A stretch of DNA of 64,000 nucleotides, taken from Nitrobacter winogradskyi (GTDB lineage Bacteria; Pseudomonadota; Alphaproteobacteria; Rhizobiales; Xanthobacteraceae). A program made the translations under genes and the position numbers. The notes under the pieces were generated by a model. The model had not been told where the DNA came from, made no database searches, and saw only the letters and a program-made list of their open reading frames with translations. Location: positions 62,001-126,000 of the forward strand of contig NZ_BJNF01000002.1 of the NCBI RefSeq assembly GCF_006539545.1, read 5' to 3'. Positions 1 to 64,000 of the stretch are shown piece by piece. Numbering within the stretch: the stretch's first letter is position 1; the number at the start of each line of letters is the position of its first letter.

Positions 1-210
1 CTAAAGGCGCAGGGCATTCCGACCGCGATCTATTATCCGAGGTCGCTGCATCAACAGACCGCCTATCGGAGCTTTCCGGTCGCGGCCGGCGGCCTTGCGG
101 TCAGCGAAAGGCTGTCGACCGAGGTGATCAGCCTGCCGATGCACCCCTATCTCGATGAATCGACTCAGGACCGGATCATCGAGGCTGTGCGCGCCGCGCT
201 TCCGAACTGA
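1..210 (+). CDS. DegT/DnrJ/EryC1/StrS-family sugar aminotransferase, C-terminal fragment
   Basis: Only the last 69 codons are in the window; the frame is open from base 1 to a TGA at 208-210. The visible text GIPTAIYYPRSLHQQ followed by LSTEVISLPMHPYLDE is the typical C-terminal segment of PLP-dependent nucleotide-sugar aminotransferases of the DegT/WbpE type, which aminate keto-sugars for surface polysaccharide synthesis. The catalytic lysine and PLP pocket lie upstream, outside the window. It precedes murJ by 43 bases in the same direction, which would fit an envelope-related transcription unit. The family call is fairly firm; the sugar substrate cannot be told. Confidence 0.75.
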   Translation, partial: LKAQGIPTAIYYPRSLHQQTAYRSFPVAAGGLAVSERLSTEVISLPMHPYLDESTQDRIIEAVRAALPN

Positions 211-253
211 TTCCGGCATTTTGCGCGGCAGGGCTATCCTGTAGAAACGCCGG

Positions 254-1780
254 ATGCTTGGACGCATTTTCACCGTCGGCGGTTATACGCTGCTATCCCG
301 AATCACGGGGTTCGCGCGCGACATCATGCTCGCGGCAATTCTTGGCGCGGGGCCGGTCGCGGATGCTTTCTTCGTGGCGCTGCGATTACCCAATCATTTC
401 CGGGCGATTTTCGCCGAAGGCGCTTTCAACGCCGCATTCGTGCCCGCTTACGCGCATGTCTCCGGCGGTGGCCCGGCTTCCGCGAAATTGTTCGCCAGCC
501 GCATCTTCACGCTGCTGTTGTTGTCGCAGATGGTCCTGCTGGCGATCGCCTGGCTGTTCATGCCGCAGGTTATCGCTCTACTGGCGCCCGGTTTCGTTGA
601 CGACCCGGCTCGCGGCGAACTCGCCGTTTCGCTGACGCGGATCACCTTTCCCTATCTGCTGCTGATCACGCTGGTGACGCTGTATGGCGGGATGCTGAAC
701 GTCATGCACCGCTTCGCCAGTGCTGCGGCCGCTCCGATCCTGCTCAACCTGTCGATGATGATGGCCTTGGCGCTCGCGGCCTTTTTTCCGAGCGCCGGGC
801 ACGCGGCGGCCTGGGGCGTGCTTCTCTCCGGGTTCCTGCAATATTTTCTGTTGGCGGCGGACGCCGCGCGTCACGGCCTGATGCCACGGCTGACACGTCC
901 GACGCTGGACGCCGACGTGCGTGGTTTCTTTCGCGCGCTCGGGCCCGCGACCGTGGGCTCCATGGGAACGCAACTGGCGATGTTCGCCGATACCATCATC
1001 GCCACCTTTCTCCCGGTCGGCGCCTTGTCGGCGCTGTATTACGCCGACCGGCTGAATCAACTGCCGGTCGGGGTGATCGGCATCGCCATCGGCACCGTGC
1101 TGCTGCCGGAAATGTCGCGGCGGATCACGGGCGGCGATCTTGCGGGCGCGATGGCGTCGCAGCGCCGGGCGTTCGAATTCTCGCTGCTGTTTTCGATTCC
1201 GTTCATTGCGGCGTTTCTCACCGTGCCTGATGTCATCATGCGGGCGATGTTCGCGCGCGGCGCTTTTTCGGCGGCGGATGCGGCGGCCGCCGGCGCGACG
1301 CTCGCCGCCTACGCCGTCGGTCTCATCCCCTTCGTTCTGATCCGGAGCGCGGTGGCCACCTTCTACGCGCGCAAGAATACCGCGACGCCGGTGAAGGCCT
1401 CGCTTACCGGGCTCGGAGTCAATCTCGTGCTCAAGTTGGCTTTGATGGGCTCTCTGGCGCAGGTCGGCCTGGCGCTCGCCACCGCGGCGGGCGCCTGGAT
1501 CAACCTGCTGCTCGTGCTCGGGTTTGCGGTACGGGCGGGTTACATCGAGATCGGTCGTCCGCTGCTGATCTCGCTCGGCAGGTTCCTGATCGCCGGCGCG
1601 ATGCTCGCAGCGGCGCTGTGGTTGACGGCGCACTTCGCCTCCGGGCAATTCGCGCATTGGAGCGTGATGCGCGACGAAGCGGCGCTCGGGGTGCTGATGG
1701 TGGTCGGAACTATCGTTTATGCCGGTGCGATTCTGATGCTGTTCGGCCTGCGCTGGCTGAAATCGCTGGTGCGGGGTTAG
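254..1780 (+). CDS. murJ: MurJ, lipid II flippase
   Basis: A 508-residue polytopic inner-membrane protein of the MOP superfamily that flips the peptidoglycan precursor lipid II to the periplasmic face. The N-terminus has the MurJ signature: SRITGFARD (Arg16, Arg22) and RLPNHFRAIFAEGAFNAAFVPA, corresponding to the conserved arginines lining the cavity in characterised MurJ proteins; a further arginine is in ALYYADRLNQLP near residue 265. Hydrophobic segments run through the whole length, consistent with the family's 14 helices, and the length is normal. The ATG at 254 begins MLGRIFTVGGYTLLS, as expected. In related genomes murJ often stands alone or near trpS; here a surface-sugar aminotransferase precedes it. 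Confidence 0.95.
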   Translation: MLGRIFTVGGYTLLSRITGFARDIMLAAILGAGPVADAFFVALRLPNHFRAIFAEGAFNAAFVPAYAHVSGGGPASAKLFASRIFTLLLLSQMVLLAIAWLFMPQVIALLAPGFVDDPARGELAVSLTRITFPYLLLITLVTLYGGMLNVMHRFASAAAAPILLNLSMMMALALAAFFPSAGHAAAWGVLLSGFLQYFLLAADAARHGLMPRLTRPTLDADVRGFFRALGPATVGSMGTQLAMFADTIIATFLPVGALSALYYADRLNQLPVGVIGIAIGTVLLPEMSRRITGGDLAGAMASQRRAFEFSLLFSIPFIAAFLTVPDVIMRAMFARGAFSAADAAAAGATLAAYAVGLIPFVLIRSAVATFYARKNTATPVKASLTGLGVNLVLKLALMGSLAQVGLALATAAGAWINLLLVLGFAVRAGYIEIGRPLLISLGRFLIAGAMLAAALWLTAHFASGQFAHWSVMRDEAALGVLMVVGTIVYAGAILMLFGLRWLKSLVRG

Positions 1781-1869
1781 CGACCGTTTCAGCGGGCCGC
1801 GCGAACATTGTGCTTGGTGGTGTTCCGCTGCATTATTGTGATCATCCGGGAATATAGCTTGGAGTTCCC

Positions 1870-4176
1870 ATGGCTCCCGTCAAAGTGGCTCCCGTCAAGT
1901 TCGGCATGGGCCAGAGCGTCCGGCGCAAGGAAGATGACGCCTTCATTCGCGGCAAGGGGCGTTATACCGACGATCACGCGCCGCCCGATGCCCTGCATGC
2001 GCTGATGCTGCGTTCGCCGCATGCTCATGCGACATACAGGATCGATGTGTCGCGCGCCTGTCGCTTGCCGGGAGTTGCCCTGATCCTCACCGCGGTCGAC
2101 GTCGCCGATCTTGGAGGCTTGCCCTGTCAGGTCGAGTTGCCGGACCAGCCTTTCATTGCGCCGCCGTATCCTATCCTGCCGAAGGATGAAGTGCGGCATG
2201 TCGGAGACGCCGTTGCTTTTGTCGTGGCCGATACGGTCGAGCACGCGCGCGACGCGCTGGAGGCGATCGAGGTCGAGTGGACGCCGCTGGCCTCGGTCGC
2301 CGGCGTTGCCGATGCCGTGAAGGATGGCGCGCCCCAGGTCTGGCCCGATCACGCCGGCAACGTTCTGTTCGACGTTTCGCTCGGCGACCGGAAGGCGGCC
2401 GATGCCGCTTTCGCCGCGGCGGATGCCGTGGCGGAGATTTCGATCGTCAACCCGCGCGTCGTCACAAACTATATGGAGACGCGCGGCGTGGTCTGCGAAT
2501 ATGACGCGAGGCGAGATCATCTGACGCTGACGGTCGGCAGTCAGGGCAGCCATCGCCTGCGTGAGATTCTCTGCGAGACCGTGCTGAAGATACCGTTGGA
2601 GAAGATGCGCGTGATCTGCCCGGATGTCGGCGGCGGATTCGGCACCAAGCTGTTTCCCTATCGCGAATACGCGCTGATCGCGGTCGCCGCGAAGAAACTT
2701 CACAGGGCGATCAGATGGACGGCGGAGAGGTCGGACCATTTCGTCGGCGACTCGCAGGGGCGCGACAACGTCACGACCGCGCGCATGGCGCTGGCCAACG
2801 ACGGCAGGTTTCTCGGCATGGATGTCGATCTGATGGGAGACATGGGCGCCTATCTCTCGACCTTCGGTCCCGACATTCCCTATAGCGGGGCCGGGATGCT
2901 GCCGGGCCTCTACGATATCCAGGCATTTCATTGCCGTGTCCGCGCCGTGTTCACCAACACCGTGCCGGTCGATGCCTATCGAGGCGCGGGCCGGCCCGAG
3001 GCGGCCTATGTCGTGGAGCGGCTGGTCGATGCCGCGTCACGCAAGATCGGCATGACGCCGGATGCGATCCGGCGCAAAAACTTCATTCCCCCGGAAGCGA
3101 TGCCGTACAGGACCGCCACGGGCAAGATCTATGACTCCGGCGATTTTGCGGCACATATGACGCGCGCGATGGAGATCGCGAAATGGCAGGAGTTTGCCAG
3201 TCGTGCCGAAGCCGCAAAAGAGCTAGGCCTTGTGCGTGGCATCGGTTTGGCCACCTACGTCGAGGTTTGCGGCACCATGGGACGCGAGCGGGCGGATGTG
3301 CGGCTTGATGCCAACGGCGACGTCACGGTGCTGATCGGCACGCAATCAACCGGGCAGGGCCATGCCACCGCCTATGCGCAGATTATCGCCGATCAGTTCG
3401 GGATATCTCCCGAGCGGGTTCACATGAAGCAGGGCGACACCGATGTGGTTGCCACCGGTCTCGGCACGGGGGGGTCGAGTTCGATTCCCTCCGGCGGCGT
3501 CAGCGTCGAGCGGGCAACCCGCAAGCTCGGCGCCAAACTTCGGGAGATCGCGTCCGAGGCGCTCGAAACCAGCGTGGCCGATCTTGAGATCAGCGACGGT
3601 TCGATCCGCATCGCCGGCACCGACCGTTCCGTTTCCTTCGCCGACCTCGCGAAGCGCGCTGATCTGTCGAAGCTGACGGCCGACGAGAGTTTCAGCAGCG
3701 CTGACGGTACTTACCCGAACGGCACCCATGTCGTGGAAGCCGAGATCGATCCCGCGACTGGTAAGATCGAGTTGGTGAATTACGTGGTGGTCGACGATTT
3801 CGGCGTGACCCTGAATCCACTGCTGTTGGCGGGGCAGGTCCATGGCGGCACCATGCAGGGCATCGGGCAGTCGTTGATGGAGCAGACGGTCTATGACGTG
3901 GACGGGCAGCTTGTCACCGGAACGTTGATGGATTACGCGCTGCCGCGCGCGGCCGACGGGGTCTCGATTATTTTCGAGACCCGCAACGTTCCCTGCGCCA
4001 CCAATCCTCTCGGGATCAAGGGAGCGGGCGAGGCGGGCGCCATCGGCTCCTGCCCGGCGGTGGTCAACGCCATCATCGATGGCCTGTGGCGCGAGTACGG
4101 AATCGGCCACATCGACATGCCGGCGACTCCGGAACGGGTCTGGACTACGATCCGGGACGCTCAGCGACGCCTGTGA
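1870..4176 (+). CDS. Xanthine dehydrogenase/CO dehydrogenase-family molybdopterin-binding large subunit (form II type)
   Basis: This 768-residue protein matches the large, molybdenum-cofactor-binding subunit of the molybdenum hydroxylases (CoxL/XdhB type). It opens with GMGQSVRRKEDDAFIRGKGRYTDD, typical of CoxL-like proteins. The active-site loop reads AYRGAGR around residue 369, the form II signature, rather than the AYxCSFR of true form I CO dehydrogenase, so CO oxidation is unlikely. The catalytic glutamate is in GAGEAGA (Glu721). Family members normally work with a FAD subunit and a [2Fe-2S] subunit, but neither is encoded next to it; the flanks are murJ and a convergent CHRD gene. The substrate is unknown, probably an aldehyde or N-heterocycle. 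Confidence 0.88.
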   Translation: MAPVKVAPVKFGMGQSVRRKEDDAFIRGKGRYTDDHAPPDALHALMLRSPHAHATYRIDVSRACRLPGVALILTAVDVADLGGLPCQVELPDQPFIAPPYPILPKDEVRHVGDAVAFVVADTVEHARDALEAIEVEWTPLASVAGVADAVKDGAPQVWPDHAGNVLFDVSLGDRKAADAAFAAADAVAEISIVNPRVVTNYMETRGVVCEYDARRDHLTLTVGSQGSHRLREILCETVLKIPLEKMRVICPDVGGGFGTKLFPYREYALIAVAAKKLHRAIRWTAERSDHFVGDSQGRDNVTTARMALANDGRFLGMDVDLMGDMGAYLSTFGPDIPYSGAGMLPGLYDIQAFHCRVRAVFTNTVPVDAYRGAGRPEAAYVVERLVDAASRKIGMTPDAIRRKNFIPPEAMPYRTATGKIYDSGDFAAHMTRAMEIAKWQEFASRAEAAKELGLVRGIGLATYVEVCGTMGRERADVRLDANGDVTVLIGTQSTGQGHATAYAQIIADQFGISPERVHMKQGDTDVVATGLGTGGSSSIPSGGVSVERATRKLGAKLREIASEALETSVADLEISDGSIRIAGTDRSVSFADLAKRADLSKLTADESFSSADGTYPNGTHVVEAEIDPATGKIELVNYVVVDDFGVTLNPLLLAGQVHGGTMQGIGQSLMEQTVYDVDGQLVTGTLMDYALPRAADGVSIIFETRNVPCATNPLGIKGAGEAGAIGSCPAVVNAIIDGLWREYGIGHIDMPATPERVWTTIRDAQRRL

Positions 4177-4194
4177 AATAAGAGGGCCGGAAGC

Positions 4195-4620
4195 CTACTT
4201 CGTGACCTGCCCGCGGATTTCGCCGCCGGGATGGTCCGCGGTATGGACGTTGACGTAATACCTGCCGGCCAGCAGGTCAGCCGCTTGGGCGTCGGTCAGT
4301 GTGGCGCTGCCTTCCGACGTACTGGACGTCGCTTCGGGGATCGTAACGACAATGCCCGCATTCTGGCCGACGTCCGCAGGCCCATGGAAATGTGCGGCCG
4401 TTACCGGACCGGTCAGACCGGAGTAGGTCAGCTTCCAGGCCAGCTTTTTGGACGCGGCATCATAATGAGCGTCAAGCGCCCCGCTGCCTTTGCTGGTATT
4501 GGGGGGCACTTCGGATGCGCCGTTCAGCATGGCTTTCAGCTTTTCGGCGGACGCATGACCCGCGAGTGTGACAGCGACGGCGAGGGTGAGGACGGCGAGA
4601 AGACCCGTGTTGGCTTTCAT
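4195..4620 (-). CDS. Secreted CHRD-domain protein
   Basis: A 141-residue protein with a clear Sec signal peptide (MKANTG followed by a hydrophobic stretch and AGHASA, cleavage near residue 25). The rest is one CHRD domain, recognised by the block AAHFHGPADVGQNAG and the C-terminal HTADHPGGEIRGQV. CHRD domains occur in animal chordin and in many bacterial exported proteins; the bacterial function is not known. The gene converges on the molybdenum hydroxylase gene, 18 bases apart. The start at 4620 is supported by the signal peptide beginning right there. Domain call is firm, role unknown. Confidence 0.85.
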   Translation of the reverse strand: MKANTGLLAVLTLAVAVTLAGHASAEKLKAMLNGASEVPPNTSKGSGALDAHYDAASKKLAWKLTYSGLTGPVTAAHFHGPADVGQNAGIVVTIPEATSSTSEGSATLTDAQAADLLAGRYYVNVHTADHPGGEIRGQVTK

Positions 4621-4697
4621 CGTTTTCTCCCGAGCGGATTCCAGGTGGATGCAGGTTCCAACGAGAATTGTTGCCGCTTGTTCCTCGCCGGGAGCAG

Positions 4698-4943
4698 TTA
4701 CTTCACTCCGAACGCCTTGAAGGTGATGATGGTGTGGGTGTCCTGAATGCCGGGAATGACCTGCACCTTTTCGTTGACGAAGTGGCCGATGTCGGTGGCG
4801 TTATCGACATAGAACTTCGCCAGCAGGTCGTAGTCCCCGGCGGTGGAGTAAATTTCCGAGGCGATCTCGGCTTCGGCAAGCGCGTTGGCGACGGCGTAGG
4901 ATTGGCCAAGCTTGCACTTGAACTGAACGAAGAAGGGGACCAT
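4698..4943 (-). CDS. Stand-alone Lrp/AsnC ligand-binding (RAM) domain protein
   Basis: An 81-residue protein made only of the C-terminal effector-binding domain of Lrp/AsnC regulators; no helix-turn-helix precedes it. [18 protein letters not shown] begins the first strand, followed by [20 protein letters not shown], the characteristic G-D-YDL segment, and a C-terminal HTIITFKAF strand. I chose the ATG at 4943 because GGAG lies nine bases upstream; the longer open frame to 5195 runs back through a dispersed repeat and has no family match. Such single-domain proteins are common in Rhizobiales and probably bind amino acids as oligomers, but their targets are not established. Confidence 0.85.
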
Positions 4944-4984
4944 CGCGTATCTCCGAAAAGACGACGCGCCAATATAGCGTCCTC

Positions 4985-5085
4985 GAGCGGGGTGGATACC
5001 GGTTCGCGTGAAGAAACGCGTCAAAAACATAAAGCCAGAATCCTTCACCGTTTCCATGAAGCGGTGAAAGACTCTAGGATCATTA
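4985..5085 (+). repeat. Dispersed intergenic repeat, family A
   Basis: Contains GGATACCGGTTCGCGTGAAG followed by AAACGCGTCAAAA, the core shared with copies near 22040, 23470, 32230 and 37800. The right part holds CTTCACCGTTTCC...GCGGTGAAAGACTCTAG, a stem with the family's CTCTAG terminus. No coding content. It lies in the divergent gap between the Lrp-domain gene and thiD. Confidence 0.75.
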
Positions 5086-5118
5086 TGCTGGCGTGATCCG
5101 ACGCCTTTACGCGAGACG

Positions 5119-5934
5119 ATGATGACAGTCCCTGTTGCCTTGACCATCGCCGGCTCCGATTCCAGCGGCGGCGCGGGAATCCAGGCCGACCTCAAGACAT
5201 TCGCCGCGCTTGGTGTTTATGGAGCGTCCGTCATCACGGCGCTGACCGCGCAGAACACGCAAGGCGTCGCCGCCATCCACAACGTTCCGGCGCATTTCGT
5301 GACTGCGCAGATCGACGCGGTGTTCGGCGATCTCGATGTCGGAGCGCTCAAGATCGGGATGGTCGCCCAGGTTGCCGTCATCGATGCCATCACAGCCGGC
5401 CTGTCGCGCTGGAAGCCGGCGCATGTTGTGCTCGATCCGGTGATGGTCGCGACCTCGGGAGCGCGTCTGCTGGAGTCCGATGCGATCGAGGCATTGCGCA
5501 GCAAGCTTGTTCCGCGCGCGCAGCTGTTGACGCCAAATCTTCCGGAGGCCGCAGTCCTGCTCGACGAACCCGTTGCCGAGGGAGAGCCCGACATCGTGCG
5601 GCAGGGCCAGCGGCTGCTGGAATTCGGCTGTGCCGCGGTCTTGATCAAGGGCGGGCATATGCACGGCCCCGAGAGCATCGATTATCTTGTCACCCGCCAG
5701 GGAACAATGACCTTTGCTGCTCCGCGTGCCGTCACCAGAAATACCCATGGCACTGGCTGTTCGCTGTCGTCAGCCATCGTCGCAGGTCTGGCCAAAGGCG
5801 ACGGCATGGAAACCGCCGTGCGCGGAGCGAAAGCTTACGTGACGGCGGCGATCGCGGCCGCCGACCGGCTGAATATCGGTCGTGGCCATGGACCGATTCA
5901 TCATTTTCACCAGTTCGAGCATTTTCGTTTCTGA
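5119..5934 (+). CDS. thiD: ThiD, hydroxymethylpyrimidine/phosphomethylpyrimidine kinase
   Basis: A 271-residue ribokinase-fold enzyme that phosphorylates 4-amino-5-hydroxymethyl-2-methylpyrimidine twice for thiamine diphosphate synthesis. The N-terminal [18 protein letters not shown] binds the pyrimidine; [14 protein letters not shown] and [12 protein letters not shown] are the conserved central blocks; the anion-hole/catalytic motif is [13 protein letters not shown] near residue 210. Length is normal for the single-domain enzyme. Two ATGs in tandem at 5119 and 5122 could both serve as start. No other thi gene is adjacent. It is followed by a degenerate family-A repeat. Confidence 0.95.
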
Positions 5935-5937
5935 TCG

Positions 5938-6018
5938 AACAGGAAGCGGAACTCCCGCGAACAGGTCATCCATCCCGGGCCAGGCCTGAGGAAATGCTTC
6001 GATCGAAAACGCCATAGA
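5938..6018 (-). repeat. Degenerate copy of dispersed repeat family A
   Basis: Read in reverse it follows the plan of the long family-A form: a GCTTCGATCGAAAACGCC arm, an imperfect CATCCCGGGCCAGGCCTGAGG hairpin in place of the clean CCTCGGG/CCCGAGG stem at 32290, and a worn TCCCGCGAACAGG. Many mismatches suggest an old copy. Confidence 0.5.
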
Positions 6019-6106
6019 GACTGATGACGGCGCAGCCATCCGGGTTGGCGCGTGTCATTGCCTTGTCATGGCGGCATGTTACCCCATGCTCATGGGGAGC
6101 TATGCG

Positions 6107-6904
6107 ATGGATGATGTCAAGCCGGATCACCGGTTCCGGACTCTGTTCATCTCCGATGTTCATCTCGGCGCCAGCGGTTCTCAGGCTGATCAGCTTCTGG
6201 ATTTTCTCAGGTATCACGATGCCGCCACGATCTATCTGGTCGGGGATATCGTCGACGGCTGGGCGCTGAAGTCGAGTTGGCACTGGCCGCAGTCGCACAA
6301 TGACTTCGTCCAGAAGATGCTGCGCAAAGCGCGCAAGGGCGCGACCATCATCTACGTGCCCGGCAATCATGATGAATTCCTGAGATCCTACTACGGAACG
6401 CATTTCGGCGGCATCGAGGTCGTCGAGAACGCGATCCACACCGGCGTTGACGGGCGGCGCTATCTCGTTATCCATGGCGATATCTTCGACCTGGTGGTTC
6501 AGAACGCGCGGTGGCTCGCCCTTCTCGGCGACAAAGCCTATGATTTCGCCATCCGGGTCAACCGCCTCGTCAACGCGTTCCGCCGCTCGTTCGGATTCCC
6601 ATACTGGTCGCTCTCGAAATGGGCGAAGTTCAAAGTGAAGAACGCGGTGAATTACATCGGTGCGTTCGAACAGACGCTCGCCAGCGAGGCAGGGCGTCAC
6701 GGCGCCGACGGCGTGATCTGCGGCCATATCCATCACGCCACGATCCGCAACGAGCACGGCATTCGCTATATGAACTGCGGCGATTGGGTGGAGAGTTGCA
6801 CCGCGCTTGCCGAACATGAGGACGGTCGGTTTGAGATCATCACATGGGCCGATCCGTTGCCCCGTTCGTCGCCTGTTTTGCCCATAAGCGCGCGGGCGGC
6901 GTAG
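6107..6904 (+). CDS. LpxH-like UDP-2,3-diacylglucosamine diphosphatase family metallophosphoesterase
   Basis: A 265-residue calcineurin-like phosphoesterase. The dinuclear metal-binding motifs occur in order: SDVHLG (Asp17, His19), GDIVDGW, GNHDEF, HGDIFD and GHIHHA. The arrangement is that of the LpxH-like family found widely in alphaproteobacteria, which would hydrolyse UDP-2,3-diacylglucosamine to lipid X in lipid A synthesis; whether this member does that or acts on another phosphoester is not shown by sequence. I chose the ATG at 6107 because GGGGAG sits eight bases upstream; an in-frame ATG at 6068 would add 13 poorly conserved residues. Confidence 0.82.
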   Translation: MDDVKPDHRFRTLFISDVHLGASGSQADQLLDFLRYHDAATIYLVGDIVDGWALKSSWHWPQSHNDFVQKMLRKARKGATIIYVPGNHDEFLRSYYGTHFGGIEVVENAIHTGVDGRRYLVIHGDIFDLVVQNARWLALLGDKAYDFAIRVNRLVNAFRRSFGFPYWSLSKWAKFKVKNAVNYIGAFEQTLASEAGRHGADGVICGHIHHATIRNEHGIRYMNCGDWVESCTALAEHEDGRFEIITWADPLPRSSPVLPISARAA

Positions 6905-7041
6905 ATTTTCAGACGGACCGCCCGATGCCTGGCATCCGCAAGCCACCGCGCGCGGTCGCCGGCGATGATCGCGGCCGAGCGGCTATGCTCCGGCCCGCGT
7001 TTCGTGGTCACCTTCGCAAATCCGTGATGGAAGATGGACGG

Positions 7042-8196
7042 TCAGGAAAAGAACGCGATCTTGTCCGCCTGGGTCATGCGCTTGAACGGAGCCATCGGAT
7101 CGGAACGCGGCGTGGGACTCGAAACAACTCCGCTCGCCAGCAGCGAGGCGCCAAGTGAAGGTGGTGCGGGGTTCTCGGAGTTCGCTTCGGGCTCGCGATC
7201 AGGATGCTCGCTTGAATTGTCTGTGATCGGTTCGGAGTCTGGCACCAGATCGGGAGTTTCCGATCCTTCAATACTGGCAAGGCTCGTACTGGCAAGACCC
7301 GTCTCGGGTTCTTCGAGATCAGGCGCTCCCATTTCAAGCGCGATCATGTCGAGCACGGCATCGTCGTGCGCCATGTCCTGTTCACTGACCTCGGCGGCGT
7401 GTGCGTCTTCGCCATGGTTTGGCGTCATCGATCCGCCGGCGGCATCGACCGGCGCGTCGTGTGCAGCAGCGGCTACCGTCTCTGATTCGTTGGCGGCAGC
7501 TTCCACCACTGCCTGCGCCTGAGACGCTGCTTCTTCGGGTAAGGCGACGATCTCATTGATCGTCTCCGGCGGCGCGGCGTCGGATCGGGACGGGGATGCC
7601 GCCGAGGCCGGGCAGTCCCACAATTCGTCGAGCGTGGTCTCGATCACGCTGAAAGCAGAATGCAGCGCCGCCATATCGTCTCTGGCGGCAAGTTGCGAAT
7701 GAGCCTTTTCGATTGCGTCGGTCTGCGAATCGAGAATATCGCAAATCCGGCTGTCTCCGCCGATCTCGCGCCAACGCCACGAGATTTCGCGAATGATGCG
7801 CACGCCGTTCTGGATCGGGACGAGTGCATCGTTCATGATGCGTTTGTCGAGCGCCGCGGTTGCGGTGGTTCTGGCCTCGATGAGACTTTTCCTGATGGCG
7901 GCGAGCGCCTTGGGCAATGCGTCGGCGGGCGTCGCCTGCTGTTGAGTCTCGATCGTTTGCTCTATGCGCGCCACGGCATCGAGCACCATCGCCGTATCGG
8001 CGCTGCGGTTGCGCCTGGCGTATTCGGCGAGGAACCACCGGCCTCTCGATGTCTCCATGAAGGCTTCGCGGATGGCGTCGAAGTCCGCCTCGCCAAGCGG
8101 CGCGGCGCTGGCAGAAATCGGCGACAGGGCGAAAGCTTCATCGGCCATGGCAAACTCATCGCGTAAATCATTTCGCGTTGCTGTAACGATCACCAT
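7042..8196 (-). CDS. Conserved hypothetical protein, helical N-half and acidic disordered C-half
   Basis: I do not recognise a named family. The 384-residue product has a helical N-terminal half (about 25-210) starting with EADFDAIREAFMETSRGRWFLAEYARR and containing TTLDELWDCP, then a long low-complexity region rich in Glu, Ala, Ser and Pro (about 210-350). It ends with the short basic/hydrophobic tail FKRMTQADKIAFFS, a kind of terminal motif I associate with Rhizobiales hypothetical proteins. No signal peptide or membrane segment. An ATG sixteen codons inside (MADEAF) is an equally possible start. It stands between the phosphoesterase and a dipeptide epimerase gene without operon contact. 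Confidence 0.7.
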   Translation of the reverse strand: MVIVTATRNDLRDEFAMADEAFALSPISASAAPLGEADFDAIREAFMETSRGRWFLAEYARRNRSADTAMVLDAVARIEQTIETQQQATPADALPKALAAIRKSLIEARTTATAALDKRIMNDALVPIQNGVRIIREISWRWREIGGDSRICDILDSQTDAIEKAHSQLAARDDMAALHSAFSVIETTLDELWDCPASAASPSRSDAAPPETINEIVALPEEAASQAQAVVEAAANESETVAAAAHDAPVDAAGGSMTPNHGEDAHAAEVSEQDMAHDDAVLDMIALEMGAPDLEEPETGLASTSLASIEGSETPDLVPDSEPITDNSSEHPDREPEANSENPAPPSLGASLLASGVVSSPTPRSDPMAPFKRMTQADKIAFFS

Positions 8197-8341
8197 GATC
8201 CGGCCTGAATCGCAATTGAATTACGCGGTTCGAATCAGAAATCCCCATTCGCTGTGTTCCGGGCGGCGGGCGCTTCACCGCTTGCCGCCCCGAGAGATTG
8301 CCGTCGCGCCATCCTCCGACGTCCCGTGAGCGTCCGGCGGA

Positions 8342-9343
8342 TCAGCCCCAAAGCGCCACGTCGGGCGGGTAGACCGTGCTGCCATCATAGCGAAGGCCGT
8401 CGTCACGATCGCGAGCCAACAGCAGCGGCCCGTCGAGGTCGACGAAACGGGCGTGCTGCGCGATCAGCATGGCGGGCGCCATCGACAGCGAAGTCGCCAC
8501 CATGCAGCCGATCATGACCTCGAAACGCAGCGCACGGGCCGCGTCCGCCATGGCCAGCGCTTCGGTCAGCCCGCCGGTCTTATCGAGCTTGATATTGATG
8601 GCGTCGTAGCGTTCGCGAAGGCCGTCGAGTGACGCCCGGTCATGAACGCTTTCATCGGCGCAGACAGCGATGGGTCTGCGAATGCGCGCCAGCGCTTCGT
8701 CGTTGCCTGCGGGAAGGGGTTGTTCGACCAGCGTGACGCCCGCCGCCTCGCAGGCTGCGAGGTTTCGCTCCAGATTATGAGGTGTCCATGATTCGTTGGC
8801 ATCGACGATCAACTCTGATTCGCGAGCCTGTTTGCGAACGGCGGCGATGCGCTGGGGGTCGCCGTCGCCGCCAAGTTTGATCTTGAGGAGAGGCCGGTGC
8901 GATGCTCGCGCGGTCGCTGCCGCCATGGCTTCGGGCGACCCGAGCGAGATCGTGTAGGCCGTGGAGCGAGGGGAGGGAGCCGGACGGTTCAGGAGTGTCC
9001 AGATCCGCTGGCCGCCGCATTTGGCCTCCAGATCGCACAGCGCACAGTCCAGCGCGTTGCGCGCCGCGCCAGCCGTCATCGCGGATGCGAGTGATCGACG
9101 ATCCAGGCCCGCGGCGAGAGGCTTCTGCATCCCGAGGATGGCAGCGAGAACACCCTCCGGCGTTTCACCATAACGAGCATATGGAACGCATTCCCCGCGT
9201 CCGGTATGGCCGCTCCGGCTGATTTCGGCGACAACCACGACCGCTTCGGTCTTGGCGCCCCGGCTGATCCTGAAACTCCCCGCGATCGGCCATCGTTCGA
9301 TGCGGCACCGGAGCGTGGTTATGTCGTTCGACAATGTTTCCAA
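8342..9343 (-). CDS. Dipeptide epimerase (L-Ala-D/L-Glu epimerase type), enolase superfamily
   Basis: A 333-residue muconate-lactonising subgroup enzyme. The catalytic and metal residues are all visible: the KxK base motif in LLKIKLG, first metal ligand in DANESW, second in VEQPLP, third in CADES, and the opposite-face lysine in NIKLDKTGGL. This set with the N-terminal capping domain (RISRGAKTEAVVVVAEI) is typical of L-Ala-D/L-Glu epimerases, which recycle murein peptides. Dipeptide specificity in this family varies and cannot be read from sequence. The ATG at 9343 gives a normal length. Confidence 0.88.
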   Translation of the reverse strand: METLSNDITTLRCRIERWPIAGSFRISRGAKTEAVVVVAEISRSGHTGRGECVPYARYGETPEGVLAAILGMQKPLAAGLDRRSLASAMTAGAARNALDCALCDLEAKCGGQRIWTLLNRPAPSPRSTAYTISLGSPEAMAAATARASHRPLLKIKLGGDGDPQRIAAVRKQARESELIVDANESWTPHNLERNLAACEAAGVTLVEQPLPAGNDEALARIRRPIAVCADESVHDRASLDGLRERYDAINIKLDKTGGLTEALAMADAARALRFEVMIGCMVATSLSMAPAMLIAQHARFVDLDGPLLLARDRDDGLRYDGSTVYPPDVALWG

Positions 9344-9640
9344 GCTGGCAGGTCCGAATGTACCGCGAGCCGGTCGCGTCGGGGGAAGATAAATCCAACG
9401 AGCCGGCGCTGACGTTCCGCATCATGTCAGCAGAGATGCTGTGCGAAGCTGACGTTGGCCGACGATCCCACACTGGACGCGCTTGCGCAAGGCGCGGTCC
9501 GGCCGCGTGCCGCGGCGTTCTTGACGGCATCCCCCTGATGACATCAACCCCGGGTTGATCATCGGGATCGTGATCTCATCTGCCTGCTGTCGTCAGCAAA
9601 CGGAGGTGAACCTCCGTTTGCTGGTCCGGCGAAGCGCAGG
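9344..9640. other. Gene-free gap between dipeptide epimerase and the giant coiled-coil gene
   Basis: About 300 bases with no convincing gene. It holds a perfect hairpin at 9594-9623 next to the end of the giant gene and a short palindrome TCAACCCCGGGTTGA near 9544. The promoter of the epimerase gene should lie here on the minus strand, but I see no clear -35/-10 pair. Confidence 0.5.
9594..9623 (-). terminator. Hairpin at the 3' end of the giant coiled-coil gene
   Basis: CAGCAAACGGAGG, loop TGAA, CCTCCGTTTGCTG: a perfect 13-base-pair stem 18 bases past the stop codon of the gene ending at 9641. There is no uridine tract, so it may act as an mRNA 3' stabiliser or a weak terminator rather than a classical intrinsic terminator. 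Confidence 0.6.
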
Positions 9641-12600
9641 TTATGCCAGCCGTCCCGCCGCGTGCGCCAGCAAGGTATAGACCAAGCCCGTCTCCGATAT
9701 CAGATGATCGCGTATCACCGAGGGTTCCCGCTCGTCGCGTGCAACCTCGTCCAGCAGCCGTTCGAATTCGGCAACGTAGCGGTCCGCCGTCTGTTTGAAA
9801 GTACGGTCGGTGCGATACTTGCGGGCGACCTCGTCAAACGCCTTCTGGCCAGCCGGTGTGTAGAGCCGCTTTGTGAAGGCGTTGCGTTCGCCGCGCTGAT
9901 AGCGGTCCCACATCTCGCCGACAAGCTTGCGGTCCATCAGGCGGCCGATATCCAGCGATAGGGAATCGAGCGGATTGGCAGCCGCGGCAGCAGGCGATGC
10001 TTGTCGCCCCCGCGGGACGTCGCGTTCCGCCGTATCGGCGTGGTTCAGCAAATCCGAAAGCCAGCCGTCCCCGTCATCGTCAGCGACCGGCGGCTTGGCC
10101 GTCTGCTCCGCGCGGCGGGCTGGTTGCGCGCCCGGCGCCGGCGCCGGGGTGGGTGCCGGGGTAGGCGCCGCATTGCCGTTGTCGCGCATGCGCGACGCGG
10201 TGCGTGCCTTCGCCGCGCTCCGTCCGGCGGCGGCCATCACCGGCTCTGCCTCGCGCTGAGAACTGGACCGCCCGCTGCTGACGACGTCGAACCCATGGCC
10301 ATGACGTGCGACGATCCGGTTCAACTCGGCGAGCGCTTCGATCTGATCGACGATTACCTTGCGCATTTGAGCGGTGCTCTCCGCCGCCTCCTGAGGCATC
10401 TCGAGCACGCCCCGGCGAAGCTCGCCGCGCGTCGTCTCCAGCTCTCGGTGCATTTCGGCCGTCATCTGCTTCATGCTCTGCACCAGCGCGGCAAACCTGT
10501 CGGCAGATTGCCGGAGCATCGATTCCGCTTCCTGACCGGCTTTCTTGCAGATCTCGCTCATCGACTCTGATGTCAGGCGGCGTTCGTTCTCGGCTGCCGC
10601 CCGGACGGCTTCGAACTGACTGTTGATCGCGGCCGATCCCGCTCCGGCGGTTTCGGCCACCACCCGCGCGATATCGCGGGCGCGCTCTTCGGCGGCGGCG
10701 AGCGATTCATCCAGCAGGCTGGTAAAGCGAGTCAGCCGCTGGTCGAAGTCGGTCGTTCGCAAGTCGATCGTTGTCACGAGCGATTCCAGCGCCGACTTGC
10801 GCTCCTCGACCGAGGTCGTGGTTTTCTGGTTGCTCTGCTCGACACGCGCTGCGGCTTCGATCAACGCCTTTCCATGAGTCTCGAACTGGGTCGACAATGA
10901 GCCAAGATCATCGAGGGCCTTTGATGTCTTGGTGTTGAACGTCGTCAACTGTTCCTCAAGTGACTGGGTCGCGAGGCCGCTCTGTGAGGTAACCTCCCTC
11001 ATCGTGGATACGAAGTCGGCGACGCGCGTGACGAGCGTGCGCTCCAGCGAATTCAGATTTTCGTGCGCCCCGGTGAGGACCTCCTGAAGAAGGATGTTGC
11101 CCTCGCGCAGCCGTTCAAACAGCGCAACCGTATCCGTGCGCAGTATCTTGCTGGTCTCCTGCATCTCCGTGACGGCGGCGATGGATGCTTGCCGGGACTG
11201 ATCGATGGCGGAGCGGGATGCCTCCTCGAGATCCTTCAACGATTTGCTGATCGCGCCGGTCGCCAGTTCTCCCGCGCTGGTGATGGTGCGGACCACGTTG
11301 GAGCCATTCGCGGCGATCGATTGAGAGAAGTTCTCGCCCTTGGCCTCGATCGTCTTGAGGGCATCGTCGGTGACGCGGCCGATATCGGAGTTGAGCTGGT
11401 CGGCCTTGCTTCCGAGAGCCTCGATCAAAGACCCCCGTTTACTGTCGAGCATCTGTGAAAGACGATCGGTCTGCTGCTGGACGTAATTGACGATTTCGTC
11501 CGTTTTGCCGGTGATCGTGGTGCCGAAGCTGCCGCTCGCCGCGAAGATCAAACGCTCGGCATCGGTCGATACCGACTTGACCTTGATGCTGATTTCGTTC
11601 GACGCCGAGATAAGAGAGGTTTGCGCATTCTGTGCGCTCGCCTGAATGATTTCGGTGGTGTTTGCCGCGGCCGCGTGGAGCGTGCGTTCGATGTCCGACG
11701 AGATCACCTTCACCTGATTGGCGGAGTCGGCGGAAGCGGCGGTAAGTGTACTGTGGACCTCCCGTGCGCTGCCGAGAAGCGCGGCCGCGGTCTCGGCACC
11801 CACCGTCGTCAGCGTCTGTTCGATGTCGCTTGCAAGCGATTTGACCTGGCTTGCGGTATCGGCCGACGTGGTGGTGAGGGTGGTCTGGGCTTCGCGTGCG
11901 CTGTTGAGAATGGCGGTGGCGGTATCGGCGCCCACTGTCGTCAATGTTTGCTCGATGTCGGTCGCCAGCGATCTGACCTGCCTTGCTGTGTCGGCCGAGG
12001 TGGAGGTGAGAGTGCTCTGGGCTTCACGCGCGCTGTTGAGAATGGCGGCGGCGGTGCCTGCGCTCACTGTCGTCAAGGTCTGCTCGATGTCGCTTGCAAG
12101 CGACTTGACCTGATTGACGGCCTCGGTCGAAGTGGTGGTGAGGGTGGTCTGGGCTTCGCGGGCGCTGTTGAGAATGGCGGTGGCGGTATCGGCGCCCACT
12201 GCCGTCAATGTCCGCTCGATGTCGTTTCCGAGCGATTTGACCTGGTTCGCGGTGTCGGTCGAAGCCTTGACGAGCGTGGTCTGGGCCTCCATCGCGCTCG
12301 ACAGGACGGTGTCAGCGGTCGACGTTCCGGCTGCGGACAGCATGCGTTCGACGTCGGAGCCGACGGTCGAAAGCGTGCGCTCGATCTCGCTCGCGAGCGA
12401 TTTGACCTGATCCGCGGCATCGGATGACGCGGAAACCAGTGTGGTTTGCGCCGCGCGCGCGCCGGCGAGAACTGAATCCGCCGTGTTGGCGCCGGCGGCG
12501 GTCAGTGTCCGCTCGATCTCCGCTGACAGGGATTTGACCTGATCTGCGGTCTCCGCGGACGAGTTGATCAGCGTCGTCTGCGCCTCGCGGGCGCTGTTGA

Positions 12601-15064
12601 GAATGGAGCCCGCCGCCGCTGTTCCGGCGGTGGTCAGGGCGCGCTCGACTTCGGTCGAGGTTAGTTGAAGCTGAGCTCCCACATCGGTTGAAATAGAAAG
12701 CAGGGCCTGCTGAGCGGAGCGGGTGCCGGTCTGAATGGTTTCGCTCGTATTGACGATCAGATTGGTCAGCGAACGTTCCGCGTCCTCGACATGCGACTTG
12801 ATGCCGAACGACAGTTCTTCAGCGCGCGCCAGCAGGATGTCGCTGGCCTCGCGCCCGCTCGATTCGAAGCGGCCCGCCACGGCTTCGACTCGCGATCCGA
12901 GCAGATCCTCGAACTGCGCGACCCGCGTGTCGATCGCGGTCGCGACAAAGCTCACCCGCTCGTCGAGACCTTGATGGATTTCCTGGAACCGCGCCGTGAT
13001 GGTATCCGCGAGGTCCGCGCTGCGGCCGTCGATGGCCTCGGTCACCCCTGAGATGCGCCCTTCAAGCGCCACGACGGCCTGCGTCGCGCCTTCGGTCAGA
13101 GATATCGTAAGGTGGTTCAGGCGACTCTCGATCGAGCCGATCGCATGAGCGGCGCCATCGGACAGCGACGAGGTGAGGGTGACGAGGCGGCTGTCGATCG
13201 TCGCCGTCACCGATTGCGCGCGCGTATCGAAGATATGCTCCAGCGTTTTCAGGCGGCCGTTGACGGATTCGTCGAACGACTTGATCCTGGCGTCGAACGC
13301 GGAATCAAGATTGGTGACGCGCGACCGCAGCGAGGTTTCGAATCTCGCCAGGTGCTGATCCAGCACCGCGCTGATCTCCCCGCCGTTGGAAGTCAGTCGC
13401 GTATCGAAGGTATCGACATAATTCTTCATGCTCTGTGCGATATCTTCGGTGCGTTGCCCAAGGCGGTCGACAATCTCCGCGCCGAAGGTCTTCACCGTGC
13501 GATCAAACTCCGAGATGTGGCGGGTGATCAGAGCGCCCAGCGTTCCGCTGTCGCGCGCGAATTTCTCCGCGAGTTCAGCGCCCTGGTCTTTCACCAGTTG
13601 ATCGAACGCGTTCATCTGAAGGCTGAGCGTATCGTGCGCGGTTTCGGTCTGGCTGACGACGTTGGCCACCAGGCTGTTGACCGTGACGTCGAGTGCTTCG
13701 CTTGCCTTGTCACCGCACGACAAAATCCGGCTTGCCAGCCGATTGCCCGCATCATCGACCTTGCTGGCAAGGTCGCTTCCGCGAAGCTCGAGCTCCAGCA
13801 GCAGGGATTCGCTGGAATTTTTCAGGGCGTCGTGAACCCGCTCGGTGCGGTCCGAAATGCTGTCGACGATGGATGCCGATTTTTGCTCGAATTCGCCCGT
13901 GATCCGGTCGATCCGTTCGTTCAGCATGTCATGGACGCGGTCGGCCAGATCGACGAATTCGTCGTGGACGTGACCGGTCTTGAAATTAAGGCTGCTGGTC
14001 AGGCGCTCGCTGGCGTCCAGAACGGCGCGTGCGGTCTCGGAGCTGGCTTCCTCCAGCCGGTCGAGCAGGTCGCCGCCTCGTTCGCCGAGCGCGAAAATCA
14101 TGTTGTCGCCGGCATTGCTTAGCGCCGACGTGATGTGATCGCCGCGCTCTTCCAGCGCGCCGGTGATGCCTTTCGCGACTTCCTCGACGCGCGAGGCGAT
14201 GGCGTCGCTGATCAGCTCGATATCATGCCGGAGGTCGATCTGAACGCCCGAGATCGCGTTGCGGACCTGCTCGGCCTGGCCGACGAGGTTGTCCCGCTGA
14301 TGGGCGATATCCTGAAGCAGGGCGCGAATCCGCACCTCGTTGTCAGAATAGGCGCGCTCCAGCGCGGCGACCTCGTTGGCGACCAGGGCTTCCAGTTCGC
14401 CGGCGCGGGCGATGGCGCGCTCGACGCCGTCGCCCATCGCGGCGACCTCGCGCCGGATCGCCTGACCGACGGTCACCACCGAATCGCTGGCCAGGCCTTC
14501 CGGCTCGGAGAACCGGATCGCCATCTGGGCCATCGACTGCGCGATCATGCGCAATTCCTGGCCGCGCCACGCCATATGGGCCAGAAAGTAGAACAGCAGC
14601 ACGGGAGCGAAAAACAAGGCGATCAGCCCCGCGAGAGCGAGCGTCCCGCCGCTACCCTGGCCGAGGGCCGCCTGCAACGACGGCAGAAAGCTGATCGTCA
14701 GAAGGCCAGCGCCAAGAATCCAGATGCCGGCGAACACCGTCGCCAGTGTGTAGACGTTGCGGGACGGACTGCTCTTCTGGAGGGTCTGAAGGATATGGCC
14801 GATCGTTTCGCGGTCATCATTGGCGGGACGTCGCGAGAAGTGGGATCCTTCAGCGGGTTCAAGGATCTGTCGATCAATCGAGGTATGGGCGCCGGGTCTG
14901 TCGTCGACGTGGCTGGCGGGCGGGACCGGCGGGGCGCCATCGTGACGGGCCGCAACCTGATCCAGGTCCACGGCGGCGGATGCCTCGCCGACGCTCAGCG
15001 CCTCCTGTATGGCGGAGAGAGCGACTTCCGTTGGATCTTTGACCTTCTTGGGATTGTTCGCCAT
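9641..15064 (-). CDS. Giant membrane-anchored coiled-coil protein, growth pole ring (GPR/RgsE)-like
   Basis: 1,807 residues. A hydrophilic N-terminal tail of about 100 residues is followed by two membrane helices (about 104-127 and 141-163), then roughly 1,400 residues of almost pure helix rich in Ala, Thr, Ser, Glu and Gln with 11-residue periodicity. A tandem block of 44-residue units occupies about residues 790-1165. A Pro/Ala-rich linker near 1640 leads to a compact C-terminal domain (IGRLMDRKLVGEMWDRY to TGLVYTLLAHAAGRL). This architecture matches the growth pole ring protein of Agrobacterium and its Sinorhizobium relative RgsE, which organise polar growth in budding Rhizobiales. I place the start at MANNPKKVKD; an upstream ATG at 15169 adds 35 unlikely residues. 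Homology to GPR is recalled from architecture, not searched. Confidence 0.8.
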   Translation of the reverse strand: MANNPKKVKDPTEVALSAIQEALSVGEASAAVDLDQVAARHDGAPPVPPASHVDDRPGAHTSIDRQILEPAEGSHFSRRPANDDRETIGHILQTLQKSSPSRNVYTLATVFAGIWILGAGLLTISFLPSLQAALGQGSGGTLALAGLIALFFAPVLLFYFLAHMAWRGQELRMIAQSMAQMAIRFSEPEGLASDSVVTVGQAIRREVAAMGDGVERAIARAGELEALVANEVAALERAYSDNEVRIRALLQDIAHQRDNLVGQAEQVRNAISGVQIDLRHDIELISDAIASRVEEVAKGITGALEERGDHITSALSNAGDNMIFALGERGGDLLDRLEEASSETARAVLDASERLTSSLNFKTGHVHDEFVDLADRVHDMLNERIDRITGEFEQKSASIVDSISDRTERVHDALKNSSESLLLELELRGSDLASKVDDAGNRLASRILSCGDKASEALDVTVNSLVANVVSQTETAHDTLSLQMNAFDQLVKDQGAELAEKFARDSGTLGALITRHISEFDRTVKTFGAEIVDRLGQRTEDIAQSMKNYVDTFDTRLTSNGGEISAVLDQHLARFETSLRSRVTNLDSAFDARIKSFDESVNGRLKTLEHIFDTRAQSVTATIDSRLVTLTSSLSDGAAHAIGSIESRLNHLTISLTEGATQAVVALEGRISGVTEAIDGRSADLADTITARFQEIHQGLDERVSFVATAIDTRVAQFEDLLGSRVEAVAGRFESSGREASDILLARAEELSFGIKSHVEDAERSLTNLIVNTSETIQTGTRSAQQALLSISTDVGAQLQLTSTEVERALTTAGTAAAGSILNSAREAQTTLINSSAETADQVKSLSAEIERTLTAAGANTADSVLAGARAAQTTLVSASSDAADQVKSLASEIERTLSTVGSDVERMLSAAGTSTADTVLSSAMEAQTTLVKASTDTANQVKSLGNDIERTLTAVGADTATAILNSAREAQTTLTTTSTEAVNQVKSLASDIEQTLTTVSAGTAAAILNSAREAQSTLTSTSADTARQVRSLATDIEQTLTTVGADTATAILNSAREAQTTLTTTSADTASQVKSLASDIEQTLTTVGAETAAALLGSAREVHSTLTAASADSANQVKVISSDIERTLHAAAANTTEIIQASAQNAQTSLISASNEISIKVKSVSTDAERLIFAASGSFGTTITGKTDEIVNYVQQQTDRLSQMLDSKRGSLIEALGSKADQLNSDIGRVTDDALKTIEAKGENFSQSIAANGSNVVRTITSAGELATGAISKSLKDLEEASRSAIDQSRQASIAAVTEMQETSKILRTDTVALFERLREGNILLQEVLTGAHENLNSLERTLVTRVADFVSTMREVTSQSGLATQSLEEQLTTFNTKTSKALDDLGSLSTQFETHGKALIEAAARVEQSNQKTTTSVEERKSALESLVTTIDLRTTDFDQRLTRFTSLLDESLAAAEERARDIARVVAETAGAGSAAINSQFEAVRAAAENERRLTSESMSEICKKAGQEAESMLRQSADRFAALVQSMKQMTAEMHRELETTRGELRRGVLEMPQEAAESTAQMRKVIVDQIEALAELNRIVARHGHGFDVVSSGRSSSQREAEPVMAAAGRSAAKARTASRMRDNGNAAPTPAPTPAPAPGAQPARRAEQTAKPPVADDDGDGWLSDLLNHADTAERDVPRGRQASPAAAAANPLDSLSLDIGRLMDRKLVGEMWDRYQRGERNAFTKRLYTPAGQKAFDEVARKYRTDRTFKQTADRYVAEFERLLDEVARDEREPSVIRDHLISETGLVYTLLAHAAGRLA
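11560..12690 (-). repeat. Tandem 132-bp coding repeats inside the giant coiled-coil gene
   Basis: About eight direct units of 132 bp, each encoding 44 residues on the pattern ERTLTAVGADTATAILNSAR plus EAQTTL..TS...VKSLASDI. Anchors such as GATTTGACCTG recur near 11838, 11970, 12102, 12234, 12399 and 12531; the one larger step (165) contains an extra 33 bp. Some unit pairs are nearly identical in DNA, suggesting recent duplication or homogenisation. Confidence 0.85.
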
Positions 15065-15234
15065 CTCAGTCCACGCCCTCGTGTTACGCAACCCGCAAGT
15101 TTGCGCCGCCGCTGCAAGTCCGGTCGCCGACCCGAGCCCCAAGCTGGTTCCAGGCGCGGCGATCGCCACCGCCCGTTGTCGGTCATTCCCCCCAACATCC
15201 TATTGGCTTAGCGTCTCGAATGAAATGGTCGTGA

Positions 15235-15249
15235 TTAATACAATCTTAA
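15235..15249. promoter_or_regulatory. CtrA-type box between giant coiled-coil gene and Hpt gene
   Basis: TTAATACAATCTTAA is an exact TTAA-N7-TTAA, the CtrA recognition pattern; a further TTAAC follows six bases later (wrong spacing for a second full box). It lies 170 bases before the coiled-coil gene and 220 before the Hpt gene, in a 404-base divergent gap with no other gene. It could regulate either side. Confidence 0.6.
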
Positions 15250-15468
15250 TCATCGTTAACGACCGGCGGCGCCAGCCGTTCGATCGCCGCGAAAGTGACG
15301 GGGAGGCGGGCCGAATTTGACCGAAATCACGCGGAAGGTCGGCCTCGTACCTGAAACGTTCTGTTAACCAGTTCCATGATTGGCTGGCGGAGATTCCGCG
15401 AGGCTGGTTCGCCGTGGCGGATTGTTCGGATAGCAGCAATGTCGTTTTCTTGTGGACAGGTCGCCTGG

Positions 15469-15816
15469 ATGCCGTCGCCACCGCTGGTTCCGGAGAACGG
15501 ACCGATCGATTTCGATCACCTCCACCGCATGACGCTCGGTGATGACGGTCTCGAACGGGAAGTTCTGGCGATGTTCGCCGGTCAGGCCGCCGAGCTGGTC
15601 GTTTCGCTGGCGCGGCTTCCACCGAATGCCGCGATGCTGGCGCACAGGCTGAAGGGGTCGGCGCGGGCGATAGGGGCCATTCACGTCGCCGCCGCCGCCT
15701 CCGATCTGGAAAACGCGCTCCGCAGCGGCGCCGATCCGGCGGAGCCGCGGGCGATGCTGAATGACGCCGTCAGTCAGGCCTGCCAGGAAATCCGTGCGAT
15801 CCTGTTGCGATCTTGA
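15469..15816 (+). CDS. Hpt-domain histidine phosphotransfer protein
   Basis: A small helical protein of 115 residues consisting of one Hpt domain. The phosphorylatable histidine is His59 in AHRLKGSARAIGA, the standard HxLKGxA/S-type motif; FDHLHRMTLGDDGLEREVLAMF is the family's N-terminal helix pair. It should relay phosphate between a hybrid kinase and a response regulator. It is not ChpT, which has a different fold and length. I chose the ATG at 15469, preceded by ACAGG; in-frame ATGs at 15439 and 15376 are possible. It is divergent from the growth-pole-ring-like gene, so a shared cell-cycle input is plausible but not shown. Confidence 0.8.
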   Translation: MPSPPLVPENGPIDFDHLHRMTLGDDGLEREVLAMFAGQAAELVVSLARLPPNAAMLAHRLKGSARAIGAIHVAAAASDLENALRSGADPAEPRAMLNDAVSQACQEIRAILLRS

Positions 15817-15926
15817 AGACGAATGTCCTCCTTTTTGCGCCGACCGCTGGCGTTGGCCCGATCGTTTCGTTATAGGACAGCCGAACCTCCTTATTATCAA
15901 TAATCTGTTCGGCGGCACCGCACCCT

Positions 15927-16247
15927 ATGACCAAGATCAACTTTGTCGACCATTCCGGCGAAACCCGCACTGTTGACGTCGAGAACGGCGCGACCGTCAT
16001 GGAAGCCGCAATCCGTAACGCCGTTCCCGGCATCGAGGCCGAATGCGGCGGCGCCTGCGCCTGCGCCACCTGTCACGTCTATATCGACGACGCATGGACC
16101 GAGAAGGTCGGCAAGCCGACGCCGATGGAAGAGGACATGCTCGACTTCGGCTATGACGTGCGGCCGAACTCGCGATTATCCTGCCAGATCAAGGTGAGCG
16201 ACGAACTCGAAGGCCTCGTGGTGACGGTGCCGGAGCGGCAGGCTTGA
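15927..16247 (+). CDS. Adrenodoxin-type [2Fe-2S] ferredoxin
   Basis: 106 residues with the vertebrate-type/ISC ferredoxin cysteine pattern: Cys40, Cys46, Cys49 and Cys86 (C-x5-C-x2-C-x36-C) in [17 protein letters not shown] and RLSCQIKV; Cys44 is an extra non-ligand. The acidic stretch PMEEDMLDF matches the partner-docking region of this group (FdVI-like). No isc genes are nearby; the next gene downstream encodes a ferredoxin-NADP reductase, its most obvious partner. The start at 15927 gives [12 protein letters not shown], the usual beginning. Confidence 0.92.
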
Positions 16248-16398
16248 TCCTGTTACATCGCCGGCTGTGGCGGTCCATCGGATCGTCCCTCTCCATAAGC
16301 CCGCATCCGGCGCGGCATGGTCTACGTGACGTAGGCTAAAAGCGGCCCAGGCGGTGCGGCAGTTTAAGGCTTTCCTCAAACCGGCCAGTTGGTTATAG

Positions 16399-17535
<1,137 letters not shown>

Positions 17536-17585
17536 GGCCTGCTGGAGTGTGCGGCATCGTCTTCGGCGCCGTCATCTGAGTCTTC

Positions 17586-17648
17586 TCACCGGGCTCGACC
17601 CGGTGATCCGTCGATTCCGGCGCGCGACGTTCTCCCGCAAGGGGAGAA
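17586..17648. terminator. Two hairpins between convergent FNR and SGNH hydrolase genes
   Basis: TCACCGGG-CTCGA-CCCGGTGA (17586-17606) and TTCTCCC-GCAAG-GGGAGAA (17630-17648). They sit in the convergent gap and could end transcription from both sides; neither has a clear T-run. The second resembles a hairpin I recall as frequent between genes in Rhizobiales. Confidence 0.5.
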
Positions 17649-17690
17649 GGGAAGGGGCCACGCATCAGACGAAGCGATCGCTGCGGCTGT

Positions 17691-19781
17691 TTATTGCTGC
17701 GGGATTGCCGGTGGCGGGGCGGCTTCCGGCGTCGGCGCGGGCGAAGGCGGGGTCAGCGGCGGCAGCGGTTCGCCCGTTACATCACCCGCATCGGCGGCGT
17801 TGAGATGCAGCTGCGCCTCGATCGCCGGCATGGCGGCGTCCGCCATCGCCGCATGACCCTCCGCGGTGGGATGGACCGCCCCGCCGTACACCGCGGAGAG
17901 CAGTCCCCATGTCGCGTCATGGATATCGGACGGCTGCATCAATGAGGACTGCGCCTGCGGGTAGGTCATCGCCGTGAAATAGCTGTCGTTGGCGTCGCGA
18001 ATCCAGCGCGCGCGCGGCAGATAGGCGCGAAACGCGCTCGCCCCGCGGCCGCAAGCGAGAGGCTGATGCGGAGCCTCCACGATGCTGCTGACAAAGCTGT
18101 CCCCCTTCGCCGAGAAACATTCGCGATCGAATTCGGGATCGCTGTCCGCGCGCGCGCAAAATCCGTGATCGGCGAAAGCCGACTGATGCGCATCGACGAA
18201 GGTCATGCGGTCGGTGGCGGGATCGCGGCAGATCACGCCGGACTGGCACGACGCAAGCGCTTTCAGCCCAGGCAGGAATTCGTTCTGGACGTACTCCGTG
18301 ACGGCGGCGAGCCGTCCGGGATCGGCATTGAACGACGGATGAATGTCGAAGCCTGCCTTGCCGCCGGGGCAGGGCGTGCCGCCGTTCGCCAGCGCCGGGT
18401 TGGCGTAGGAGACGAACACGACGCGGGACAGGTCGTTGTCCAGCAGCGGCGTCAACGCGGCGCGCAGCCGGGCGAAGGCTTGCGGCAGGTCACGTTCGAG
18501 GCTCGATCGCGAACCGTGGAGTGATCCGATCAGGCCGCCGCGTTTGAACAGCGCGCGCTCGGTCGCCGCGTCCACGACGACGTCGGAAACGAGGCCGGAG
18601 AAATTGATGTCGTTGGCGCCGATGGTCATCAGCACGAGATCGAGCTTGCGCTCGGGCTGGCGATGTCTGGCCGCCGCAAGCGCCTCGCGCAACTGGGCGA
18701 TCTGGCCGTTGACGGTGCCCTGACATTTGGCCGACGACTTCGCGGTCAGGCATTCGCGCGCGCGTTGCGAACCCAGAATCCCCTCGGGAATGCTGGCGCC
18801 GGTGCAGGCGAGCGGCAGGTAGGTCACGGCGATGTGTGGATAGCGCACCGCGAGGGCGAGCGCGGCGCGGGTCTGGTAGCTGTAGAGCGAGCGATGGCAG
18901 GCCGCGTTCATCCACAGCGCGCCGAATTGCTGCCAGCTTTGCAGCGAGCCGGAGGTGCCGCAGGCCCGGCCGCCTTTATAGCCGGCACGGCTCGGCCGGT
19001 AAAATTCGCGTCCCGCGCCGCCGAAATAGGAGCGAAAGCAGAAGCCTTCGTCCGACAGCGGGACGGCTCGATCCGGGTTGCCTTCACCGGAGGCGATGGA
19101 GTCGCCGAGGCCGGCGATCAGGATGTCGCGCACCTTGATCTGCGCCGTCAGCCGCTGGGTTGCGTCGCCGCCGCTCGTGACGTCGACGGTGGCGCTGGTG
19201 GCGTGGCCGTAGCGGGCGCGGAAGTCGATCGGTTCAGTGCAGTCCTGCGTCGTGCCGCGGGGACTGTCGCCGTCGTCGAATGACCAGGCGCAGACGGCGC
19301 CGACCGGGACCGCGCCGGTAAGGCGCACGGTGACCGGATGCTCTGTCGGTGTCAGATAGCTTTCCTTGACATTGTCGCGCGTGCAGGGCTCGCTGACGTG
19401 GCCTCCGAGATCGATGCAAAGACGGTTCACGGCGTTGCGGGCCCAGCCGCGGCCGTCGCTTTGCTGTTCAAACGCCTGCTCGGCGGCGAGAATGCTCTGG
19501 TTGCTTTCGGCGGCGGCATGGATCTGAAAGTCCCGCTCCTCGCGAAACAGCCGGAAACGGTTGCGGACCTCCCATGAAATCTGCATTCCGCCGGCGGCCC
19601 GATCCGGGACCGGAGCGGCGGGGCCGGCCTCGGCGATGCCGTCGGGAAGCGGCTGCGCGGCGATCTGCTGCGCGGCAAGGCTTCCAATAGGAAGGCTTCC
19701 AATAGGAAGGCTTCCAACAGCAAGGCTACCAAGCAGTGGCAGGACAATCCCGATGAGGAATGAGGCGTGAGCGCGGGCCAT
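17691..19781 (-). CDS. Large secreted SGNH/GDSL-family hydrolase
   Basis: 696 residues starting with a signal peptide (MARAHASFLIGIVLPLLG...). A beta-rich N-terminal region of about 200 residues precedes the SGNH hydrolase domain. Block I is LGDSIASGEGN near residue 228 with the nucleophile serine; the block II glycine is in CTGASIPEGI; block III Asn is in TIGANDINF near 389; block V is HPTAEGH near 637, carrying the catalytic His. Several long insertions with paired cysteines fit an exported enzyme. The substrate (lipid, acylated glycan or other ester) cannot be told. I chose the ATG at 19781 over the longer frame to 19904 because the signal peptide starts there. Confidence 0.82.
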   Translation of the reverse strand: MARAHASFLIGIVLPLLGSLAVGSLPIGSLPIGSLAAQQIAAQPLPDGIAEAGPAAPVPDRAAGGMQISWEVRNRFRLFREERDFQIHAAAESNQSILAAEQAFEQQSDGRGWARNAVNRLCIDLGGHVSEPCTRDNVKESYLTPTEHPVTVRLTGAVPVGAVCAWSFDDGDSPRGTTQDCTEPIDFRARYGHATSATVDVTSGGDATQRLTAQIKVRDILIAGLGDSIASGEGNPDRAVPLSDEGFCFRSYFGGAGREFYRPSRAGYKGGRACGTSGSLQSWQQFGALWMNAACHRSLYSYQTRAALALAVRYPHIAVTYLPLACTGASIPEGILGSQRARECLTAKSSAKCQGTVNGQIAQLREALAAARHRQPERKLDLVLMTIGANDINFSGLVSDVVVDAATERALFKRGGLIGSLHGSRSSLERDLPQAFARLRAALTPLLDNDLSRVVFVSYANPALANGGTPCPGGKAGFDIHPSFNADPGRLAAVTEYVQNEFLPGLKALASCQSGVICRDPATDRMTFVDAHQSAFADHGFCARADSDPEFDRECFSAKGDSFVSSIVEAPHQPLACGRGASAFRAYLPRARWIRDANDSYFTAMTYPQAQSSLMQPSDIHDATWGLLSAVYGGAVHPTAEGHAAMADAAMPAIEAQLHLNAADAGDVTGEPLPPLTPPSPAPTPEAAPPPAIPQQ
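19675..19734 (-). repeat. Four 15-bp tandem repeats in the signal-peptide region of the SGNH hydrolase
   Basis: Units GCAAGGCTTCCAATA, GGAAGGCTTCCAATA, GGAAGGCTTCCAACA and GCAAGGCTACCAAGC encode the repeating pentapeptide GSL(P/A)(I/V)/GSLAA. Because 15 is a multiple of three, unit gain or loss would only change the length of the hydrophobic leader. Confidence 0.85.
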
Positions 19782-19913
19782 GAGCGGTTTTGACGCGATG
19801 GTTTTGGCGGAAATAAGAGCGGAGGTGAGCGGGGCGGTTTGGCCGAGGGGGCGATCGTCGGATAGCGGGGATGCGAGCCGCAGCGAGTTGTTTCGAACCC
19901 GCAACCTGCCGGT

Positions 19914-21044
19914 TCAGTCCTGCGTGACGGCCGACCTGGCGGCGTGCGGCTTCGGTGATGCCGCTTCATCCGGCGCGTTCTCACTGTTGCTGCTGTCGTG
20001 ACCCGTGCCGGCGTCGTTGCCATTGCTGACGTCACCGTTGCCGTTGTTGATCTTGCGGCGGCGCTGCCAGGGCTGCACCACGTTGAGCCACAACTCGCGC
20101 GTGCCCATGATGGTGATGGCAAGCGCGAACGGGATCATGAAATAGAGGATCCGGAAGACCAGCAGCGTCGCCAGCATCTGCTCCTTGCCGAACTGCGGCA
20201 GCGCCACCAGCATTGCCGCGTCGAACACGCCGAGGCTTCCCGGCGCATGGCTGGCGAAGCCGAGCAGGGTGGCCAGAATGAAGACGACCGCCACCGACAC
20301 GAAATCGATGTCCGGATGCGCGGGCATCAACAGATACATCGCCAGTGCACAGAATCCGAGATCGACGACACCGATCAGGATCTGCACGAAGGTCAGCGGC
20401 GCCGACGGCAGCACGACCTTCCAGCCGTTTTGCCCGAGTTCGCGGCGGTTGCGGCCGGTGATGATCCAGGCGAGATAGATGGCGATGCCGGCGAGGCACC
20501 CGAACGCGATCAGGCGGTTGACGGACGGCGGCAGCAGGTCCATCGCGCTCGCCGCCCAGGGATGCCAGGCCATGCCGATGCCGAGCACGAACAGGTTGCC
20601 AAGCCAGAATGTCAGTCCGGAGATGAAGCAGATTTTCGCGACGTCGATGGCGTTCAGCCCATAGTCCGAATAGATCCGAAACCGGATCGCGCCGCCGGTG
20701 AAGACCGTCGCGCCGACATTGTGGCCGATGGTGTAGCTCGTGAAGGCGGCCAGCGCCGCCACGCGATAGGGGATATGATCCTTGCCGATCGTCCGCACCG
20801 CGAAGAAATCATAGAATGTCAGGGTGCAGAACGCGCCGACCACGCAAAGCGCGGCCATGGCGATCAGATAGGGCGACTTCTCCGTCAGCGCGATCAGGAT
20901 GACACCTGTGTCGACACCCTGGAGCGTGTGGATAAGGGTCGTGATCGCGAAAGCGATGATCACGAGGCTCGCAATGACGCCAAGCCCTTTCCAGCCAATC
21001 CTTTCCTTGAAGCCGCGCTGCAGCGCGGTCAGCAGCCGACGCAT
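19914..21044 (-). CDS. YbhN/UPF0104-family membrane protein (lysylphosphatidylglycerol synthase TM-region-like)
   Basis: 376 residues with about eight hydrophobic helices, matching the flippase-like transmembrane half of MprF (LPG_synthase_TM family) without the synthase domain. Conserved features visible are the FTSYTIGHNVGATVFTGGAIRFRIYS block near residues 95-125 and the HAPGSLGVFDAAM block near 270. Family members are thought to move lipids or lipid-linked intermediates, but most are uncharacterised. The C-terminal tail after about 335 is hydrophilic and asparagine/serine-rich. It is followed, same strand, by the SGNH hydrolase gene about 130 bases on, so joint transcription is possible. 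Confidence 0.82.
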   Translation of the reverse strand: MRRLLTALQRGFKERIGWKGLGVIASLVIIAFAITTLIHTLQGVDTGVILIALTEKSPYLIAMAALCVVGAFCTLTFYDFFAVRTIGKDHIPYRVAALAAFTSYTIGHNVGATVFTGGAIRFRIYSDYGLNAIDVAKICFISGLTFWLGNLFVLGIGMAWHPWAASAMDLLPPSVNRLIAFGCLAGIAIYLAWIITGRNRRELGQNGWKVVLPSAPLTFVQILIGVVDLGFCALAMYLLMPAHPDIDFVSVAVVFILATLLGFASHAPGSLGVFDAAMLVALPQFGKEQMLATLLVFRILYFMIPFALAITIMGTRELWLNVVQPWQRRRKINNGNGDVSNGNDAGTGHDSSNSENAPDEAASPKPHAARSAVTQD

Positions 21045-21598
21045 TCGTCCTCCGCTAGCGTCCCGATTTCGAGGGTCTTATGGCCTTGCGGTAGCTTCCA
21101 AGGCGAGCTTCGAAATCAAAAGACACTCGTAATCTCCTTGATTCCGGTATGTCTGAATTCAGAAGACGCCGTCGTCGGCCTCGTCGGGACAATGACGCCA
21201 ATTTCTGACCACCACACCAGATCACGACACGTTTCAAGCCGATTGAGGAGAGGGGAAGGCAAGCGGCTGTTCCGTCTCTCATACGCGAAAAACTCTCAAC
21301 ACAAAACGGTCTACTTGGCGGATGCGCGTCCGCTGCGGGTGATATCGTTGGCCGTGCATATAGGCATAAGAGGCCTCGTGTTCCATCGCTGATTTGAAAG
21401 TTCTTGCAGACGACACTCAAAAGCAACGACGGCCCCTCACGCATCACCTTCATGCATCCGATGTGTGACATTGCGGTATTACGACGGGAAACAATTCGTG
21501 AAACCATCGCTGGCTTTGCTGCATGGCAGCGTCGTTACGTGGGCAAACGGGCGCCAGAGCCCGCGACCGGGAAGCGCCACACAGAAGCGCGGTGAATG
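21045..21598. other. 554-base gap with no recognisable gene
   Basis: A minus-strand open frame of 150 codons (21055-21507) is present but its product resembles no family and has no ribosome-binding site, so I do not call it. Base composition looks less GC-rich than the neighbours around 21170-21480. The upstream region of the YbhN-like gene lies here. I see no tRNA, repeat copy or clear promoter. Confidence 0.5.
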
Positions 21599-22033
21599 TC
21601 AGGTCTTGCGCAGCGTGAAGTAAGCGCCGCAGAAAGCCATCGCCGCGCTGAGGCCGAGCACGACAAGGCCGGTTATGAAACTCGCGAGGGTCGGCGCCGC
21701 GCTGGGCGCGGAGGCGGCCTGTCCCGCGCCTGCTAGAAACAGGACGGCGATTACGATCAGGAACTGTCGGAGCCGCTGCTGAATGCGGTTGGACGCCGCG
21801 CTGTGCATCAGCGTCGCGACAAAATAGCTGCCGGAGAAGCTGGCCGTTGCGACCAGCCACCATGCGATCGCCGCGCTCGCCGGCATGAACTCCCCGGTAT
21901 CGGAACGCCAGAGGCCGCCGAGGTCGAGACCCATCTGAGCGCCCAGCATATGCACGGCAAGAGCGAGCAGTATGCCGGACACCATCGCCCCGCCGACGAT
22001 CAAATGACGCGGAAAATGAACGGTTTCAGCCAT
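21599..22033 (-). CDS. Hypothetical membrane protein with four predicted helices
   Basis: 144 residues with four hydrophobic segments: HLIVGGAMVSGILLALAVHM, IAWWLVATASFSGSYFVATL, FLIVIAVLFLAGAG and ASFITGLVVLGLSAAMAFC. No family is recognised. I chose the ATG at 22033 (MAETVHFPRH); a longer frame to 22093 translates a family-A repeat copy and would add 20 residues such as FRAKWALVRAKKTL that are repeat text rather than protein. The dispersed repeat therefore abuts the start of this gene and may contain its promoter. Confidence 0.65.
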   Translation of the reverse strand: MAETVHFPRHLIVGGAMVSGILLALAVHMLGAQMGLDLGGLWRSDTGEFMPASAAIAWWLVATASFSGSYFVATLMHSAASNRIQQRLRQFLIVIAVLFLAGAGQAASAPSAAPTLASFITGLVVLGLSAAMAFCGAYFTLRKT

Positions 22034-22195
22034 CAGGGTTTTCTTCGCGCGAACCAGCGCCCACTTCGCTCGAAAACGCCAGAGACTTTCCACTTCTGAT
22101 AGAATCAGAAGCGGACTCTATGATTTTGGTTTGACGCGTTTTCTTCACGCGAACCGGTATCCACTTCGCTTGAAAACGCTCTATAGGATGGAAAC
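22034..22195 (-). repeat. Two adjacent family-A repeat copies
   Basis: Two reverse-oriented cores in a row: GTTTTCTTCGCGCGAACCAG...CACTTCGCTCGAAAACGCC and, after the palindrome CTTCTGATAGAATCAGAAG, GCGTTTTCTTCACGCGAACC...CACTTCGCTTGAAAACGC. Both are the short form without the CCTCGGG hairpin. They fill the gap between two divergent hypothetical genes. Confidence 0.75.
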
Positions 22196-22255
22196 CGCAC
22201 TTCGAGCAAGAGAACGCGAAAAAGAGAACGCACGCCGTGCGAAGGATCGCTGATT

Positions 22256-22843
22256 GTGTCGCCGCCACCCGAGATGCCGCCGACCGGCGTCGGATACGCC
22301 TATAGGGCTTCAGCGATCGGCTCGGCGCATCGGTTTGCGTTGGAAGATGACGGGCTGTCGTGGCGCGCTGGCCGCCGGGCGGGGAGATGGCGTTATGAGG
22401 ACATCGTCGCCGTGCGCATGTCCTACCGGCCGATGTCGATGCAGTCGCATCGATTTCGCACCGAGATCAGCCACCGGAACGGCGGACGGATCATCGTGAT
22501 GTCCACTACCTGGCGGACCCTGGCGCTGATGGACGCGCAGAGCAACGACTACCGCACCTTCATCGTCGAACTGCATCGGCGACTCGCAGAGCATGGCGCG
22601 CGCGCCATGCTCGCTGGCGGCCTGAACCCCGTGCTTTACATTGCAGGCACGGGCGTGCTGACGATGCTCTCCGTAGCGATGACGGCCCTGCTGGTGCGGG
22701 CGATCGTGACCGGCGAATGGGCGGGCGCGTTGTTTATCGTCGGTGTGTCTGTGTTGTTCGGCTGGCAGATCGGCCGTTTCATGCACCGCAACAGGCCGCG
22801 CGCTTACACTTTCGACGCGCTGCCGCGGGATTTGCTGCCGTAA
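22256..22843 (+). CDS. Hypothetical protein with two C-terminal membrane helices
   Basis: 195 residues with a GTG start at 22256 preceded by GAAGGA at a good distance. The N-terminal 115 residues are soluble with alternating strands (RFALEDDGLSWRAG, WRYEDIVAVRMSYR, RIIVMSTTW), reminiscent of a bacterial PH-like domain, followed by two hydrophobic helices around 122-148 and 155-178. The C-terminus is hydrophilic. No named family can be given. The neighbours are a divergent membrane protein and a convergent SixA-like phosphatase. Confidence 0.65.
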   Translation: MSPPPEMPPTGVGYAYRASAIGSAHRFALEDDGLSWRAGRRAGRWRYEDIVAVRMSYRPMSMQSHRFRTEISHRNGGRIIVMSTTWRTLALMDAQSNDYRTFIVELHRRLAEHGARAMLAGGLNPVLYIAGTGVLTMLSVAMTALLVRAIVTGEWAGALFIVGVSVLFGWQIGRFMHRNRPRAYTFDALPRDLLP

Positions 22844-22866
22844 GCCGCTGCTCTTCTCCGGAGCTG

Positions 22867-23400
22867 TCAGGCTTCCTTCAGCAGTTTCGGGCTGACGAAC
22901 CTTTTGAGTTGCCCACTTCCGAATACGACGTGGTCCCAGTTCTCGACGGCAAAGTCGATCACCGCAAGACCTGACGTCGGCAGGTTGTCGGCCAGCGCCG
23001 CGCGCCCCTCTGCATCGCCATCACCGATGAGGCGAAGCGCGAGTTCGTGCAGACCGGGATTGTGCCCGACGATCATCAGGCGCTCATGATCGGGGCTGAC
23101 GGAGCGGATGATTGCCAGGAGTTGCATGGCCTCGGCGCCGTAAAGCTCCAGCAGGTGTTCGGCGGGTCCCTGAGCCGTTTGATCCGCAAACTGCTGACGA
23201 ACGATGTCCCAGGTCTCGCGCGCCCGCACGGCGGTCGAGATCAACACGAGATCAGGCGGCAGCGATGGGTCTCCGACGAGCCAGAGGCCGAGTTCGGCGG
23301 CGTCGTTCCTGCCGCGCGCGGCAAGCGGACGGTCCCGATCGCTTCCGCTGGGCGAATCGCGTTCGGTTTTGGCGTGGCGAAGCAGTAAAAGGCGGCGCAT
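22867..23400 (-). CDS. SixA-type histidine phosphatase (phosphoglycerate-mutase-like fold)
   Basis: 177 residues starting MRRLLLLRHAKTERD, with the catalytic phosphohistidine in LRHAK (His9). The second catalytic histidine is in MIVGHNPGLHEL near residue 108, and an RARETW motif supplies the phosphate-binding arginine. Small size and absence of extra domains match the SixA branch, which dephosphorylates histidine phosphotransfer domains in some bacteria; many SixA-like proteins have other or unknown targets. I chose the ATG at 23400; a TTG six codons upstream is possible. It converges with the hypothetical gene to its left. Confidence 0.83.
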   Translation of the reverse strand: MRRLLLLRHAKTERDSPSGSDRDRPLAARGRNDAAELGLWLVGDPSLPPDLVLISTAVRARETWDIVRQQFADQTAQGPAEHLLELYGAEAMQLLAIIRSVSPDHERLMIVGHNPGLHELALRLIGDGDAEGRAALADNLPTSGLAVIDFAVENWDHVVFGSGQLKRFVSPKLLKEA

Positions 23401-23462
23401 GACGCTGACTCGATTCAAGGTTAAGCATGACCCGGAATGCAGGATACAGGTATCAGCCGAGC

Positions 23463-23575
23463 GGGCTATAGCGTTTTCGAGCGAAGTGGAATCCGGTTCG
23501 CGTGAAGAAAACGCGTCAAAATAAAATCATAGAGCCCGCTTCTGAGTCTATCAGAGGCGGAAAGGCTCTAGTTTA
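23463..23575 (+). repeat. Dispersed intergenic repeat, family A (short form)
   Basis: A well preserved copy: GCGTTTTCGAGCGAAGTGG, CCGGTTCGCGTGAAGAAAAC, GCGTCAAAATAAAATCATAG, the CTTCTGAG/CAGAGGCG stem and the terminal AAAGGCTCTAG. It occupies the gap upstream of the DAO-family oxidoreductase. Confidence 0.8.
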
Positions 23576-23620
23576 CAACGTCGCACGGCGCAGGTCACAG
23601 GGGCATTGGTAGGAAACGCG

Positions 23621-24994
23621 ATGACTTCCGAGAGCATAGCTGCGGCCGATGGTCCCGGTGACGCGGAGTCCGCCCTGCCGGTGCGGCGACGCGAGCGGCT
23701 GACTTTCGATCTCGATGTCGAGATCTGCGTGGTCGGCGGCGGGCTGGCAGGCCTCACCGTGGCGCTTGAGGCGGCGAGGACCGGCGCGAACGTGGTCGTG
23801 CTCGAGGGACGCCATGTCGGCTGGAATGCGTCCGGCCACCATCTCGGCACGGTGATGCCCGGCTATGCGCTTCCGCTTTCCGACCTGATCGCGCGCGTCG
23901 GTTTTGATGATGCGTACGATCTCTGGTCGCTGGCGCGAGCGGGCGCCGATTATGTTCGCGCCCATGCCGCCGAGCACATCATTCCGGGACTCGGGCTCAC
24001 GGAAGGCGTGCTCGAGGTTTCCAACGTCGATGCCGGCGAGCGGCTCATCAGCCATCTCCAGATGCTGAGCGAGGATTTTTCGACCGAGGTGGAGGGGTGG
24101 CAGATCGATCGCGTCCGCGACACCTTGCGCACCGGCCGGTATTTTCACGCGGTGCACTATCCGCGCGCCTTCCAGATCGACGGACGAAAATATGTTCACG
24201 GCCTTGCCGAGCTTGCGCGCAAGGCCGGCGTACGCATCTTCGAAGATACGCCGGTGGTCGGCATTGATCCGTTCGGGATAAGGAAACGCATTGCAACGCC
24301 GCGGGCGCGTCTGCGGGCGTCCCACCTCGTGCTTGCGGGCAATGTCCATCTCGGCGGTGCATTGCGACGCTTGTCCGATACGCTGGTTCCGGTCTGGCGT
24401 TATGCCGGCGTCACCTCGCCGCTGGGAAGCCGGCTCGCCGAGGTGATGACGTTTCAGGGGTCTGTCATCGACACCGATGGCATCGATCATTTTCGGATCG
24501 TCGATGGCGATAGGCTGATGTGGGCGAGCCCGGAAACCACCTGGGAGGCGCGGCCGGATCGCCAGAAGGCGGCGATCGGCAGGCGGATCGGCACGATCTT
24601 CCCGCAGCTTGGCGCGGTCGAGATCGCGAAGGTTTTTAGCGGCGCGGTCGGTCAGACCGTGCACGGGATGCCGCAGGTCGGCCAGTTGCAACCGGGGCTT
24701 TGGGTTGCGAGCGGTTTCGGCCGTCAGGGACTAGGCACCTCGGCGATGGCCGGGCAACTGATCGCACGCGGCATGCTGGAAGGCGACGACCGCTGGCGGT
24801 TGTTCGCGCCGTTCGAACTCGTCTGGGCGGGCGGAAAGACCGGACGCGCGGCGGGGCATGCGATCGGCATCGCCATGCGGGCGCGTTCCGCCGCCGCCGG
24901 CAAGCTGGCGCGCTATCGCGAGCGGGCGCGCATCAAGGCGCGGGAGCGGCAGGCGCGGCTCAACGCGGCGGATCGCAAATCGACGCCTCTCTGA
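23621..24994 (+). CDS. DAO-family FAD-dependent oxidoreductase
   Basis: 457 residues. The FAD-binding GxGxxG is in VCVVGGGLAGLTVALEAARTG-type text at about residues 37-55 with the following acidic VVVLEGRHVGWNASG loop, typical of D-amino-acid-oxidase-fold flavoenzymes such as gamma-glutamylputrescine or glycine oxidases. The C-terminal flavin motif is VASGFGRQGLGTSAM near 370. The last 50 residues are Arg/Ala-rich and helical. The start at 23621 follows TAGGA seven bases upstream. The substrate is probably an amine or amino acid. It immediately precedes the regulatory region of flgE but has no flagellar link that I can see. Confidence 0.82.
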   Translation: MTSESIAAADGPGDAESALPVRRRERLTFDLDVEICVVGGGLAGLTVALEAARTGANVVVLEGRHVGWNASGHHLGTVMPGYALPLSDLIARVGFDDAYDLWSLARAGADYVRAHAAEHIIPGLGLTEGVLEVSNVDAGERLISHLQMLSEDFSTEVEGWQIDRVRDTLRTGRYFHAVHYPRAFQIDGRKYVHGLAELARKAGVRIFEDTPVVGIDPFGIRKRIATPRARLRASHLVLAGNVHLGGALRRLSDTLVPVWRYAGVTSPLGSRLAEVMTFQGSVIDTDGIDHFRIVDGDRLMWASPETTWEARPDRQKAAIGRRIGTIFPQLGAVEIAKVFSGAVGQTVHGMPQVGQLQPGLWVASGFGRQGLGTSAMAGQLIARGMLEGDDRWRLFAPFELVWAGGKTGRAAGHAIGIAMRARSAAAGKLARYRERARIKARERQARLNAADRKSTPL

Positions 24995-25003
24995 AGACTG
25001 TCT

Positions 25004-25022
25004 CCCGGCAAGAGTTGCCGGG
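25004..25022. promoter_or_regulatory. Palindrome resembling a FlbD ftr enhancer, upstream of flgE
   Basis: CCCGGCAAGAGTTGCCGGG is a perfect palindrome with the core CGGCAA-N3-TTGCCG. It lies 72 bases before the -24 element of the sigma-54 type promoter of flgE, where an enhancer-binding protein such as FlbD would act. The same core with the same 3-base spacer recurs upstream of flgI. An alternative is a terminator for the preceding gene, which ends at 24994. Confidence 0.6.
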
Positions 25023-25094
25023 CGAGGCAAGAATGCTCCGGAGCCGGGGACGAAGGCTAGACCCTAACTCACTGAAATAACGCCTTTTTGCTGT

Positions 25095-25110
25095 TGGCAT
25101 GGAGCTTGCG
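25095..25110 (+). promoter_or_regulatory. Sigma-54 type promoter of flgE
   Basis: TTGGCATGGAGCTTGCG carries the -24 GG and -12 GC separated by exactly 10 bases and matches TGGCACG-N4-TTGCW with one change (TGGCATG). It is about 70 bases upstream of the flgE start codon. Confidence 0.75.
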
Positions 25111-25180
25111 ACGCCGTCTGCCGACCGCGGCGAGGTTTGACCTTGCGTTTGGGCCGCCCGGATCGAGTTGGAGACGACGT

Positions 25181-27022
25181 ATGGGTATTTTCGACGCATT
25201 GAATACTTCGGTCGGCGGCTTGCAGGCGCAGTCCTTCGCCCTTCAAAATATATCCGGCAACATCGCGAACGCCCAGACCACCGGCTACAAGGGCATCACC
25301 ACTGCCTTCAGTGACCTGATCCCCGACTCGACCGCCCCCAACCGTCAGGCCGCCGGCGGCGTAACAGCCTATGCGACGGCGACGATCAGCAGCCAGGGAA
25401 CGGTGTCGGCCTCGACGGTCGGCACCTACATGGCGATCACCGGCGACGGCTTCTTCAACGTCCAGGCGCCGACGGGGCGGGTCGACAACCAGCCGCAGTT
25501 TTCCGGCGTGACCTACTACACGCGGCGCGGCGATTTTCAGGTCGATGCCGGCGGCCATCTGGTCAACAGCGCAGGCTATTACCTGATGGGCGTGCCGGTC
25601 GACCCCAAGACCGGCAACCCGCTCGGCAATGTGCCGCAGGTGCTGAAATTCCAGAACAACTTCGTGCCGGCGCAAGCCACGACGACGGTGCAATACGCCG
25701 CCAATCTTCCATCGGTGCCGAGAACGCTGTCGAGTCCGACCGCGCCCGCCGGGACCATTACGGCGGCCGGCGGATTGAACCCGTCCGACTTCACGACAAA
25801 TTTCAATCCGCTCGTGGTCGGCACGCCGGCTCCGCCCTATACCGACAACACCACCACGGGATCGGCGGCGACCAACCAGCAGACGCCTTCGGGTCCCATC
25901 ACCAGCGCGACGCTGTTGTCGGGCACAGCGCCGAGCGATTCCTTGCCGGGCGGATTTGCGGTCGGTGACACCATCACCGTGAACGGCACCATGATCACCT
26001 TCACCGACGCCAGCACCGCGCTGCCGCCAGGAGTGCAGGACGCGACCCATGTCCGCATCGACGATACCGTCGGCGACCTCCTGGGCAGGATCGGCGCGAT
26101 CACAGGCACCGCTCCGACGATCGATGCCGGCACCGGCGCGATCACCCTGCATACCGGCACCGCGCAGGATCTGACGGTCACGAGCGCCTCCGCCGGCTGG
26201 ACGGCGATGGGCTTCGGCGCGACGACCAACATCGCGCGTGGCGGCGGCGGAACGCCCGGCGCGGGCGTCGTGATCGCTAACGACCAGACCATCTTCCAGC
26301 AGCAATCGATCAGCGGCGGCGCTGTCACGGCCTATGACGCGACCGGGACGGCGGTGAACCTGCAACTGCGCTGGGCCAAGACCGACAGCGCCTCGCTCGG
26401 CGCCGGGCATTCCGACACCTGGAACCTGTTCTATCAGGCCGATCCGAACGCCACCGGCACGCAGGCGGCGTGGATCAACGTCGGCACCAATTTCACCTTC
26501 GGCATCAACGGCCAGCTTTCGAGCCCGGTCGGATCGTCGATCACCATTCCCAGCGTCAGCGTGGGATCCCAGTCGCTCGGCAATCTCACGCTGAATATCG
26601 GCTCGGGCGGTCTGACCCAGTATGCCAGCAGCGGCGGCAACGCCACCATCAATGCGATCAACCAGAACGGCTACGCCGCCGGACAGTTGCAGTCGGTCTC
26701 CGTCAACAATGACGGCATCGTGGTCGGCACCTTCTCGAACGGACAGAACCTGTCTCTCGCGCAGGTGTCGTTGTCGCACTTCAACGGAACCAACTACCTC
26801 AAGGCGCTTGATGGCGGCGCTTATGCGGTGACCAACGAGTCGGGGCCCGCGATCGCGGGCGCGTCGGGGCGCATCAGCGGCTCGTCGCTCGAAGGCTCCA
26901 ACGCCGACATCGCCGATGAGTTCACCAAGCTGATCGTGACGCAGCAGGCTTACTCGGCAAACACCAAGGTCATCACCACCGCGAACAGCATGGTTCAGGA
27001 TCTGCTGAACGTGCTGCGATAG
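25181..27022 (+). CDS. flgE: FlgE, flagellar hook protein
   Basis: 613 residues. The N-terminal rod-like motif is MGIFDALNTSVGGLQAQSF with NISGNIANAQTTGYKG; the C-terminal coiled-coil EFTKLIVTQQAYSANTKVI is the axial-protein signature. MAITGDGFFNVQ identifies the FlgE/F/G group, and the length fits a hook protein rather than a rod protein. Residues about 240-352 are an inserted module with GDTITVNGTMITF and ITLHTGTAQDLTVTS that is closely related to a module in the flagellin encoded at 33165. The ATG at 25181 has GGAG eight bases upstream. It is the first gene of flgE-flgK-flgL and has a sigma-54 type promoter. Confidence 0.93.
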   Translation: MGIFDALNTSVGGLQAQSFALQNISGNIANAQTTGYKGITTAFSDLIPDSTAPNRQAAGGVTAYATATISSQGTVSASTVGTYMAITGDGFFNVQAPTGRVDNQPQFSGVTYYTRRGDFQVDAGGHLVNSAGYYLMGVPVDPKTGNPLGNVPQVLKFQNNFVPAQATTTVQYAANLPSVPRTLSSPTAPAGTITAAGGLNPSDFTTNFNPLVVGTPAPPYTDNTTTGSAATNQQTPSGPITSATLLSGTAPSDSLPGGFAVGDTITVNGTMITFTDASTALPPGVQDATHVRIDDTVGDLLGRIGAITGTAPTIDAGTGAITLHTGTAQDLTVTSASAGWTAMGFGATTNIARGGGGTPGAGVVIANDQTIFQQQSISGGAVTAYDATGTAVNLQLRWAKTDSASLGAGHSDTWNLFYQADPNATGTQAAWINVGTNFTFGINGQLSSPVGSSITIPSVSVGSQSLGNLTLNIGSGGLTQYASSGGNATINAINQNGYAAGQLQSVSVNNDGIVVGTFSNGQNLSLAQVSLSHFNGTNYLKALDGGAYAVTNESGPAIAGASGRISGSSLEGSNADIADEFTKLIVTQQAYSANTKVITTANSMVQDLLNVLR

Positions 27023-27028
27023 CGCATG

Positions 27029-27147
27029 ATCCCGACCCGAAGGCCGCGCCAGCGCAAAGTGAAAACCGGCTTTCGGAAAAGATCATGCTCAATCGAAAAT
27101 AGATCAGGGTTTAATCCAACGCGGTTGAACCGAACTCTGATCACAGC
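27029..27147 (-). repeat. Dispersed intergenic repeat, family B
   Basis: GCATGATCCCGACCCGAAGG...GTGAAAACCGGCTTTCGG, then AAAGATCATGCTCAATCGAA and TTTAATCCAACGCGGTTGAA. The same parts in reverse order and strand occur at 51738 and 55572. It separates flgE from flgK; no gene inside. Confidence 0.75.
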
Positions 27148-27180
27148 GCGGATTGATCCGGTTTCGAGGCGGGCAAGAAG

Positions 27181-29049
27181 ATGAGTTTAAGTTCGGCCCT
27201 CTCCATCGCCATGTCCGGCTTGCGCGCCAACCAGGCCGCGCTGTCGATCGTGTCCGGCAATGTCGCCAACGCGAACACGCCGGGCTACGTCGCCCAGACG
27301 CTGGTGCAGGACCAGGTCGTGACCGGCGGCATGGGTTCCGGCGTCCGCGTCATCGGCGTCAACCGCACGCTCGACGCCTATGTGCAGTCGCAACTGCGTA
27401 CGGAAAACGCCGGCGGCGCTTACGCAAGCCAGATCGCCGGGGTGCTCGGCCAGCTGCAGAACGTCTATGGCACGCCCGGCAACAACGGAACGCTGGAGGC
27501 GGCCTATAACCGGTTCACCTCGGCATTGCAGGCGCTGTCGGCGAGTTCGGGCAATCCGGCGGCGCAGTCGTCGGTGCTGAACGCCGCGCAGGCGCTGGCG
27601 CACCAGCTCAACGCGACCACCAGCGGCATTCAGACGCTGCGATCCAATACCGAGCAGAGCCTGTCCGCATCGGTCTCGCAGGCCAACGCGGCGATGCAAC
27701 AGATCGCGCAGCTCAATCAGCGGCTGCAAAGCATGGGTGCGCAGGATCCGGCGGCCGCGACGCTGATGGATCAGCGCGACGCCGCGATCGACCAGCTTTC
27801 AGGATTGATGGACATCCGCGCGGTGACGGACGGCGCCAACCAGACCTCGGTGTTCACCACGGCCGGCGTCCAGCTCGTCGGCGGCGTTTATGCGTCGACG
27901 CTGACATTCAACGCGCAGTCCTCGCTCACCGCGAGTTCGCAATGGAACGCCGATCCCGCGAAGTCGAGCGTCGGCACCATCATCTGCCAGCTTCCGAACG
28001 GCGCGAAGATCGACATGATCGCTTCGCAAGGCATCAACTCCGGCCAGATCGCCGCCGATGTCCAGTTGCGCGACAGGATTCTGGTGCAGGCGCAAAATCA
28101 GGTGGACCAGATGGCGGCGACGCTCGCCAGCGCGTTGTCCGACGTCACCACGAGCGGCGCGCCGGTGACCGGACCGCCATCGGGCTTCGACCTCGATCTG
28201 TCCGGCATTCTGCCGGGCAACTCGCTCCGCGTCACCTACACCGACTCCGCTAACGTCTCGCACACAGTTACCGTGGTGCGGGTGGACGATCCGGCCGCGC
28301 TGCCGATTCCGAACACGGCCGCGAATCCGAACGACCGGGTGATCGGAATCGATTTCTCGGGCGGGCTCGCCTCGATCGTGTCGCAACTGAATGCGCAGAT
28401 CGGGGCGGCGTCGCATCTGGCGTTTTCCGCTTCCGGGGCGCAGTTGCGGGTGGTCGGCGACGGCTCGGGTCAATCCACGGTGACCGCGGCATCGGCCACG
28501 GCCACGGTGCAGTCGCTGGCGTCCGGCGATCCGCAACTGCCGTTCTTCACCGACCGCGCCTCGCTCTATACCGGCGCGATCACAGGCTCCGCGTCGCAGA
28601 TCACGGGGCTGGCCGGGCGCATTCAGGTCAACGCCGCGCTGCTCGCCGATCCCTCGAAGCTCACGGTCTATAGCACCTCGCCGGTAACGCCGGCCGGCGA
28701 CACCACGCGCGCCGACTTCATCTACGACAGGCTGACGTTCGCGAGCTTCAGCTACGCGCCGAACACCGGCCTTGGCGCGGCGGCAGCGCCGTTCCAGGGC
28801 ACGCTGCCGTCATTCCTGCAGCAGTTCGTCAGCTTGCAGAGCGGCACGGCAACCACCGCGCAGCAGGTCGCGCAAGGGCAGAGCATCGTGGTCAACACCT
28901 TGCAGGAGAAGTTCTACGACAAGTCCGGCGTGAACATGGATACCGAAATGGCCAATCTGATCGCTTTGCAGAATTCTTATGCGGCGAATGCGCATGTGAT
29001 GACCGTGGTGCAGAGCATGATGCAGACGCTGATGCAGGCACAATGGTAA
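27181..29049 (+). CDS. flgK: FlgK, hook-associated protein 1
   Basis: 622 residues. It joins hook and filament as the first hook-filament junction ring. The N-terminus (LSSALSIAMSGLRANQAALSI, then SGNVANANTPGYVAQ) is the FlgK form of the axial-protein motif, followed by long helices rich in Ala, Gln and Leu to about residue 200; the C-terminal GVNMDTEMANLIALQNSYAANAHV is the matching terminal helix. The middle part is variable beta-rich sequence. The start at 27181 is supported by GCAAGAAG just upstream. flgL follows 21 bases after the stop, so the two are co-transcribed. Confidence 0.93.
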   Translation: MSLSSALSIAMSGLRANQAALSIVSGNVANANTPGYVAQTLVQDQVVTGGMGSGVRVIGVNRTLDAYVQSQLRTENAGGAYASQIAGVLGQLQNVYGTPGNNGTLEAAYNRFTSALQALSASSGNPAAQSSVLNAAQALAHQLNATTSGIQTLRSNTEQSLSASVSQANAAMQQIAQLNQRLQSMGAQDPAAATLMDQRDAAIDQLSGLMDIRAVTDGANQTSVFTTAGVQLVGGVYASTLTFNAQSSLTASSQWNADPAKSSVGTIICQLPNGAKIDMIASQGINSGQIAADVQLRDRILVQAQNQVDQMAATLASALSDVTTSGAPVTGPPSGFDLDLSGILPGNSLRVTYTDSANVSHTVTVVRVDDPAALPIPNTAANPNDRVIGIDFSGGLASIVSQLNAQIGAASHLAFSASGAQLRVVGDGSGQSTVTAASATATVQSLASGDPQLPFFTDRASLYTGAITGSASQITGLAGRIQVNAALLADPSKLTVYSTSPVTPAGDTTRADFIYDRLTFASFSYAPNTGLGAAAAPFQGTLPSFLQQFVSLQSGTATTAQQVAQGQSIVVNTLQEKFYDKSGVNMDTEMANLIALQNSYAANAHVMTVVQSMMQTLMQAQW

Positions 29050-29070
29050 CGACAGCGTAAGGCGGTTCGC

Positions 29071-30576
29071 ATGGCGATCAACGGCATAAGCTTCGGCAAC
29101 ACCATCCTGGGCGGCTCGGTCCGGAATCTCAAGGCGCAGATGGCCGATCTTCAGACCCAGCTGACCAGCGGCAAGAAGTCGACGACCTATTCAGGCATGG
29201 GCGCGAACGGAGGTTTCGCGATCGCGGCGCGCGCGCAACTATCGAACATCGCCGCGTATACCGACACCATGATGAAGATCAACACCAACATCAATGTCGC
29301 CAATACGGCGCTTCAGGCGCTCTCCGACATCGGGACGCAGTTGCAGAACGCCACACTCAGCGGATCGCAGGCGTTGAACAGCGCCGGTCAGACCGCAGGC
29401 CAGCAAACCGCTGTGGCGCAGTTTTCGTCAGTGGTCGGCATCCTCAATACGCGGGCGGGCGACCGCTACATCTTTTCCGGCAGCGAGATCTACACCCAGC
29501 CGGTGGCCTCGTCCGATCTGATCCTGAACGGCGACGGGGCAGGGCGGGCGGGGTTGAAGCAGGTCATCTCCGAGCGCAGGCAAGCCGATCTCGGAGCGAG
29601 CGGGCTCGGCCGTCTCGAAATTTCCTCGCCGACCGCGACCTCGGTGGCGATCGCGGAAGATGCGTCGCCTTCCATCTACGGCATGAAACTTCAATCGGTG
29701 TCGTCGTCATTGACAGGAGCCACCGTCACGGGTCCGGCTGGAGCGCCGCCCGCCATTTCAATCGATCTCGGCGTCACCAATCCGGCTGACGGCGACACGG
29801 TGAGCTTCACCTTCGATCTTCCGGACGGCTCCAGCGAGACCGTGCAACTGACCGCGTCCAGCGAGGCGCCGCCGCCCGCCGGCAGCTTCGCGATCGGCGC
29901 GACGCCAACTGCTACCGCCGCCAACCTCAACGCCGCATTGACCGCCTCGATCGGAGCGTTGGCTGGCACATCGCTGGTCGCGGCCTCCGCCGTTCAGGCT
30001 TCGCGTGATTTCTTCGGCCAGCCGCCGCAGCGCGTCGACGTCACGCCGCCGGCGACACTTTCCACCGCCACCGCCGCCGTGAACGGGACGGCCGCGGATA
30101 CCGTGCAGTGGTACACCGGCGACGAGGGTACAGGCTCCGCGCGCGGGACCTCGGTGGTGCGGGTCGATGCCTCGGTGACGGTGCAATATGGGATGCGCGC
30201 GAACGAGGACGCCATCCGCTCGCTGATGGAATCGGTTGCGCTTCTTGCGGCGGTGACGACCTCGCCGGCCGATCCGAACGCGGCCGGCCAGATTTCGGCG
30301 CTGAACGCGCGCGTTGCGCAGAATTTATCGGTTGAGCCCGGCAGCCAGAACATCCGGGATATCCAGGTCGATCTTGCCAACGCGCAGACCATGATGAAGG
30401 ATGCCACCGCGCGGCAGAAACTGACGCAGGCGACGATGCAGAACATCATCGACCAGGCGGAGAACATCTCGACCGACGAGGTCGCGAGTCAGTTGCTGGC
30501 GCTGCAGACGGATTTGCAGGCATCCTACCAGACCACGGCCATGCTCTCGCAGCTCAGTCTGGTGAAGTTCCTCTGA
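29071..30576 (+). CDS. flgL: FlgL, hook-associated protein 3 (flagellin-like)
   Basis: 501 residues with flagellin-like ends: SVRNLKAQMADLQTQLTSGKKSTTYS at the N-terminus and a C-terminal helix with TDEVASQLLALQTDLQASYQT. FLFSGS-type text (RYIFSGSEIYTQPV) near residue 133 is typical of FlgL. The N-terminus is shorter and different from the two flagellins at 33165 and 35148, and the position after flgK is standard. The central part (about 210-360) is beta-rich and low in conservation. The product caps the FlgK ring before the filament. Confidence 0.9.
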   Translation: MAINGISFGNTILGGSVRNLKAQMADLQTQLTSGKKSTTYSGMGANGGFAIAARAQLSNIAAYTDTMMKINTNINVANTALQALSDIGTQLQNATLSGSQALNSAGQTAGQQTAVAQFSSVVGILNTRAGDRYIFSGSEIYTQPVASSDLILNGDGAGRAGLKQVISERRQADLGASGLGRLEISSPTATSVAIAEDASPSIYGMKLQSVSSSLTGATVTGPAGAPPAISIDLGVTNPADGDTVSFTFDLPDGSSETVQLTASSEAPPPAGSFAIGATPTATAANLNAALTASIGALAGTSLVAASAVQASRDFFGQPPQRVDVTPPATLSTATAAVNGTAADTVQWYTGDEGTGSARGTSVVRVDASVTVQYGMRANEDAIRSLMESVALLAAVTTSPADPNAAGQISALNARVAQNLSVEPGSQNIRDIQVDLANAQTMMKDATARQKLTQATMQNIIDQAENISTDEVASQLLALQTDLQASYQTTAMLSQLSLVKFL

Positions 30577-30748
30577 CGGTATTATCTACGGGCGCGAAGG
30601 TCTGCCCAACTCATCGGGGGCATGCCGATCGAAAACCCTTCGCGCGCGGCAAGGAATCTTATTTCATGCGCAGTTTTGAGACTGAACCGGCTCTTCGCCA
30701 TGACGATGCGTGGCGCATGAACGCCGCGTGCGGCGGGGAGCGCGCGGC

Positions 30749-32206
30749 ATGAAGCCTGCATCGCGCGGTACGCTGCCGGAAGTCGATGAAACGCTCGATC
30801 CGGAGGACTGGGACACGCTTCGCGCGGAAGGTCACCGGATGCTCGATGACATGTTCGATCATATCGCCGGTGTTCGCGAGCGTCCGGTCTGGCGGCCGAT
30901 ACCAGCGGAAACGCGCGCCCGCTTCCGCGAAGACCTGCCGCGGGACGGCGTCGATGTCGCCGACATCTATCGGGAGTTTTCCGAACACATCGCCCCGTAC
31001 ACCGCCGGGAATATCCATCCCGGATTCATGGGATGGGTCAACGGCGGCGGTACGGCGGTCGGGATGCTGGCCGAGATGCTGGCGGCGGGGCTGAACACCA
31101 ATGTCGCCGGCCGGAATCAGATGCCGGTCGAAGTCGAGCGCCAGATCGTGCTGTGGGTACGGCGGATGTTCGGCTTTCCCGATACCGCGAGCGGCGTGTT
31201 CGTCACGGGAACGTCGATGGCGAACCTGATGGGAATTCTGGTGGCGCGTTCGGCGCGGATCGGCCCCTCCGTGCGCCAGCGCGGCTTGCTGGATCGCGGC
31301 GCGCGCCTCATCGCCTATACATCGGTTGCGACGCATGGCTGCATCGCTCAGGCCATGGATGGCGCCGGCTTCGGCACCGACGCCCTGCGGCGAATTCCGG
31401 TTGATCGCTGTCATCGCATCGATACTGACGCGTTGCGCGCCCGGATTGCCGCCGATCGCGCCGCGGGACTTGAACCTTTTCTCGTGATCGGGTCGGCGGG
31501 AACAGTCGATATCGGAGCCATCGACGATCTCGCGGCGCTGCATGGCGTTTGCCGTGACGAGAAATTATGGCTGCATATCGACGGCGCGTTCGGCGCGCTC
31601 GGGGTGTTGTCGCCGGAGATCGCGCCTCGTCTCGCGGGAATCGAGAGCGCCGACTCCATCGCTTTTGATTTCCACAAATGGGGGCAGGTGCCCTACGACG
31701 CAGGGTTTCTTCTCGTCCGCGACGGTGAGCAGCACCGCCGTACGTTTGCCGCGCCGGCGGCCTATCTGCGCCGGGAAACGCGCGGGCTTGCGGCGGGCTC
31801 GCCGTGGCCATGCGACTACAGCCTGGATATGTCCCGCGGCTTTCGTGCATTGAAGACGTGGTTCACGTTGAAAGCCTACGGCACTGAAAGGCTCGGTGCG
31901 ATGATTGACCGGACCTGCGCGCTGGCGCGCTGCCTGGAAGCGAAGATCGCGGCCGAACCAAAGCTCGAACTGCTCGCGCCGGTGCAACTCAACATCGTGT
32001 GCTTCCGCTATCGGGCCGACGATGCCGACAGGGTCAATGCGGATATCGTCGCATCGCTGCACGAGTCCGGCATAGCCGCGCCGTCCGCGACCATGCTGGA
32101 CGGCCGGCTTGCGATCCGCGCGGCGATCGTCAACCATCGCACCGGAATGCGCGATATCGAAGCGCTGATGTCGGCTGTGCTGGAATTGGGCGCGCGTAAA
32201 TCGTGA
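30749..32206 (+). CDS. PLP-dependent decarboxylase, group II (aromatic-L-amino-acid decarboxylase family)
   Basis: 485 residues. The PLP-binding lysine is Lys310 in AFDFHKWGQVPYDAG, the group II decarboxylase signature; HIDGAFGA upstream has the aspartate that contacts the pyridine nitrogen, and NIHPGFMGWVNGGG is the conserved N-terminal block. Members decarboxylate aromatic amino acids, glutamate or related compounds; the substrate here is open. I chose the ATG at 30749 because GGGGAG lies ten bases upstream; an ATG at 30710 is less likely. It sits between flgL and flbT, is followed by a repeat copy, and has no evident flagellar role, so it looks like an insertion into the cluster. Confidence 0.85.
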   Translation: MKPASRGTLPEVDETLDPEDWDTLRAEGHRMLDDMFDHIAGVRERPVWRPIPAETRARFREDLPRDGVDVADIYREFSEHIAPYTAGNIHPGFMGWVNGGGTAVGMLAEMLAAGLNTNVAGRNQMPVEVERQIVLWVRRMFGFPDTASGVFVTGTSMANLMGILVARSARIGPSVRQRGLLDRGARLIAYTSVATHGCIAQAMDGAGFGTDALRRIPVDRCHRIDTDALRARIAADRAAGLEPFLVIGSAGTVDIGAIDDLAALHGVCRDEKLWLHIDGAFGALGVLSPEIAPRLAGIESADSIAFDFHKWGQVPYDAGFLLVRDGEQHRRTFAAPAAYLRRETRGLAAGSPWPCDYSLDMSRGFRALKTWFTLKAYGTERLGAMIDRTCALARCLEAKIAAEPKLELLAPVQLNIVCFRYRADDADRVNADIVASLHESGIAAPSATMLDGRLAIRAAIVNHRTGMRDIEALMSAVLELGARKS

Positions 32207-32220
32207 GGCTTGAGCCTGTT

Positions 32221-32340
32221 CGCTTCTGATGGAATCAGAAGCGAGGCTCGGTAATCTTGATTGAACGCGTTTTCTTCACGCGAAGAGGTTATCCATCCTC
32301 GGGTCAAGCCCGAGGACATGCTTCGCTCGAAAACGCTATC
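32221..32340 (-). repeat. Dispersed intergenic repeat, family A (long form)
   Basis: Reverse-oriented copy: CTTCTGATGGAATCAGAAG palindrome, GCGTTTTCTTCACGCGAAG, then the extra hairpin CCTCGGGTCAAGCCCGAGG and CATGCTTCGCTCGAAAACGC. The extra hairpin is absent from the copies at 22040 and 23470. Confidence 0.8.
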
Positions 32341-32384
32341 GCAGATCCGGAAGCCGAGACGATCGGGATTCGCGCAGCGTGGTG

Positions 32385-32813
32385 TCAGGCTGAGCGTCGC
32401 CTGTCGCCGGCGCGGTTCGCGGGAGTGTCGTTCATGTCGGCGAGCTTCTTCTCGTAGGCGATCAGCTTTTTGACTTCCTTGAGCGCTTTGTAAAGATCGC
32501 CGTTGAGGATGTCGTTATTGATGCCTTCGATGATTGGCCAAGCGTCCGGCATGGTCGTGATGACGTCGCGCAGCAGGCTGAAATAGGTGCCGTGATTGAT
32601 TTGCGGCTCCGGCGACAGATACATCAATTGCACCGCGAGATAGATCAGCTTGGCGGGTGTGTCCGCCGTCTCGGGCGTCAGAATGTCCTTCTCGCGAAGG
32701 ATCGGAATCTTGTCGCCCTCGATCAGCAGTCGCGCGCGCTGATCGGTGTTGGTCACGACGCAGGCGCCGATGATGATGCGTTCATGCGGCTTCAGTTCGA
32801 CTTTCAGCGCCAT
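32385..32813 (-). CDS. flbT: FlbT, post-transcriptional regulator of flagellin
   Basis: 142 residues beginning MALKVELKPHERIIIGACVVTN, the conserved start of FlbT; further family blocks are RARLLIEGDKIPILREKDIL and PAKLIYLAVQLMYL. In Caulobacter FlbT binds flagellin mRNA leaders and lowers translation until the hook is complete, while in Brucella it acts positively. It is divergent from the first flagellin gene, with 351 bases between, and FlaF, its functional partner, is encoded after the second flagellin. The C-terminal 15 residues are polar and variable. Confidence 0.92.
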   Translation of the reverse strand: MALKVELKPHERIIIGACVVTNTDQRARLLIEGDKIPILREKDILTPETADTPAKLIYLAVQLMYLSPEPQINHGTYFSLLRDVITTMPDAWPIIEGINNDILNGDLYKALKEVKKLIAYEKKLADMNDTPANRAGDRRRSA

Positions 32814-32945
32814 GACGGTTTCCTGTCATCTCCATGAGCATGCGCGACACGGACGACGCGTCCGTTCGCTGACCAGAATGCGGCGGACGGCCGCATCAGT
32901 GCGAGCATCGCGGTATGGTCTTGCCGTGATCCTTTCCGATTGTGG

Positions 32946-32960
32946 TTAACGATTGGTAAA
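32946..32960. promoter_or_regulatory. Near-consensus CtrA box between flbT and fliC1
   Basis: TTAACGATTGGTAAA fits TTAA-N7-TTAA with one mismatch in the right half. It lies 205 bases before the flagellin start and 133 before flbT. The rest of the 351-base gap has a palindrome ATGCGGC-GGACG-GCCGCAT at 32878 and GC-rich stems near 33030 but no further element I can name. Confidence 0.4.
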
Positions 32961-33164
32961 TGACACCTGTAACCTTTGCTGCCGTATCCGTCTAAGCCCC
33001 GGTTGCGACGTCGCAATTTCGACGCGCCAGCGACCCCGCGGGAGGTCGCGGGTCCGCGATCTGTTTCATGCTTTCTTAGAGTCTTCCCATCACTGTGGCG
33101 CCTCGTCCGAGGAAGGTCTTCGGCCTGTGGACGTACGTGTATTCACACCAGAAAGGTATGAAAG

Positions 33165-34742
33165 ATGTCCGATATCGTTCTCTCCGCATCGGTTCGCCAG
33201 AATCTGCTTTCGCTTCAGTCGACGGCTGAACTGCTCTCGACGACCCAGACCCGCCTTGCCACCGGCAAGAAGGTGAACTCGGCCCTCGACAATCCGACGA
33301 ACTTCTTCACCGCCGCCGGCCTCGACTCCCGCGCCAGCGACATCAACAACCTTCTGGATTCGATCGGCAACGGCGTGCAGGTGCTGCAGGCCGCCAATAC
33401 GGGCATCACCTCGCTGCAGAAGCTGGTAGATACCGCGAAGTCGATCGCCAACCAGGCGCTGCAGGCGACCTCGGGCTATTCCACCAAGTCGCAGGCGACC
33501 ACCGCCGCCATCACCGGCGCGACGGCCGACAACCTGCTCGGACCGGGCGGCGCTCCGACCGATGCGACGGTTTCGGGTTCCGCCGTCAACAATAAGAATT
33601 CGGCTGCCATCACGGGTGCGACGTTGTTGTCGGGTGCGGCATTGTCGGACTCGATCGCCACCGACTTCACCGCCGGTGATACGATCACCGTGAACGGACA
33701 AACCATCACGTTCATGGCCTCCGGTGCTTCAGGTAACAATCAGATTAACGTGACTGATAGCGTCAACACTCTGCTCGGCAAGATTGATGCTTTGTCTGGT
33801 GGTTCCGGTTCGGCGGTTGCTGCTGGCGCGATCACGCTGCACACTGGCACGGCCTCGGATCTTACGATCACGAGTTCCAACGCGGCTGCTTTCAACTCGA
33901 TGGGCTTCACTGGCGGCGGCGTAACGCAGGCCCGCACGCCGGGTGCCCCGGCTGCGCTCGAAGGCAAGACGCTGACGATTGGCGCAACCGATGGCGGCAC
34001 GGCGACCAGCATCACCTTCGGGACGGGCGGTGTGACGACCCTCGACCAGTTGAACACTGCGCTCGCCGCGAACAACCTGACCGCCTCGATTAACTCCGCG
34101 GGCGCGATCACCTTCACCACGACGAACGATCACGCGTCCGCGACGATCGGTGCGTTCGGCGGCGATGCGACCACCGATCCGAATACGTTCGGCGCGATGA
34201 CCGCTTCCGCTCCGGTTGAGGACGCCAATGCGCAGAACACCCGCGCCACGCTGATCGGCCAGTACAATCAGGTCATCGACCAGATCCGCACCACCGCGCA
34301 GGATGCCTCCTTCAACGGCATCAACCTGCTCAACGGCGACCAGCTGAAGCTGGTGTTCAACGAAACCGGCAAATCGACCCTGACCATCCAGGGCGTGACC
34401 TTCGATCCGGCGGGCCTCGGCTTGTCGTCGCTGACCAGGGGCACGGACTTCCTGGACAATGCTTCGACCAACGCCGTTCTGGACTCGCTCAACACCGCGT
34501 CCAGCACCCTGCGCTCGCAGGCGTCGACCTTCGGTTCCAACCTGTCGATCGTGCAGATCCGTCAGGACTTCTCGAAGAACCTGATCAACGTGCTGCAGAC
34601 CGGATCGGCGAACCTGACGCTTGCCGATACCAACGAGGAAGCGGCGAACAGCCAGGCGCTGGCGACCCGACAGTCGATCGCGGTGTCGGCGCTGGCGCTG
34701 GCCAACCAGTCGCAGCAGAGCGTGCTGCAACTGCTCCGCTGA
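33165..34742 (+). CDS. fliC: Flagellin, first copy
   Basis: 525 residues. The N-terminal filament core is MSDIVLSASVRQNLLSLQS with RLATGKKVNSALDNPTNFFTA; the C-terminal core includes NLSIVQIRQDFSKNLINVLQ and ends ANQSQQSVLQLLR. Between about residues 149 and 256 is a hook-IN-like module (GDTITVNGQTITF, ITLHTGTASDLTITS) shared with FlgE and, more distantly, with the second flagellin. The start follows AAAGGT and the family N-terminus. A strong terminator follows at 34768, so this flagellin is transcribed separately from the next. Confidence 0.95.
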   Translation: MSDIVLSASVRQNLLSLQSTAELLSTTQTRLATGKKVNSALDNPTNFFTAAGLDSRASDINNLLDSIGNGVQVLQAANTGITSLQKLVDTAKSIANQALQATSGYSTKSQATTAAITGATADNLLGPGGAPTDATVSGSAVNNKNSAAITGATLLSGAALSDSIATDFTAGDTITVNGQTITFMASGASGNNQINVTDSVNTLLGKIDALSGGSGSAVAAGAITLHTGTASDLTITSSNAAAFNSMGFTGGGVTQARTPGAPAALEGKTLTIGATDGGTATSITFGTGGVTTLDQLNTALAANNLTASINSAGAITFTTTNDHASATIGAFGGDATTDPNTFGAMTASAPVEDANAQNTRATLIGQYNQVIDQIRTTAQDASFNGINLLNGDQLKLVFNETGKSTLTIQGVTFDPAGLGLSSLTRGTDFLDNASTNAVLDSLNTASSTLRSQASTFGSNLSIVQIRQDFSKNLINVLQTGSANLTLADTNEEAANSQALATRQSIAVSALALANQSQQSVLQLLR

Positions 34743-34767
34743 TCGCAAGCGACATTTCAAGACGACG

Positions 34768-34799
34768 AAACGGCGGGGGAAACCCCGCCGTTTTCTTTT
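34768..34799 (+). terminator. Intrinsic terminator of the first flagellin gene
   Basis: AAACGGCGGGG, loop GAAA, CCCCGCCGTTT followed by TCTTTT: an 11-base-pair GC-rich stem with a tetraloop and T-rich tail, 26 bases after the stop codon. Confidence 0.92.
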
Positions 34800-35042
34800 G
34801 TCGGCGGCTCAGTCCAGTTTTCTGAGCCGGATTATCAGCGTCTGCTCATGACATCTTGAAAGAACAAGGAAAGTCACCCGTAAGGCGACGAGGCGTGCTC
34901 TTGAACTTCATGGTCAACGTTTTTGCCCAAGCCCCTAAGCTGTCTTGCATTCCGTAGCCTGAGCTCAGAAAACGCTTCACAGGCCGACCGTGTATGAGGC
35001 TGGCTTCTGCCTCCTTGACTGGCCGCGGCGATCAAGCGGGGA

Positions 35043-35068
35043 TTAATCTGCCGTTAACCATAAATTAA
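35043..35068. promoter_or_regulatory. Overlapping CtrA boxes upstream of the second flagellin
   Basis: Three TTAA motifs start at 35043, 35054 and 35065, each separated by exactly seven bases: TTAATCTGCCGTTAAC and TTAACCATAAATTAA. They form two overlapping perfect TTAA-N7-TTAA boxes with an 11-base period, about 80 bases upstream of the start codon. The rest of the 405-base gap (34743-35147) shows only the terminator of the preceding gene and no further feature. Confidence 0.72.
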
Positions 35069-35147
35069 AACGTCTTGTTCACCTTTCCGGCCAGGGAACC
35101 GGCTCTCATGGCGAGCTGGCGTCCGCACACGTCAGGGAAGGCCAGAC

Positions 35148-36758
35148 ATGTCCGACATCGTTCTCTCGGCATCCGTTCGCCAGAATTTGCTCTCGCTGCA
35201 ATCCACCGCCGATCTACTGGCGCAAACGCAGCACCGTCTGGCCACCGGCAAGAAAGTCAACACCGCCCTCGACAATCCCACCAACTATTTCACGGCCGCA
35301 GCGCTCGACAATCGCGCCAACGATATCAGCAACCTGCTCGACGGCATCGGCAACGGCGTTCAGGTGCTGCAGGCGGCCAACACCGGCCTGACCTCGTTGC
35401 AGAAGCTGGTGGACACGGCGAAGTCGATCGCCAATCAGGTTCTGCAATCCCAGGTCGGCTATTCGCAGAAATCGTCGGTCGAAAGCCTTCCCGTCACGGG
35501 GGCGACCGCGCTCGATCTCAGAGGCACCACACCGTTCACGAATGCCGCCGCGACGCCCGGCGCGGCGCTGAGGACCGGCACATCCAACGCCGCGGCGACC
35601 GGCGCCACCTTGATCAGTGCGCTGACCGACGGCGCGGTCGCGACGCCGACCGGCCCCGCCGCCGGTGAGAGCTTCGCTGTCAACGGCAAGACCATCACCT
35701 TTGTTGCTTCCGGCGCGGTGGCCGCCGATGCCTCCGGGAATATCACGATCGGCGTTGACCAGACCCTGGACTCGCTGCTCGGCGTGATCGACGTGCTGCA
35801 CGGCAACACCAACACGGCATCGACGGTCGACGGCGGCGGGCAGATCGTGCTCAACACGGGCATCGCTCATGACCTTACATTGACGGATTCAACGCCGGCC
35901 GGAGTTCTCGCAAAGCTCGGCCTCACCGCGGGGACGACGGCGCGTGGTGGCGGCGCGGGTAACCTCGACGGCAAGACGCTGACGATCGGGCCGACCGGCG
36001 ACGGCGTCGCGACCAACATCACGTTCGGCGACGGCACCAACGGGACCGTCAGAACCCTCAATGACCTGAACGCGCAGCTTGCCTCAAACCATCTCCAGGC
36101 CACGATCAACTCAGCCGGCGTCATCACAATCTCGACCGCCAACGAGGCTGCGGCCGAGACCATCGGTGCGATCGGCGGGACCGCTGCCGGCGCGGGATAT
36201 GCCTTCAACGGCCTTGTCGCGGGTGCACCGGTTCAGGATCCGGCGGTTCAGGCGTCACGCGCCGGGCTCGTCAATCAGTACAACAACATCATTCAGCAAA
36301 TAAACACGACGGCGGCGGATGCGTCGTTCAACGGCATCAATCTGCTGGGCGGTGATACGCTGAAGCTCATCTTCAACGAGAGCGGAAAGTCCACGCTCAC
36401 CATCACCGGCGCCAGCATGAATGCGGCTGGTCTTGGACTGACGAGTCTTACGGTCGGCGTCGACTTCCTGGACAACGGCTCGGCCAACAGCGTGATCGCG
36501 AGCCTCGATAGCGCATCGACCACCCTGCGCACGCAGGCGTCGACGCTCGGCTCGAACCTGTCGATCGTGCAAATCCGTCAGGACTTCTCGAAGAACCTGA
36601 TCAACGTGCTTCAGACCGGCTCGTCGAACCTCACGCTTGCCGACACCAACGAGGAAGCCGCGAACAGCCAGGCGCTGGCGACCCGCCAGTCGATCGCGGT
36701 GTCCGCGCTGGCGCTGGCCAACCAGTCGCAGCAGAGCGTGTTGCAGTTGCTACGCTGA
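35148..36758 (+). CDS. fliC: Flagellin, second copy
   Basis: 536 residues, near-identical to the first flagellin in the N-terminal 100 and C-terminal 150 residues (MSDIVLSASVRQNLLSLQS; ANQSQQSVLQLLR) but strongly diverged in the middle. The central module has GESFAVNGKTITF, IVLNTGIAHDLTLTD and LDGKTLTIGPTGDG, so it is a distant relative of the module in the first flagellin. Start supported by GGGAAGGCC upstream and the conserved N-terminus. Tandem CtrA boxes lie upstream. Two flagellins with shared cores and different surface domains are typical of the thick flagellum of Bradyrhizobiaceae. Confidence 0.95.
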   Translation: MSDIVLSASVRQNLLSLQSTADLLAQTQHRLATGKKVNTALDNPTNYFTAAALDNRANDISNLLDGIGNGVQVLQAANTGLTSLQKLVDTAKSIANQVLQSQVGYSQKSSVESLPVTGATALDLRGTTPFTNAAATPGAALRTGTSNAAATGATLISALTDGAVATPTGPAAGESFAVNGKTITFVASGAVAADASGNITIGVDQTLDSLLGVIDVLHGNTNTASTVDGGGQIVLNTGIAHDLTLTDSTPAGVLAKLGLTAGTTARGGGAGNLDGKTLTIGPTGDGVATNITFGDGTNGTVRTLNDLNAQLASNHLQATINSAGVITISTANEAAAETIGAIGGTAAGAGYAFNGLVAGAPVQDPAVQASRAGLVNQYNNIIQQINTTAADASFNGINLLGGDTLKLIFNESGKSTLTITGASMNAAGLGLTSLTVGVDFLDNGSANSVIASLDSASTTLRTQASTLGSNLSIVQIRQDFSKNLINVLQTGSSNLTLADTNEEAANSQALATRQSIAVSALALANQSQQSVLQLLR

Positions 36759-37018
36759 TGACGCAAACCCCGGCAGGATGAAGGTTGTCGAGTTCGCTCT
36801 CGAAATTTGCATTCTCGCTTCGCGACTGCTTTGGCGAATGTGCGCATCGAGAACCATGCTCGCAACGAGGTCGGTGGCGCGCTTGCGGAATCCGCTGCGT
36901 TCGTTCGTCATTTTCCTGACGCATATGAGAATGCGGGGTAACCTATTTTAAAGGCGGCGCTGCTAGACATACGGCGGTGCAGAACTTCGCGCGTCCGCTT
37001 TTTTCCTCGAGGATTTAA

Positions 37019-37384
37019 ATGTCGAATGCTGCTCAAGCCTACGCCAGGACGGCGCAAACTTCGTCGTCTCCCCGTGAAATCGAGGCGCAGGCTTTGCTGA
37101 AGGCGGCGCGGCAGCTTCGGGAGGTCCAGGACAAGTGGGATGGACCTGACAACGACATGCACAAGGCACTGCTGTTCAATCGCCGTTTGTGGTCGATCTT
37201 CATGAGCGCAGCGGATAGCGACAGCAATCCGCAGCCGCTGGAAGTCCGTCAGAATATCGCTAACATCGGCGTTTTCGTGATGAAGCAGACAGTCGATATG
37301 CAGCTCAATCCCGACCCCGCGAAGCTGACGGCGCTGATCGACATCAACTGCAATCTCGCGGCCGGTCTGTCCGGGCGGGCGTAA
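37019..37384 (+). CDS. flaF: FlaF, flagellin synthesis regulator
   Basis: 121 residues matching the FlaF family: NAAQAYARTAQTSSSPREIEAQALLKAARQL at the N-terminus, then ALLFNRRLWSIFMSAADSD and the C-terminal ALIDINCNLAAGL. FlaF is needed for flagellin secretion or synthesis and works with FlbT in Caulobacter and rhizobia. The start ATG at 37019 is preceded by GAGGATTTAA. Its position after the flagellins is conserved in Rhizobiales. A 30-base gap separates it from the next small gene, so they probably share a transcript. Confidence 0.92.
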   Translation: MSNAAQAYARTAQTSSSPREIEAQALLKAARQLREVQDKWDGPDNDMHKALLFNRRLWSIFMSAADSDSNPQPLEVRQNIANIGVFVMKQTVDMQLNPDPAKLTALIDINCNLAAGLSGRA

Positions 37385-37413
37385 TTCCTGCGGTTACAGA
37401 CGGAGCCGGATCA

Positions 37414-37779
37414 TTGGCCGACGTCCTGAACATCCTGGCATCGAATTACAGAACGGTCGGCGAGAACGTCAGCCTGACCACCGGGAAGTATGTCAACGTC
37501 GATCCCGATGTTTTCGAAGGGACGTGGAGCGGCAAGTACGCCAATCAGAAACCGTTCTCCATAACGATTTCGAACGTCAACGGCTTTCGCGCCAAGGCGA
37601 AGTATCAGTACGGGACCACGATCAAGTATCAGGAAGTCCTGATCAAGAATAACGGGTTTCGGGTCGGCGATTCAAAATTCGTGCTGACAAAGTCCGGCAC
37701 CGCGCAGGTCAGCACCGTCATGAGCGATCCGGCGACCGGCGCAAGCACCCTTGAGACGGCCTACGTTCATCAGCGCTGA
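37414..37779 (+). CDS. Small conserved hypothetical protein downstream of flaF
   Basis: 121 residues with a TTG start at 37414; CGGAG lies about eleven bases upstream. No signal peptide or membrane helix. The sequence is rich in beta strands: FEGTWSGKYANQKPFSITISN, GFRAKAKYQYGTTIKYQEV, NNGFRVGDSKFVLTKSG. I know no named family; the layout recalls small lipocalin-like or jelly-roll domains but that is guesswork. It follows flaF in the same direction, which suggests a flagellar or surface-related role. A family-A repeat follows directly. Confidence 0.65.
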   Translation: MADVLNILASNYRTVGENVSLTTGKYVNVDPDVFEGTWSGKYANQKPFSITISNVNGFRAKAKYQYGTTIKYQEVLIKNNGFRVGDSKFVLTKSGTAQVSTVMSDPATGASTLETAYVHQR

Positions 37780-37791
37780 GAGCTGGCCTTC

Positions 37792-37901
37792 AAAGCGGAA
37801 AGGCTCTATCGCGTTTTCGAGCGAAGCATGTCCTCGGGCTTGAGCCCTAAGGATGGATACCGGTTCGCGTGAAGAAAACGCGCCAAAACATAAAGACTCT
37901 A
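37792..37901 (+). repeat. Dispersed intergenic repeat, family A (long form)
   Basis: GGAAAGGCTCTATCGCGTTT, CGAGCGAAGCATG, the hairpin CCTCGGGCTTGAGCCCTAAGG, GGATACCGGTTCGCGTGAAG, AAACGCGCCAAAACATAAAG and terminal ACTCTAG. The terminal CTA supplies the stop codon (TAG on the minus strand) of the FlaG-like gene. Confidence 0.8.
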
Positions 37902-38264
37902 GGCGCGCCGGTCAGTGGCGGCCGGGGGGTCGCGCTCCGCGTTCATCAGATCCAGCGTGCGAAAGTAGGCGCGTCGCCGCAGCATCGCCTCTTCGGGAAA
38001 CTGCTTCACGACAAGGCTCGTGCGGCGATCGACGACCTGGTAAACCACCGAGGCGGCGTCACGATCAACCACCACCTGGCGCGACAGCGCTTCGCGTGAG
38101 GTCTGCAGGTCGTTGCGGCTGCGCGTGCTGATGTCCGCCGCCGTGACGCTTTGGCTCGGCGGAAGTTCCGTCGCCACGGTATCGTTGGCGGCTGCGCTCG
38201 CCAGTTGAACGACCGGCGCCGCGACCGGCGTGCCGATAGGTTTGATACTGAAATCCGCACTCAT
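37899..38264 (-). CDS. FlaG-like flagellar protein
   Basis: 121 residues. The N-terminal half is low-complexity Ala/Val/Thr. The C-terminal half reads VVDRDAASVVYQVVDRRTSLVVKQFPEE, the pattern of FlaG-family proteins (strand, D-x-TG-like turn, I/VVKQ-P-E), though several positions differ. FlaG proteins influence filament length in some bacteria. The start MSADFSIKPIG at 38264 is the only reasonable one. The stop codon TAG lies on the terminal CTAG of an intergenic repeat. Convergent with the flaF pair. The call rests on a short motif, so moderate confidence. Confidence 0.6.
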   Translation of the reverse strand: MSADFSIKPIGTPVAAPVVQLASAAANDTVATELPPSQSVTAADISTRSRNDLQTSREALSRQVVVDRDAASVVYQVVDRRTSLVVKQFPEEAMLRRRAYFRTLDLMNAERDPPAATDRRA

Positions 38265-38444
38265 GGTCGACTCCCGGCCTCCTTCGAGTCAAATCCCAAC
38301 CCCCTTCTGATCGCAAGCCTAACGCTTGTCTCTCAACGGTGGGTTAGAGAACGTCCTCAATGGGGTGTTGTCGGGAGCGCTGGAGTTTGAACTAAATCGT
38401 ACTGGAATATGGGGCTGGATCGAAGCAGCCGCTTTCCGCGGGTG

Positions 38445-38936
38445 TTACAGCGAACGGCTGACCGCGATCGGACTCATGTGCTGACGCGAGGGCGCGCTGC
38501 GCTGGCCGCTTGCCGTATAGGTCTGTGGCGTGGCGCTGCGCTGCGCCTCGGCGCTGACGCCGCGGACGATTGCTTCGGAAACCGCGTGCGCAGTCGCGAG
38601 CACGGTGAGATTCACCTGCAGCATGGCGCGGAATGTGTCGTGGTGGCGTTGCAGCGCGGTGAGCAGATCAGGCGCTGATTGCGTCATGTAGGCCTGACTG
38701 GCCTTGAATTGCCTGATGGCGTCTACGTAACGCCGCGACAGTTCTGTCTTCCGGCTCTCCAGCGCCATCCCTTCGCGGATTTTGCCGGCGCGCACCAACT
38801 CGGTCTCGCGCTCGATGACAGCGAGCAGCGCGTTCATGATGTCGAGCATGTCGTCAGCGAGCTTGCGCGCGTCCGCTGGCGTCGATACGGGAGGCAGGAG
38901 AGGGGACTCTTGCGGGTTCCGGGATTGCGGCGTCAT
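38445..38936 (-). CDS. FlgN-like flagellar chaperone
   Basis: 163 residues, mainly helical. ADDMLDIMNALLAVIERETELVRAGKIREG followed by LESRKTELSRRYVDAI is the arrangement of FlgN-type export chaperones, which guard FlgK and FlgL before secretion. The C-terminal 30 residues are Ser/Gln/Arg-rich and likely disordered. Its ATG at 38936 overlaps the TGA of flgJ (ATGA), so it is translationally coupled as the third gene of flgI-flgJ-flgN. A longer frame to 39071 lies inside flgJ and is not used. Confidence 0.75.
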   Translation of the reverse strand: MTPQSRNPQESPLLPPVSTPADARKLADDMLDIMNALLAVIERETELVRAGKIREGMALESRKTELSRRYVDAIRQFKASQAYMTQSAPDLLTALQRHHDTFRAMLQVNLTVLATAHAVSEAIVRGVSAEAQRSATPQTYTASGQRSAPSRQHMSPIAVSRSL

Positions 38937-39322
38937 GCGGCTTCCTTCGGTGGGAGCGAGGTCTGGTTCGCCTGTTGCATGATCAGGGTGCGGAATACCG
39001 CGTCGGAGATGCCGACGCCGCCGGCCTTGGCGAACGATCTGGAATGTTGCTCGGTGAGCATCGAGCGCCACACGCCGGTGCCGGGCGTATCGCCGAACGG
39101 GCCTTCGCCTTTCAGACCGGTTGTCATCTGCGAGAACATGGAGTTGAGAAACATCGCCTCGAAATCCTCTGATGTCGCTCTCGCCTTCTCGATCGACTGC
39201 GGAGAGACGTGCTCCAGCGCTTGCGCGAGCTGCGGATCCGGGCGGCGGTTCAGCGTCGGCGTCGTGCGCTGGGCGTTGCGATAAGCGCCGCTGAGCAGAC
39301 CGTTGACAGCGTGAGTATCCAT
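38933..39322 (-). CDS. flgJ: FlgJ-like rod-binding protein (N-terminal domain only)
   Basis: 129 residues covering only the rod-scaffold domain of FlgJ; the muramidase domain found in enterobacterial FlgJ is absent, as usual in alphaproteobacteria. The key block is ATSEDFEAMFLNSMFSQMTTGLKGEGPFG with TGVWRSMLTEQ and IMQQANQ near the end. The ATG at 39322 shares its first base with the TGA of flgI, so translation is coupled. It should assist rod assembly in the periplasm, with wall cleavage supplied by a separate enzyme. Confidence 0.88.
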   Translation of the reverse strand: MDTHAVNGLLSGAYRNAQRTTPTLNRRPDPQLAQALEHVSPQSIEKARATSEDFEAMFLNSMFSQMTTGLKGEGPFGDTPGTGVWRSMLTEQHSRSFAKAGGVGISDAVFRTLIMQQANQTSLPPKEAA

Positions 39323-40446
39323 CACATCACCTCGATATCGGCTTCGATCGCGCCTGCCGCCTTGATCGCCTGTAGAATGCCGATCAGATCGCGTGGCCCG
39401 ATGCCGAGACCGTTGAGTCCGTCGACAAGTTCCTGAAGCGAGACGCCGTTCTTGACCAGCGCGAGCTTGTTGCCATTCTCCGTTACGCCTACGTCCGTGC
39501 GCGGCGTCATCACCGTCCGCCCGTTGGACAGCGGATTGGGCTGGCTGACCTGCGGGCTTTCGGAAATGGATACGGTGAGGTTGCCCTGCGCCACCGCGAC
39601 GGTGGCGACGCGGACATCGCGTCCCATCACGATGATTCCGGAGCGCTCGTCGATAATGATCTTGGCCGTGATGTCCGGCTCGACCTGCAACTGTTCGATC
39701 TCGGTCAGAAGCGCGACGACGTTCCCCCTGAACTCCGCCGGGATGGAGAGCTGCACCGTGGACGGGTCGATCGGTTCGGCCGTCTTGGTGCCGAGGAAAT
39801 CGTTGACGGCGGCGGCGATGCGCTTGGCGGTGGTGAAGTCGCCGTTGCGCAGCGCCAGCCGGACATTCGGCATCCGGTTCAGTGCGAATTCGATCTCACG
39901 CTCGACGATGGCGCCGTTGGCGATGCGCCCGTTGGTCGGCACGCCCTTGGTGACGCTCGCGGCGGCGCCTTCGGCGGAAAAGCCGCCGATCGCAAGCGAA
40001 CCCTGCGCCACCGCGTAAACATTGCCGTCGGCGCCGAGCAACGGCGTGACGAGCAAGGTGCCGCCTTGCAGGCTTCTGGCATCGCCCATCGCCGAGACGG
40101 TGACGTCCATGCGGGTGCCCTGGGTGGCGAAGGCGGGCAGGTTGCCGGTCACCATGACGGCCGCGACGTTGCCGGTTCGAATGGTGGCGCCGCGGATGTT
40201 GACGCCCATGCGCTCCAGCATCGCCTGTAGCGACTGCTTGGTGAAAGGGATGTTGTTGAGGGTGTCGCCGGTGCCGTTGAGGCCGACCACGAGGCCGTAG
40301 CCGATCAACTGGTTCTGTCGCACACCCTCGATGTTCGCGAGGTCCTTGATCCGTGAGGTGGCATGGGCAGGGGCTCCGAGGAACGCCAGCGCCAAAAGCG
40401 CCACAACGGCGATCCGGACGACGCCCGTGAAACCAAGGCCAGACAT
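39322..40446 (-). CDS. flgI: FlgI, flagellar P-ring protein
   Basis: 374 residues with a signal peptide (MSGLGFTGVVRIAVVALLALAF..., AHA cleavage). The mature N-terminus SRIKDLANIEGVRQNQLIGYGLVVGLNGTGD is the FlgI hallmark; further blocks are VMVTGNLPAFATQGTRMDVTVS and the C-terminal GVSLQELVDGLNGLGIGPRDLI. It polymerises as the periplasmic P-ring around the rod. First gene of flgI-flgJ-flgN-like, with a sigma-54 type promoter 70 bases upstream and an ftr-like palindrome further up. Confidence 0.95.
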   Translation of the reverse strand: MSGLGFTGVVRIAVVALLALAFLGAPAHATSRIKDLANIEGVRQNQLIGYGLVVGLNGTGDTLNNIPFTKQSLQAMLERMGVNIRGATIRTGNVAAVMVTGNLPAFATQGTRMDVTVSAMGDARSLQGGTLLVTPLLGADGNVYAVAQGSLAIGGFSAEGAAASVTKGVPTNGRIANGAIVEREIEFALNRMPNVRLALRNGDFTTAKRIAAAVNDFLGTKTAEPIDPSTVQLSIPAEFRGNVVALLTEIEQLQVEPDITAKIIIDERSGIIVMGRDVRVATVAVAQGNLTVSISESPQVSQPNPLSNGRTVMTPRTDVGVTENGNKLALVKNGVSLQELVDGLNGLGIGPRDLIGILQAIKAAGAIEADIEVM

Positions 40447-40515
40447 CCTCTGCTCCCCGCTGAGGTCAGGTTGGGCTGCCCGTCACTCCCCATGACGGTC
40501 ATTCGCCGTTAATCA

Positions 40516-40531
40516 TGCGAGACCCGTGCCA
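40516..40531 (-). promoter_or_regulatory. Sigma-54 type promoter of flgI
   Basis: On the minus strand TGGCACGGGTCTCGCA has a perfect -24 TGGCACG and a -12 TCGCA, with GG and GC exactly 10 bases apart. It lies about 70 bases upstream of the flgI start codon. Confidence 0.75.
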
Positions 40532-40624
40532 ACGTGATGGCTGGCTCGTTGCGTTGATTTTATTTGGTTTTTCAGTGCGGTCGCTGGTGGTGAGCGCGAA
40601 GCGGGGCGGCGAAGTTGCCCTTGT

Positions 40625-40639
40625 CGGCAAAATTTGCCG
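40625..40639. promoter_or_regulatory. Palindrome resembling a FlbD ftr site between flgI and fliX
   Basis: CGGCAAAATTTGCCG has the same CGGCAA-N3-TTGCCG core as the palindrome upstream of flgE. It is about 95 bases upstream of the -24 element of flgI. In Caulobacter the enhancer protein FlbD, controlled by FliX, binds such sites; fliX itself is the divergent gene here. Confidence 0.6.
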
Positions 40640-40643
40640 GGCG

Positions 40644-40660
40644 TTCACGCTTCGTTAACC
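40644..40660 (+). promoter_or_regulatory. Near-consensus CtrA box upstream of fliX
   Basis: TTCACGCTTCGTTAACC fits TTAA-N7-TTAACC with one mismatch in the left half. It lies about 118 bases before the fliX start. The flgI-fliX gap of 331 bases contains this box, the ftr-like palindrome and the flgI sigma-54 type promoter. Confidence 0.5.
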
Positions 40661-40777
40661 ATAACGGGCCACGCTTCTCCTGCCGGATCATCCGGTGCGC
40701 ACTCCGTCGGCCGGCGTTGGCCCGGCCTTAGACGGTGGGCAGGTTTCGTTGAACACCACATTCGGGCGAGACGATCG

Positions 40778-41197
40778 ATGCGAATTTACGGAGCGAACGG
40801 CGCGACGCCGGGAACGCAGGCCCCGTCCGCGCGGCGAACGGGGGGAAGTGAATTTTCCCTGCCGGACATGGCTTCCGCAACGGAAAGCAGGGCCGCGGCC
40901 GCACCGAAGGCGACGGCGACGGCGACCATCGATGCGTTGCTGGCGTTGCAGGGTGTCGAGGAAGATCCGGTGGAGCGGCGCAGGCGCTCGGTGCGGCGGG
41001 GCAGGGGAGCTCTCGACGTGCTCGACGATCTCAAGATGGGGCTGCTTTCCGGCAACTTCGATCCCTCAATCGTGACCCGGCTGCGCACCGCCGCGAGTGA
41101 GCTGAAATCGTCTTCCGGCGACACCGGTCTCGATGCTGTTCTCGCCGAGATCGAACTGCGCGTCGAGGTGGAACTCGCCAAGGCGAGGCAATTCTGA
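40778..41197 (+). CDS. fliX: FliX, class II flagellar assembly regulator
   Basis: 139 residues. It starts MRIYGANGATPG and has the conserved block IDALLALQGVEEDPVERRRRSVRRG with LDVLDDLKMGLLSG and a C-terminal helix LDAVLAEIELRVEVELAKA. FliX couples early flagellar assembly to activation of the enhancer-binding protein FlbD in Caulobacter. flbD is not in the window. The start is at 40778, where the family motif begins; a longer frame to 40634 would run through the promoter region. It is divergent from flgI, as in Caulobacter. Confidence 0.92.
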   Translation: MRIYGANGATPGTQAPSARRTGGSEFSLPDMASATESRAAAAPKATATATIDALLALQGVEEDPVERRRRSVRRGRGALDVLDDLKMGLLSGNFDPSIVTRLRTAASELKSSSGDTGLDAVLAEIELRVEVELAKARQF

Positions 41198-41399
41198 AGC
41201 AGCGAACGGAATGGAACCTCGAAGCGATAGGACTAATACGTATCGAGGATTTTGGTTCCCTGTCATTGGGAAGGAAAGAAGCGGAAGCTGGATCTGTCCG
41301 GGGTGGACTTCGGGACGACGATATTGTTTGTCACAAACGGCCGCTATATAAGCTCGCCGCAGCCGGATCACCCGGCGTTTTCACCGAGCAGGAACGCAT

Positions 41400-41810
41400 T
41401 TGGAAAAGCTGAAGAACTACAGGCCTTCTGAGAAAGAGCCATTCATGAACGAGCGCCAGCGCGAATATTTCCGCGCCAAGTTGCTGGCATGGAAGGACGA
41501 GATTCTTCGCGAATCGAAGGTGACGCTGCAGACTCTTCAAGAAGAAAACGTCAACCTTCCCGACCTTGCCGATCGCGCGTCCTCGGAAACCGACCGCGCG
41601 GTCGAGCTGCGCGCCCGTGACCGGCAGCGAAAGCTGATCTCGAAAATCGACGCCGCCTTGCAGCGGATCGAGGACAACACCTACGGCTATTGCGAGGAAA
41701 CCGGCGAGCCGATTTCGTTGAAGCGGCTCGAGGCGCGCCCGATCGCGACGCTTTCCGTCGAAGCCCAGGAGCGTCACGAAAAGCGGGAAAAGATCTATCG
41801 GGACGAGTAG
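41400..41810 (+). CDS. dksA: DksA, RNA polymerase-binding transcription factor
   Basis: 136 residues beginning with a TTG start (EKLKNYRPSEKEPFMNERQ), with AGGA six bases upstream. The coiled-coil tip keeps the functional acidic motif DLADRASSETDRA (D-x-x-D-x-A). The zinc-finger region reads YGYCEETGEPISLKRLEARP, so only one of the four zinc-binding cysteines of the E. coli protein is present; alphaproteobacterial DksA proteins commonly lack some of them. It acts with ppGpp in the secondary channel of RNA polymerase. Neighbour to fliX, an arrangement I recall from related genomes. Confidence 0.92.
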   Translation: MEKLKNYRPSEKEPFMNERQREYFRAKLLAWKDEILRESKVTLQTLQEENVNLPDLADRASSETDRAVELRARDRQRKLISKIDAALQRIEDNTYGYCEETGEPISLKRLEARPIATLSVEAQERHEKREKIYRDE

Positions 41811-42035
41811 AGCGGTTGCGCCGATGCTCCGGCGCGGTCCTTCGGGTTGGGGTCATGTTCTCGAACAGGCTGAGTTGGCGATGACGCGTTTCAACGCGCC
41901 GTTGTCGGGAATGGCCGTTCGAAGAACGGCGCCGCTTCACTCACCTATGGTCCCGGCCATTCACGCCTTTGATCCATTTCACGTTTCAAGACGTGGATGC
42001 CCGGCATAAGCCGGACATGACGATACAATCAAACC

Positions 42036-43901
42036 TCATCCGAACATCTTCCGCTGCTCATCGCTCAGGCCCGCCAGCACCTCCCTCGCCTGGCTGTAGC
42101 CGGCGGCGACCACCTCTTCGAAGCGGCTCCAGTCGAGCAGGCGACCGTCGGTGATCCGCGGCCGGAACAACAGGTCAGTGAACTTTCCCATCTCCTTCTG
42201 TTTGGAGATCGACGTGATGAAGGACGATCGCAGCATCGTCTCGGGCACGCTCGGCAGACGGTAGCGCCGCTTCGCGCGCGGCCTTAGTTTGTCGCGCAGC
42301 AAGGTGAGCGTCCCCGGCACATCGTCAATGTCGAATAACTGCTCGCGGTCAACCGAGAGATCGACGCCGATGATGCGGCCGGCGCCGAGCCGGGCCATCA
42401 CGTCGACCGGGAAATTGTTGAACGTGCTGCCGTCAAACATCATGTGTCCGCCGACGAAGACCGGCGGTAGCGCGCCGGGAATCGCATAGCTTGCGCCGAC
42501 GTTGCGGGTAAGGTCGCCTCGCTGAAGGACAGCTTCGCTGCCGGTCGAAAAGTCTGATGCAATGGTGAAGAAGGTGGTCCAGCAATCCTCGCTGTCGATC
42601 GCATCCCGGCCGGTGGCATCGCGCACCGCTTGCGTCATCGCGCTTCGGGTGCGCGCACCCTTGATCAGCGACACCAGCGGAATGAAGTTGTAGTCGCCGG
42701 TGACGTTGCCTCTCGGATGTTCGAGGAACGCCTTTCGGACGGCGGCAGCGACTTCGTCCGCGTTGCGCCCGAGCGTCAGCACCATCCCCATGACCGCGCC
42801 GATCGAACTGCCGCCCAGCATGTCGACGGGAATGCCTGCCTCTTCCAGCGCCTTGATGACGCCGACATGAGCGAAGCCGCGCGCGCCTCCGCCCGAAAGC
42901 ACGAGGCCGATGGCCCGTCCTGATACGATGCGGGCGAGGCGGCCCATGTCGGCGGGCCGCTCCGGGCGAATGTGAAAGTGCCGCGCATCCGGCCGTGCGT
43001 TCAGCCAGCGCGTCGTACCGGTAGGGATTCTCGTATCAGTCCGGTGCAGCAGGACCAGCGTCTGCCGTGCGATCGAAATGGGAGCGGCCGGCGACAGGCA
43101 CGCTTGCTCGACAGCCGAGAGGCCGGGATCGTGGCCGGCGTCGGCAAGCAACAGCACCTCGTCGGCATGACGAAGGCAAAACCGGGTCCATGCGGTGTCG
43201 CCTCCGTCGGCCGCAAGGTACACCGCGCGGCTCCGAGCTTCGATGTCGTCGATATAGCCGGCAAGCGCGTCGTTGCGTTGTTCCGGCGGGTGATCCTGAG
43301 CGCCGAAGTGGCTGGCGACGTCGTTGGCGGTAACGATTGCCACCGGCCCGGCCTCAGCAGCTTGCGCGTTACGCAGGCTTCGCGCGAAACCGGTCGCATC
43401 CGGCCCGGGCGTGATCGGCAGGATGCAGATGTTGACGGGCACCAGCGGCGCCTGCCGCTCGCGTTCGCGCTGGCGGAATCGCCGGATCACGACCCGCATC
43501 ATCGACATCTCGATTTCCGGATGCTGCAGGATCGTCCGCTCGATCATCGCGCGCGTCACCTTGACCAGAAGCGTATCGCGCACCGCCACGACGGTTGCCG
43601 AGCGCGGTTCGCCGGTGAACAGCGCGAGCTCGCCTATGGTTTCACCGCGCCCGATCTCTCCGAGAATTTTTCGCGCGCCGGATTCGGTCTCCGAGAACGC
43701 GTGAAGCCGCCCCGAGAGTACGAAGTACACGTCGTTACTGGTGTCGCCCTGGCGCAGCAGGATCGTGCCGGAGACAAGATCGACATACTCGGCCTTGGAA
43801 CGAATGGTGTGCAGGATCGCTGCGTTGTCGGACGCAAAGTAGTCGCGAAGCACGGTCTGGAGCAGCGCGTCGCGTTGCTGAAGATCGGGATCGGATTTCA
43901 A
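42036..43901 (-). CDS. Patatin-like phospholipase with N-terminal cyclic-nucleotide-binding domain (NTE/RssA type)
   Basis: 621 residues. A cNMP-binding domain occupies about 20-140 (VSGTILLRQGDTSNDVYFVLSGRL, GETIGELALFTGEPRSATVVA). A middle region of about 150 residues precedes the patatin domain: oxyanion hole GGGARG near residue 335, nucleophile serine in GGSSIG near 364, and catalytic aspartate in DGSTFNNFP near 490. This layout is that of bacterial neuropathy-target-esterase relatives acting on lysophospholipids at the membrane. Whether the cNMP domain binds a nucleotide is not known; the RSAT motif is kept. It is convergent with dksA and is probably an unrelated insertion inside the flagellar cluster. 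Confidence 0.88.
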   Translation of the reverse strand: MKSDPDLQQRDALLQTVLRDYFASDNAAILHTIRSKAEYVDLVSGTILLRQGDTSNDVYFVLSGRLHAFSETESGARKILGEIGRGETIGELALFTGEPRSATVVAVRDTLLVKVTRAMIERTILQHPEIEMSMMRVVIRRFRQRERERQAPLVPVNICILPITPGPDATGFARSLRNAQAAEAGPVAIVTANDVASHFGAQDHPPEQRNDALAGYIDDIEARSRAVYLAADGGDTAWTRFCLRHADEVLLLADAGHDPGLSAVEQACLSPAAPISIARQTLVLLHRTDTRIPTGTTRWLNARPDARHFHIRPERPADMGRLARIVSGRAIGLVLSGGGARGFAHVGVIKALEEAGIPVDMLGGSSIGAVMGMVLTLGRNADEVAAAVRKAFLEHPRGNVTGDYNFIPLVSLIKGARTRSAMTQAVRDATGRDAIDSEDCWTTFFTIASDFSTGSEAVLQRGDLTRNVGASYAIPGALPPVFVGGHMMFDGSTFNNFPVDVMARLGAGRIIGVDLSVDREQLFDIDDVPGTLTLLRDKLRPRAKRRYRLPSVPETMLRSSFITSISKQKEMGKFTDLLFRPRITDGRLLDWSRFEEVVAAGYSQAREVLAGLSDEQRKMFG

Positions 43902-44015
43902 TACCGCAACTCCTGTGGGTTCGGTTCAAGCATTGTATCCCGTTGCGGTAAAAGCTCCTGCAAATGATTCCGGCGTTCGTATGCCGGGTCGTGGCAATGT
44001 GGAGCGAATGCGGGT

Positions 44016-44309
44016 CTAATCCCGTCCGACCCAGCCGGGAAATCCCGGCGCGGTTGGGCTATCGCCTTTCAGGCCGCTCGGCAGGGCGCCGGTGCCGATG
44101 GTTCCAGGCCGCGATGTGTTCGGCACGCCGGGCTGATTGATCACGCCGGTATCGACGAGGGGTAGCCGCGGAGGAGGCATCGGCGTTACGACGGGCGCCC
44201 AAGGCATGAACATGTAGACAGGGCGGTGCCGATGGCGGGCCTGCGCGGTGTCAGACAAGCCGATCAGGCAGGCGGCGGCGACAAGCAGGACGTGGACGTT
44301 GAGGTTCAT
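44016..44309 (-). CDS. Small exported Pro-rich hypothetical protein
   Basis: 97 residues starting with a signal peptide (NLNVHVLLVAAACLIGLSDTAQA). The mature part is short and Pro/Gly-rich: RHRHRPVYMFMPWAPVVTPMPPPRL and a C-terminal PGFPGWVGRD. No family is recognised. I chose the ATG at 44309 because the signal peptide begins there; a longer frame to 44381 is not supported. It stands between the patatin gene and flgH with 262 bases to the latter and shows no link to flagella. Confidence 0.6.
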   Translation of the reverse strand: MNLNVHVLLVAAACLIGLSDTAQARHRHRPVYMFMPWAPVVTPMPPPRLPLVDTGVINQPGVPNTSRPGTIGTGALPSGLKGDSPTAPGFPGWVGRD

Positions 44310-44554
44310 GGACGCTCCGACGCGCTCGGTTTGCGGAACATCACGGATATATAGCCATCGAACTTGCCGCGCGCAGATCATTGTTCATCACATTTCGCTG
44401 TTCCTCAGCGAACGATGCGTGATTTGCGCTTGTCAGATAGACACGGCCTCCGGCAGGGGAGCCGCCGGAGGCCGCATCCCCGACGGTGCGCGGCATCGCT
44501 GCGTGCATCGCCGGGTCGTCGCCGTCTCGCGCCTGGGTTCGCGATCCGGCGGGG

Positions 44555-44574
44555 AGCTTCGGGATCATGCTCTA
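44555..44574 (-). repeat. Fragment of dispersed repeat family B at the end of flgH
   Basis: GCTTCGGGATCATGCTCTAG matches the terminal part of family B. Its CTA is the TAG stop of flgH on the minus strand. Confidence 0.55.
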
Positions 44575-45330
44575 GAATGGCAGCAGCACGTCCATGACCT
44601 GTTGACCATAGCGCGGCTGTTGAACGTCGGTGATCTGCCCACGTCCGCCGTAGGCGATGCGGGCCTGCGCGATCTTGCTTGAATCGATGGTGTTGTCGCT
44701 TTGAATATCCTCGGGTCGCACGATGCCGGCGACGATCAGTTCGCGGATCTCGAAGTTGACGCGGATCTCCTGCTTGCCCTCGACCACGAGGTTGCCGTTC
44801 GGCAGTACTTGCGTGACGACCGTGGCGACGCTGGTCTGGAGGTTCTCCTGACGTTGCACCAGACCCTTGCCGTCGCTCAGCGACTCGGAATCGGTCGTCA
44901 ACAGCCGGCCGGGAAGAACCTTTTGCGCGGTCGCGCCCAACAGCTTGGCGCCCGCGAAATCGTCAATGCCCGAATCGTCCTTGCTGACGCGGCTGCGCTG
45001 GGTCTGGTTGGCGATGTTGGCCCTGTCGGTGAAGTTCACGGTCACGGTCAGGAGGTCGCCGACCCGCGCCGCGCGCTGGTCCCTGAAGAACGCGCGTGAA
45101 CCGTTCCGCCACAGCGAGTTGGCGTTGTAGGACACCGTCTCCGGCTTCGGCATCGGCATCTGCACAGGCTTGTATCCGGGCTGCGTCGTCGGATTGTCGA
45201 TCGCGGTCAGCTTGGGTGACTCGCCGATCTGCGACAGGCGATCGATCGACGAGCAGCCGCTGGCGAGGCCGGCGGCCGCCAGCAACATGCCGGTCAGAAC
45301 GATGCGATTGAGGGACGCGAGCTTCAACAT
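44572..45330 (-). CDS. flgH: FlgH, flagellar L-ring lipoprotein
   Basis: 252 residues with a lipoprotein signal peptide: the lipobox is ASGC with Cys26 as the lipid-modified residue. Conserved FlgH text is SLWRNGSRAFFRDQRAARVGDLLTVTV near residues 70-100 and the C-terminal AYGGRGQITDVQQPRYGQQVMDV. It forms the outer-membrane L-ring around the rod. Fourth gene of the flgF-flgG-flgA-flgH operon, five bases after the stop of flgA. The TAG stop is part of a repeat fragment. Confidence 0.95.
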   Translation of the reverse strand: MLKLASLNRIVLTGMLLAAAGLASGCSSIDRLSQIGESPKLTAIDNPTTQPGYKPVQMPMPKPETVSYNANSLWRNGSRAFFRDQRAARVGDLLTVTVNFTDRANIANQTQRSRVSKDDSGIDDFAGAKLLGATAQKVLPGRLLTTDSESLSDGKGLVQRQENLQTSVATVVTQVLPNGNLVVEGKQEIRVNFEIRELIVAGIVRPEDIQSDNTIDSSKIAQARIAYGGRGQITDVQQPRYGQQVMDVLLPF

Positions 45331-45335
45331 GAACG

Positions 45336-46448
45336 TTACTCGGCTTTCGAGGATGCGGGCGCGTTGTTCCCGGCGGAGAACGAGGCTGTCGCCTCCGCCG
45401 CCGGCTCGACGCTCGCCAGCTTGTGCGGGACGACTGGAGCGGCGGGCGACACCGACACCTGGCCTCGCCCGACCACGACGCCGGATATGGTGCGGTTTGA
45501 TTGCAGGTTGAGAACGCTGACGACGTCCCCTTCCGTGCCGGACTCGGTCGCCTTGCCGCGCACGGTGAGATAGATTCCCGCGGTCTGATAGATCAGGGTC
45601 ACTGCCTGGTCGCGTTGCACGAGGTCCGGCCTGGTCAGGTCGATGCCGTGCAGCGCTTGACCGGCGCGCATCTGCCGCCGCGTCTGCATCCCGACGACGC
45701 GGTCGCGGCTCGCCGCATTGTTGCCGATCTCGGCCTTGGGACGGCGCTCGATGACGATGTCGGAAGATTTCAACAGCGTGTTGCGGTCGACATCGCGAGC
45801 CAGCACGGCGGCTTCGATAGTCTCCACAGCTGTGCCGGTGAAGCGGAGGCGGGTTGGGGCCGCGCCCGAGTCGTTTGCGACTTCAAGCGTGACATCAAAG
45901 CGGCCGCTGCGCGGGTCGAACCGGGTGACCACCGGAGTGATCGCGCCATTGTTCGCGGCATCGAGATGGATAGCTTTGAGGTCTTTATCGAAAGTCAGCA
46001 GCATATCCCTGGCGTCGCCAAGCCCGTTGCGGTGTTCGAGCGCGACCGCGATCTGCAATTCGACGTCGTCGGGATCGAGGGTTCGTGCGAGCCGCGTCAC
46101 CGCGACGTTGCTGATGCCGTGAGTTTCGACGCCGATTACCTGATGCGCGCGGAGGACGTCGAGCAGCTGGGCGGCCGGCAGGGTGCCGGTGGTGCCGGGA
46201 TCGGGAGCGCGATAGATCGCGATCTGTGCTGCATCGCCAGCGTTGTCGACGAGGTCTCCGATCCGCACCATTTCGTCCGTAATATCGACACGGCCGCGAA
46301 GCACGGGGGCCGGAATGGCGGCGGCGGTCTGGAACGCGCTTGCAAAATCGGCGCGGCGTGCAGCCGCGTCGTTGCCCGCCAGCACCGGAGCGGACGCCGC
46401 CAGCAACAGGCCGGCGACGACGGCGACGAGGAAAGGACGAACGGCCAT
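45336..46448 (-). CDS. flgA: FlgA, P-ring assembly chaperone
   Basis: 370 residues, longer than enterobacterial FlgA, as is common in Rhizobiales. Signal peptide RPFLVAVVAGLLLAASAPVLA; a first region (about 50-220) contains VRIGDLVDNAGDAAQIAIYRAPD; the C-terminal SAF/ChapFlgA domain has VLARDVDRNTLLKSSDIVIERRP and MRAGQALHGIDLTRPDLVQRDQ. I chose the ATG at 46448, with AGAGG seven bases upstream; the 22 extra residues of the longer frame to 46514 are translation of a family-B repeat. The product helps P-ring polymerisation in the periplasm. Confidence 0.9.
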   Translation of the reverse strand: MAVRPFLVAVVAGLLLAASAPVLAGNDAAARRADFASAFQTAAAIPAPVLRGRVDITDEMVRIGDLVDNAGDAAQIAIYRAPDPGTTGTLPAAQLLDVLRAHQVIGVETHGISNVAVTRLARTLDPDDVELQIAVALEHRNGLGDARDMLLTFDKDLKAIHLDAANNGAITPVVTRFDPRSGRFDVTLEVANDSGAAPTRLRFTGTAVETIEAAVLARDVDRNTLLKSSDIVIERRPKAEIGNNAASRDRVVGMQTRRQMRAGQALHGIDLTRPDLVQRDQAVTLIYQTAGIYLTVRGKATESGTEGDVVSVLNLQSNRTISGVVVGRGQVSVSPAAPVVPHKLASVEPAAEATASFSAGNNAPASSKAE

Positions 46449-46473
46449 GATCAGCCTCTCTTCTTTTTGATCG

Positions 46474-46520
46474 AGCATGATCCTGTCCAGCTGGTTTCCA
46501 CTGATCGGGATCACGCTCTA
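46474..46520 (-). repeat. Partial dispersed repeat family B between flgG and flgA
   Basis: GATCGAGCATGATCCTGTCC...GGTTTCCACTGATCGGGATC then ACGCTCTAG. The terminal CTA is the TAG stop codon of flgG. The copy lies inside the operon, so it is transcribed as part of the mRNA between flgG and flgA. Confidence 0.7.
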
Positions 46521-47306
46521 GCGGAACAGTGCGGCTGCGGATTGCAGCATCTGATCGGCGGCGCTGATGACCTTGGCGTTCATCTCGTAGGCACGTTGCG
46601 CGGCGATCAGGTCGGAGATTTCCGACACCACCTCGACATTGGCCTGTTCGAGGTTCGACTGCTGCATGTCACCGAAGCCGTCGAGATTGGCGATGCCGTC
46701 CTGGAAAGGACCGGAGGCGGGCGTCTCCTTGAAATTGTTGTCGCCGACAGGCTGCAGGCCCGCTTTGTTGATGAAGCGGGTGAGGCTGATCTGGCCGAGC
46801 ACGGTCGGAGTGGTCTGCCCCGGCAGCGTCACCGAGACCTGGCCCTGCGCGTTGATGGTGATGCCCGCGGAGTTTTGCGGGATCGTGATCGTCGGCTGCA
46901 CCGGATTGCCCTGCGCATTGACGATGCGGCCCATGTTGTCCATCTGGAACGTGCCGTCGCGCGTGTACTGAAAGGTGCCGTCCGGCATCTGGATCTTGAA
47001 GAAGCCCTCGCCGCGAATGGCGATGTCGAGATCATTGCCGGTCTGGGACAGCGTGCCTTGACTCATCTGCCGTGGCGTTCCGACAGTTTTCACGCCGCCG
47101 CCGAGATCGATGCCGACGGGCATGATCGTGCCCTGAGTTGACGCCTGAGCGCCGACGCGGCGGACGTGATCGTAGATCAGATCCTGAAATGCGGCCCGTT
47201 GCTTCTTGTAACCGGTGGTGCGCAGGTTCGCGATGTTGTTGGAAATGACCTGGACGTTCAGTTCCTGGGCCGCCATTCCGGTCGCGGCAGTGTAAAGAGC
47301 GCGCAT
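46518..47306 (-). CDS. flgG: FlgG, distal rod protein
   Basis: 262 residues, the usual size. RALYTAATGMAAQELNVQVISNNIANLRTTGYKK is the FlgG N-terminal motif; IRGEGFFKIQMPDGTFQYTRDG is the FlgE/F/G central motif; the C-terminus is VEVVSEISDLIAAQRAYEMNAKVI. It builds the distal rod through the P- and L-rings. AAGGAG lies eight bases before the ATG at 47306. Second gene of its operon, 12 bases after flgF. Confidence 0.95.
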   Translation of the reverse strand: MRALYTAATGMAAQELNVQVISNNIANLRTTGYKKQRAAFQDLIYDHVRRVGAQASTQGTIMPVGIDLGGGVKTVGTPRQMSQGTLSQTGNDLDIAIRGEGFFKIQMPDGTFQYTRDGTFQMDNMGRIVNAQGNPVQPTITIPQNSAGITINAQGQVSVTLPGQTTPTVLGQISLTRFINKAGLQPVGDNNFKETPASGPFQDGIANLDGFGDMQQSNLEQANVEVVSEISDLIAAQRAYEMNAKVISAADQMLQSAAALFR

Positions 47307-47318
47307 GAGTTGAACTCC

Positions 47319-48086
47319 TTATGCCGGAACGTCGGCGAGTTTTTCGATGGCGGATCGTTGCAGGTCGCTTTGCTGCTGCAATAGCGTCGCCATCTGCATG
47401 TAGGCGCGGGACACCTCGACCAGTCGGCTCATCTCGGTCACCGCATTGACGTTGGAGCGCTCGATGAAACCTTGATTGATCCGCGCCTGCGTATCCTGCC
47501 GGGCGGAGTTGCCTTCGCCCGCGGCGTAGAGGTTGGAGCCTTCCTTGACCAGCCTTTGGACCTGCGGGAAGGAGACCAGCCGCAGCCTGCCCCGGATTGC
47601 GTTGGTCGCGTTGTTGATGCCCTCGATCACGGTTACGGTGCCGTCATCTGAGATCGTGATGTTGCGGTCAGTCTGCTGAAACCTGATCGGGCCGTTGGAG
47701 CCGAGCACCGGATGGCCGCCGGCCGTCACCAGTTCTCCCTGCGCATTGATCTGCAATCCGCCGTCGCGAGTGTAGCGCTCGCCGTTCGGCGTCTGCACCA
47801 CCAGGAACGCGTTGCCGTCGATGGCGACATCGAGGGGGTTCTTGGTCTGCTCGGTCGGGCCGCCGGCGAAGTCGTGGAAGGTGGCGCGGTCCTGGACGAA
47901 GCTTAAGCGGCGGTCGCGGCCGACGAAGTTGTCTTCATGCGCGCCCGGCATCAGATATTCGTTGAACAGCGAATGGTCGGCCTTGTAACCGTTGGTGGTG
48001 ACGTTAGCGACGTTGTTCGCAATGACATCCATCTGCCGTTCGAGCATCATCTGCCGCGACAGTCCGATGAGGAGGGTGTTCTCCAT
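47319..48086 (-). CDS. flgF: FlgF, proximal rod protein
   Basis: 255 residues beginning MENTLLIGLSRQMMLERQMDVIANNVANVTTNGYKAD. The central IDGNAFLVVQTPNGERYTRDG and the C-terminal AVTEMSRLVEVSRAYMQMATLL complete the rod-protein signature; the N-terminus differs from FlgG in the FlgF manner. GGGGAG precedes the ATG at 48086 by eight bases; the longer frame to 48170 is not supported. First gene of flgF-flgG-flgA-flgH, with a sigma-54 type promoter 109 bases upstream. Confidence 0.93.
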   Translation of the reverse strand: MENTLLIGLSRQMMLERQMDVIANNVANVTTNGYKADHSLFNEYLMPGAHEDNFVGRDRRLSFVQDRATFHDFAGGPTEQTKNPLDVAIDGNAFLVVQTPNGERYTRDGGLQINAQGELVTAGGHPVLGSNGPIRFQQTDRNITISDDGTVTVIEGINNATNAIRGRLRLVSFPQVQRLVKEGSNLYAAGEGNSARQDTQARINQGFIERSNVNAVTEMSRLVEVSRAYMQMATLLQQQSDLQRSAIEKLADVPA

Positions 48087-48194
48087 CGGTGGTTCTCCCC
48101 TTGGGGATCCGTCTGAGGAAGCTCTCCCAAGCCGCCGCACCGGATCGATCGAACCTTCAGGCTCTCCCAAGCCTTCCGGTTCGGGGAAAGGGGT

Positions 48195-48210
48195 AGCGAA
48201 ATGCGTGCCA
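48195..48210 (-). promoter_or_regulatory. Sigma-54 type promoter of the flgF operon
   Basis: On the minus strand TGGCACGCATTTCGCT: perfect -24 TGGCACG, -12 TCGCT, ten bases between GG and GC, the same layout as the flgI promoter. Upstream, half-sites of the ftr core occur at 48264 (GCCGGCAA) and 48296 (CCCGGCAA). The 439-base gap also holds a 13-base direct repeat GCTCTCCCAAGCC at 48121 and 48161. Confidence 0.72.
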
Positions 48211-48271
48211 TCTCCGGAAGATGTTTATTATCAGCTGCTTACTAAAGATGATCCCGGAGAGAAGCCGGCAA

Positions 48272-48288
48272 TTAAGGTGCTGTTGACC
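48272..48288 (+). promoter_or_regulatory. Near-consensus CtrA box between flgF and fliL
   Basis: TTAAGGTGCTGTTGACC fits TTAA-N7-TTAACC with one change. A further TTAACC stands alone at 48338. Either could serve the fliL operon, which begins 240 bases downstream. Confidence 0.45.
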
Positions 48289-48525
48289 ATATCGGCCCGG
48301 CAAAATCTTCCTAGTCATGGTTAAAAGAAAGGTTCCGTTAACCATTGCGGACCTAGTGTGGCAGCCCAGAAGTTCTCCGTATTTTTCGCGCGGGGAGGCG
48401 ACGAACTCGGATTTGGAATGCGAGTGTCAAGGCAATAGGGCGCGTGTGCGCCGGCAGCATCTGTTCTGCGTATCCAGCCTGCTCGGCGGCATCGGACCGA
48501 CCCTGGGTGAAAGGGCGAGCTGACG

Positions 48526-49014
48526 ATGGCGGAGAATGATCAGACGGGAAAAGCGGCGGACGGAGACGCGCCGCCGGCCAGGAAAAGGTTCAAGCTGATC
48601 GCCGCGATCGGCGCTGCGTTGTTCCTCGTCACCGGTGGTAGCATCTGGTTCTTCATGTTCCACCATTCCGGCGGCGAACAGCACGCCGAGGCGCCGCCGC
48701 CGAAGCCGCCTTCCTTCGTCGATGTCCCGGACATGCTGGTCAATCTGGTGGGCGCGCCCGGCGAGCGGGTGCAATATTTGAAGCTGAAGCTCGTCCTCGA
48801 GGTGAAGGAGGAGCCGCAGGTCGAGAAGATCAGGCCGGCGCTGCCGCGCGTCACCGATCTGTTTCAGACTTACATGCGCGAGCTGCGTCCGAGCGATCTC
48901 AACGGTTCAGCGGGGCTGTTCCGCCTGAAGGAAGAACTGACCAGACGGGTGAATGCAGTGCTCTCGCCGGATCATGTCAATGCGGTGCTGTTCAAGGAAG
49001 TCGTCATCCAGTGA
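48526..49014 (+). CDS. fliL: FliL, flagellar basal body-associated protein
   Basis: 162 residues: a short cytoplasmic tail, one membrane helix (KLIAAIGAALFLVTGGSIWFF, about 25-45), an Ala/Pro/His-rich linker and a periplasmic domain with the FliL blocks VQYLKLKLVLEVKEE and the C-terminal VNAVLFKEVVIQ. FliL surrounds the stator and stabilises its active state in other bacteria. The start at 48526 gives the normal length. It opens the operon with fliM, a DUF6468 gene and a MotE-like gene. Confidence 0.92.
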   Translation: MAENDQTGKAADGDAPPARKRFKLIAAIGAALFLVTGGSIWFFMFHHSGGEQHAEAPPPKPPSFVDVPDMLVNLVGAPGERVQYLKLKLVLEVKEEPQVEKIRPALPRVTDLFQTYMRELRPSDLNGSAGLFRLKEELTRRVNAVLSPDHVNAVLFKEVVIQ

Positions 49015-49083
49015 GGCGTGCTGGTGTCCTTCGGTTTTCCGAAGTTCGTTTGAAGGGTACGGGGCGCTGGAGCGTTCTTCGTT

Positions 49084-49147
49084 GAAGATCATGCTCGATC
49101 AGAAAATTAAGGCCGGAGCCTGATTCAACGCAGTTGGAATCACACTC
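49084..49147 (-). repeat. Dispersed repeat family B (partial) between fliL and fliM
   Basis: GAAGATCATGCTCGATCAGA, AATTAAGGCCGGAGCCTGAT and TCAACGCAGTTGGAATCACA match parts of the copy at 27029 in the same orientation. It lies inside the operon upstream of fliM. Confidence 0.7.
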
Positions 49148-49165
49148 TTGCGCCGGAATGGGATC

Positions 49166-50371
49166 ATGGCGAACGACAGCGACCAGATTGATCAGGATGC
49201 AATCGCAGCTCAGTGGGAGGCCTCGCTCGACTCGGAGGATCCGGCCGAAGCCGCGAAGTCCGCTGCCGCCAATGAGCTCACGGGGGCGATGGCGGAGCAA
49301 TGGGCCGCCATGGTCGACGACGGCGGCCGTGATTTCGGCAACGGCAAGAACAGCGGCGAGCGGGTTCTGTCGCAGGAGGAAATCGACAGCCTGCTCGGCT
49401 TCAGCGTCGGCGAGATCAACCTCGACGACCATTCCGGCATCCGGGCGATCATCGACTCCGCGATGGTGTCGTATGAGCGCCTGCCGATGCTGGAGATCGT
49501 GTTCGACCGCCTGGTGCGGCTCATGACGACCTCCTTGCGCAATTTCACCTCCGACAACGTCGAGGTCTCGCTTGACCGCATCACCTCGGTCCGCTTCGGC
49601 GACTACCTGAATTCGATACCCCTGCCGGCGGTGCTCAGCGTGTTCAAGGCCGAGGAGTGGGAGAATTTCGGATTGGCGATGGTGGATTCCAGCCTGATCT
49701 ATTCCATGATCGACGTCCTGCTGGGCGGCCGTCGCGGCCAGTCATCGCTCCGCATCGAAGGCCGGCCCTATACGACGATCGAAACCAATCTCGTGAAGCG
49801 GCTGGTGGAGGTCGTGCTGGCCGACGCCGAGCAGGCGTTCCGGCCGCTTTCGCCGGTGTCGTTCTCGATCGACCGCCTCGAAACCAATCCGCGTTTCGCG
49901 GCGATCACGCGCCCGGCCAATGCCGCTATTCTGGTCCGGCTGCGGATCGACATGGAAGACCGCGGCGGCACCATCGAACTGCTGCTTCCCTATGCCACCA
50001 TTGAGCCGATCCGCAACGTTCTGTTGCAGATGTTCATGGGCGAAAAGTTCGGCCGTGACCCGATCTGGGAAAGCCACCTCGCCACCGAGATCGCGCAGGC
50101 GCAGATCGCCGTCGATGCCGTTTTGTACGAGGCCGAAATCCCGCTCAGGCAACTCATGACCCTTAAGGTTGGTGATACGCTCCCGCTTGAAATGCGTCCC
50201 GATGCGTCGGTGGCGGTGCGGTGCGGCAGCGTGACGCTCACCGAGGGCCGCATGGGACGGGTCGGTGATCGCGTCGCCATTCGCGTATCGCGGCAATTGC
50301 GCAAACCAAGCACGACATTCGCCATGTTCGAGAGAGCGGACGAGCAGACCAAGATGATGGAGGCCCAATGA
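49166..50371 (+). CDS. fliM: FliM, flagellar motor switch protein
   Basis: 401 residues. The CheY-binding motif LSQEEIDSLLGF is at residues 68-79, preceded by an N-terminal extension with two similar segments, AAQWEASLDSE and AEQWAAMVDDG. The middle domain has YERLPMLEIVFDRLVRLMTTSLRNFTSDNV and LVDSSLIY-type text with LLGGRRG; the C-terminal SpoA domain ends with LTEGRMGRVGDRVAIRVS. FliM forms the C-ring with FliG and FliN, neither encoded here. I chose the ATG at 49166; an ATG six codons upstream is possible. Its TGA overlaps the next gene. Confidence 0.95.
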   Translation: MANDSDQIDQDAIAAQWEASLDSEDPAEAAKSAAANELTGAMAEQWAAMVDDGGRDFGNGKNSGERVLSQEEIDSLLGFSVGEINLDDHSGIRAIIDSAMVSYERLPMLEIVFDRLVRLMTTSLRNFTSDNVEVSLDRITSVRFGDYLNSIPLPAVLSVFKAEEWENFGLAMVDSSLIYSMIDVLLGGRRGQSSLRIEGRPYTTIETNLVKRLVEVVLADAEQAFRPLSPVSFSIDRLETNPRFAAITRPANAAILVRLRIDMEDRGGTIELLLPYATIEPIRNVLLQMFMGEKFGRDPIWESHLATEIAQAQIAVDAVLYEAEIPLRQLMTLKVGDTLPLEMRPDASVAVRCGSVTLTEGRMGRVGDRVAIRVSRQLRKPSTTFAMFERADEQTKMMEAQ

Positions 50372-50802
50372 ACCACTCTTTCGGACTAGCGATCGAGAGT
50401 CTTGTCGCGGTTCTTCTCGTTCTGACCATCGGTTACTGCATGCTGCTGAACAAGCGGCTGAAGCGGCTGAGGTCGGATGAACAGTCACTGAAGGCGACGA
50501 TCAGCGAACTGATCACGGCGACGGAGATCGCCGAGCGCGCCATCGGCGGGCTGAAGCACACCGTGCGCGACGTCAACGACAATCTCGGCAACCAGATCGC
50601 GGCGGCGACCGATCTGTCACGTCAGTTGGCGAAGCAACTGGCGGAGGGCGACGCTCTCATGCGACGGCTGTCCAGGATCGCGCTTGCGGCGCGCACCCCC
50701 ACGGCTCCGGAGCCGGAGGCCGTAACGAGCGATGCCCGCTCCGTCGCAGCCGCGGCGCGTGCGTTTTCCGAACGCAGAAGGGCAGACGGTCTCGCTGCAT
50801 GA
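50368..50802 (+). CDS. DUF6468-type small membrane protein in the fliM operon
   Basis: 144 residues: one N-terminal membrane helix (LAIESLVAVLLVLTIGYCMLL), then a long basic and helical segment (NKRLKRLRSDEQSLKATISELI, AIGGLKHTVRDVNDNLGNQ) and an Ala-rich tail. I assign it to the DUF6468 family from memory of flagellar operons in alphaproteobacteria; the function is unknown. Its ATG overlaps the fliM stop (ATGA) and its own stop overlaps the next start, so the three genes are tightly coupled, which implies a role in the motor or its assembly. Confidence 0.75.
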   Translation: MNHSFGLAIESLVAVLLVLTIGYCMLLNKRLKRLRSDEQSLKATISELITATEIAERAIGGLKHTVRDVNDNLGNQIAAATDLSRQLAKQLAEGDALMRRLSRIALAARTPTAPEPEAVTSDARSVAAAARAFSERRRADGLAA

Positions 50803-51602
50803 GTGCTTTCAGAGACATCCGGGTTATTCCCATCGTGGTGGTTGCGATCTTCGGCCTCGCGGTGCTCAAGGTCGCGGGACTCGTGATCGACGGCGGCTAT
50901 GTCTTCGAAGTGCAGACGGCTTCGGCCGGTCAGTCCTGGGCGCAGGAGAACCTGAATTTTCCGGGACGGGCTTCGGATGCGGGCGACATCACCGGATCTG
51001 TCGAGGCGAAGAAAGGCGACGCCCGCAAGGACGATGCCGCGAAGGATGAAGCGAAGAACGAGGAAGCCAAGCCTGCGGTCGGAACGCCAGAAACGGCGAA
51101 GGCGGGTGCGATCACGCTCCCTGAGCCGGGCCAGACTGTCTCGCCATCGGAGCGGGCCATTCTTGAGCGCCTTCAGAGCCGGCGAGAAGAGCTCGAAGCG
51201 CGCGCCCGGGAAATTGACATTCGTGAAAGTCTCCTGAAGGCCGCTGAGCAGCGTATCCAGGGCCGCGTCGAGCAGATGAAGGGCATCGAGGCACGGATCG
51301 CGACCGCGACCGCGGAGAAAAACGAGGCCGAGATCGTACGCTTCAAGGGTCTCGTGACGATGTACGAGAACATGAAGCCGAAGGAAGCGGCCAAGGTGTT
51401 TGACCGGCTTGAAATGCCGGTCCTTTTCGAGATCGCCTCGAAGATCGCGCCGCGCAAGATGTCCGACATTCTCGGGCAGATGTCGCCGGAAGCTGCAGAG
51501 CGATTGACGGTTGAACTGGCGCGTCAGGCCAGCGGCGGCACGACCTCTGCCTCCAATCTTCCGAAGATCGAGGGCAGGCCGACGCCACAGGGGCGCAATT
51601 AG
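50799..51602 (+). CDS. MotE-like flagellar protein (MgtE intracellular-N-type domain)
   Basis: 267 residues: one N-terminal membrane helix (VIPIVVVAIFGLAVLKVAGLVI), a charged Lys/Glu/Ala linker (about 65-115), a coiled coil (ERLQSRREELEARAREIDIRESLL to AEKNEAEI) and a C-terminal MgtE_N-like fold with YENMKPKEAAKVFDRLEMPVLFEIASKI and ILGQMSPEAAERLTVELA. This matches MotE, the periplasmic chaperone of MotC in Sinorhizobium, and FlbB-like proteins. No motC is in the window. It overlaps the DUF6468 gene by four bases. Confidence 0.82.
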   Translation: MSAFRDIRVIPIVVVAIFGLAVLKVAGLVIDGGYVFEVQTASAGQSWAQENLNFPGRASDAGDITGSVEAKKGDARKDDAAKDEAKNEEAKPAVGTPETAKAGAITLPEPGQTVSPSERAILERLQSRREELEARAREIDIRESLLKAAEQRIQGRVEQMKGIEARIATATAEKNEAEIVRFKGLVTMYENMKPKEAAKVFDRLEMPVLFEIASKIAPRKMSDILGQMSPEAAERLTVELARQASGGTTSASNLPKIEGRPTPQGRN

Positions 51603-51737
51603 TATCCTTGTTTAACAGCCCCTTAATGTCGCGCTCCTAGTGTTCGGTCCCACCGGTGCGCGAAGCGTCCGGTTCTGGATTCGAGTCGAGAGACGATCTG
51701 AGATGGCGCGGACGACTGCCGCTCGATGTTGGTCGCT

Positions 51738-51836
51738 GGAGTCTGATTCAACGGCGTTGAATCAGACTCCAGCCCTAATATTTTGATTGAGCATGATCTC
51801 CTCCGAAAACCGGTTCTCCAATTTTTGGGATCATGC
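51738..51836 (+). repeat. Dispersed intergenic repeat, family B (full copy)
   Basis: GAGTCTGATTCAACGGCGTT, GAATCAGACTC (a palindrome), then TTTTGATTGAGCATGATCTC, CTCCGAAAACCGGTTCTCCA and TTTTTGGGATCATGCGC. The second half contains the ATG used as start of the TPR gene. Confidence 0.8.
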
Positions 51837-54800
51837 GCTTGCGCGCGCCTGCGCGCGACGGCTTTGGCGCTTTGTTCCGGTACTTGTAACAGCCCTTCTG
51901 CTGACCGCGGCGTTTCCTGATGCAAGTCGCGCGCAGGCGATCCGCGGAGAGGCGAGCCTTTCGGCAGCGGACGGTTTTGCGCGCCTCGTCCTCAAGCTCA
52001 ATGATGATGTCGACTCCGATGTGACGGTGGCGGGCGCCGTTCTTGTGATCCGATTCAAGCGGCCGGTGGATATTCCCGTCGGCAGGATCTCGGTCGCGGT
52101 GCCGGATTATGTCGCTTCGGCGCGCCGCGATCCGGACGGTTCGGCCATTCGTCTGGCGCTGGCGCGCAACGTCACGGTCAACACAATGACCGCCGGCGAG
52201 CGCGTATTCATCGATCTGATGCCTGACGGCTGGAAAGGGCCGCCGCCGGGATTGCCGCAGGAGGTGGTTCGGGAACTTGCGGAACGCGCCCGCGCGGCCG
52301 AGCGCGCCTTGCGTGAACAGCGCAGCCTCGAAGCGGCGAAGAAACGGCCGCCGGTTCGCGTGCGCGCCTCGGTACAACCGACCTTTGTGCGTTATGTTTT
52401 CGAGTTGCCCGACGGCGCTGGCGTATCCTCGGCGCTCAACGAACAAAAGCTTGTGCTGCTGTTCAGGCCGGCGCTGACGTTCGATCTGGCGGATGCGAAG
52501 CTGATGGCGCCAGCCAATGTCGAGCAGATCGCGCAGAAGGTCGAAGGCGAGGGCTCGCGGATCGACGTCAAACTGATCGGCGATGTCGATGTGCATTCGT
52601 TTCGCGAGGAGAAAAACTATATCGTCGATATCGGCTTTCAGCAGACCGGCAAACCGATATTGCCTGCGCCGCTCGCGTCAACCGAAGCGCGGCCGCAGGC
52701 CGATTCCGCCGGAAAGGCGGCGGCTGAAACTCCGCCGCCAGCCTCGCAGGCGATTGCGGAGCGGGCTGGGCAGACGGCCAAACCTCCGACGGCTGATGTC
52801 AAACCCGCGCCGGTGGCAAAGAAGTCCGAAGCCGCGCCTGCTCCGCCTCGGATCGAAAAGCCGGTTGCCGCCGAAGTGCCGTCCGCGCCCATATCCGAAA
52901 CCGCCGCTTCAAAGGAAAACGCTTCGGAATCGAAGCCGGCGGACGACAAGCAAGCCAAGCATACTTCCGTCAAGCAGGAACCCGCGAAGGCGGCTGTGGC
53001 GTCGGAGCCCGCGACTGCTCCGGCATCAAGCGAGGGGAGCGCGAATGACGCAGCGACCCTCAACGCTGAGAGACGCACCGAAGGCTTTCGTCTGAGGTTC
53101 GGCTTCGGTACGCCCGCGCCGGCGGCGCTGTTTCGGCGAGCCGATACGGTGTGGCTGCTGTTCGACTCGGAGCAGCCGATCGATATCGACGCCATCCGGA
53201 AGGAAGGCGGGTCGCTCATCACCGACATCGATCGTCGTCCACTGGACAACGGACAGGCCATTCGTATCCGCCTGACGCGCCCGCAGCTGGCTTCCCTCGC
53301 GCCCGCAGACACAGAAGAGGCAACATCCGCCGCGGCGGGCCGGAATTGGATCCTGACCTTTGCGGATACCGTGCAACAACCGTCGCACGCGCTCTCCGCG
53401 CAGCGCAATGTTGTCGATCGGGCTCACGCCAGCGTCACCGTGCCGCTCGCAGGCGCGGGCAGGTTGCACCGGATCGTCGATCCCGACTCGGGCAACACCC
53501 TGATGGTCGTGACCGCGCTGCCGCCGGCGCGCGGTTTGATCAGGCGTCAGCAGTTCGTGGAGTTCTCGCTGGGCGAGTCGATCCATGGCGTCGTGATCGA
53601 ACCGAAATCCGACGATATCGCCGTTGAGGTCGCCACCGACAAAGTTACGGTGACCCGGCAGGGTGGTCTTACCCTGTCGGCGGCCAATGCCGCGCCGGGA
53701 CGCGCGGCGGCCGCGGCACAGCCGATCTTCGATGTCGGGCAATGGCAGGACGACAGCAAAGCCGATTTCTTTGAGCGGCTCGATAAGCTGGTCGATGCCG
53801 CGTCAACGGCGGGCGACGATGACGCGCGCGCCGCGGCGCGGATCGATCTCGCCCGGTTCTACATGGCGCGCGGATTCCATCACGAAGCCAGGGCGGTTCT
53901 CGACCTCGCATTGTCCGAAACAAATCACGGTCAGCAGGATCCTGTTCTGCTGATCATCCATTCGGTCGCGAGTTCGCTGACGAACTATACGGCGTCGGCC
54001 ATGCGGGATCTCGCCAATCCGGCGATCGGAACGAGTTACGACTCGGAGCTTTGGAAGGCGCTTGTACTCGCACAGCAGCAGAAGTGGGCGGAGGCGCGGG
54101 AGAAATTCAAGAACGCTCAGTTCGCCATATCAGTGCTGCCGGTCGATCTGCAGCGCCTGATTGTCACCGCGGCGATGCGGGCCTCGCTGGAGGTTGGGGA
54201 TTTTTCCGGCGCCGCTTCGCACAGCAGCGATCTCGACGCCCTCGGTATTCCCGACGAGTTGAAGCCCCGGATTACGGTGATGCGCGCGCGGCTGTCGGAA
54301 GCGCTCGGGCGCGAGAAGGAGGCGCTTGCCCAGTACAGGGAGGTGATGGCCTCACGCGACCGCGAAGCCGCGACCGAGGCGCAGATACACGACATCGCAT
54401 TGCGACAGAAGCGCAAGGAGATCAAGCCGGAGGATGCGCTGCGTGATCTCGAAACGCTGTCGGTGATGTGGCGCGGCGACAGGCTGGAAGTGCAGACGTT
54501 GAAAATGCTGATGGCGCTCTATATCGACGCCGGCCGTTATGCGGAGGCGCTTGCTGTTTCAAGAACGGCCACGCGGCTGGAGCCGGACTCCGCGATGTCA
54601 CGCCAAATTCAGGATGACGCATCGGCATTGTTCGCCAGGCTCTTTCTCAGCACCAAAGGCGACAATCTTCCGCCGGTCGATGCGCTGGCGATGTTTTATG
54701 ATTTTCGCGACCTGACACCGATCGGCCGCCGCGGTGACGAGATGATTCGGCGGCTCGCTGATCGTCTGGTTGCCTTTGACCTGCTGGATCAGGCGGGCGA

Positions 54801-55518
54801 ACTCCTGCAGTATCAGGTCGATCACCGCCTGGAGGGCGCGGCGCGCGCGCAGGTCGCCGCCCGGTTGGCGACGGTCTACCTGATGAACCGCAAGCCGGAC
54901 CGTGCAATCGCCGCGCTTCGCACGACGCGGATCGCCGATCTCGCCGGCGCGTTACGCGAGCAGCGTCTGCTGCTCGAGGCGCGCGCGCAGAGCGATATCG
55001 GCCGCCGCGATCTCGCACTCGACATTATCTCCAACCTCGACGGACGCGAAGCCATACGGTTACGGTCCGATATCTACTGGGCGTCGCGGCGCTGGCGCGA
55101 GGCGTCCGAACAGATCGAGCTTTACTATGGTGAGCGCTGGCGCGATTTCACCCCCCTGACACAGGCGGAGAAGAGCGACATCATCCGCGCCGTGATCGGT
55201 TACTCTCTCTCCGAGGACGCGCTCGGGCTTGCGCGCTTCCGCGAAAAATACGCGCCGCTGATGAACGGCGGCGCCGATAAACTCGCTTTCGATACCGCGA
55301 GCAAGCCGGCGGCGGGCAACAGCGCCGAATTCGAACAGATCGCGAGGATGGCGGCGAAGGTGGATACCCTGAGCGGCTTCTTGCGCGAAATGAACTCGCG
55401 TTTTCCCGGTGCGTCGGCGAATAAGATACTGTCGCCGGAAGAATCGGGAGTAGATCCATCTCCGACCGGCGCGTTGCCGCAGATCATCGGCTCGATTAGC
55501 GCGGAAGCATCACGCTGA
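51793..55518 (+). CDS. Large exported TPR-type protein of the flagellar cluster
   Basis: 1,241 residues. The first 16 (MISSENRFSNFWDHAL) are translated from a family-B repeat; a signal peptide follows (RLWRFVPVLVTALLLTAAFPDASRAQA). Residues about 50-290 form beta-rich AMIN-like segments (LVLKLNDDVDSDVTVAGAVLVIRF, YVFELPDGAGVSSAL); about 295-430 is Pro/Ala/Lys-rich; from about 640 to 1,200 helical pairs recall tetratricopeptide repeats (DARAAARIDLARFYMARGFHHEARAVLDLAL). No ribosome-binding site precedes the ATG. The function is unknown; position after the MotE-like gene suggests a periplasmic role in motor or motility. Confidence 0.72.
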   Translation: MISSENRFSNFWDHALARACARRLWRFVPVLVTALLLTAAFPDASRAQAIRGEASLSAADGFARLVLKLNDDVDSDVTVAGAVLVIRFKRPVDIPVGRISVAVPDYVASARRDPDGSAIRLALARNVTVNTMTAGERVFIDLMPDGWKGPPPGLPQEVVRELAERARAAERALREQRSLEAAKKRPPVRVRASVQPTFVRYVFELPDGAGVSSALNEQKLVLLFRPALTFDLADAKLMAPANVEQIAQKVEGEGSRIDVKLIGDVDVHSFREEKNYIVDIGFQQTGKPILPAPLASTEARPQADSAGKAAAETPPPASQAIAERAGQTAKPPTADVKPAPVAKKSEAAPAPPRIEKPVAAEVPSAPISETAASKENASESKPADDKQAKHTSVKQEPAKAAVASEPATAPASSEGSANDAATLNAERRTEGFRLRFGFGTPAPAALFRRADTVWLLFDSEQPIDIDAIRKEGGSLITDIDRRPLDNGQAIRIRLTRPQLASLAPADTEEATSAAAGRNWILTFADTVQQPSHALSAQRNVVDRAHASVTVPLAGAGRLHRIVDPDSGNTLMVVTALPPARGLIRRQQFVEFSLGESIHGVVIEPKSDDIAVEVATDKVTVTRQGGLTLSAANAAPGRAAAAAQPIFDVGQWQDDSKADFFERLDKLVDAASTAGDDDARAAARIDLARFYMARGFHHEARAVLDLALSETNHGQQDPVLLIIHSVASSLTNYTASAMRDLANPAIGTSYDSELWKALVLAQQQKWAEAREKFKNAQFAISVLPVDLQRLIVTAAMRASLEVGDFSGAASHSSDLDALGIPDELKPRITVMRARLSEALGREKEALAQYREVMASRDREAATEAQIHDIALRQKRKEIKPEDALRDLETLSVMWRGDRLEVQTLKMLMALYIDAGRYAEALAVSRTATRLEPDSAMSRQIQDDASALFARLFLSTKGDNLPPVDALAMFYDFRDLTPIGRRGDEMIRRLADRLVAFDLLDQAGELLQYQVDHRLEGAARAQVAARLATVYLMNRKPDRAIAALRTTRIADLAGALREQRLLLEARAQSDIGRRDLALDIISNLDGREAIRLRSDIYWASRRWREASEQIELYYGERWRDFTPLTQAEKSDIIRAVIGYSLSEDALGLARFREKYAPLMNGGADKLAFDTASKPAAGNSAEFEQIARMAAKVDTLSGFLREMNSRFPGASANKILSPEESGVDPSPTGALPQIIGSISAEASR

Positions 55519-55571
55519 CTGGATCGTTTTCTGCTGTCATCAACGCGGGCGGATGAGCGTGCCGGCGACAC

Positions 55572-55673
55572 CAGATTCTGATTCAACGTAGTTGAATCAG
55601 ACTCGCCGCCTATCTTTTTGCTTGAGCATGATCTTTCCGAAAGCCGGTTTCCACTTTTCGGGGTCGTGCGCCA
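55572..55673 (+). repeat. Dispersed intergenic repeat, family B
   Basis: GATTCTGATTCAACGTAGTT, GAATCAGACTC, then TTTTTGCTTGAGCATGATCT, TTCCGAAAGCCGGTTTCCAC and TTTTCGGGGTCGTGCGCC, the same order and orientation as the copy at 51738. Confidence 0.78.
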
Positions 55674-55728
55674 AATGTCGGCAGATGCGATCGATCACCC
55701 TTTACGATCGAATGTTATCAGGCGCTAC

Positions 55729-55842
55729 AGCGTTATCGAATGAAGCTTGCCCTTAGGCTTGGTCTGAGGATGGTCGCCGGTTCGCGTCAAGACAATGCGT
55801 TGGAGAACAATCCAGAGCCTTGCTTCCGATCTGTCAGAAACG
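55729..55842 (+). repeat. Degenerate family-A repeat (long form)
   Basis: GCGTTATCGAATGAAGCTTG, CCCTTAGGCTTGGTCTGAGG, GTCGCCGGTTCGCGTCAAGA and CAATCCAGAGCCTTGCTTCC follow the long family-A plan with many mismatches. Confidence 0.5.
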
Positions 55843-56499
55843 AAATAAATCTCGATCCTTCGACTGAACGATCACGATCGACGTCAAGCTTGTCTTCAAC
55901 TGATATCCTGATCGAAATCGCAAGGTGGTATAAATTTCTATCAAACCATATCTGCGCATCCACGATCATCCCTCATTCGTTTCTGACGAAGATGAAATTG
56001 AGCGACGCCGTTCTTTTCATTCTGATGCGTGGGCTTCAGCGGCTTCGACATCTTCATCTTTATTGATCGTTATCGAGCGTGGTCTTGCGGGAAGACAATG
56101 ATGACCTGCATCAGGTTTGCCTTCGATCGAGACATCAAAGCGAGATCGCAAGGTGGTACAGAATTCTGAGAATCCACCTTCAAGCACTGATGATTTTCTT
56201 TCTGCGTTGCTGTTCGAGTCATGAGCGTACTTATGTTTTGTCTGATGCTGTCCGTGTGTTGACACCAAACAAGCGCGGCATATACCGATATCTATATCGA
56301 GGCTTCGGCCTGGAGCATCATAAGTCGTCCTAATTCAAATCGTTGCTGTTGAGCGGCCGCGCGCGTCTCTCGTTGAGGGAGGTGTGTGCGGCATTCGCGG
56401 ACGGCTGCCTTGTTGGCTAAGGGCCGAGTGAGACGTTGCTTCGAGTGTTGTGCTCCGCGGATCTGAATCCGTCCTGCGGAGTAGTTTGGGAAGTTGATA

Positions 56500-58056
56500 A
56501 TGAGTTTGATGAAGAGCGTTTTTTTTAACGTGACAGCAAGGCTGGCTTTGCTGTCGGCTATTCCGCTTGTCACCATCCCGTCGAGTCCTGCACAGGCGCA
56601 ACTTCGGCCTCAGTCCCAGGCCGAAGGGCAGGCACAGGGAGGGCAGGGTCATGCCCAGGCACAGAACGGGGGGAATGCTCACACTCAGGCGCCGCCCTAT
56701 AAATGGCCTTACTTCAAGCCGCTTCCTATAGAGCCGGCATTTTCTCTCTATGACGCACTCGGCCGGCCCGACAATTTTAAGATCAGCGGTACGTTCCGTC
56801 CTCGCGTTGAAGGAATATCCAACCAGTTTCGTCCGGCAACGTTCCCGAGCCACGACTTCATGGTTTCATCTCAAACCGCGATCTTCGCCGAATATGATGC
56901 CGGAAGGGTGAGGATCGGCGGGGAGGTGTTCGATAGCCGCGCCTACTTCCAGAAGCCAAACTCGTCTGCCGCCAATACGGAGGTGAACGCGCTCGAACTT
57001 GGTCAGGCCTATCTCAACTTCGATCTGTCCGATGTCACGGGCGAAGGCTCGACGAGCAGTCTCACCACTGGCCGGTTCACGAAGAACATGAGCTCGCGCC
57101 GTATCCTCGCGCGTAACCAGTACCGCAACACCATCAACGCCTTCACCGGCGTCTCCTACGACTGGAAGGGGGCGAACAAGGATAAGATGACGCTGCTCTG
57201 GACCATGCCGCACAGCAGGTTTCCTAACGACACGCAGGGCATCCTCGACAATGCGATCGTGTACGACCGGGAAAGCCTGGATCTGCAATTTTACGGCGGC
57301 ACCTATACCTTCGAGAACGTGTTTGGCGGATCGTTGGAGGTCTATGGATACGGCCTGTACGAGAAGGATTCCGGAACAGGCCTGCGGTTGGTGCAGACCC
57401 GGAACCGTCGCCTGTTCACGCCGGGCATCCGGCTGGCGCGGGTGCCGAAGCCCGGGCAACTCGATTACGATGTCGAGGCGATCTACCAGACGGGCCTCTC
57501 CCGGGAAACCACCGCCCCCACGGACACCCGAGACCTTCAGGTTTCAGCCTATTTCCTTCATGCGGAGGCGGGTTACACTTTCAATGCAGCCTGGCTGCCG
57601 CGGGTAGTGCTGCAATACGATCACGCCAGCGGAAACAGCACCAACCCCTCCACCTTCACCCGCTTCGATACTCTGTTCGGCGCCCGGCGCTGGGAATACG
57701 GCCCGACCGGCCTTTACGGAGTGCCGCAGCGGTCGAACATGATCTCGCCCTCGTTACGCCTGGAAATCACGCCGAGCCCGATCTGGGATGCCTTCATCGC
57801 CTACCGCCCTCTTTTTCTGGAGAGTCCCACCGACGCCTTCGCGGCGACACAGATACGGGACCGTTCCGGGCAATCCGGCCGCTTCGCCGGCCAGCAGATC
57901 GAAACCCGCCTGCGGACCTGGATCATCCCGGATGCCATGCTGATCGATACCGGCGTTGCCTACCTGATCAAGGGCAGATTCCTGCGCGACGCTCCCAACG
58001 CGCCTGACACGGCCGACACCTTCTACGGCTATTTCAGCACGACGTTCTTCTTTTAA
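56500..58056 (+). CDS. Alginate-export-family outer-membrane porin-like protein
   Basis: 518 residues with a signal peptide (FFNVTARLALLSAIPLVTIPSSPAQAQ), a Gln/Gly/Ala-rich linker (about 35-65) and a long beta-barrel-like region of amphipathic strands (FKISGTFRPRVEGIS, AIFAEYDAGRVRIGGEVFDS, SLEVYGYGLYEK) ending in FYGYFSTTFFF, whose C-terminal Phe is typical of outer-membrane barrels. The pattern matches the alginate_exp family; the solute is unknown. GGAAG precedes the ATG at 56500 by six bases. It lies alone between the TPR gene and fliP, flanked on the left by the low-GC gap, and looks like a later arrival in the cluster. Confidence 0.75.
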   Translation: MSLMKSVFFNVTARLALLSAIPLVTIPSSPAQAQLRPQSQAEGQAQGGQGHAQAQNGGNAHTQAPPYKWPYFKPLPIEPAFSLYDALGRPDNFKISGTFRPRVEGISNQFRPATFPSHDFMVSSQTAIFAEYDAGRVRIGGEVFDSRAYFQKPNSSAANTEVNALELGQAYLNFDLSDVTGEGSTSSLTTGRFTKNMSSRRILARNQYRNTINAFTGVSYDWKGANKDKMTLLWTMPHSRFPNDTQGILDNAIVYDRESLDLQFYGGTYTFENVFGGSLEVYGYGLYEKDSGTGLRLVQTRNRRLFTPGIRLARVPKPGQLDYDVEAIYQTGLSRETTAPTDTRDLQVSAYFLHAEAGYTFNAAWLPRVVLQYDHASGNSTNPSTFTRFDTLFGARRWEYGPTGLYGVPQRSNMISPSLRLEITPSPIWDAFIAYRPLFLESPTDAFAATQIRDRSGQSGRFAGQQIETRLRTWIIPDAMLIDTGVAYLIKGRFLRDAPNAPDTADTFYGYFSTTFFF

Positions 58057-58116
58057 GGGCCATGCGACTCCAACAGCCGACGCGCCCGCGGATTGACACC
58101 AGTCTCACCGCACCGC

Positions 58117-58872
58117 TCAGGTCCCGTAGCTCTGCACCAGACTGCCGGCTACCAGCGCCCAGCCATCGACCAGCACGAAGAAGATCAGCTTGAACGGCAA
58201 CGAGACCACGACGGGCGGCAGCATCATCATGCCCATCGACATCAGGACCGACGCCACCACGAGATCGATGATCAGGAACGGCAGGAACAGCAGGAATCCG
58301 ATCTCGAAGGCGCGTTTCAGTTCGGAGATCATGAAGGCCGGCATCAGGATGCGCAGCGAAAGATCGGCGGGTGTAGCCGGCGGAGGCTCGCCGGACAGGT
58401 CCATGAACAGCTTGAGGTCCTGTTCCCGCACGTTCTTCTGCATGAAGCCGCGCAGCGGAACGGATGCGCGCTGCAGCGCCTCCTCAACCGTGGTCTCGTT
58501 GGCGACCAGCGGCTTGATACCCTCGTCGTAGGATTTCTGCAGCGTCGGTCCCATCACGAAGGCGGTGAGGAACATCGCAAGCGCGATGATGACGGAGTTG
58601 GGCGGCGCGGTCGCCGTGCCCAGCGCGGTGCGCAGCAGTGACAGCACCACCACGATGCGCGTGAACGACGTCATCATGATCAGGATCGACGGCGCGATCG
58701 ACAAGACGGTGAGCAGCGCGATCAACTGGATCGCACGCTCGGTGACGCCGCCGTTGCCGGCACCGCCGAGATTGATGCTGATATCCTGCGCGAACGCCGG
58801 ATCGGTGAGCGATCCGGCGGTGATCAGAATGAGAAGGAATGAAACTCTACGCGGGTGGGTCGCCGCGCTCAC
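58117..58872 (-). CDS. fliP: FliP, flagellar export gate protein
   Basis: 251 residues: cleavable signal peptide (FLLILITAGSLTDPAFA), then four membrane helices. Signature blocks are LSIAPSILIMMTSFTRIVVVLSLLR and PAFMISELKRAFEIGFLLFLPFLIIDL with SMGMMMLPP. With FliQ and FliR it forms the export gate; both are encoded at 61473-62523 on the other strand. Its ATG overlaps the fliO stop (ATGA at 58869-58872), so the pair is coupled. fliN, often the gene before fliO, is absent. Confidence 0.95.
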   Translation of the reverse strand: MSAATHPRRVSFLLILITAGSLTDPAFAQDISINLGGAGNGGVTERAIQLIALLTVLSIAPSILIMMTSFTRIVVVLSLLRTALGTATAPPNSVIIALAMFLTAFVMGPTLQKSYDEGIKPLVANETTVEEALQRASVPLRGFMQKNVREQDLKLFMDLSGEPPPATPADLSLRILMPAFMISELKRAFEIGFLLFLPFLIIDLVVASVLMSMGMMMLPPVVVSLPFKLIFFVLVDGWALVAGSLVQSYGT

Positions 58873-59735
58873 GAAGGGGACTTCGCGCGCCCGAGCAGGG
58901 ACGCCATCTCGTTCTCAAGATGCTCGAACCCTGACTTCGGACCGGGCGGCGCGACCGGCGGCGGTTCGCCCCGCGACAAGGCTGGAGACGAAAGTTCCGA
59001 GCCACGCGGACGAGACGGGGGGTCGGAAGTCACGGGCGCTGCGGGTGGAGATTTGCTGGCGCCCGTGGGACGCCGGAGCGCGGCTTCGAGACGTTCCGCC
59101 ATCTCCGCGAGATTTTGATCCGCGTCCGACGCGGGAGGAAGCGGAGCTGGCGCCGGAGCCGGTGCTGGACGCGGCACCAATGGCTCTTGTCGGGCGGGAC
59201 GGCTGCCGCGAATGTCGGTCCGGCTCATGGGCTCGGGGGTGAAATCGGCCAGCGGGTCGCTGCGGCGCTCGGCGGCGACCGGCCTTCGCACGGTATCGGC
59301 GAAGGCTGGGCGGGGGGCCGGTCGTGGCAGCTCCGGCTCCGGAGGCTCGGGATGATCGGGGGGAGTGGAACGCGTGCTGTCGGACTCCGTCCAGCCGGTT
59401 TCGGCCAGTGGCGGCAACCTTGGCGTTTCACCACCCGGCAGCGGGCGTTGCGACGCCTGATCGCGCCCGGGAGCGGCGCGCACGATGTTATGCTCGACGA
59501 CGATGTCGGTCGGGCCGCCGATCATCAGCAGGTGCTCGACATTGTCCCGGCGCACCAGAACCAGGCGTCGGCGTCCGTCGACCGCGGCGGCATCGATCAC
59601 CGCCAGACGGGGCATGCGTCCGCGATTGGCGTTGACGCCCAGACGATCTCCCGCGAATCGCCGCACGAGCCACGCAGCCCCGGCGATCAGCGCCAGGACC
59701 ACAATGAATGCGATGACGAATGTGACTGCCTGCAT
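58869..59735 (-). CDS. fliO: FliO-like flagellar export protein
   Basis: 288 residues, longer than usual. One N-terminal membrane helix (VTFVIAFIVVLALIAGAAWLV), then the FliO domain with RLAVIDAAAVDGRRRLVLVRRDNVEHLLMIGG and DIVVEHNIVRA. From about residue 95 to the end is a Pro/Ala/Arg-rich disordered tail (PAPAPAPAPLPPASD) closing with a short helix EHLENEMASLLGR. FliO acts as chaperone for FliP assembly. The start at 59735 gives the expected first helix. Divergent from flgB, 435 bases apart. Confidence 0.88.
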   Translation of the reverse strand: MQAVTFVIAFIVVLALIAGAAWLVRRFAGDRLGVNANRGRMPRLAVIDAAAVDGRRRLVLVRRDNVEHLLMIGGPTDIVVEHNIVRAAPGRDQASQRPLPGGETPRLPPLAETGWTESDSTRSTPPDHPEPPEPELPRPAPRPAFADTVRRPVAAERRSDPLADFTPEPMSRTDIRGSRPARQEPLVPRPAPAPAPAPLPPASDADQNLAEMAERLEAALRRPTGASKSPPAAPVTSDPPSRPRGSELSSPALSRGEPPPVAPPGPKSGFEHLENEMASLLGRAKSPS

Positions 59736-59807
59736 GTTGTGCCCCTGACAGAAAGTGCCTTGGTTCCAGCTTTGGATCGTTGAACGCCTTCCGGCATCCC
59801 TCCCGTG

Positions 59808-59864
59808 ACGATCGAGTCGTTAGGATCGAGACCGTAGCAATCGAGACCGTAACGATCGAGGCTT
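59808..59864. repeat. Imperfect 14/15-bp tandem repeats upstream of fliO
   Basis: Successive units ACGATCGAGTCGTT, AGGATCGAGACCGT, AGCAATCGAGACCGT and AACGATCGAGGCTT share ATCGAG. They lie 73-130 bases upstream of the fliO start codon; the function is unclear. Confidence 0.6.
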
Positions 59865-59885
59865 GGCCCAGTCTGTTAATCCCGT

Positions 59886-59902
59886 CCGGCAAAAGCTGCC
59901 GC
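59886..59902. promoter_or_regulatory. Imperfect ftr-like palindrome between fliO and flgB
   Basis: CCGGCAAAAGCTGCCGC fits CGGCAA-N3-TTGCCG with one mismatch in the right half. It may be a FlbD site; in Caulobacter FlbD also represses early genes from such a position. Confidence 0.42.
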
Positions 59903-60089
59903 TGACCACCTTGAATAAACCCTTAATAACCTATGAATCGACCAGACCAAAACAACTTCTGCGCGTTGCGCGTTCCGGTTAACAAGGGTGGTTAACGCAT
60001 TGGTGGTGCGTAATCCCACCGAACTGAAGTCCGGCGTACGCGCTTGAGGGGAAAGCCGGTTCGGGCGGGAACCGCCAGCCTTGGCGTTC

Positions 60090-60106
60090 TTAACCTGTCG
60101 TTAACC
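60090..60106 (+). promoter_or_regulatory. CtrA box upstream of flgB
   Basis: TTAACCTGTCGTTAACC is a perfect TTAA-N7-TTAACC, 65 bases upstream of the flgB start codon. The gap from fliO to flgB (59736-60170) also has two TTAA at 59979 and 59992 with the wrong spacing. Confidence 0.72.
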
Positions 60107-60170
60107 ATAAGGGAGGCAAATTCTGCCTACCTCGGCGGCGCACCGTCCCGAGGCCGGAGCAAGGACGCCT

Positions 60171-60578
60171 GTGCCCCTCAACGATATTTCCGCCCTGGCG
60201 GCGCTGCGCACCCGGATGCAGTGGCATCAGGAGCGCCAGCGTGTTCTGGCCGAAAACATCGCCAACTCCGATACGCCGAACTTCAGGCCGCACGATCTCG
60301 TGGAACCGACGTTCGACGCGCAAGGCGGCAATGCCTCAAGCGGCGTGACGTTGGCGATGACCCGCACCACGTCGGGCCAGAGCATGGCCGGTTCCGGAGC
60401 GTCCGCGCATTTCGGACAGAATGGCAATGGCGGCTTTCAGACCCGTCCGGCGGGCAACGCCGTCAGTCTTGAGGATCAGATGCTCCAGGTGTCGGCCAAC
60501 CAGATGGACTACGCCGCCGCGGCCTCGCTTTACAGCCGGAGCCTGCGGCTTCTGAAGATGGCTGCCGGCAAGGCGTGA
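60171..60578 (+). CDS. flgB: FlgB, proximal rod protein
   Basis: 135 residues with a GTG start at 60171 and AAGGA just upstream. LAALRTRMQWHQERQRVLAENIANSDTPNFRP is the FlgB N-terminal motif; the C-terminus QMLQVSANQMDYAAAASLYSRSLRLLK is the matching axial helix. First gene of flgB-flgC-fliE-fliQ-fliR-flhB, all in one direction with small gaps. The operon has a perfect CtrA box, as expected for early (class II) flagellar genes. Confidence 0.94.
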   Translation: MPLNDISALAALRTRMQWHQERQRVLAENIANSDTPNFRPHDLVEPTFDAQGGNASSGVTLAMTRTTSGQSMAGSGASAHFGQNGNGGFQTRPAGNAVSLEDQMLQVSANQMDYAAAASLYSRSLRLLKMAAGKA

Positions 60579-60607
60579 CGCAGGATTGAACGGGAGGATA
60601 TCGCATC

Positions 60608-61033
60608 ATGGCAGACAACGGCGCAGACTTCATGCGATCGATGAGCATCGCGACGTCCGGCCTGCGAGCGCAGGCGGGAAGGATGCGGGTGATCTCGGAA
60701 AACATCGCCAACGCCAACTCAACCGCGCAAGCGCCGGGCGGCGATCCGTACCGCCGCAAGGTGCCGACCTTTTCTTCCGCTCTCGATCGTGCGCTCGATG
60801 CGAAAGTGGTGACGCTCGGCCGGGTGAGGCCTGACACGTCGACGTTCCGCATCAAGCACGAGCCGGGTAATCCGGCCGCGGACACCAGCGGCAACGTCAA
60901 GTATCCGAACGTCAATCCGCTGGTGGAGATGACCGACATGCGCGACGCGCAGCGGTCCTACGAGGCGAACCTCAACATCATCAGCGCGACACGCCGGATG
61001 ATCCAGCGCACACTCGACATCCTCAAGTCCTGA
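60608..61033 (+). CDS. flgC: FlgC, proximal rod protein
   Basis: 141 residues, the normal length. FMRSMSIATSGLRAQAGRMRVISENIANANS is the FlgC N-terminus, PGGDPYRRKVPTF its conserved turn, and MTDMRDAQRSYEANLNIISATRRMI its C-terminal helix. GGAGGA precedes the ATG at 60608. It joins FlgB, FlgF and FliE in the proximal rod. fliE follows 15 bases after the stop. Confidence 0.95.
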   Translation: MADNGADFMRSMSIATSGLRAQAGRMRVISENIANANSTAQAPGGDPYRRKVPTFSSALDRALDAKVVTLGRVRPDTSTFRIKHEPGNPAADTSGNVKYPNVNPLVEMTDMRDAQRSYEANLNIISATRRMIQRTLDILKS

Positions 61034-61048
61034 TCGGAGAATCTGGCC

Positions 61049-61360
61049 ATGGCATCGCCAACAGTCGCAGCAAACGCCTATGCAAGCCTCGCGAGGATGA
61101 TGGATTCCGGCGCTGTCGCCGGCAAGGCGCAGGGAGGCGATGGTCCCTCGTTCGGTGCGGTGCTGAAGGATGTGCTCGGTGGCGTGGTGGACGCGGGACG
61201 GGCTTCCGACGCGCAGACGGTGGCGATGGCGTCGGGCAAGGCCAACCTGATGGACGTTGTGACGGCGGTCGCCGATACCGACGTCGCGGTGTCGACGCTG
61301 GTCTCGGTGCGCGACCGCGTCATCCAATCCTATGAAGACATCATGAGGATGCCGATCTGA
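61049..61360 (+). CDS. fliE: FliE, MS-ring/rod adapter
   Basis: 103 residues. The FliE C-terminal signature is visible: SGKANLMDVVTAVADTDVAVSTLVSVRDRVIQSYEDIMRMPI. The N-terminal half is variable, with SFGAVLKDVLGGVVDAGRAS. FliE connects the rod to the MS-ring and opens the export channel. GGAGAATC lies before the ATG at 61049. A 112-base gap with a GC-rich hairpin (CTCTCCGCGCGGGGAG) follows before fliQ. Confidence 0.92.
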   Translation: MASPTVAANAYASLARMMDSGAVAGKAQGGDGPSFGAVLKDVLGGVVDAGRASDAQTVAMASGKANLMDVVTAVADTDVAVSTLVSVRDRVIQSYEDIMRMPI

Positions 61361-61472
61361 TTGAGGCTCCTCATGCCGAACCTTGAAGCCCTGCTTTATC
61401 TCTCTCCGCGCGGGGAGCAGGTGAGTGCGTTGATATTGCATCATTCCTGATCTGATCGAAAAGAGGTGTGTC

Positions 61473-61736
61473 ATGACCGGCGCTGAAACCCTGGATGTCG
61501 CGCGCGACGCGATCTGGACCATCGTCCTGGTTTCCGGACCACTGCTGGGCGTTGGCCTGATCGTCGGCGTCGCGATTTCGCTGGTGCAGGCATTGACGCA
61601 GATTCAGGAGCAGACGCTGGTGTTCGTACCGAAAATTCTGGCGATCTTCGTGACGCTGGTTCTGGCGCTGCCGTTCATGGCCGATGCGCTGCACGCCGAA
61701 ATGCTGCGGATTTCATCGCGAATCATCGGCGGCTGA
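61473..61736 (+). CDS. fliQ: FliQ, flagellar export gate protein
   Basis: 87 residues with two membrane helices: AIWTIVLVSGPLLGVGLIVGVAISLVQALTQIQEQTLVFVPKI is the first helix plus conserved loop, and AIFVTLVLALPFMADALHAEM the second. Size and sequence are standard for FliQ, four copies of which wrap the FliP-FliR core. AAGAGG precedes the ATG. fliR starts 17 bases later. Confidence 0.95.
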   Translation: MTGAETLDVARDAIWTIVLVSGPLLGVGLIVGVAISLVQALTQIQEQTLVFVPKILAIFVTLVLALPFMADALHAEMLRISSRIIGG

Positions 61737-61752
61737 TGCACAGTAGCGCGAG

Positions 61753-62523
61753 ATGCGCATCGATATCTCGCTTCTGCCCGCCCTTGGCGCCGCCTTCATG
61801 CTGGTCTTTGCCCGCATCGGGGCGATGGTGATGCTGTTGCCCGGCTTCGGCGAGGGCTACATTCCGGTGCGGGTGAAACTGGCCATCGCTCTGCTTCTGA
61901 CCTTCATCATCCTGCCGCTGCATCGCGCCGCCTATCACGTTGACATGCAGTCGGTCGCGCCGCTGGCGGTCCTGCTGGTGCATGAGATTATCATCGGCGT
62001 GGTGCTGGGCGCTACGGCGCGCGTCACGCTTGCGGCCCTGCATGTGGCGGGCTCGGTCATCGCACAGCAGCTCGGGCTTGGATTTGTCACGTCGGTGGAT
62101 CCGACGCAGGGTCAGCAAGGCGCGTTGATGGGCAACTTCCTGACGCTTCTCGGGATCGCGCTGCTGTTCGCGACCGACACCCACTATCTGGTCATCGCCG
62201 CGCTGAATGACAGTTACAAGATATTCTCGCCGGGCGAACTGATGCCGAGCGGTGACGTTGCGGCGCTGGCGACGCGTGCTTTTGCCGGCGCTTTCAAGAT
62301 CGGCCTGCAACTGTCGGCTCCGTTTCTGGTTTTCGGACTGGTCTTCAATATCGGGCTTGGCGTTCTCGCCCGGCTGATGCCGCAGATGCAGGTCTATTTC
62401 GTCGGCGTGCCGCTCTCGATTTTCATAGGCTTCATGATTTTCGCCGTCGTGCTGGCGTCCATGATGGGAACCTACATGGATTATCTGATCGGCGTGATGC
62501 AAGATTTGACGTCGCCGAACTGA
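61753..62523 (+). CDS. fliR: FliR, flagellar export gate protein
   Basis: 256 residues with about six membrane helices. Family blocks are LVFARIGAMVMLLPGFGEGYIPVRVKLAIALLL at the N-terminus and FGLVFNIGLGVLARLMPQMQVYFVGVPLSIF near 195-225. One FliR completes the export gate with five FliP and four FliQ. The start at 61753 (MRIDISLLPALG) is normal. flhB follows ten bases after the stop. Confidence 0.95.
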   Translation: MRIDISLLPALGAAFMLVFARIGAMVMLLPGFGEGYIPVRVKLAIALLLTFIILPLHRAAYHVDMQSVAPLAVLLVHEIIIGVVLGATARVTLAALHVAGSVIAQQLGLGFVTSVDPTQGQQGALMGNFLTLLGIALLFATDTHYLVIAALNDSYKIFSPGELMPSGDVAALATRAFAGAFKIGLQLSAPFLVFGLVFNIGLGVLARLMPQMQVYFVGVPLSIFIGFMIFAVVLASMMGTYMDYLIGVMQDLTSPN

Positions 62524-62533
62524 GAACCCCGCC

Positions 62534-63613
62534 ATGGCCGACGAGAGCGACGATACCGAGAAGACAGAAGACCCGACGCAAAAGCGTCTCGACGATGCAC
62601 TCGAGCGCGGCGATGTCGCCAAGAGCCAGGAGGTCAACACCTGGTTCGTGATCGCGGGCGCGACGCTGGTGCTGTCCACGTTTTCCGGCTCGATCGGAAA
62701 CGGATTCGAGCTGCCGTTGCGCAACCTGATCGCCAACTCCTGGCAAATCCGAACCGACGGCCCCGGCCTTCTGGCGCTGGCCGAGCAGATCGGATACCGC
62801 CTTGCCGCCGTCCTCGGCGTGCCGCTGCTTCTGCTGATGATGGCCGCCGTCGCGGGCAATGTCATTCAGCACCGCTTCGTCTGGTCGGGCGAAACGCTCA
62901 AGCCGAAGCTCAGCAAGATTTCCGTGGTGTCCGGCGCCAAGCGGATTTTCGGCAAGCAGGCCGCCGCGAACTTCGCCAAGGGACTGTTCAAGGTGCTTGC
63001 GCTCGGCGCGGTCATGACGGCGGTGCTTTGGCCGGAACGCTCGCGGCTCGACGCCATGGTGCGGCTTGATCCGAACGCCCTTCTCGGAATCACGAAGAGT
63101 CTGACGCTGCAGCTGCTCGGCGCCGTGATCGTGATGCTCGCGCTGGTCGCGATCGCGGACTACCTGTTTCAGTATCGGCAATGGTTCGAACGCCAGAAGA
63201 TGTCGCTGCGGGAGATGAAGGAAGAGTTCAAGCAGTCGGAGGGCGATCCGCATATCAAGGCCCGCATCAGGCAGTTGCGCCATGCCCGCATGAAGAAGCG
63301 CATGATGGCCGCTGTTCCGCAGGCCTCGGTGATCATCACCAATCCGACGCACTATTCGGTCGCCTTGTCTTATGAACGCGGCATGTCCGCCCCGGTCTGC
63401 GTGGCCAAGGGCGTGGACAACATCGCGCTCAAGATCAGGGAAATCGCCCGCGAACATGACATTCCGGTCGTCGAGAACGTGCCGCTGGCCCGCGCGCTGT
63501 ATGCCGCTGTCGAAATCGACGACGAGATCCCGGTCGAGCACTATCACGCCGTGGCTGAAATCATCGGTTATATCATGGGCTTGAAGCGCGGCCTTGCGGG
63601 ACGCCGGGTCTGA
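62534..63613 (+). CDS. flhB: FlhB, flagellar export substrate-specificity protein
   Basis: 359 residues. The N-terminus DDTEKTEDPTQKRLDDALERGDVAKSQEVNTW is canonical; four membrane helices follow, and the cytoplasmic domain holds the autocleavage motif NPTH (VIITNPTHYSVALSY, near residue 270), where cleavage after Asn switches export from rod/hook to filament substrates. MREMKEEFKQSEGDPHIKARIRQ is the linker. Length is normal. Last gene of its operon before cckA, 42 bases on. Confidence 0.96.
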   Translation: MADESDDTEKTEDPTQKRLDDALERGDVAKSQEVNTWFVIAGATLVLSTFSGSIGNGFELPLRNLIANSWQIRTDGPGLLALAEQIGYRLAAVLGVPLLLLMMAAVAGNVIQHRFVWSGETLKPKLSKISVVSGAKRIFGKQAAANFAKGLFKVLALGAVMTAVLWPERSRLDAMVRLDPNALLGITKSLTLQLLGAVIVMLALVAIADYLFQYRQWFERQKMSLREMKEEFKQSEGDPHIKARIRQLRHARMKKRMMAAVPQASVIITNPTHYSVALSYERGMSAPVCVAKGVDNIALKIREIAREHDIPVVENVPLARALYAAVEIDDEIPVEHYHAVAEIIGYIMGLKRGLAGRRV

Positions 63614-63655
63614 GGCCGGCCAACGGGCAATGGGAACAGCATCGGGGCAGGGAAA

Positions 63656-64000
63656 ATGGCGGGAAATGAACCCAATGAGGCGCTTGCGCTGCGGACCCCG
63701 ATTCAGGCACTCAGAACCCGGCGCAAGCGCATCCCGCGCCCGCCGCGACAGGCTCGGCCGAATTCCATGACGCCAGATCCCGACATCGATTCACCGCAGT
63801 TCGGGCAGGAGCCGGCGCGGCGGAGCGGCAGCATCCTTCTGGTTCTGCTGGTCGCGGGCGCGATCGTCACGGCCGCCGTGGCGTTCATGGCGCTGGGACG
63901 TACCGAGGCCCAGCCTTATATTCTGGCGCTGTTGGCCCTGCTGGCGATGGTCGGCCTGTTCACGTTGTTCGCGTTCGCGGCCGGGATCGTCCGCTTCGCG
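63656..64000 (+). CDS. cckA: CckA-type hybrid histidine kinase, N-terminal fragment
   Basis: The first 115 codons are present and run off the window edge. After a basic N-terminal tail (RTRRKRIPRPPRQARP) come two membrane helices: GSILLVLLVAGAIVTAAVAFMAL and AQPYILALLALLAMVGLFTLFAF with AAGIVRF. The text AQPYILALLALLAMVG and the place after flhB match CckA of Rhodopseudomonas and Bradyrhizobium; the PAS, kinase and receiver domains lie beyond. CckA feeds phosphate through ChpT to CtrA. The start at 63656 has CAGGGA upstream; an internal ATG at 63767 is an alternative. Confidence 0.78.
   Translation, partial: MAGNEPNEALALRTPIQALRTRRKRIPRPPRQARPNSMTPDPDIDSPQFGQEPARRSGSILLVLLVAGAIVTAAVAFMALGRTEAQPYILALLALLAMVGLFTLFAFAAGIVRFA

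Follow-up and report, generated by a model that had tools for sequence, protein, structure and literature searches.

GPR of Agrobacterium tumefaciens (Atu1348) is a protein of 2,115 aa with two membrane helices, a rod matching the Pfam family PF01442 and a C-terminal region that is required for function (PMC8262873). Its identity to RgsE of Sinorhizobium meliloti is 42% (PMC7327166), and both are described as membrane-anchored cytoplasmic proteins of the growing pole, the loss or depletion of which results in round or misshapen cells and the overproduction of which results in branching (PMC8262873, PMC7327166). RgsE is dispensable in S. meliloti, and distant homologues of it were already recorded in Emcibacterales and Rhodospirillales (PMC7327166).

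The Caulobacter protein TipN, with a reported length of 882 aa (PMC13170164), has two N-terminal membrane domains and a coiled coil, and the experiments on it concern the marking of the new pole and the interaction with ParA and TipF (PMC9178275). The similarity of GPR to TipN was stated in 2021 with a citation of the 2019 GPR paper (PMC8546619), and in 2026 the two proteins were termed analogous (PMC13170164). Most alphaproteobacterial genomes are stated to be without TipN (PMC5182065), and TipN is called Caulobacter-specific (PMC4460556). In stalk development, the HPt protein ShpA acts between ShkA and TacA (PMC7010744, PMC5590869), and the title of the paper on its structure is found in the reference list of PMC5590869.

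Here we describe a locus within a stretch of 64,000 nucleotides of the Nitrobacter winogradskyi genome (contig NZ_BJNF01000002.1), hereafter called the window, in which a gene of the GPR/RgsE type stands back to back with a gene of the ShpA type.

The scaffold gene and its product

The features of the locus are collected in Table 1. The initial annotation had recognised here a giant coiled-coil protein resembling GPR, and our analysis confirms this observation: the frame of 1,807 aa is open from end to end and single copy, with one match in its own genome (3.96 Mb, 172 contigs). A longer frame beginning with GTG extends to position 15169 and would encode 1,842 aa. When the proteins were compared by blastp, the first conserved block started at residue 80 in the window protein and at residue 95 in RgsE, and therefore the ATG start at 15064 fits RgsE. 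The two N-terminal membrane helices that had been proposed were borne out by the hydropathy scan, which found exactly two segments (144–162 and 177–195 if counted in the 1,842-aa frame) and no further membrane segments.

The proposal of long helical repeats held in part. There is a rod that matches the Pfam family Apolipoprotein (PF01442) in 8 stretches (E 2e-53), but regular repeats do not run throughout it, the sole array detected by Tandem Repeats Finder being that of a 132-bp (44-aa) unit at 11721–12286. The rod is repetitive helix, and its PF01442 matches are no proof of lipid binding. A Pro-rich linker follows, and then the C-terminal domain (~112 aa). Among Pfam and NCBIfam families, PF01442 alone scored above cut-off in the window protein, and Rfam models at gathering cut-offs gave no match in positions 7000–20000 of the window. 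The downstream neighbour of the scaffold gene (8342–9343) encodes an enolase-superfamily (MR_MLE) protein.

Table 1. Features of the scaffold locus, in window coordinates.
Feature	Position	Strand	Remarks
gpr/rgsE orthologue	9641..15064	-	Open frame, 1,807 aa; stop at 9641, ATG at 15064
C-terminal helical domain, 112 aa	9644..9979	-	Common to RgsE and TipN
Coiled-coil/apolipoprotein-like rod	10240..14550	-	PF01442; limits approximate, by eye
Two transmembrane helices	14585..14740	-	Residues 109–127 and 142–160 from ATG; hydropathy scan
CtrA-type box, TTAA-N7-TTAA	15235..15249	.	gpr-shpA intergenic region
shpA-type HPt gene	15469..15816	+	Divergent from gpr; Pfam Hpt 8.8e-10; phospho-His kept
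2Fe-2S ferredoxin	15927..16247	+	Conserved neighbour; PF00111 3.6e-14

Orthology to RgsE

As the reference for RgsE we used the S. meliloti protein UIJ93612.1 (record CP090106.1), the length of which, 2,089 aa, equals that published for RgsE (PMC7327166). Blastp of the end pieces, run without composition correction, revealed an identity of 40% at the membrane end (255 aa, E 2e-56) and of 39% at the C-terminal end (302 aa, E 4e-69), and the whole-length comparison, which consists mostly of rod, 25% identity over 1,665 columns (E 4e-66). Moreover, the upstream neighbours are alike in S. meliloti and in the window: a divergent Hpt gene is followed by a gene for a 2Fe-2S ferredoxin. Thus, both the end domains and the synteny agree with the plan in common with RgsE that had been suggested for the window protein, and the assignment of the window gene as an orthologue of rgsE in Sinorhizobium, and by extension of gpr in Agrobacterium, is well supported by these comparisons. 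By this orthology the window protein would have a role at the pole, which lends support to the initial reading of it as a polar growth scaffold.

The S. meliloti record that holds the rgsE region (strain Ak57, our locus L061) is titled plasmid pSymB, has a size of 3.72 Mb and looks like a mislabelled chromosome. When the C-terminus was compared by tblastn with plasmid records, four Sinorhizobium, one Shinella and one Sphingomonas records matched.

Long coiled coils can resemble each other by composition only, and the window protein could in principle be a generic membrane protein of the kinesin, SMC or ZorA kind. It has a weak match to the ZorA model (E 2.9e-4, 19.3 bits), and RgsE, which is annotated as 'kinesin' in the S. 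meliloti record, reaches 69.8 bits with the same model (E 1.5e-19). However, both scores are far below the model cut-off of 190 bits, PF01442 is the only family to pass its Pfam or NCBIfam cut-off, and the homology resides in the end domains, where reversed and shuffled controls of the comparison between GPR and TipN (see below) fail. The end-domain matches contradict the generic reading, and we consider it extremely improbable. The kinesin, SMC and ZorA identities were rejected since the domain matches stay under the cut-off, and the earlier warning that database names for such proteins would mislead proved correct.

The C-terminal domain is widespread in the class

The C-terminal domain had been expected to be compact and conserved, and it is. 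The last 116 aa of the window protein match 142 of 150 genomes of the order Rhizobiales (E ≤ 0.01), which is far above chance, and a profile of the domain revealed its presence in 113 of 289 genomes of the class. The frames that bear it across the class vary greatly in length, from 330 to 2,752 aa. In scans of the window protein, RgsE and TipN, the best stretch of every matching Pfam or NCBIfam family lay outside this domain. The AlphaFold2 model of the domain is all helical and confident (pLDDT 87.7, pTM 0.80); in the alignment from which the window model was made, all the other rows were TipN sequences. No clear match was obtained with the domain in the PDB by sequence (best E 0.1) or with the domain models by Foldseek (best E 1.2 and 2.1), and the VIA structural comparison gave at most Z 4.6 (57 residues, rmsd 5.0) and Z 2.7 (90 residues, rmsd 5.5). 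The lack of a structural match does not demonstrate a new fold. The globular domain may be a conserved docking module of a class-wide family.

GPR/RgsE and TipN are members of one family

The profiles of the GPR family and of Caulobacteraceae TipN were aligned with hhalign. The probability was 99.6 (E 5.6e-24) for the membrane region and 98.1 (E 1e-13) for the C-terminus, compared with 10.7 and 0.8, respectively, for reversed profiles and 1.2 and 4.0 for the best of 60 column shuffles. The searches of genomes led to the same places from both sides. With the TipN C-terminal profile, the window genome gave a single location, which was the C-terminus of GPR (E 2.8e-10); altogether the profile matched 20 of 21 genomes, and the places agreed in the 8 other genomes that were also in the GPR-domain search. 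Conversely, the GPR C-terminal profile, which was built without Caulobacteraceae, found one place (E ≤ 1) in each of five Caulobacteraceae genomes, with E-values between 2.5e-8 and 7.9e-7; the coordinates put all five places in the tipN frame, though in three genomes the profile covered just the last ~65 of its 112 positions. A family with weak matches in the class-wide search for the domain turned out to be Caulobacteraceae, its member protein having matches in 38 of 40 Caulobacteraceae genomes. In Caulobacter vibrioides DSM 9893 (L263) the frame is 888 aa long, or 882 aa if counted from the second Met, and we identified the Caulobacteraceae gene as tipN by length, architecture and species, not by locus tag.

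These profile comparisons demonstrate that GPR/RgsE and TipN are homologous at both ends and belong to a family spread over the class. The resemblance of GPR to TipN was in print; what is new here is the tested homology and the wide family. In the unrooted tree of 72 scaffold sequences (L144 and L151 were left out) TipN forms its own clade and the HPt-linked members fall into several clades.

MreB and the length of the scaffold

No match to MreB was found in the window genome at E 1e-20 or 1e-50, as would be expected of a polar grower. Among the 113 class genomes with the C-terminal domain, 106 also have MreB (two result lists compared by eye), which means that family membership alone is no proof of polar growth. 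Within the order, frames of at least 1,500 aa occurred in none of the 18 MreB-positive and in 83 of the 124 MreB-negative scaffold genomes (Mann-Whitney test of scaffold length, P = 5.6e-5, uncorrected for kinship), some of the short frames in this sample being truncated at the edge of a contig. Outside the order, long scaffolds coexist with MreB, for example in G178 (2,000 aa) and G383 (2,121 aa). The general rule that scaffold length follows the loss of MreB was therefore rejected; it could apply at most inside the order.

The relation to TipN raises the question of whether the window protein is a landmark only, which would mark the new pole and place parts of the chromosome, flagellum or division machinery without itself organising wall growth. 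TipN is related to it at both ends, and the many MreB-positive carriers of the domain fit such a role. However, the window protein is nearer to RgsE (40% and 39% identity at the ends) than to TipN, with which it shares 21–29% identity in the C-terminus; it has the length of the RgsE type and the PF01442 rod, and MreB was not found in its genome. We therefore regard the landmark-only role as improbable and favour the reading as an RgsE-type organiser of polar growth.

The divergent gene encodes a ShpA-type HPt protein

The longest frame of the HPt gene begins at 15376, and the start at 15469 was judged from relatives. The search of the PDB with the window HPt yielded one match at E ≤ 1, entry 2ooc (E 5.5e-6), which we take to be ShpA. 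With a profile of the linked HPts, 2ooc was again first (E 2.3e-19), the next entry being at 7.5e-6. Each of three Caulobacter genomes contains one strong match to the HPt, and over 112 aa the only match in C. vibrioides DSM 9893 does not differ from 2ooc. Judging by these matches, the window HPt gene is an orthologue of Caulobacter ShpA. This divergent gene and the relation to TipN are additions beyond the initial annotation.

The phospho-His is invariant in all 21 rows of the HPt alignment and is kept in 25 of the 30 linked HPts checked; in 7 of these 30 the His-pattern search landed beside the active site, and the His was read there from other alignments or listings. The five linked HPts that have lost it are of the sphingomonad type (L063:5610-5903, L119, L121, L122 and L123), with Leu, Trp, Gln or Met as the replacement, as if they had turned into binding-only partners.

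Linkage of the scaffold and HPt genes

Of the 142 scaffold-bearing genomes of the order (150 sampled), 105 had a ShpA-type HPt on the upstream side of the scaffold at 4 kb or less; its orientation was divergent in 101 of them, and the median distance was 454 bp, as measured from the HPt match to the stop-to-stop frame of the scaffold. In all 105 genomes the linked HPt was the best HPt match of the genome. The alignment behind the HPt profile (A3) includes 12 genomes of the order sample, all of them linked, and without these the count is 93 of 130. By a rough estimate for a genome of 4 Mb, chance would bring the two genes within 4 kb of each other in ~0.1% of cases, although kinship makes the genomes non-independent. 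The remaining 37 genomes comprise 13 with the HPt on another contig, one (G129) in which it is far away, and 23 without an HPt among the matches listed. The 13 and G129, several of which have short or edge-cut contigs, were counted as unlinked, and G032 and G100, the HPt scores of which are weak (128 genomes match in all, 126 of them listed), were counted as being without HPt. Given the 23 genomes with no listed HPt, the scaffold must be able to do without ShpA.

The pair recurs outside the order in several families and in Sphingomonas. Among 40 class loci chosen from the 113 domain-bearing genomes, 13 have an HPt upstream, which is stand-alone and divergent in 12 and part of a hybrid kinase on the strand of the scaffold in one (L145); some of the sphingomonad HPt matches are weak (E up to 0.002), and in L149 no scaffold was located. 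The kinase gene in L145 (2226–4847), separated by 75 bp from the scaffold gene downstream of it (4922–9814), encodes a hybrid histidine kinase ending in the HPt. In Caulobacter, shpA and tipN are unlinked, and neither an HPt nor a ferredoxin of the window type was found in the flanks of 80 tipN loci (up to 8 kb, some contigs being shorter). At L206, a deep-branching Caulobacteraceae locus, there is a divergent HPt ~3.1 kb upstream. In two of the three Caulobacter genomes, shpA has genes resembling those for sulfite reductase, as judged by eye, at a distance of a few kb at most.

In up to 7 kb of sequence upstream of the scaffold, the ferredoxin gene was present at 24 of 84 loci. In the order it is almost as conserved nearby as the HPt, and thus the linkage may partly be plain synteny.

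The shared promoter region

The intergenic region between the scaffold and HPt genes of the window contains the motif TTAA-N7-TTAA, presumably the CtrA consensus. We found this box in 6 of 28 scaffold-HPt intergenic regions, compared with an expectation of 0.12 and a maximum of 2 in 300 dinucleotide shuffles, although local AT-richness may push this expectation too low. The regions were widened by 90 bases per side, two of the 30 linked loci were omitted, and two of the six regions with the box (L064 and L065) belong to the window's own family.

These data bear on whether the pairing of gpr and shpA is inherited synteny with no functional meaning. The ferredoxin, likewise conserved, stays in five order loci where no HPt was found (L066, L072, L074, L078 and L080), shpA and tipN stand apart in Caulobacter, and an HPt is missing from the listed matches of 23 of the 142 scaffold-bearing genomes of the order, all of which speaks for mere synteny. 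On the other hand, no ferredoxin was present in the flank covered in 9 of the 12 non-order loci (Caulobacteraceae left out) with a stand-alone divergent HPt (L063, L114–L119, L121 and L123), the linked HPt is the best of its genome in every linked order genome, and the CtrA-type box recurs in the shared regions. We give synteny without function a chance that falls only a little short of even. The homology and the linkage follow directly from the comparisons of sequence, and the functional tie of the scaffold to ShpA and CtrA suggested by them is the weaker part of our reading. Literature searches joining ShpA or Hpt with GPR or RgsE, and TipN with GPR, revealed no mention of the scaffold-HPt pairing in the portions of text seen among the matches listed.

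A model for the scaffold and its partner

Taken together, the locus is very probably that of an rgsE/gpr orthologue, a polar-growth hub from a family that includes TipN, with a weaker tie to ShpA and CtrA. By analogy with GPR and RgsE, the two N-terminal helices would anchor the scaffold in the inner membrane, and the helical rod would lie in the cytoplasm, with the protein situated at the growing pole, as a ring in the case of GPR. The scaffold could act there as a hub that gathers envelope synthesis. An old family of polarity landmarks, TipN among them, may have become the growth organiser in MreB-free Rhizobiales, and, more tentatively, a phosphorelay of the ShpA type and the CtrA box in the shared promoter might put the scaffold, in its synthesis or its activity, under cell-cycle control.

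A more far-reaching version of this model is possible, and we hold it to be rather doubtful as a whole. GPR, RgsE, TipN and many proteins filed as 'hypothetical' or 'kinesin' would form one family with a membrane module and a C-terminal helical domain for which we found no Pfam model, and ShpA would be its ancestral partner, the two genes standing back to back and under CtrA. A ShpA phosphorelay that acts on the scaffold, or is assembled by it, would switch polar growth in Rhizobiales, the scaffold being of the family by which Caulobacter marks its new pole, and the scaffold would have lengthened and taken over growth in the MreB-free members of the order.

The subject bears on how Rhizobiales lacking MreB choose and switch the growing pole. 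If the GPR ring and TipN represent one family, results could be transferred between two model systems. The signalling gene that stands back to back with the scaffold gene in most of the relatives examined hints at a possible control of tip growth, and the divergent shpA is a specific candidate for the signal by which growth at the pole is started or stopped, and one that is easy to delete. The main interest lies in the unification of the family and above all in the conserved pairing with shpA, through which the control of pole growth becomes accessible to experiment.

Comparison with described systems

The window protein is most similar to RgsE (SMc00190), with which it shares the two N-terminal membrane helices, the apolipoprotein-like rod, the Pro-rich linker, the homologous C-terminal domain and the upstream neighbours. 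RgsE is longer (2,089 aa versus 1,807 aa) and contains 12 PF01442 stretches versus 8 in the window protein, and its localisation has been described (PMC7327166). GPR was compared by its published description, and the architecture given there matches that of the window protein; the ring and the phenotype are those of GPR.

TipN has a homologous membrane region and C-terminal domain, and the predicted helix pattern of the latter is closely similar, a likeness that is not independent, since TipN rows went into the window model. Unlike the window protein, TipN is about half as long and lacks a PF01442 match at E ≤ 0.01, and Caulobacter possesses MreB, which served as the control of the MreB search. 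Finally, Caulobacter ShpA, like the product of the divergent window gene, is a stand-alone HPt domain with the phospho-His, and among HPt proteins of solved structure it is the closest to that of the window. Its gene lies apart from tipN in Caulobacter, whereas the window gene adjoins the scaffold.
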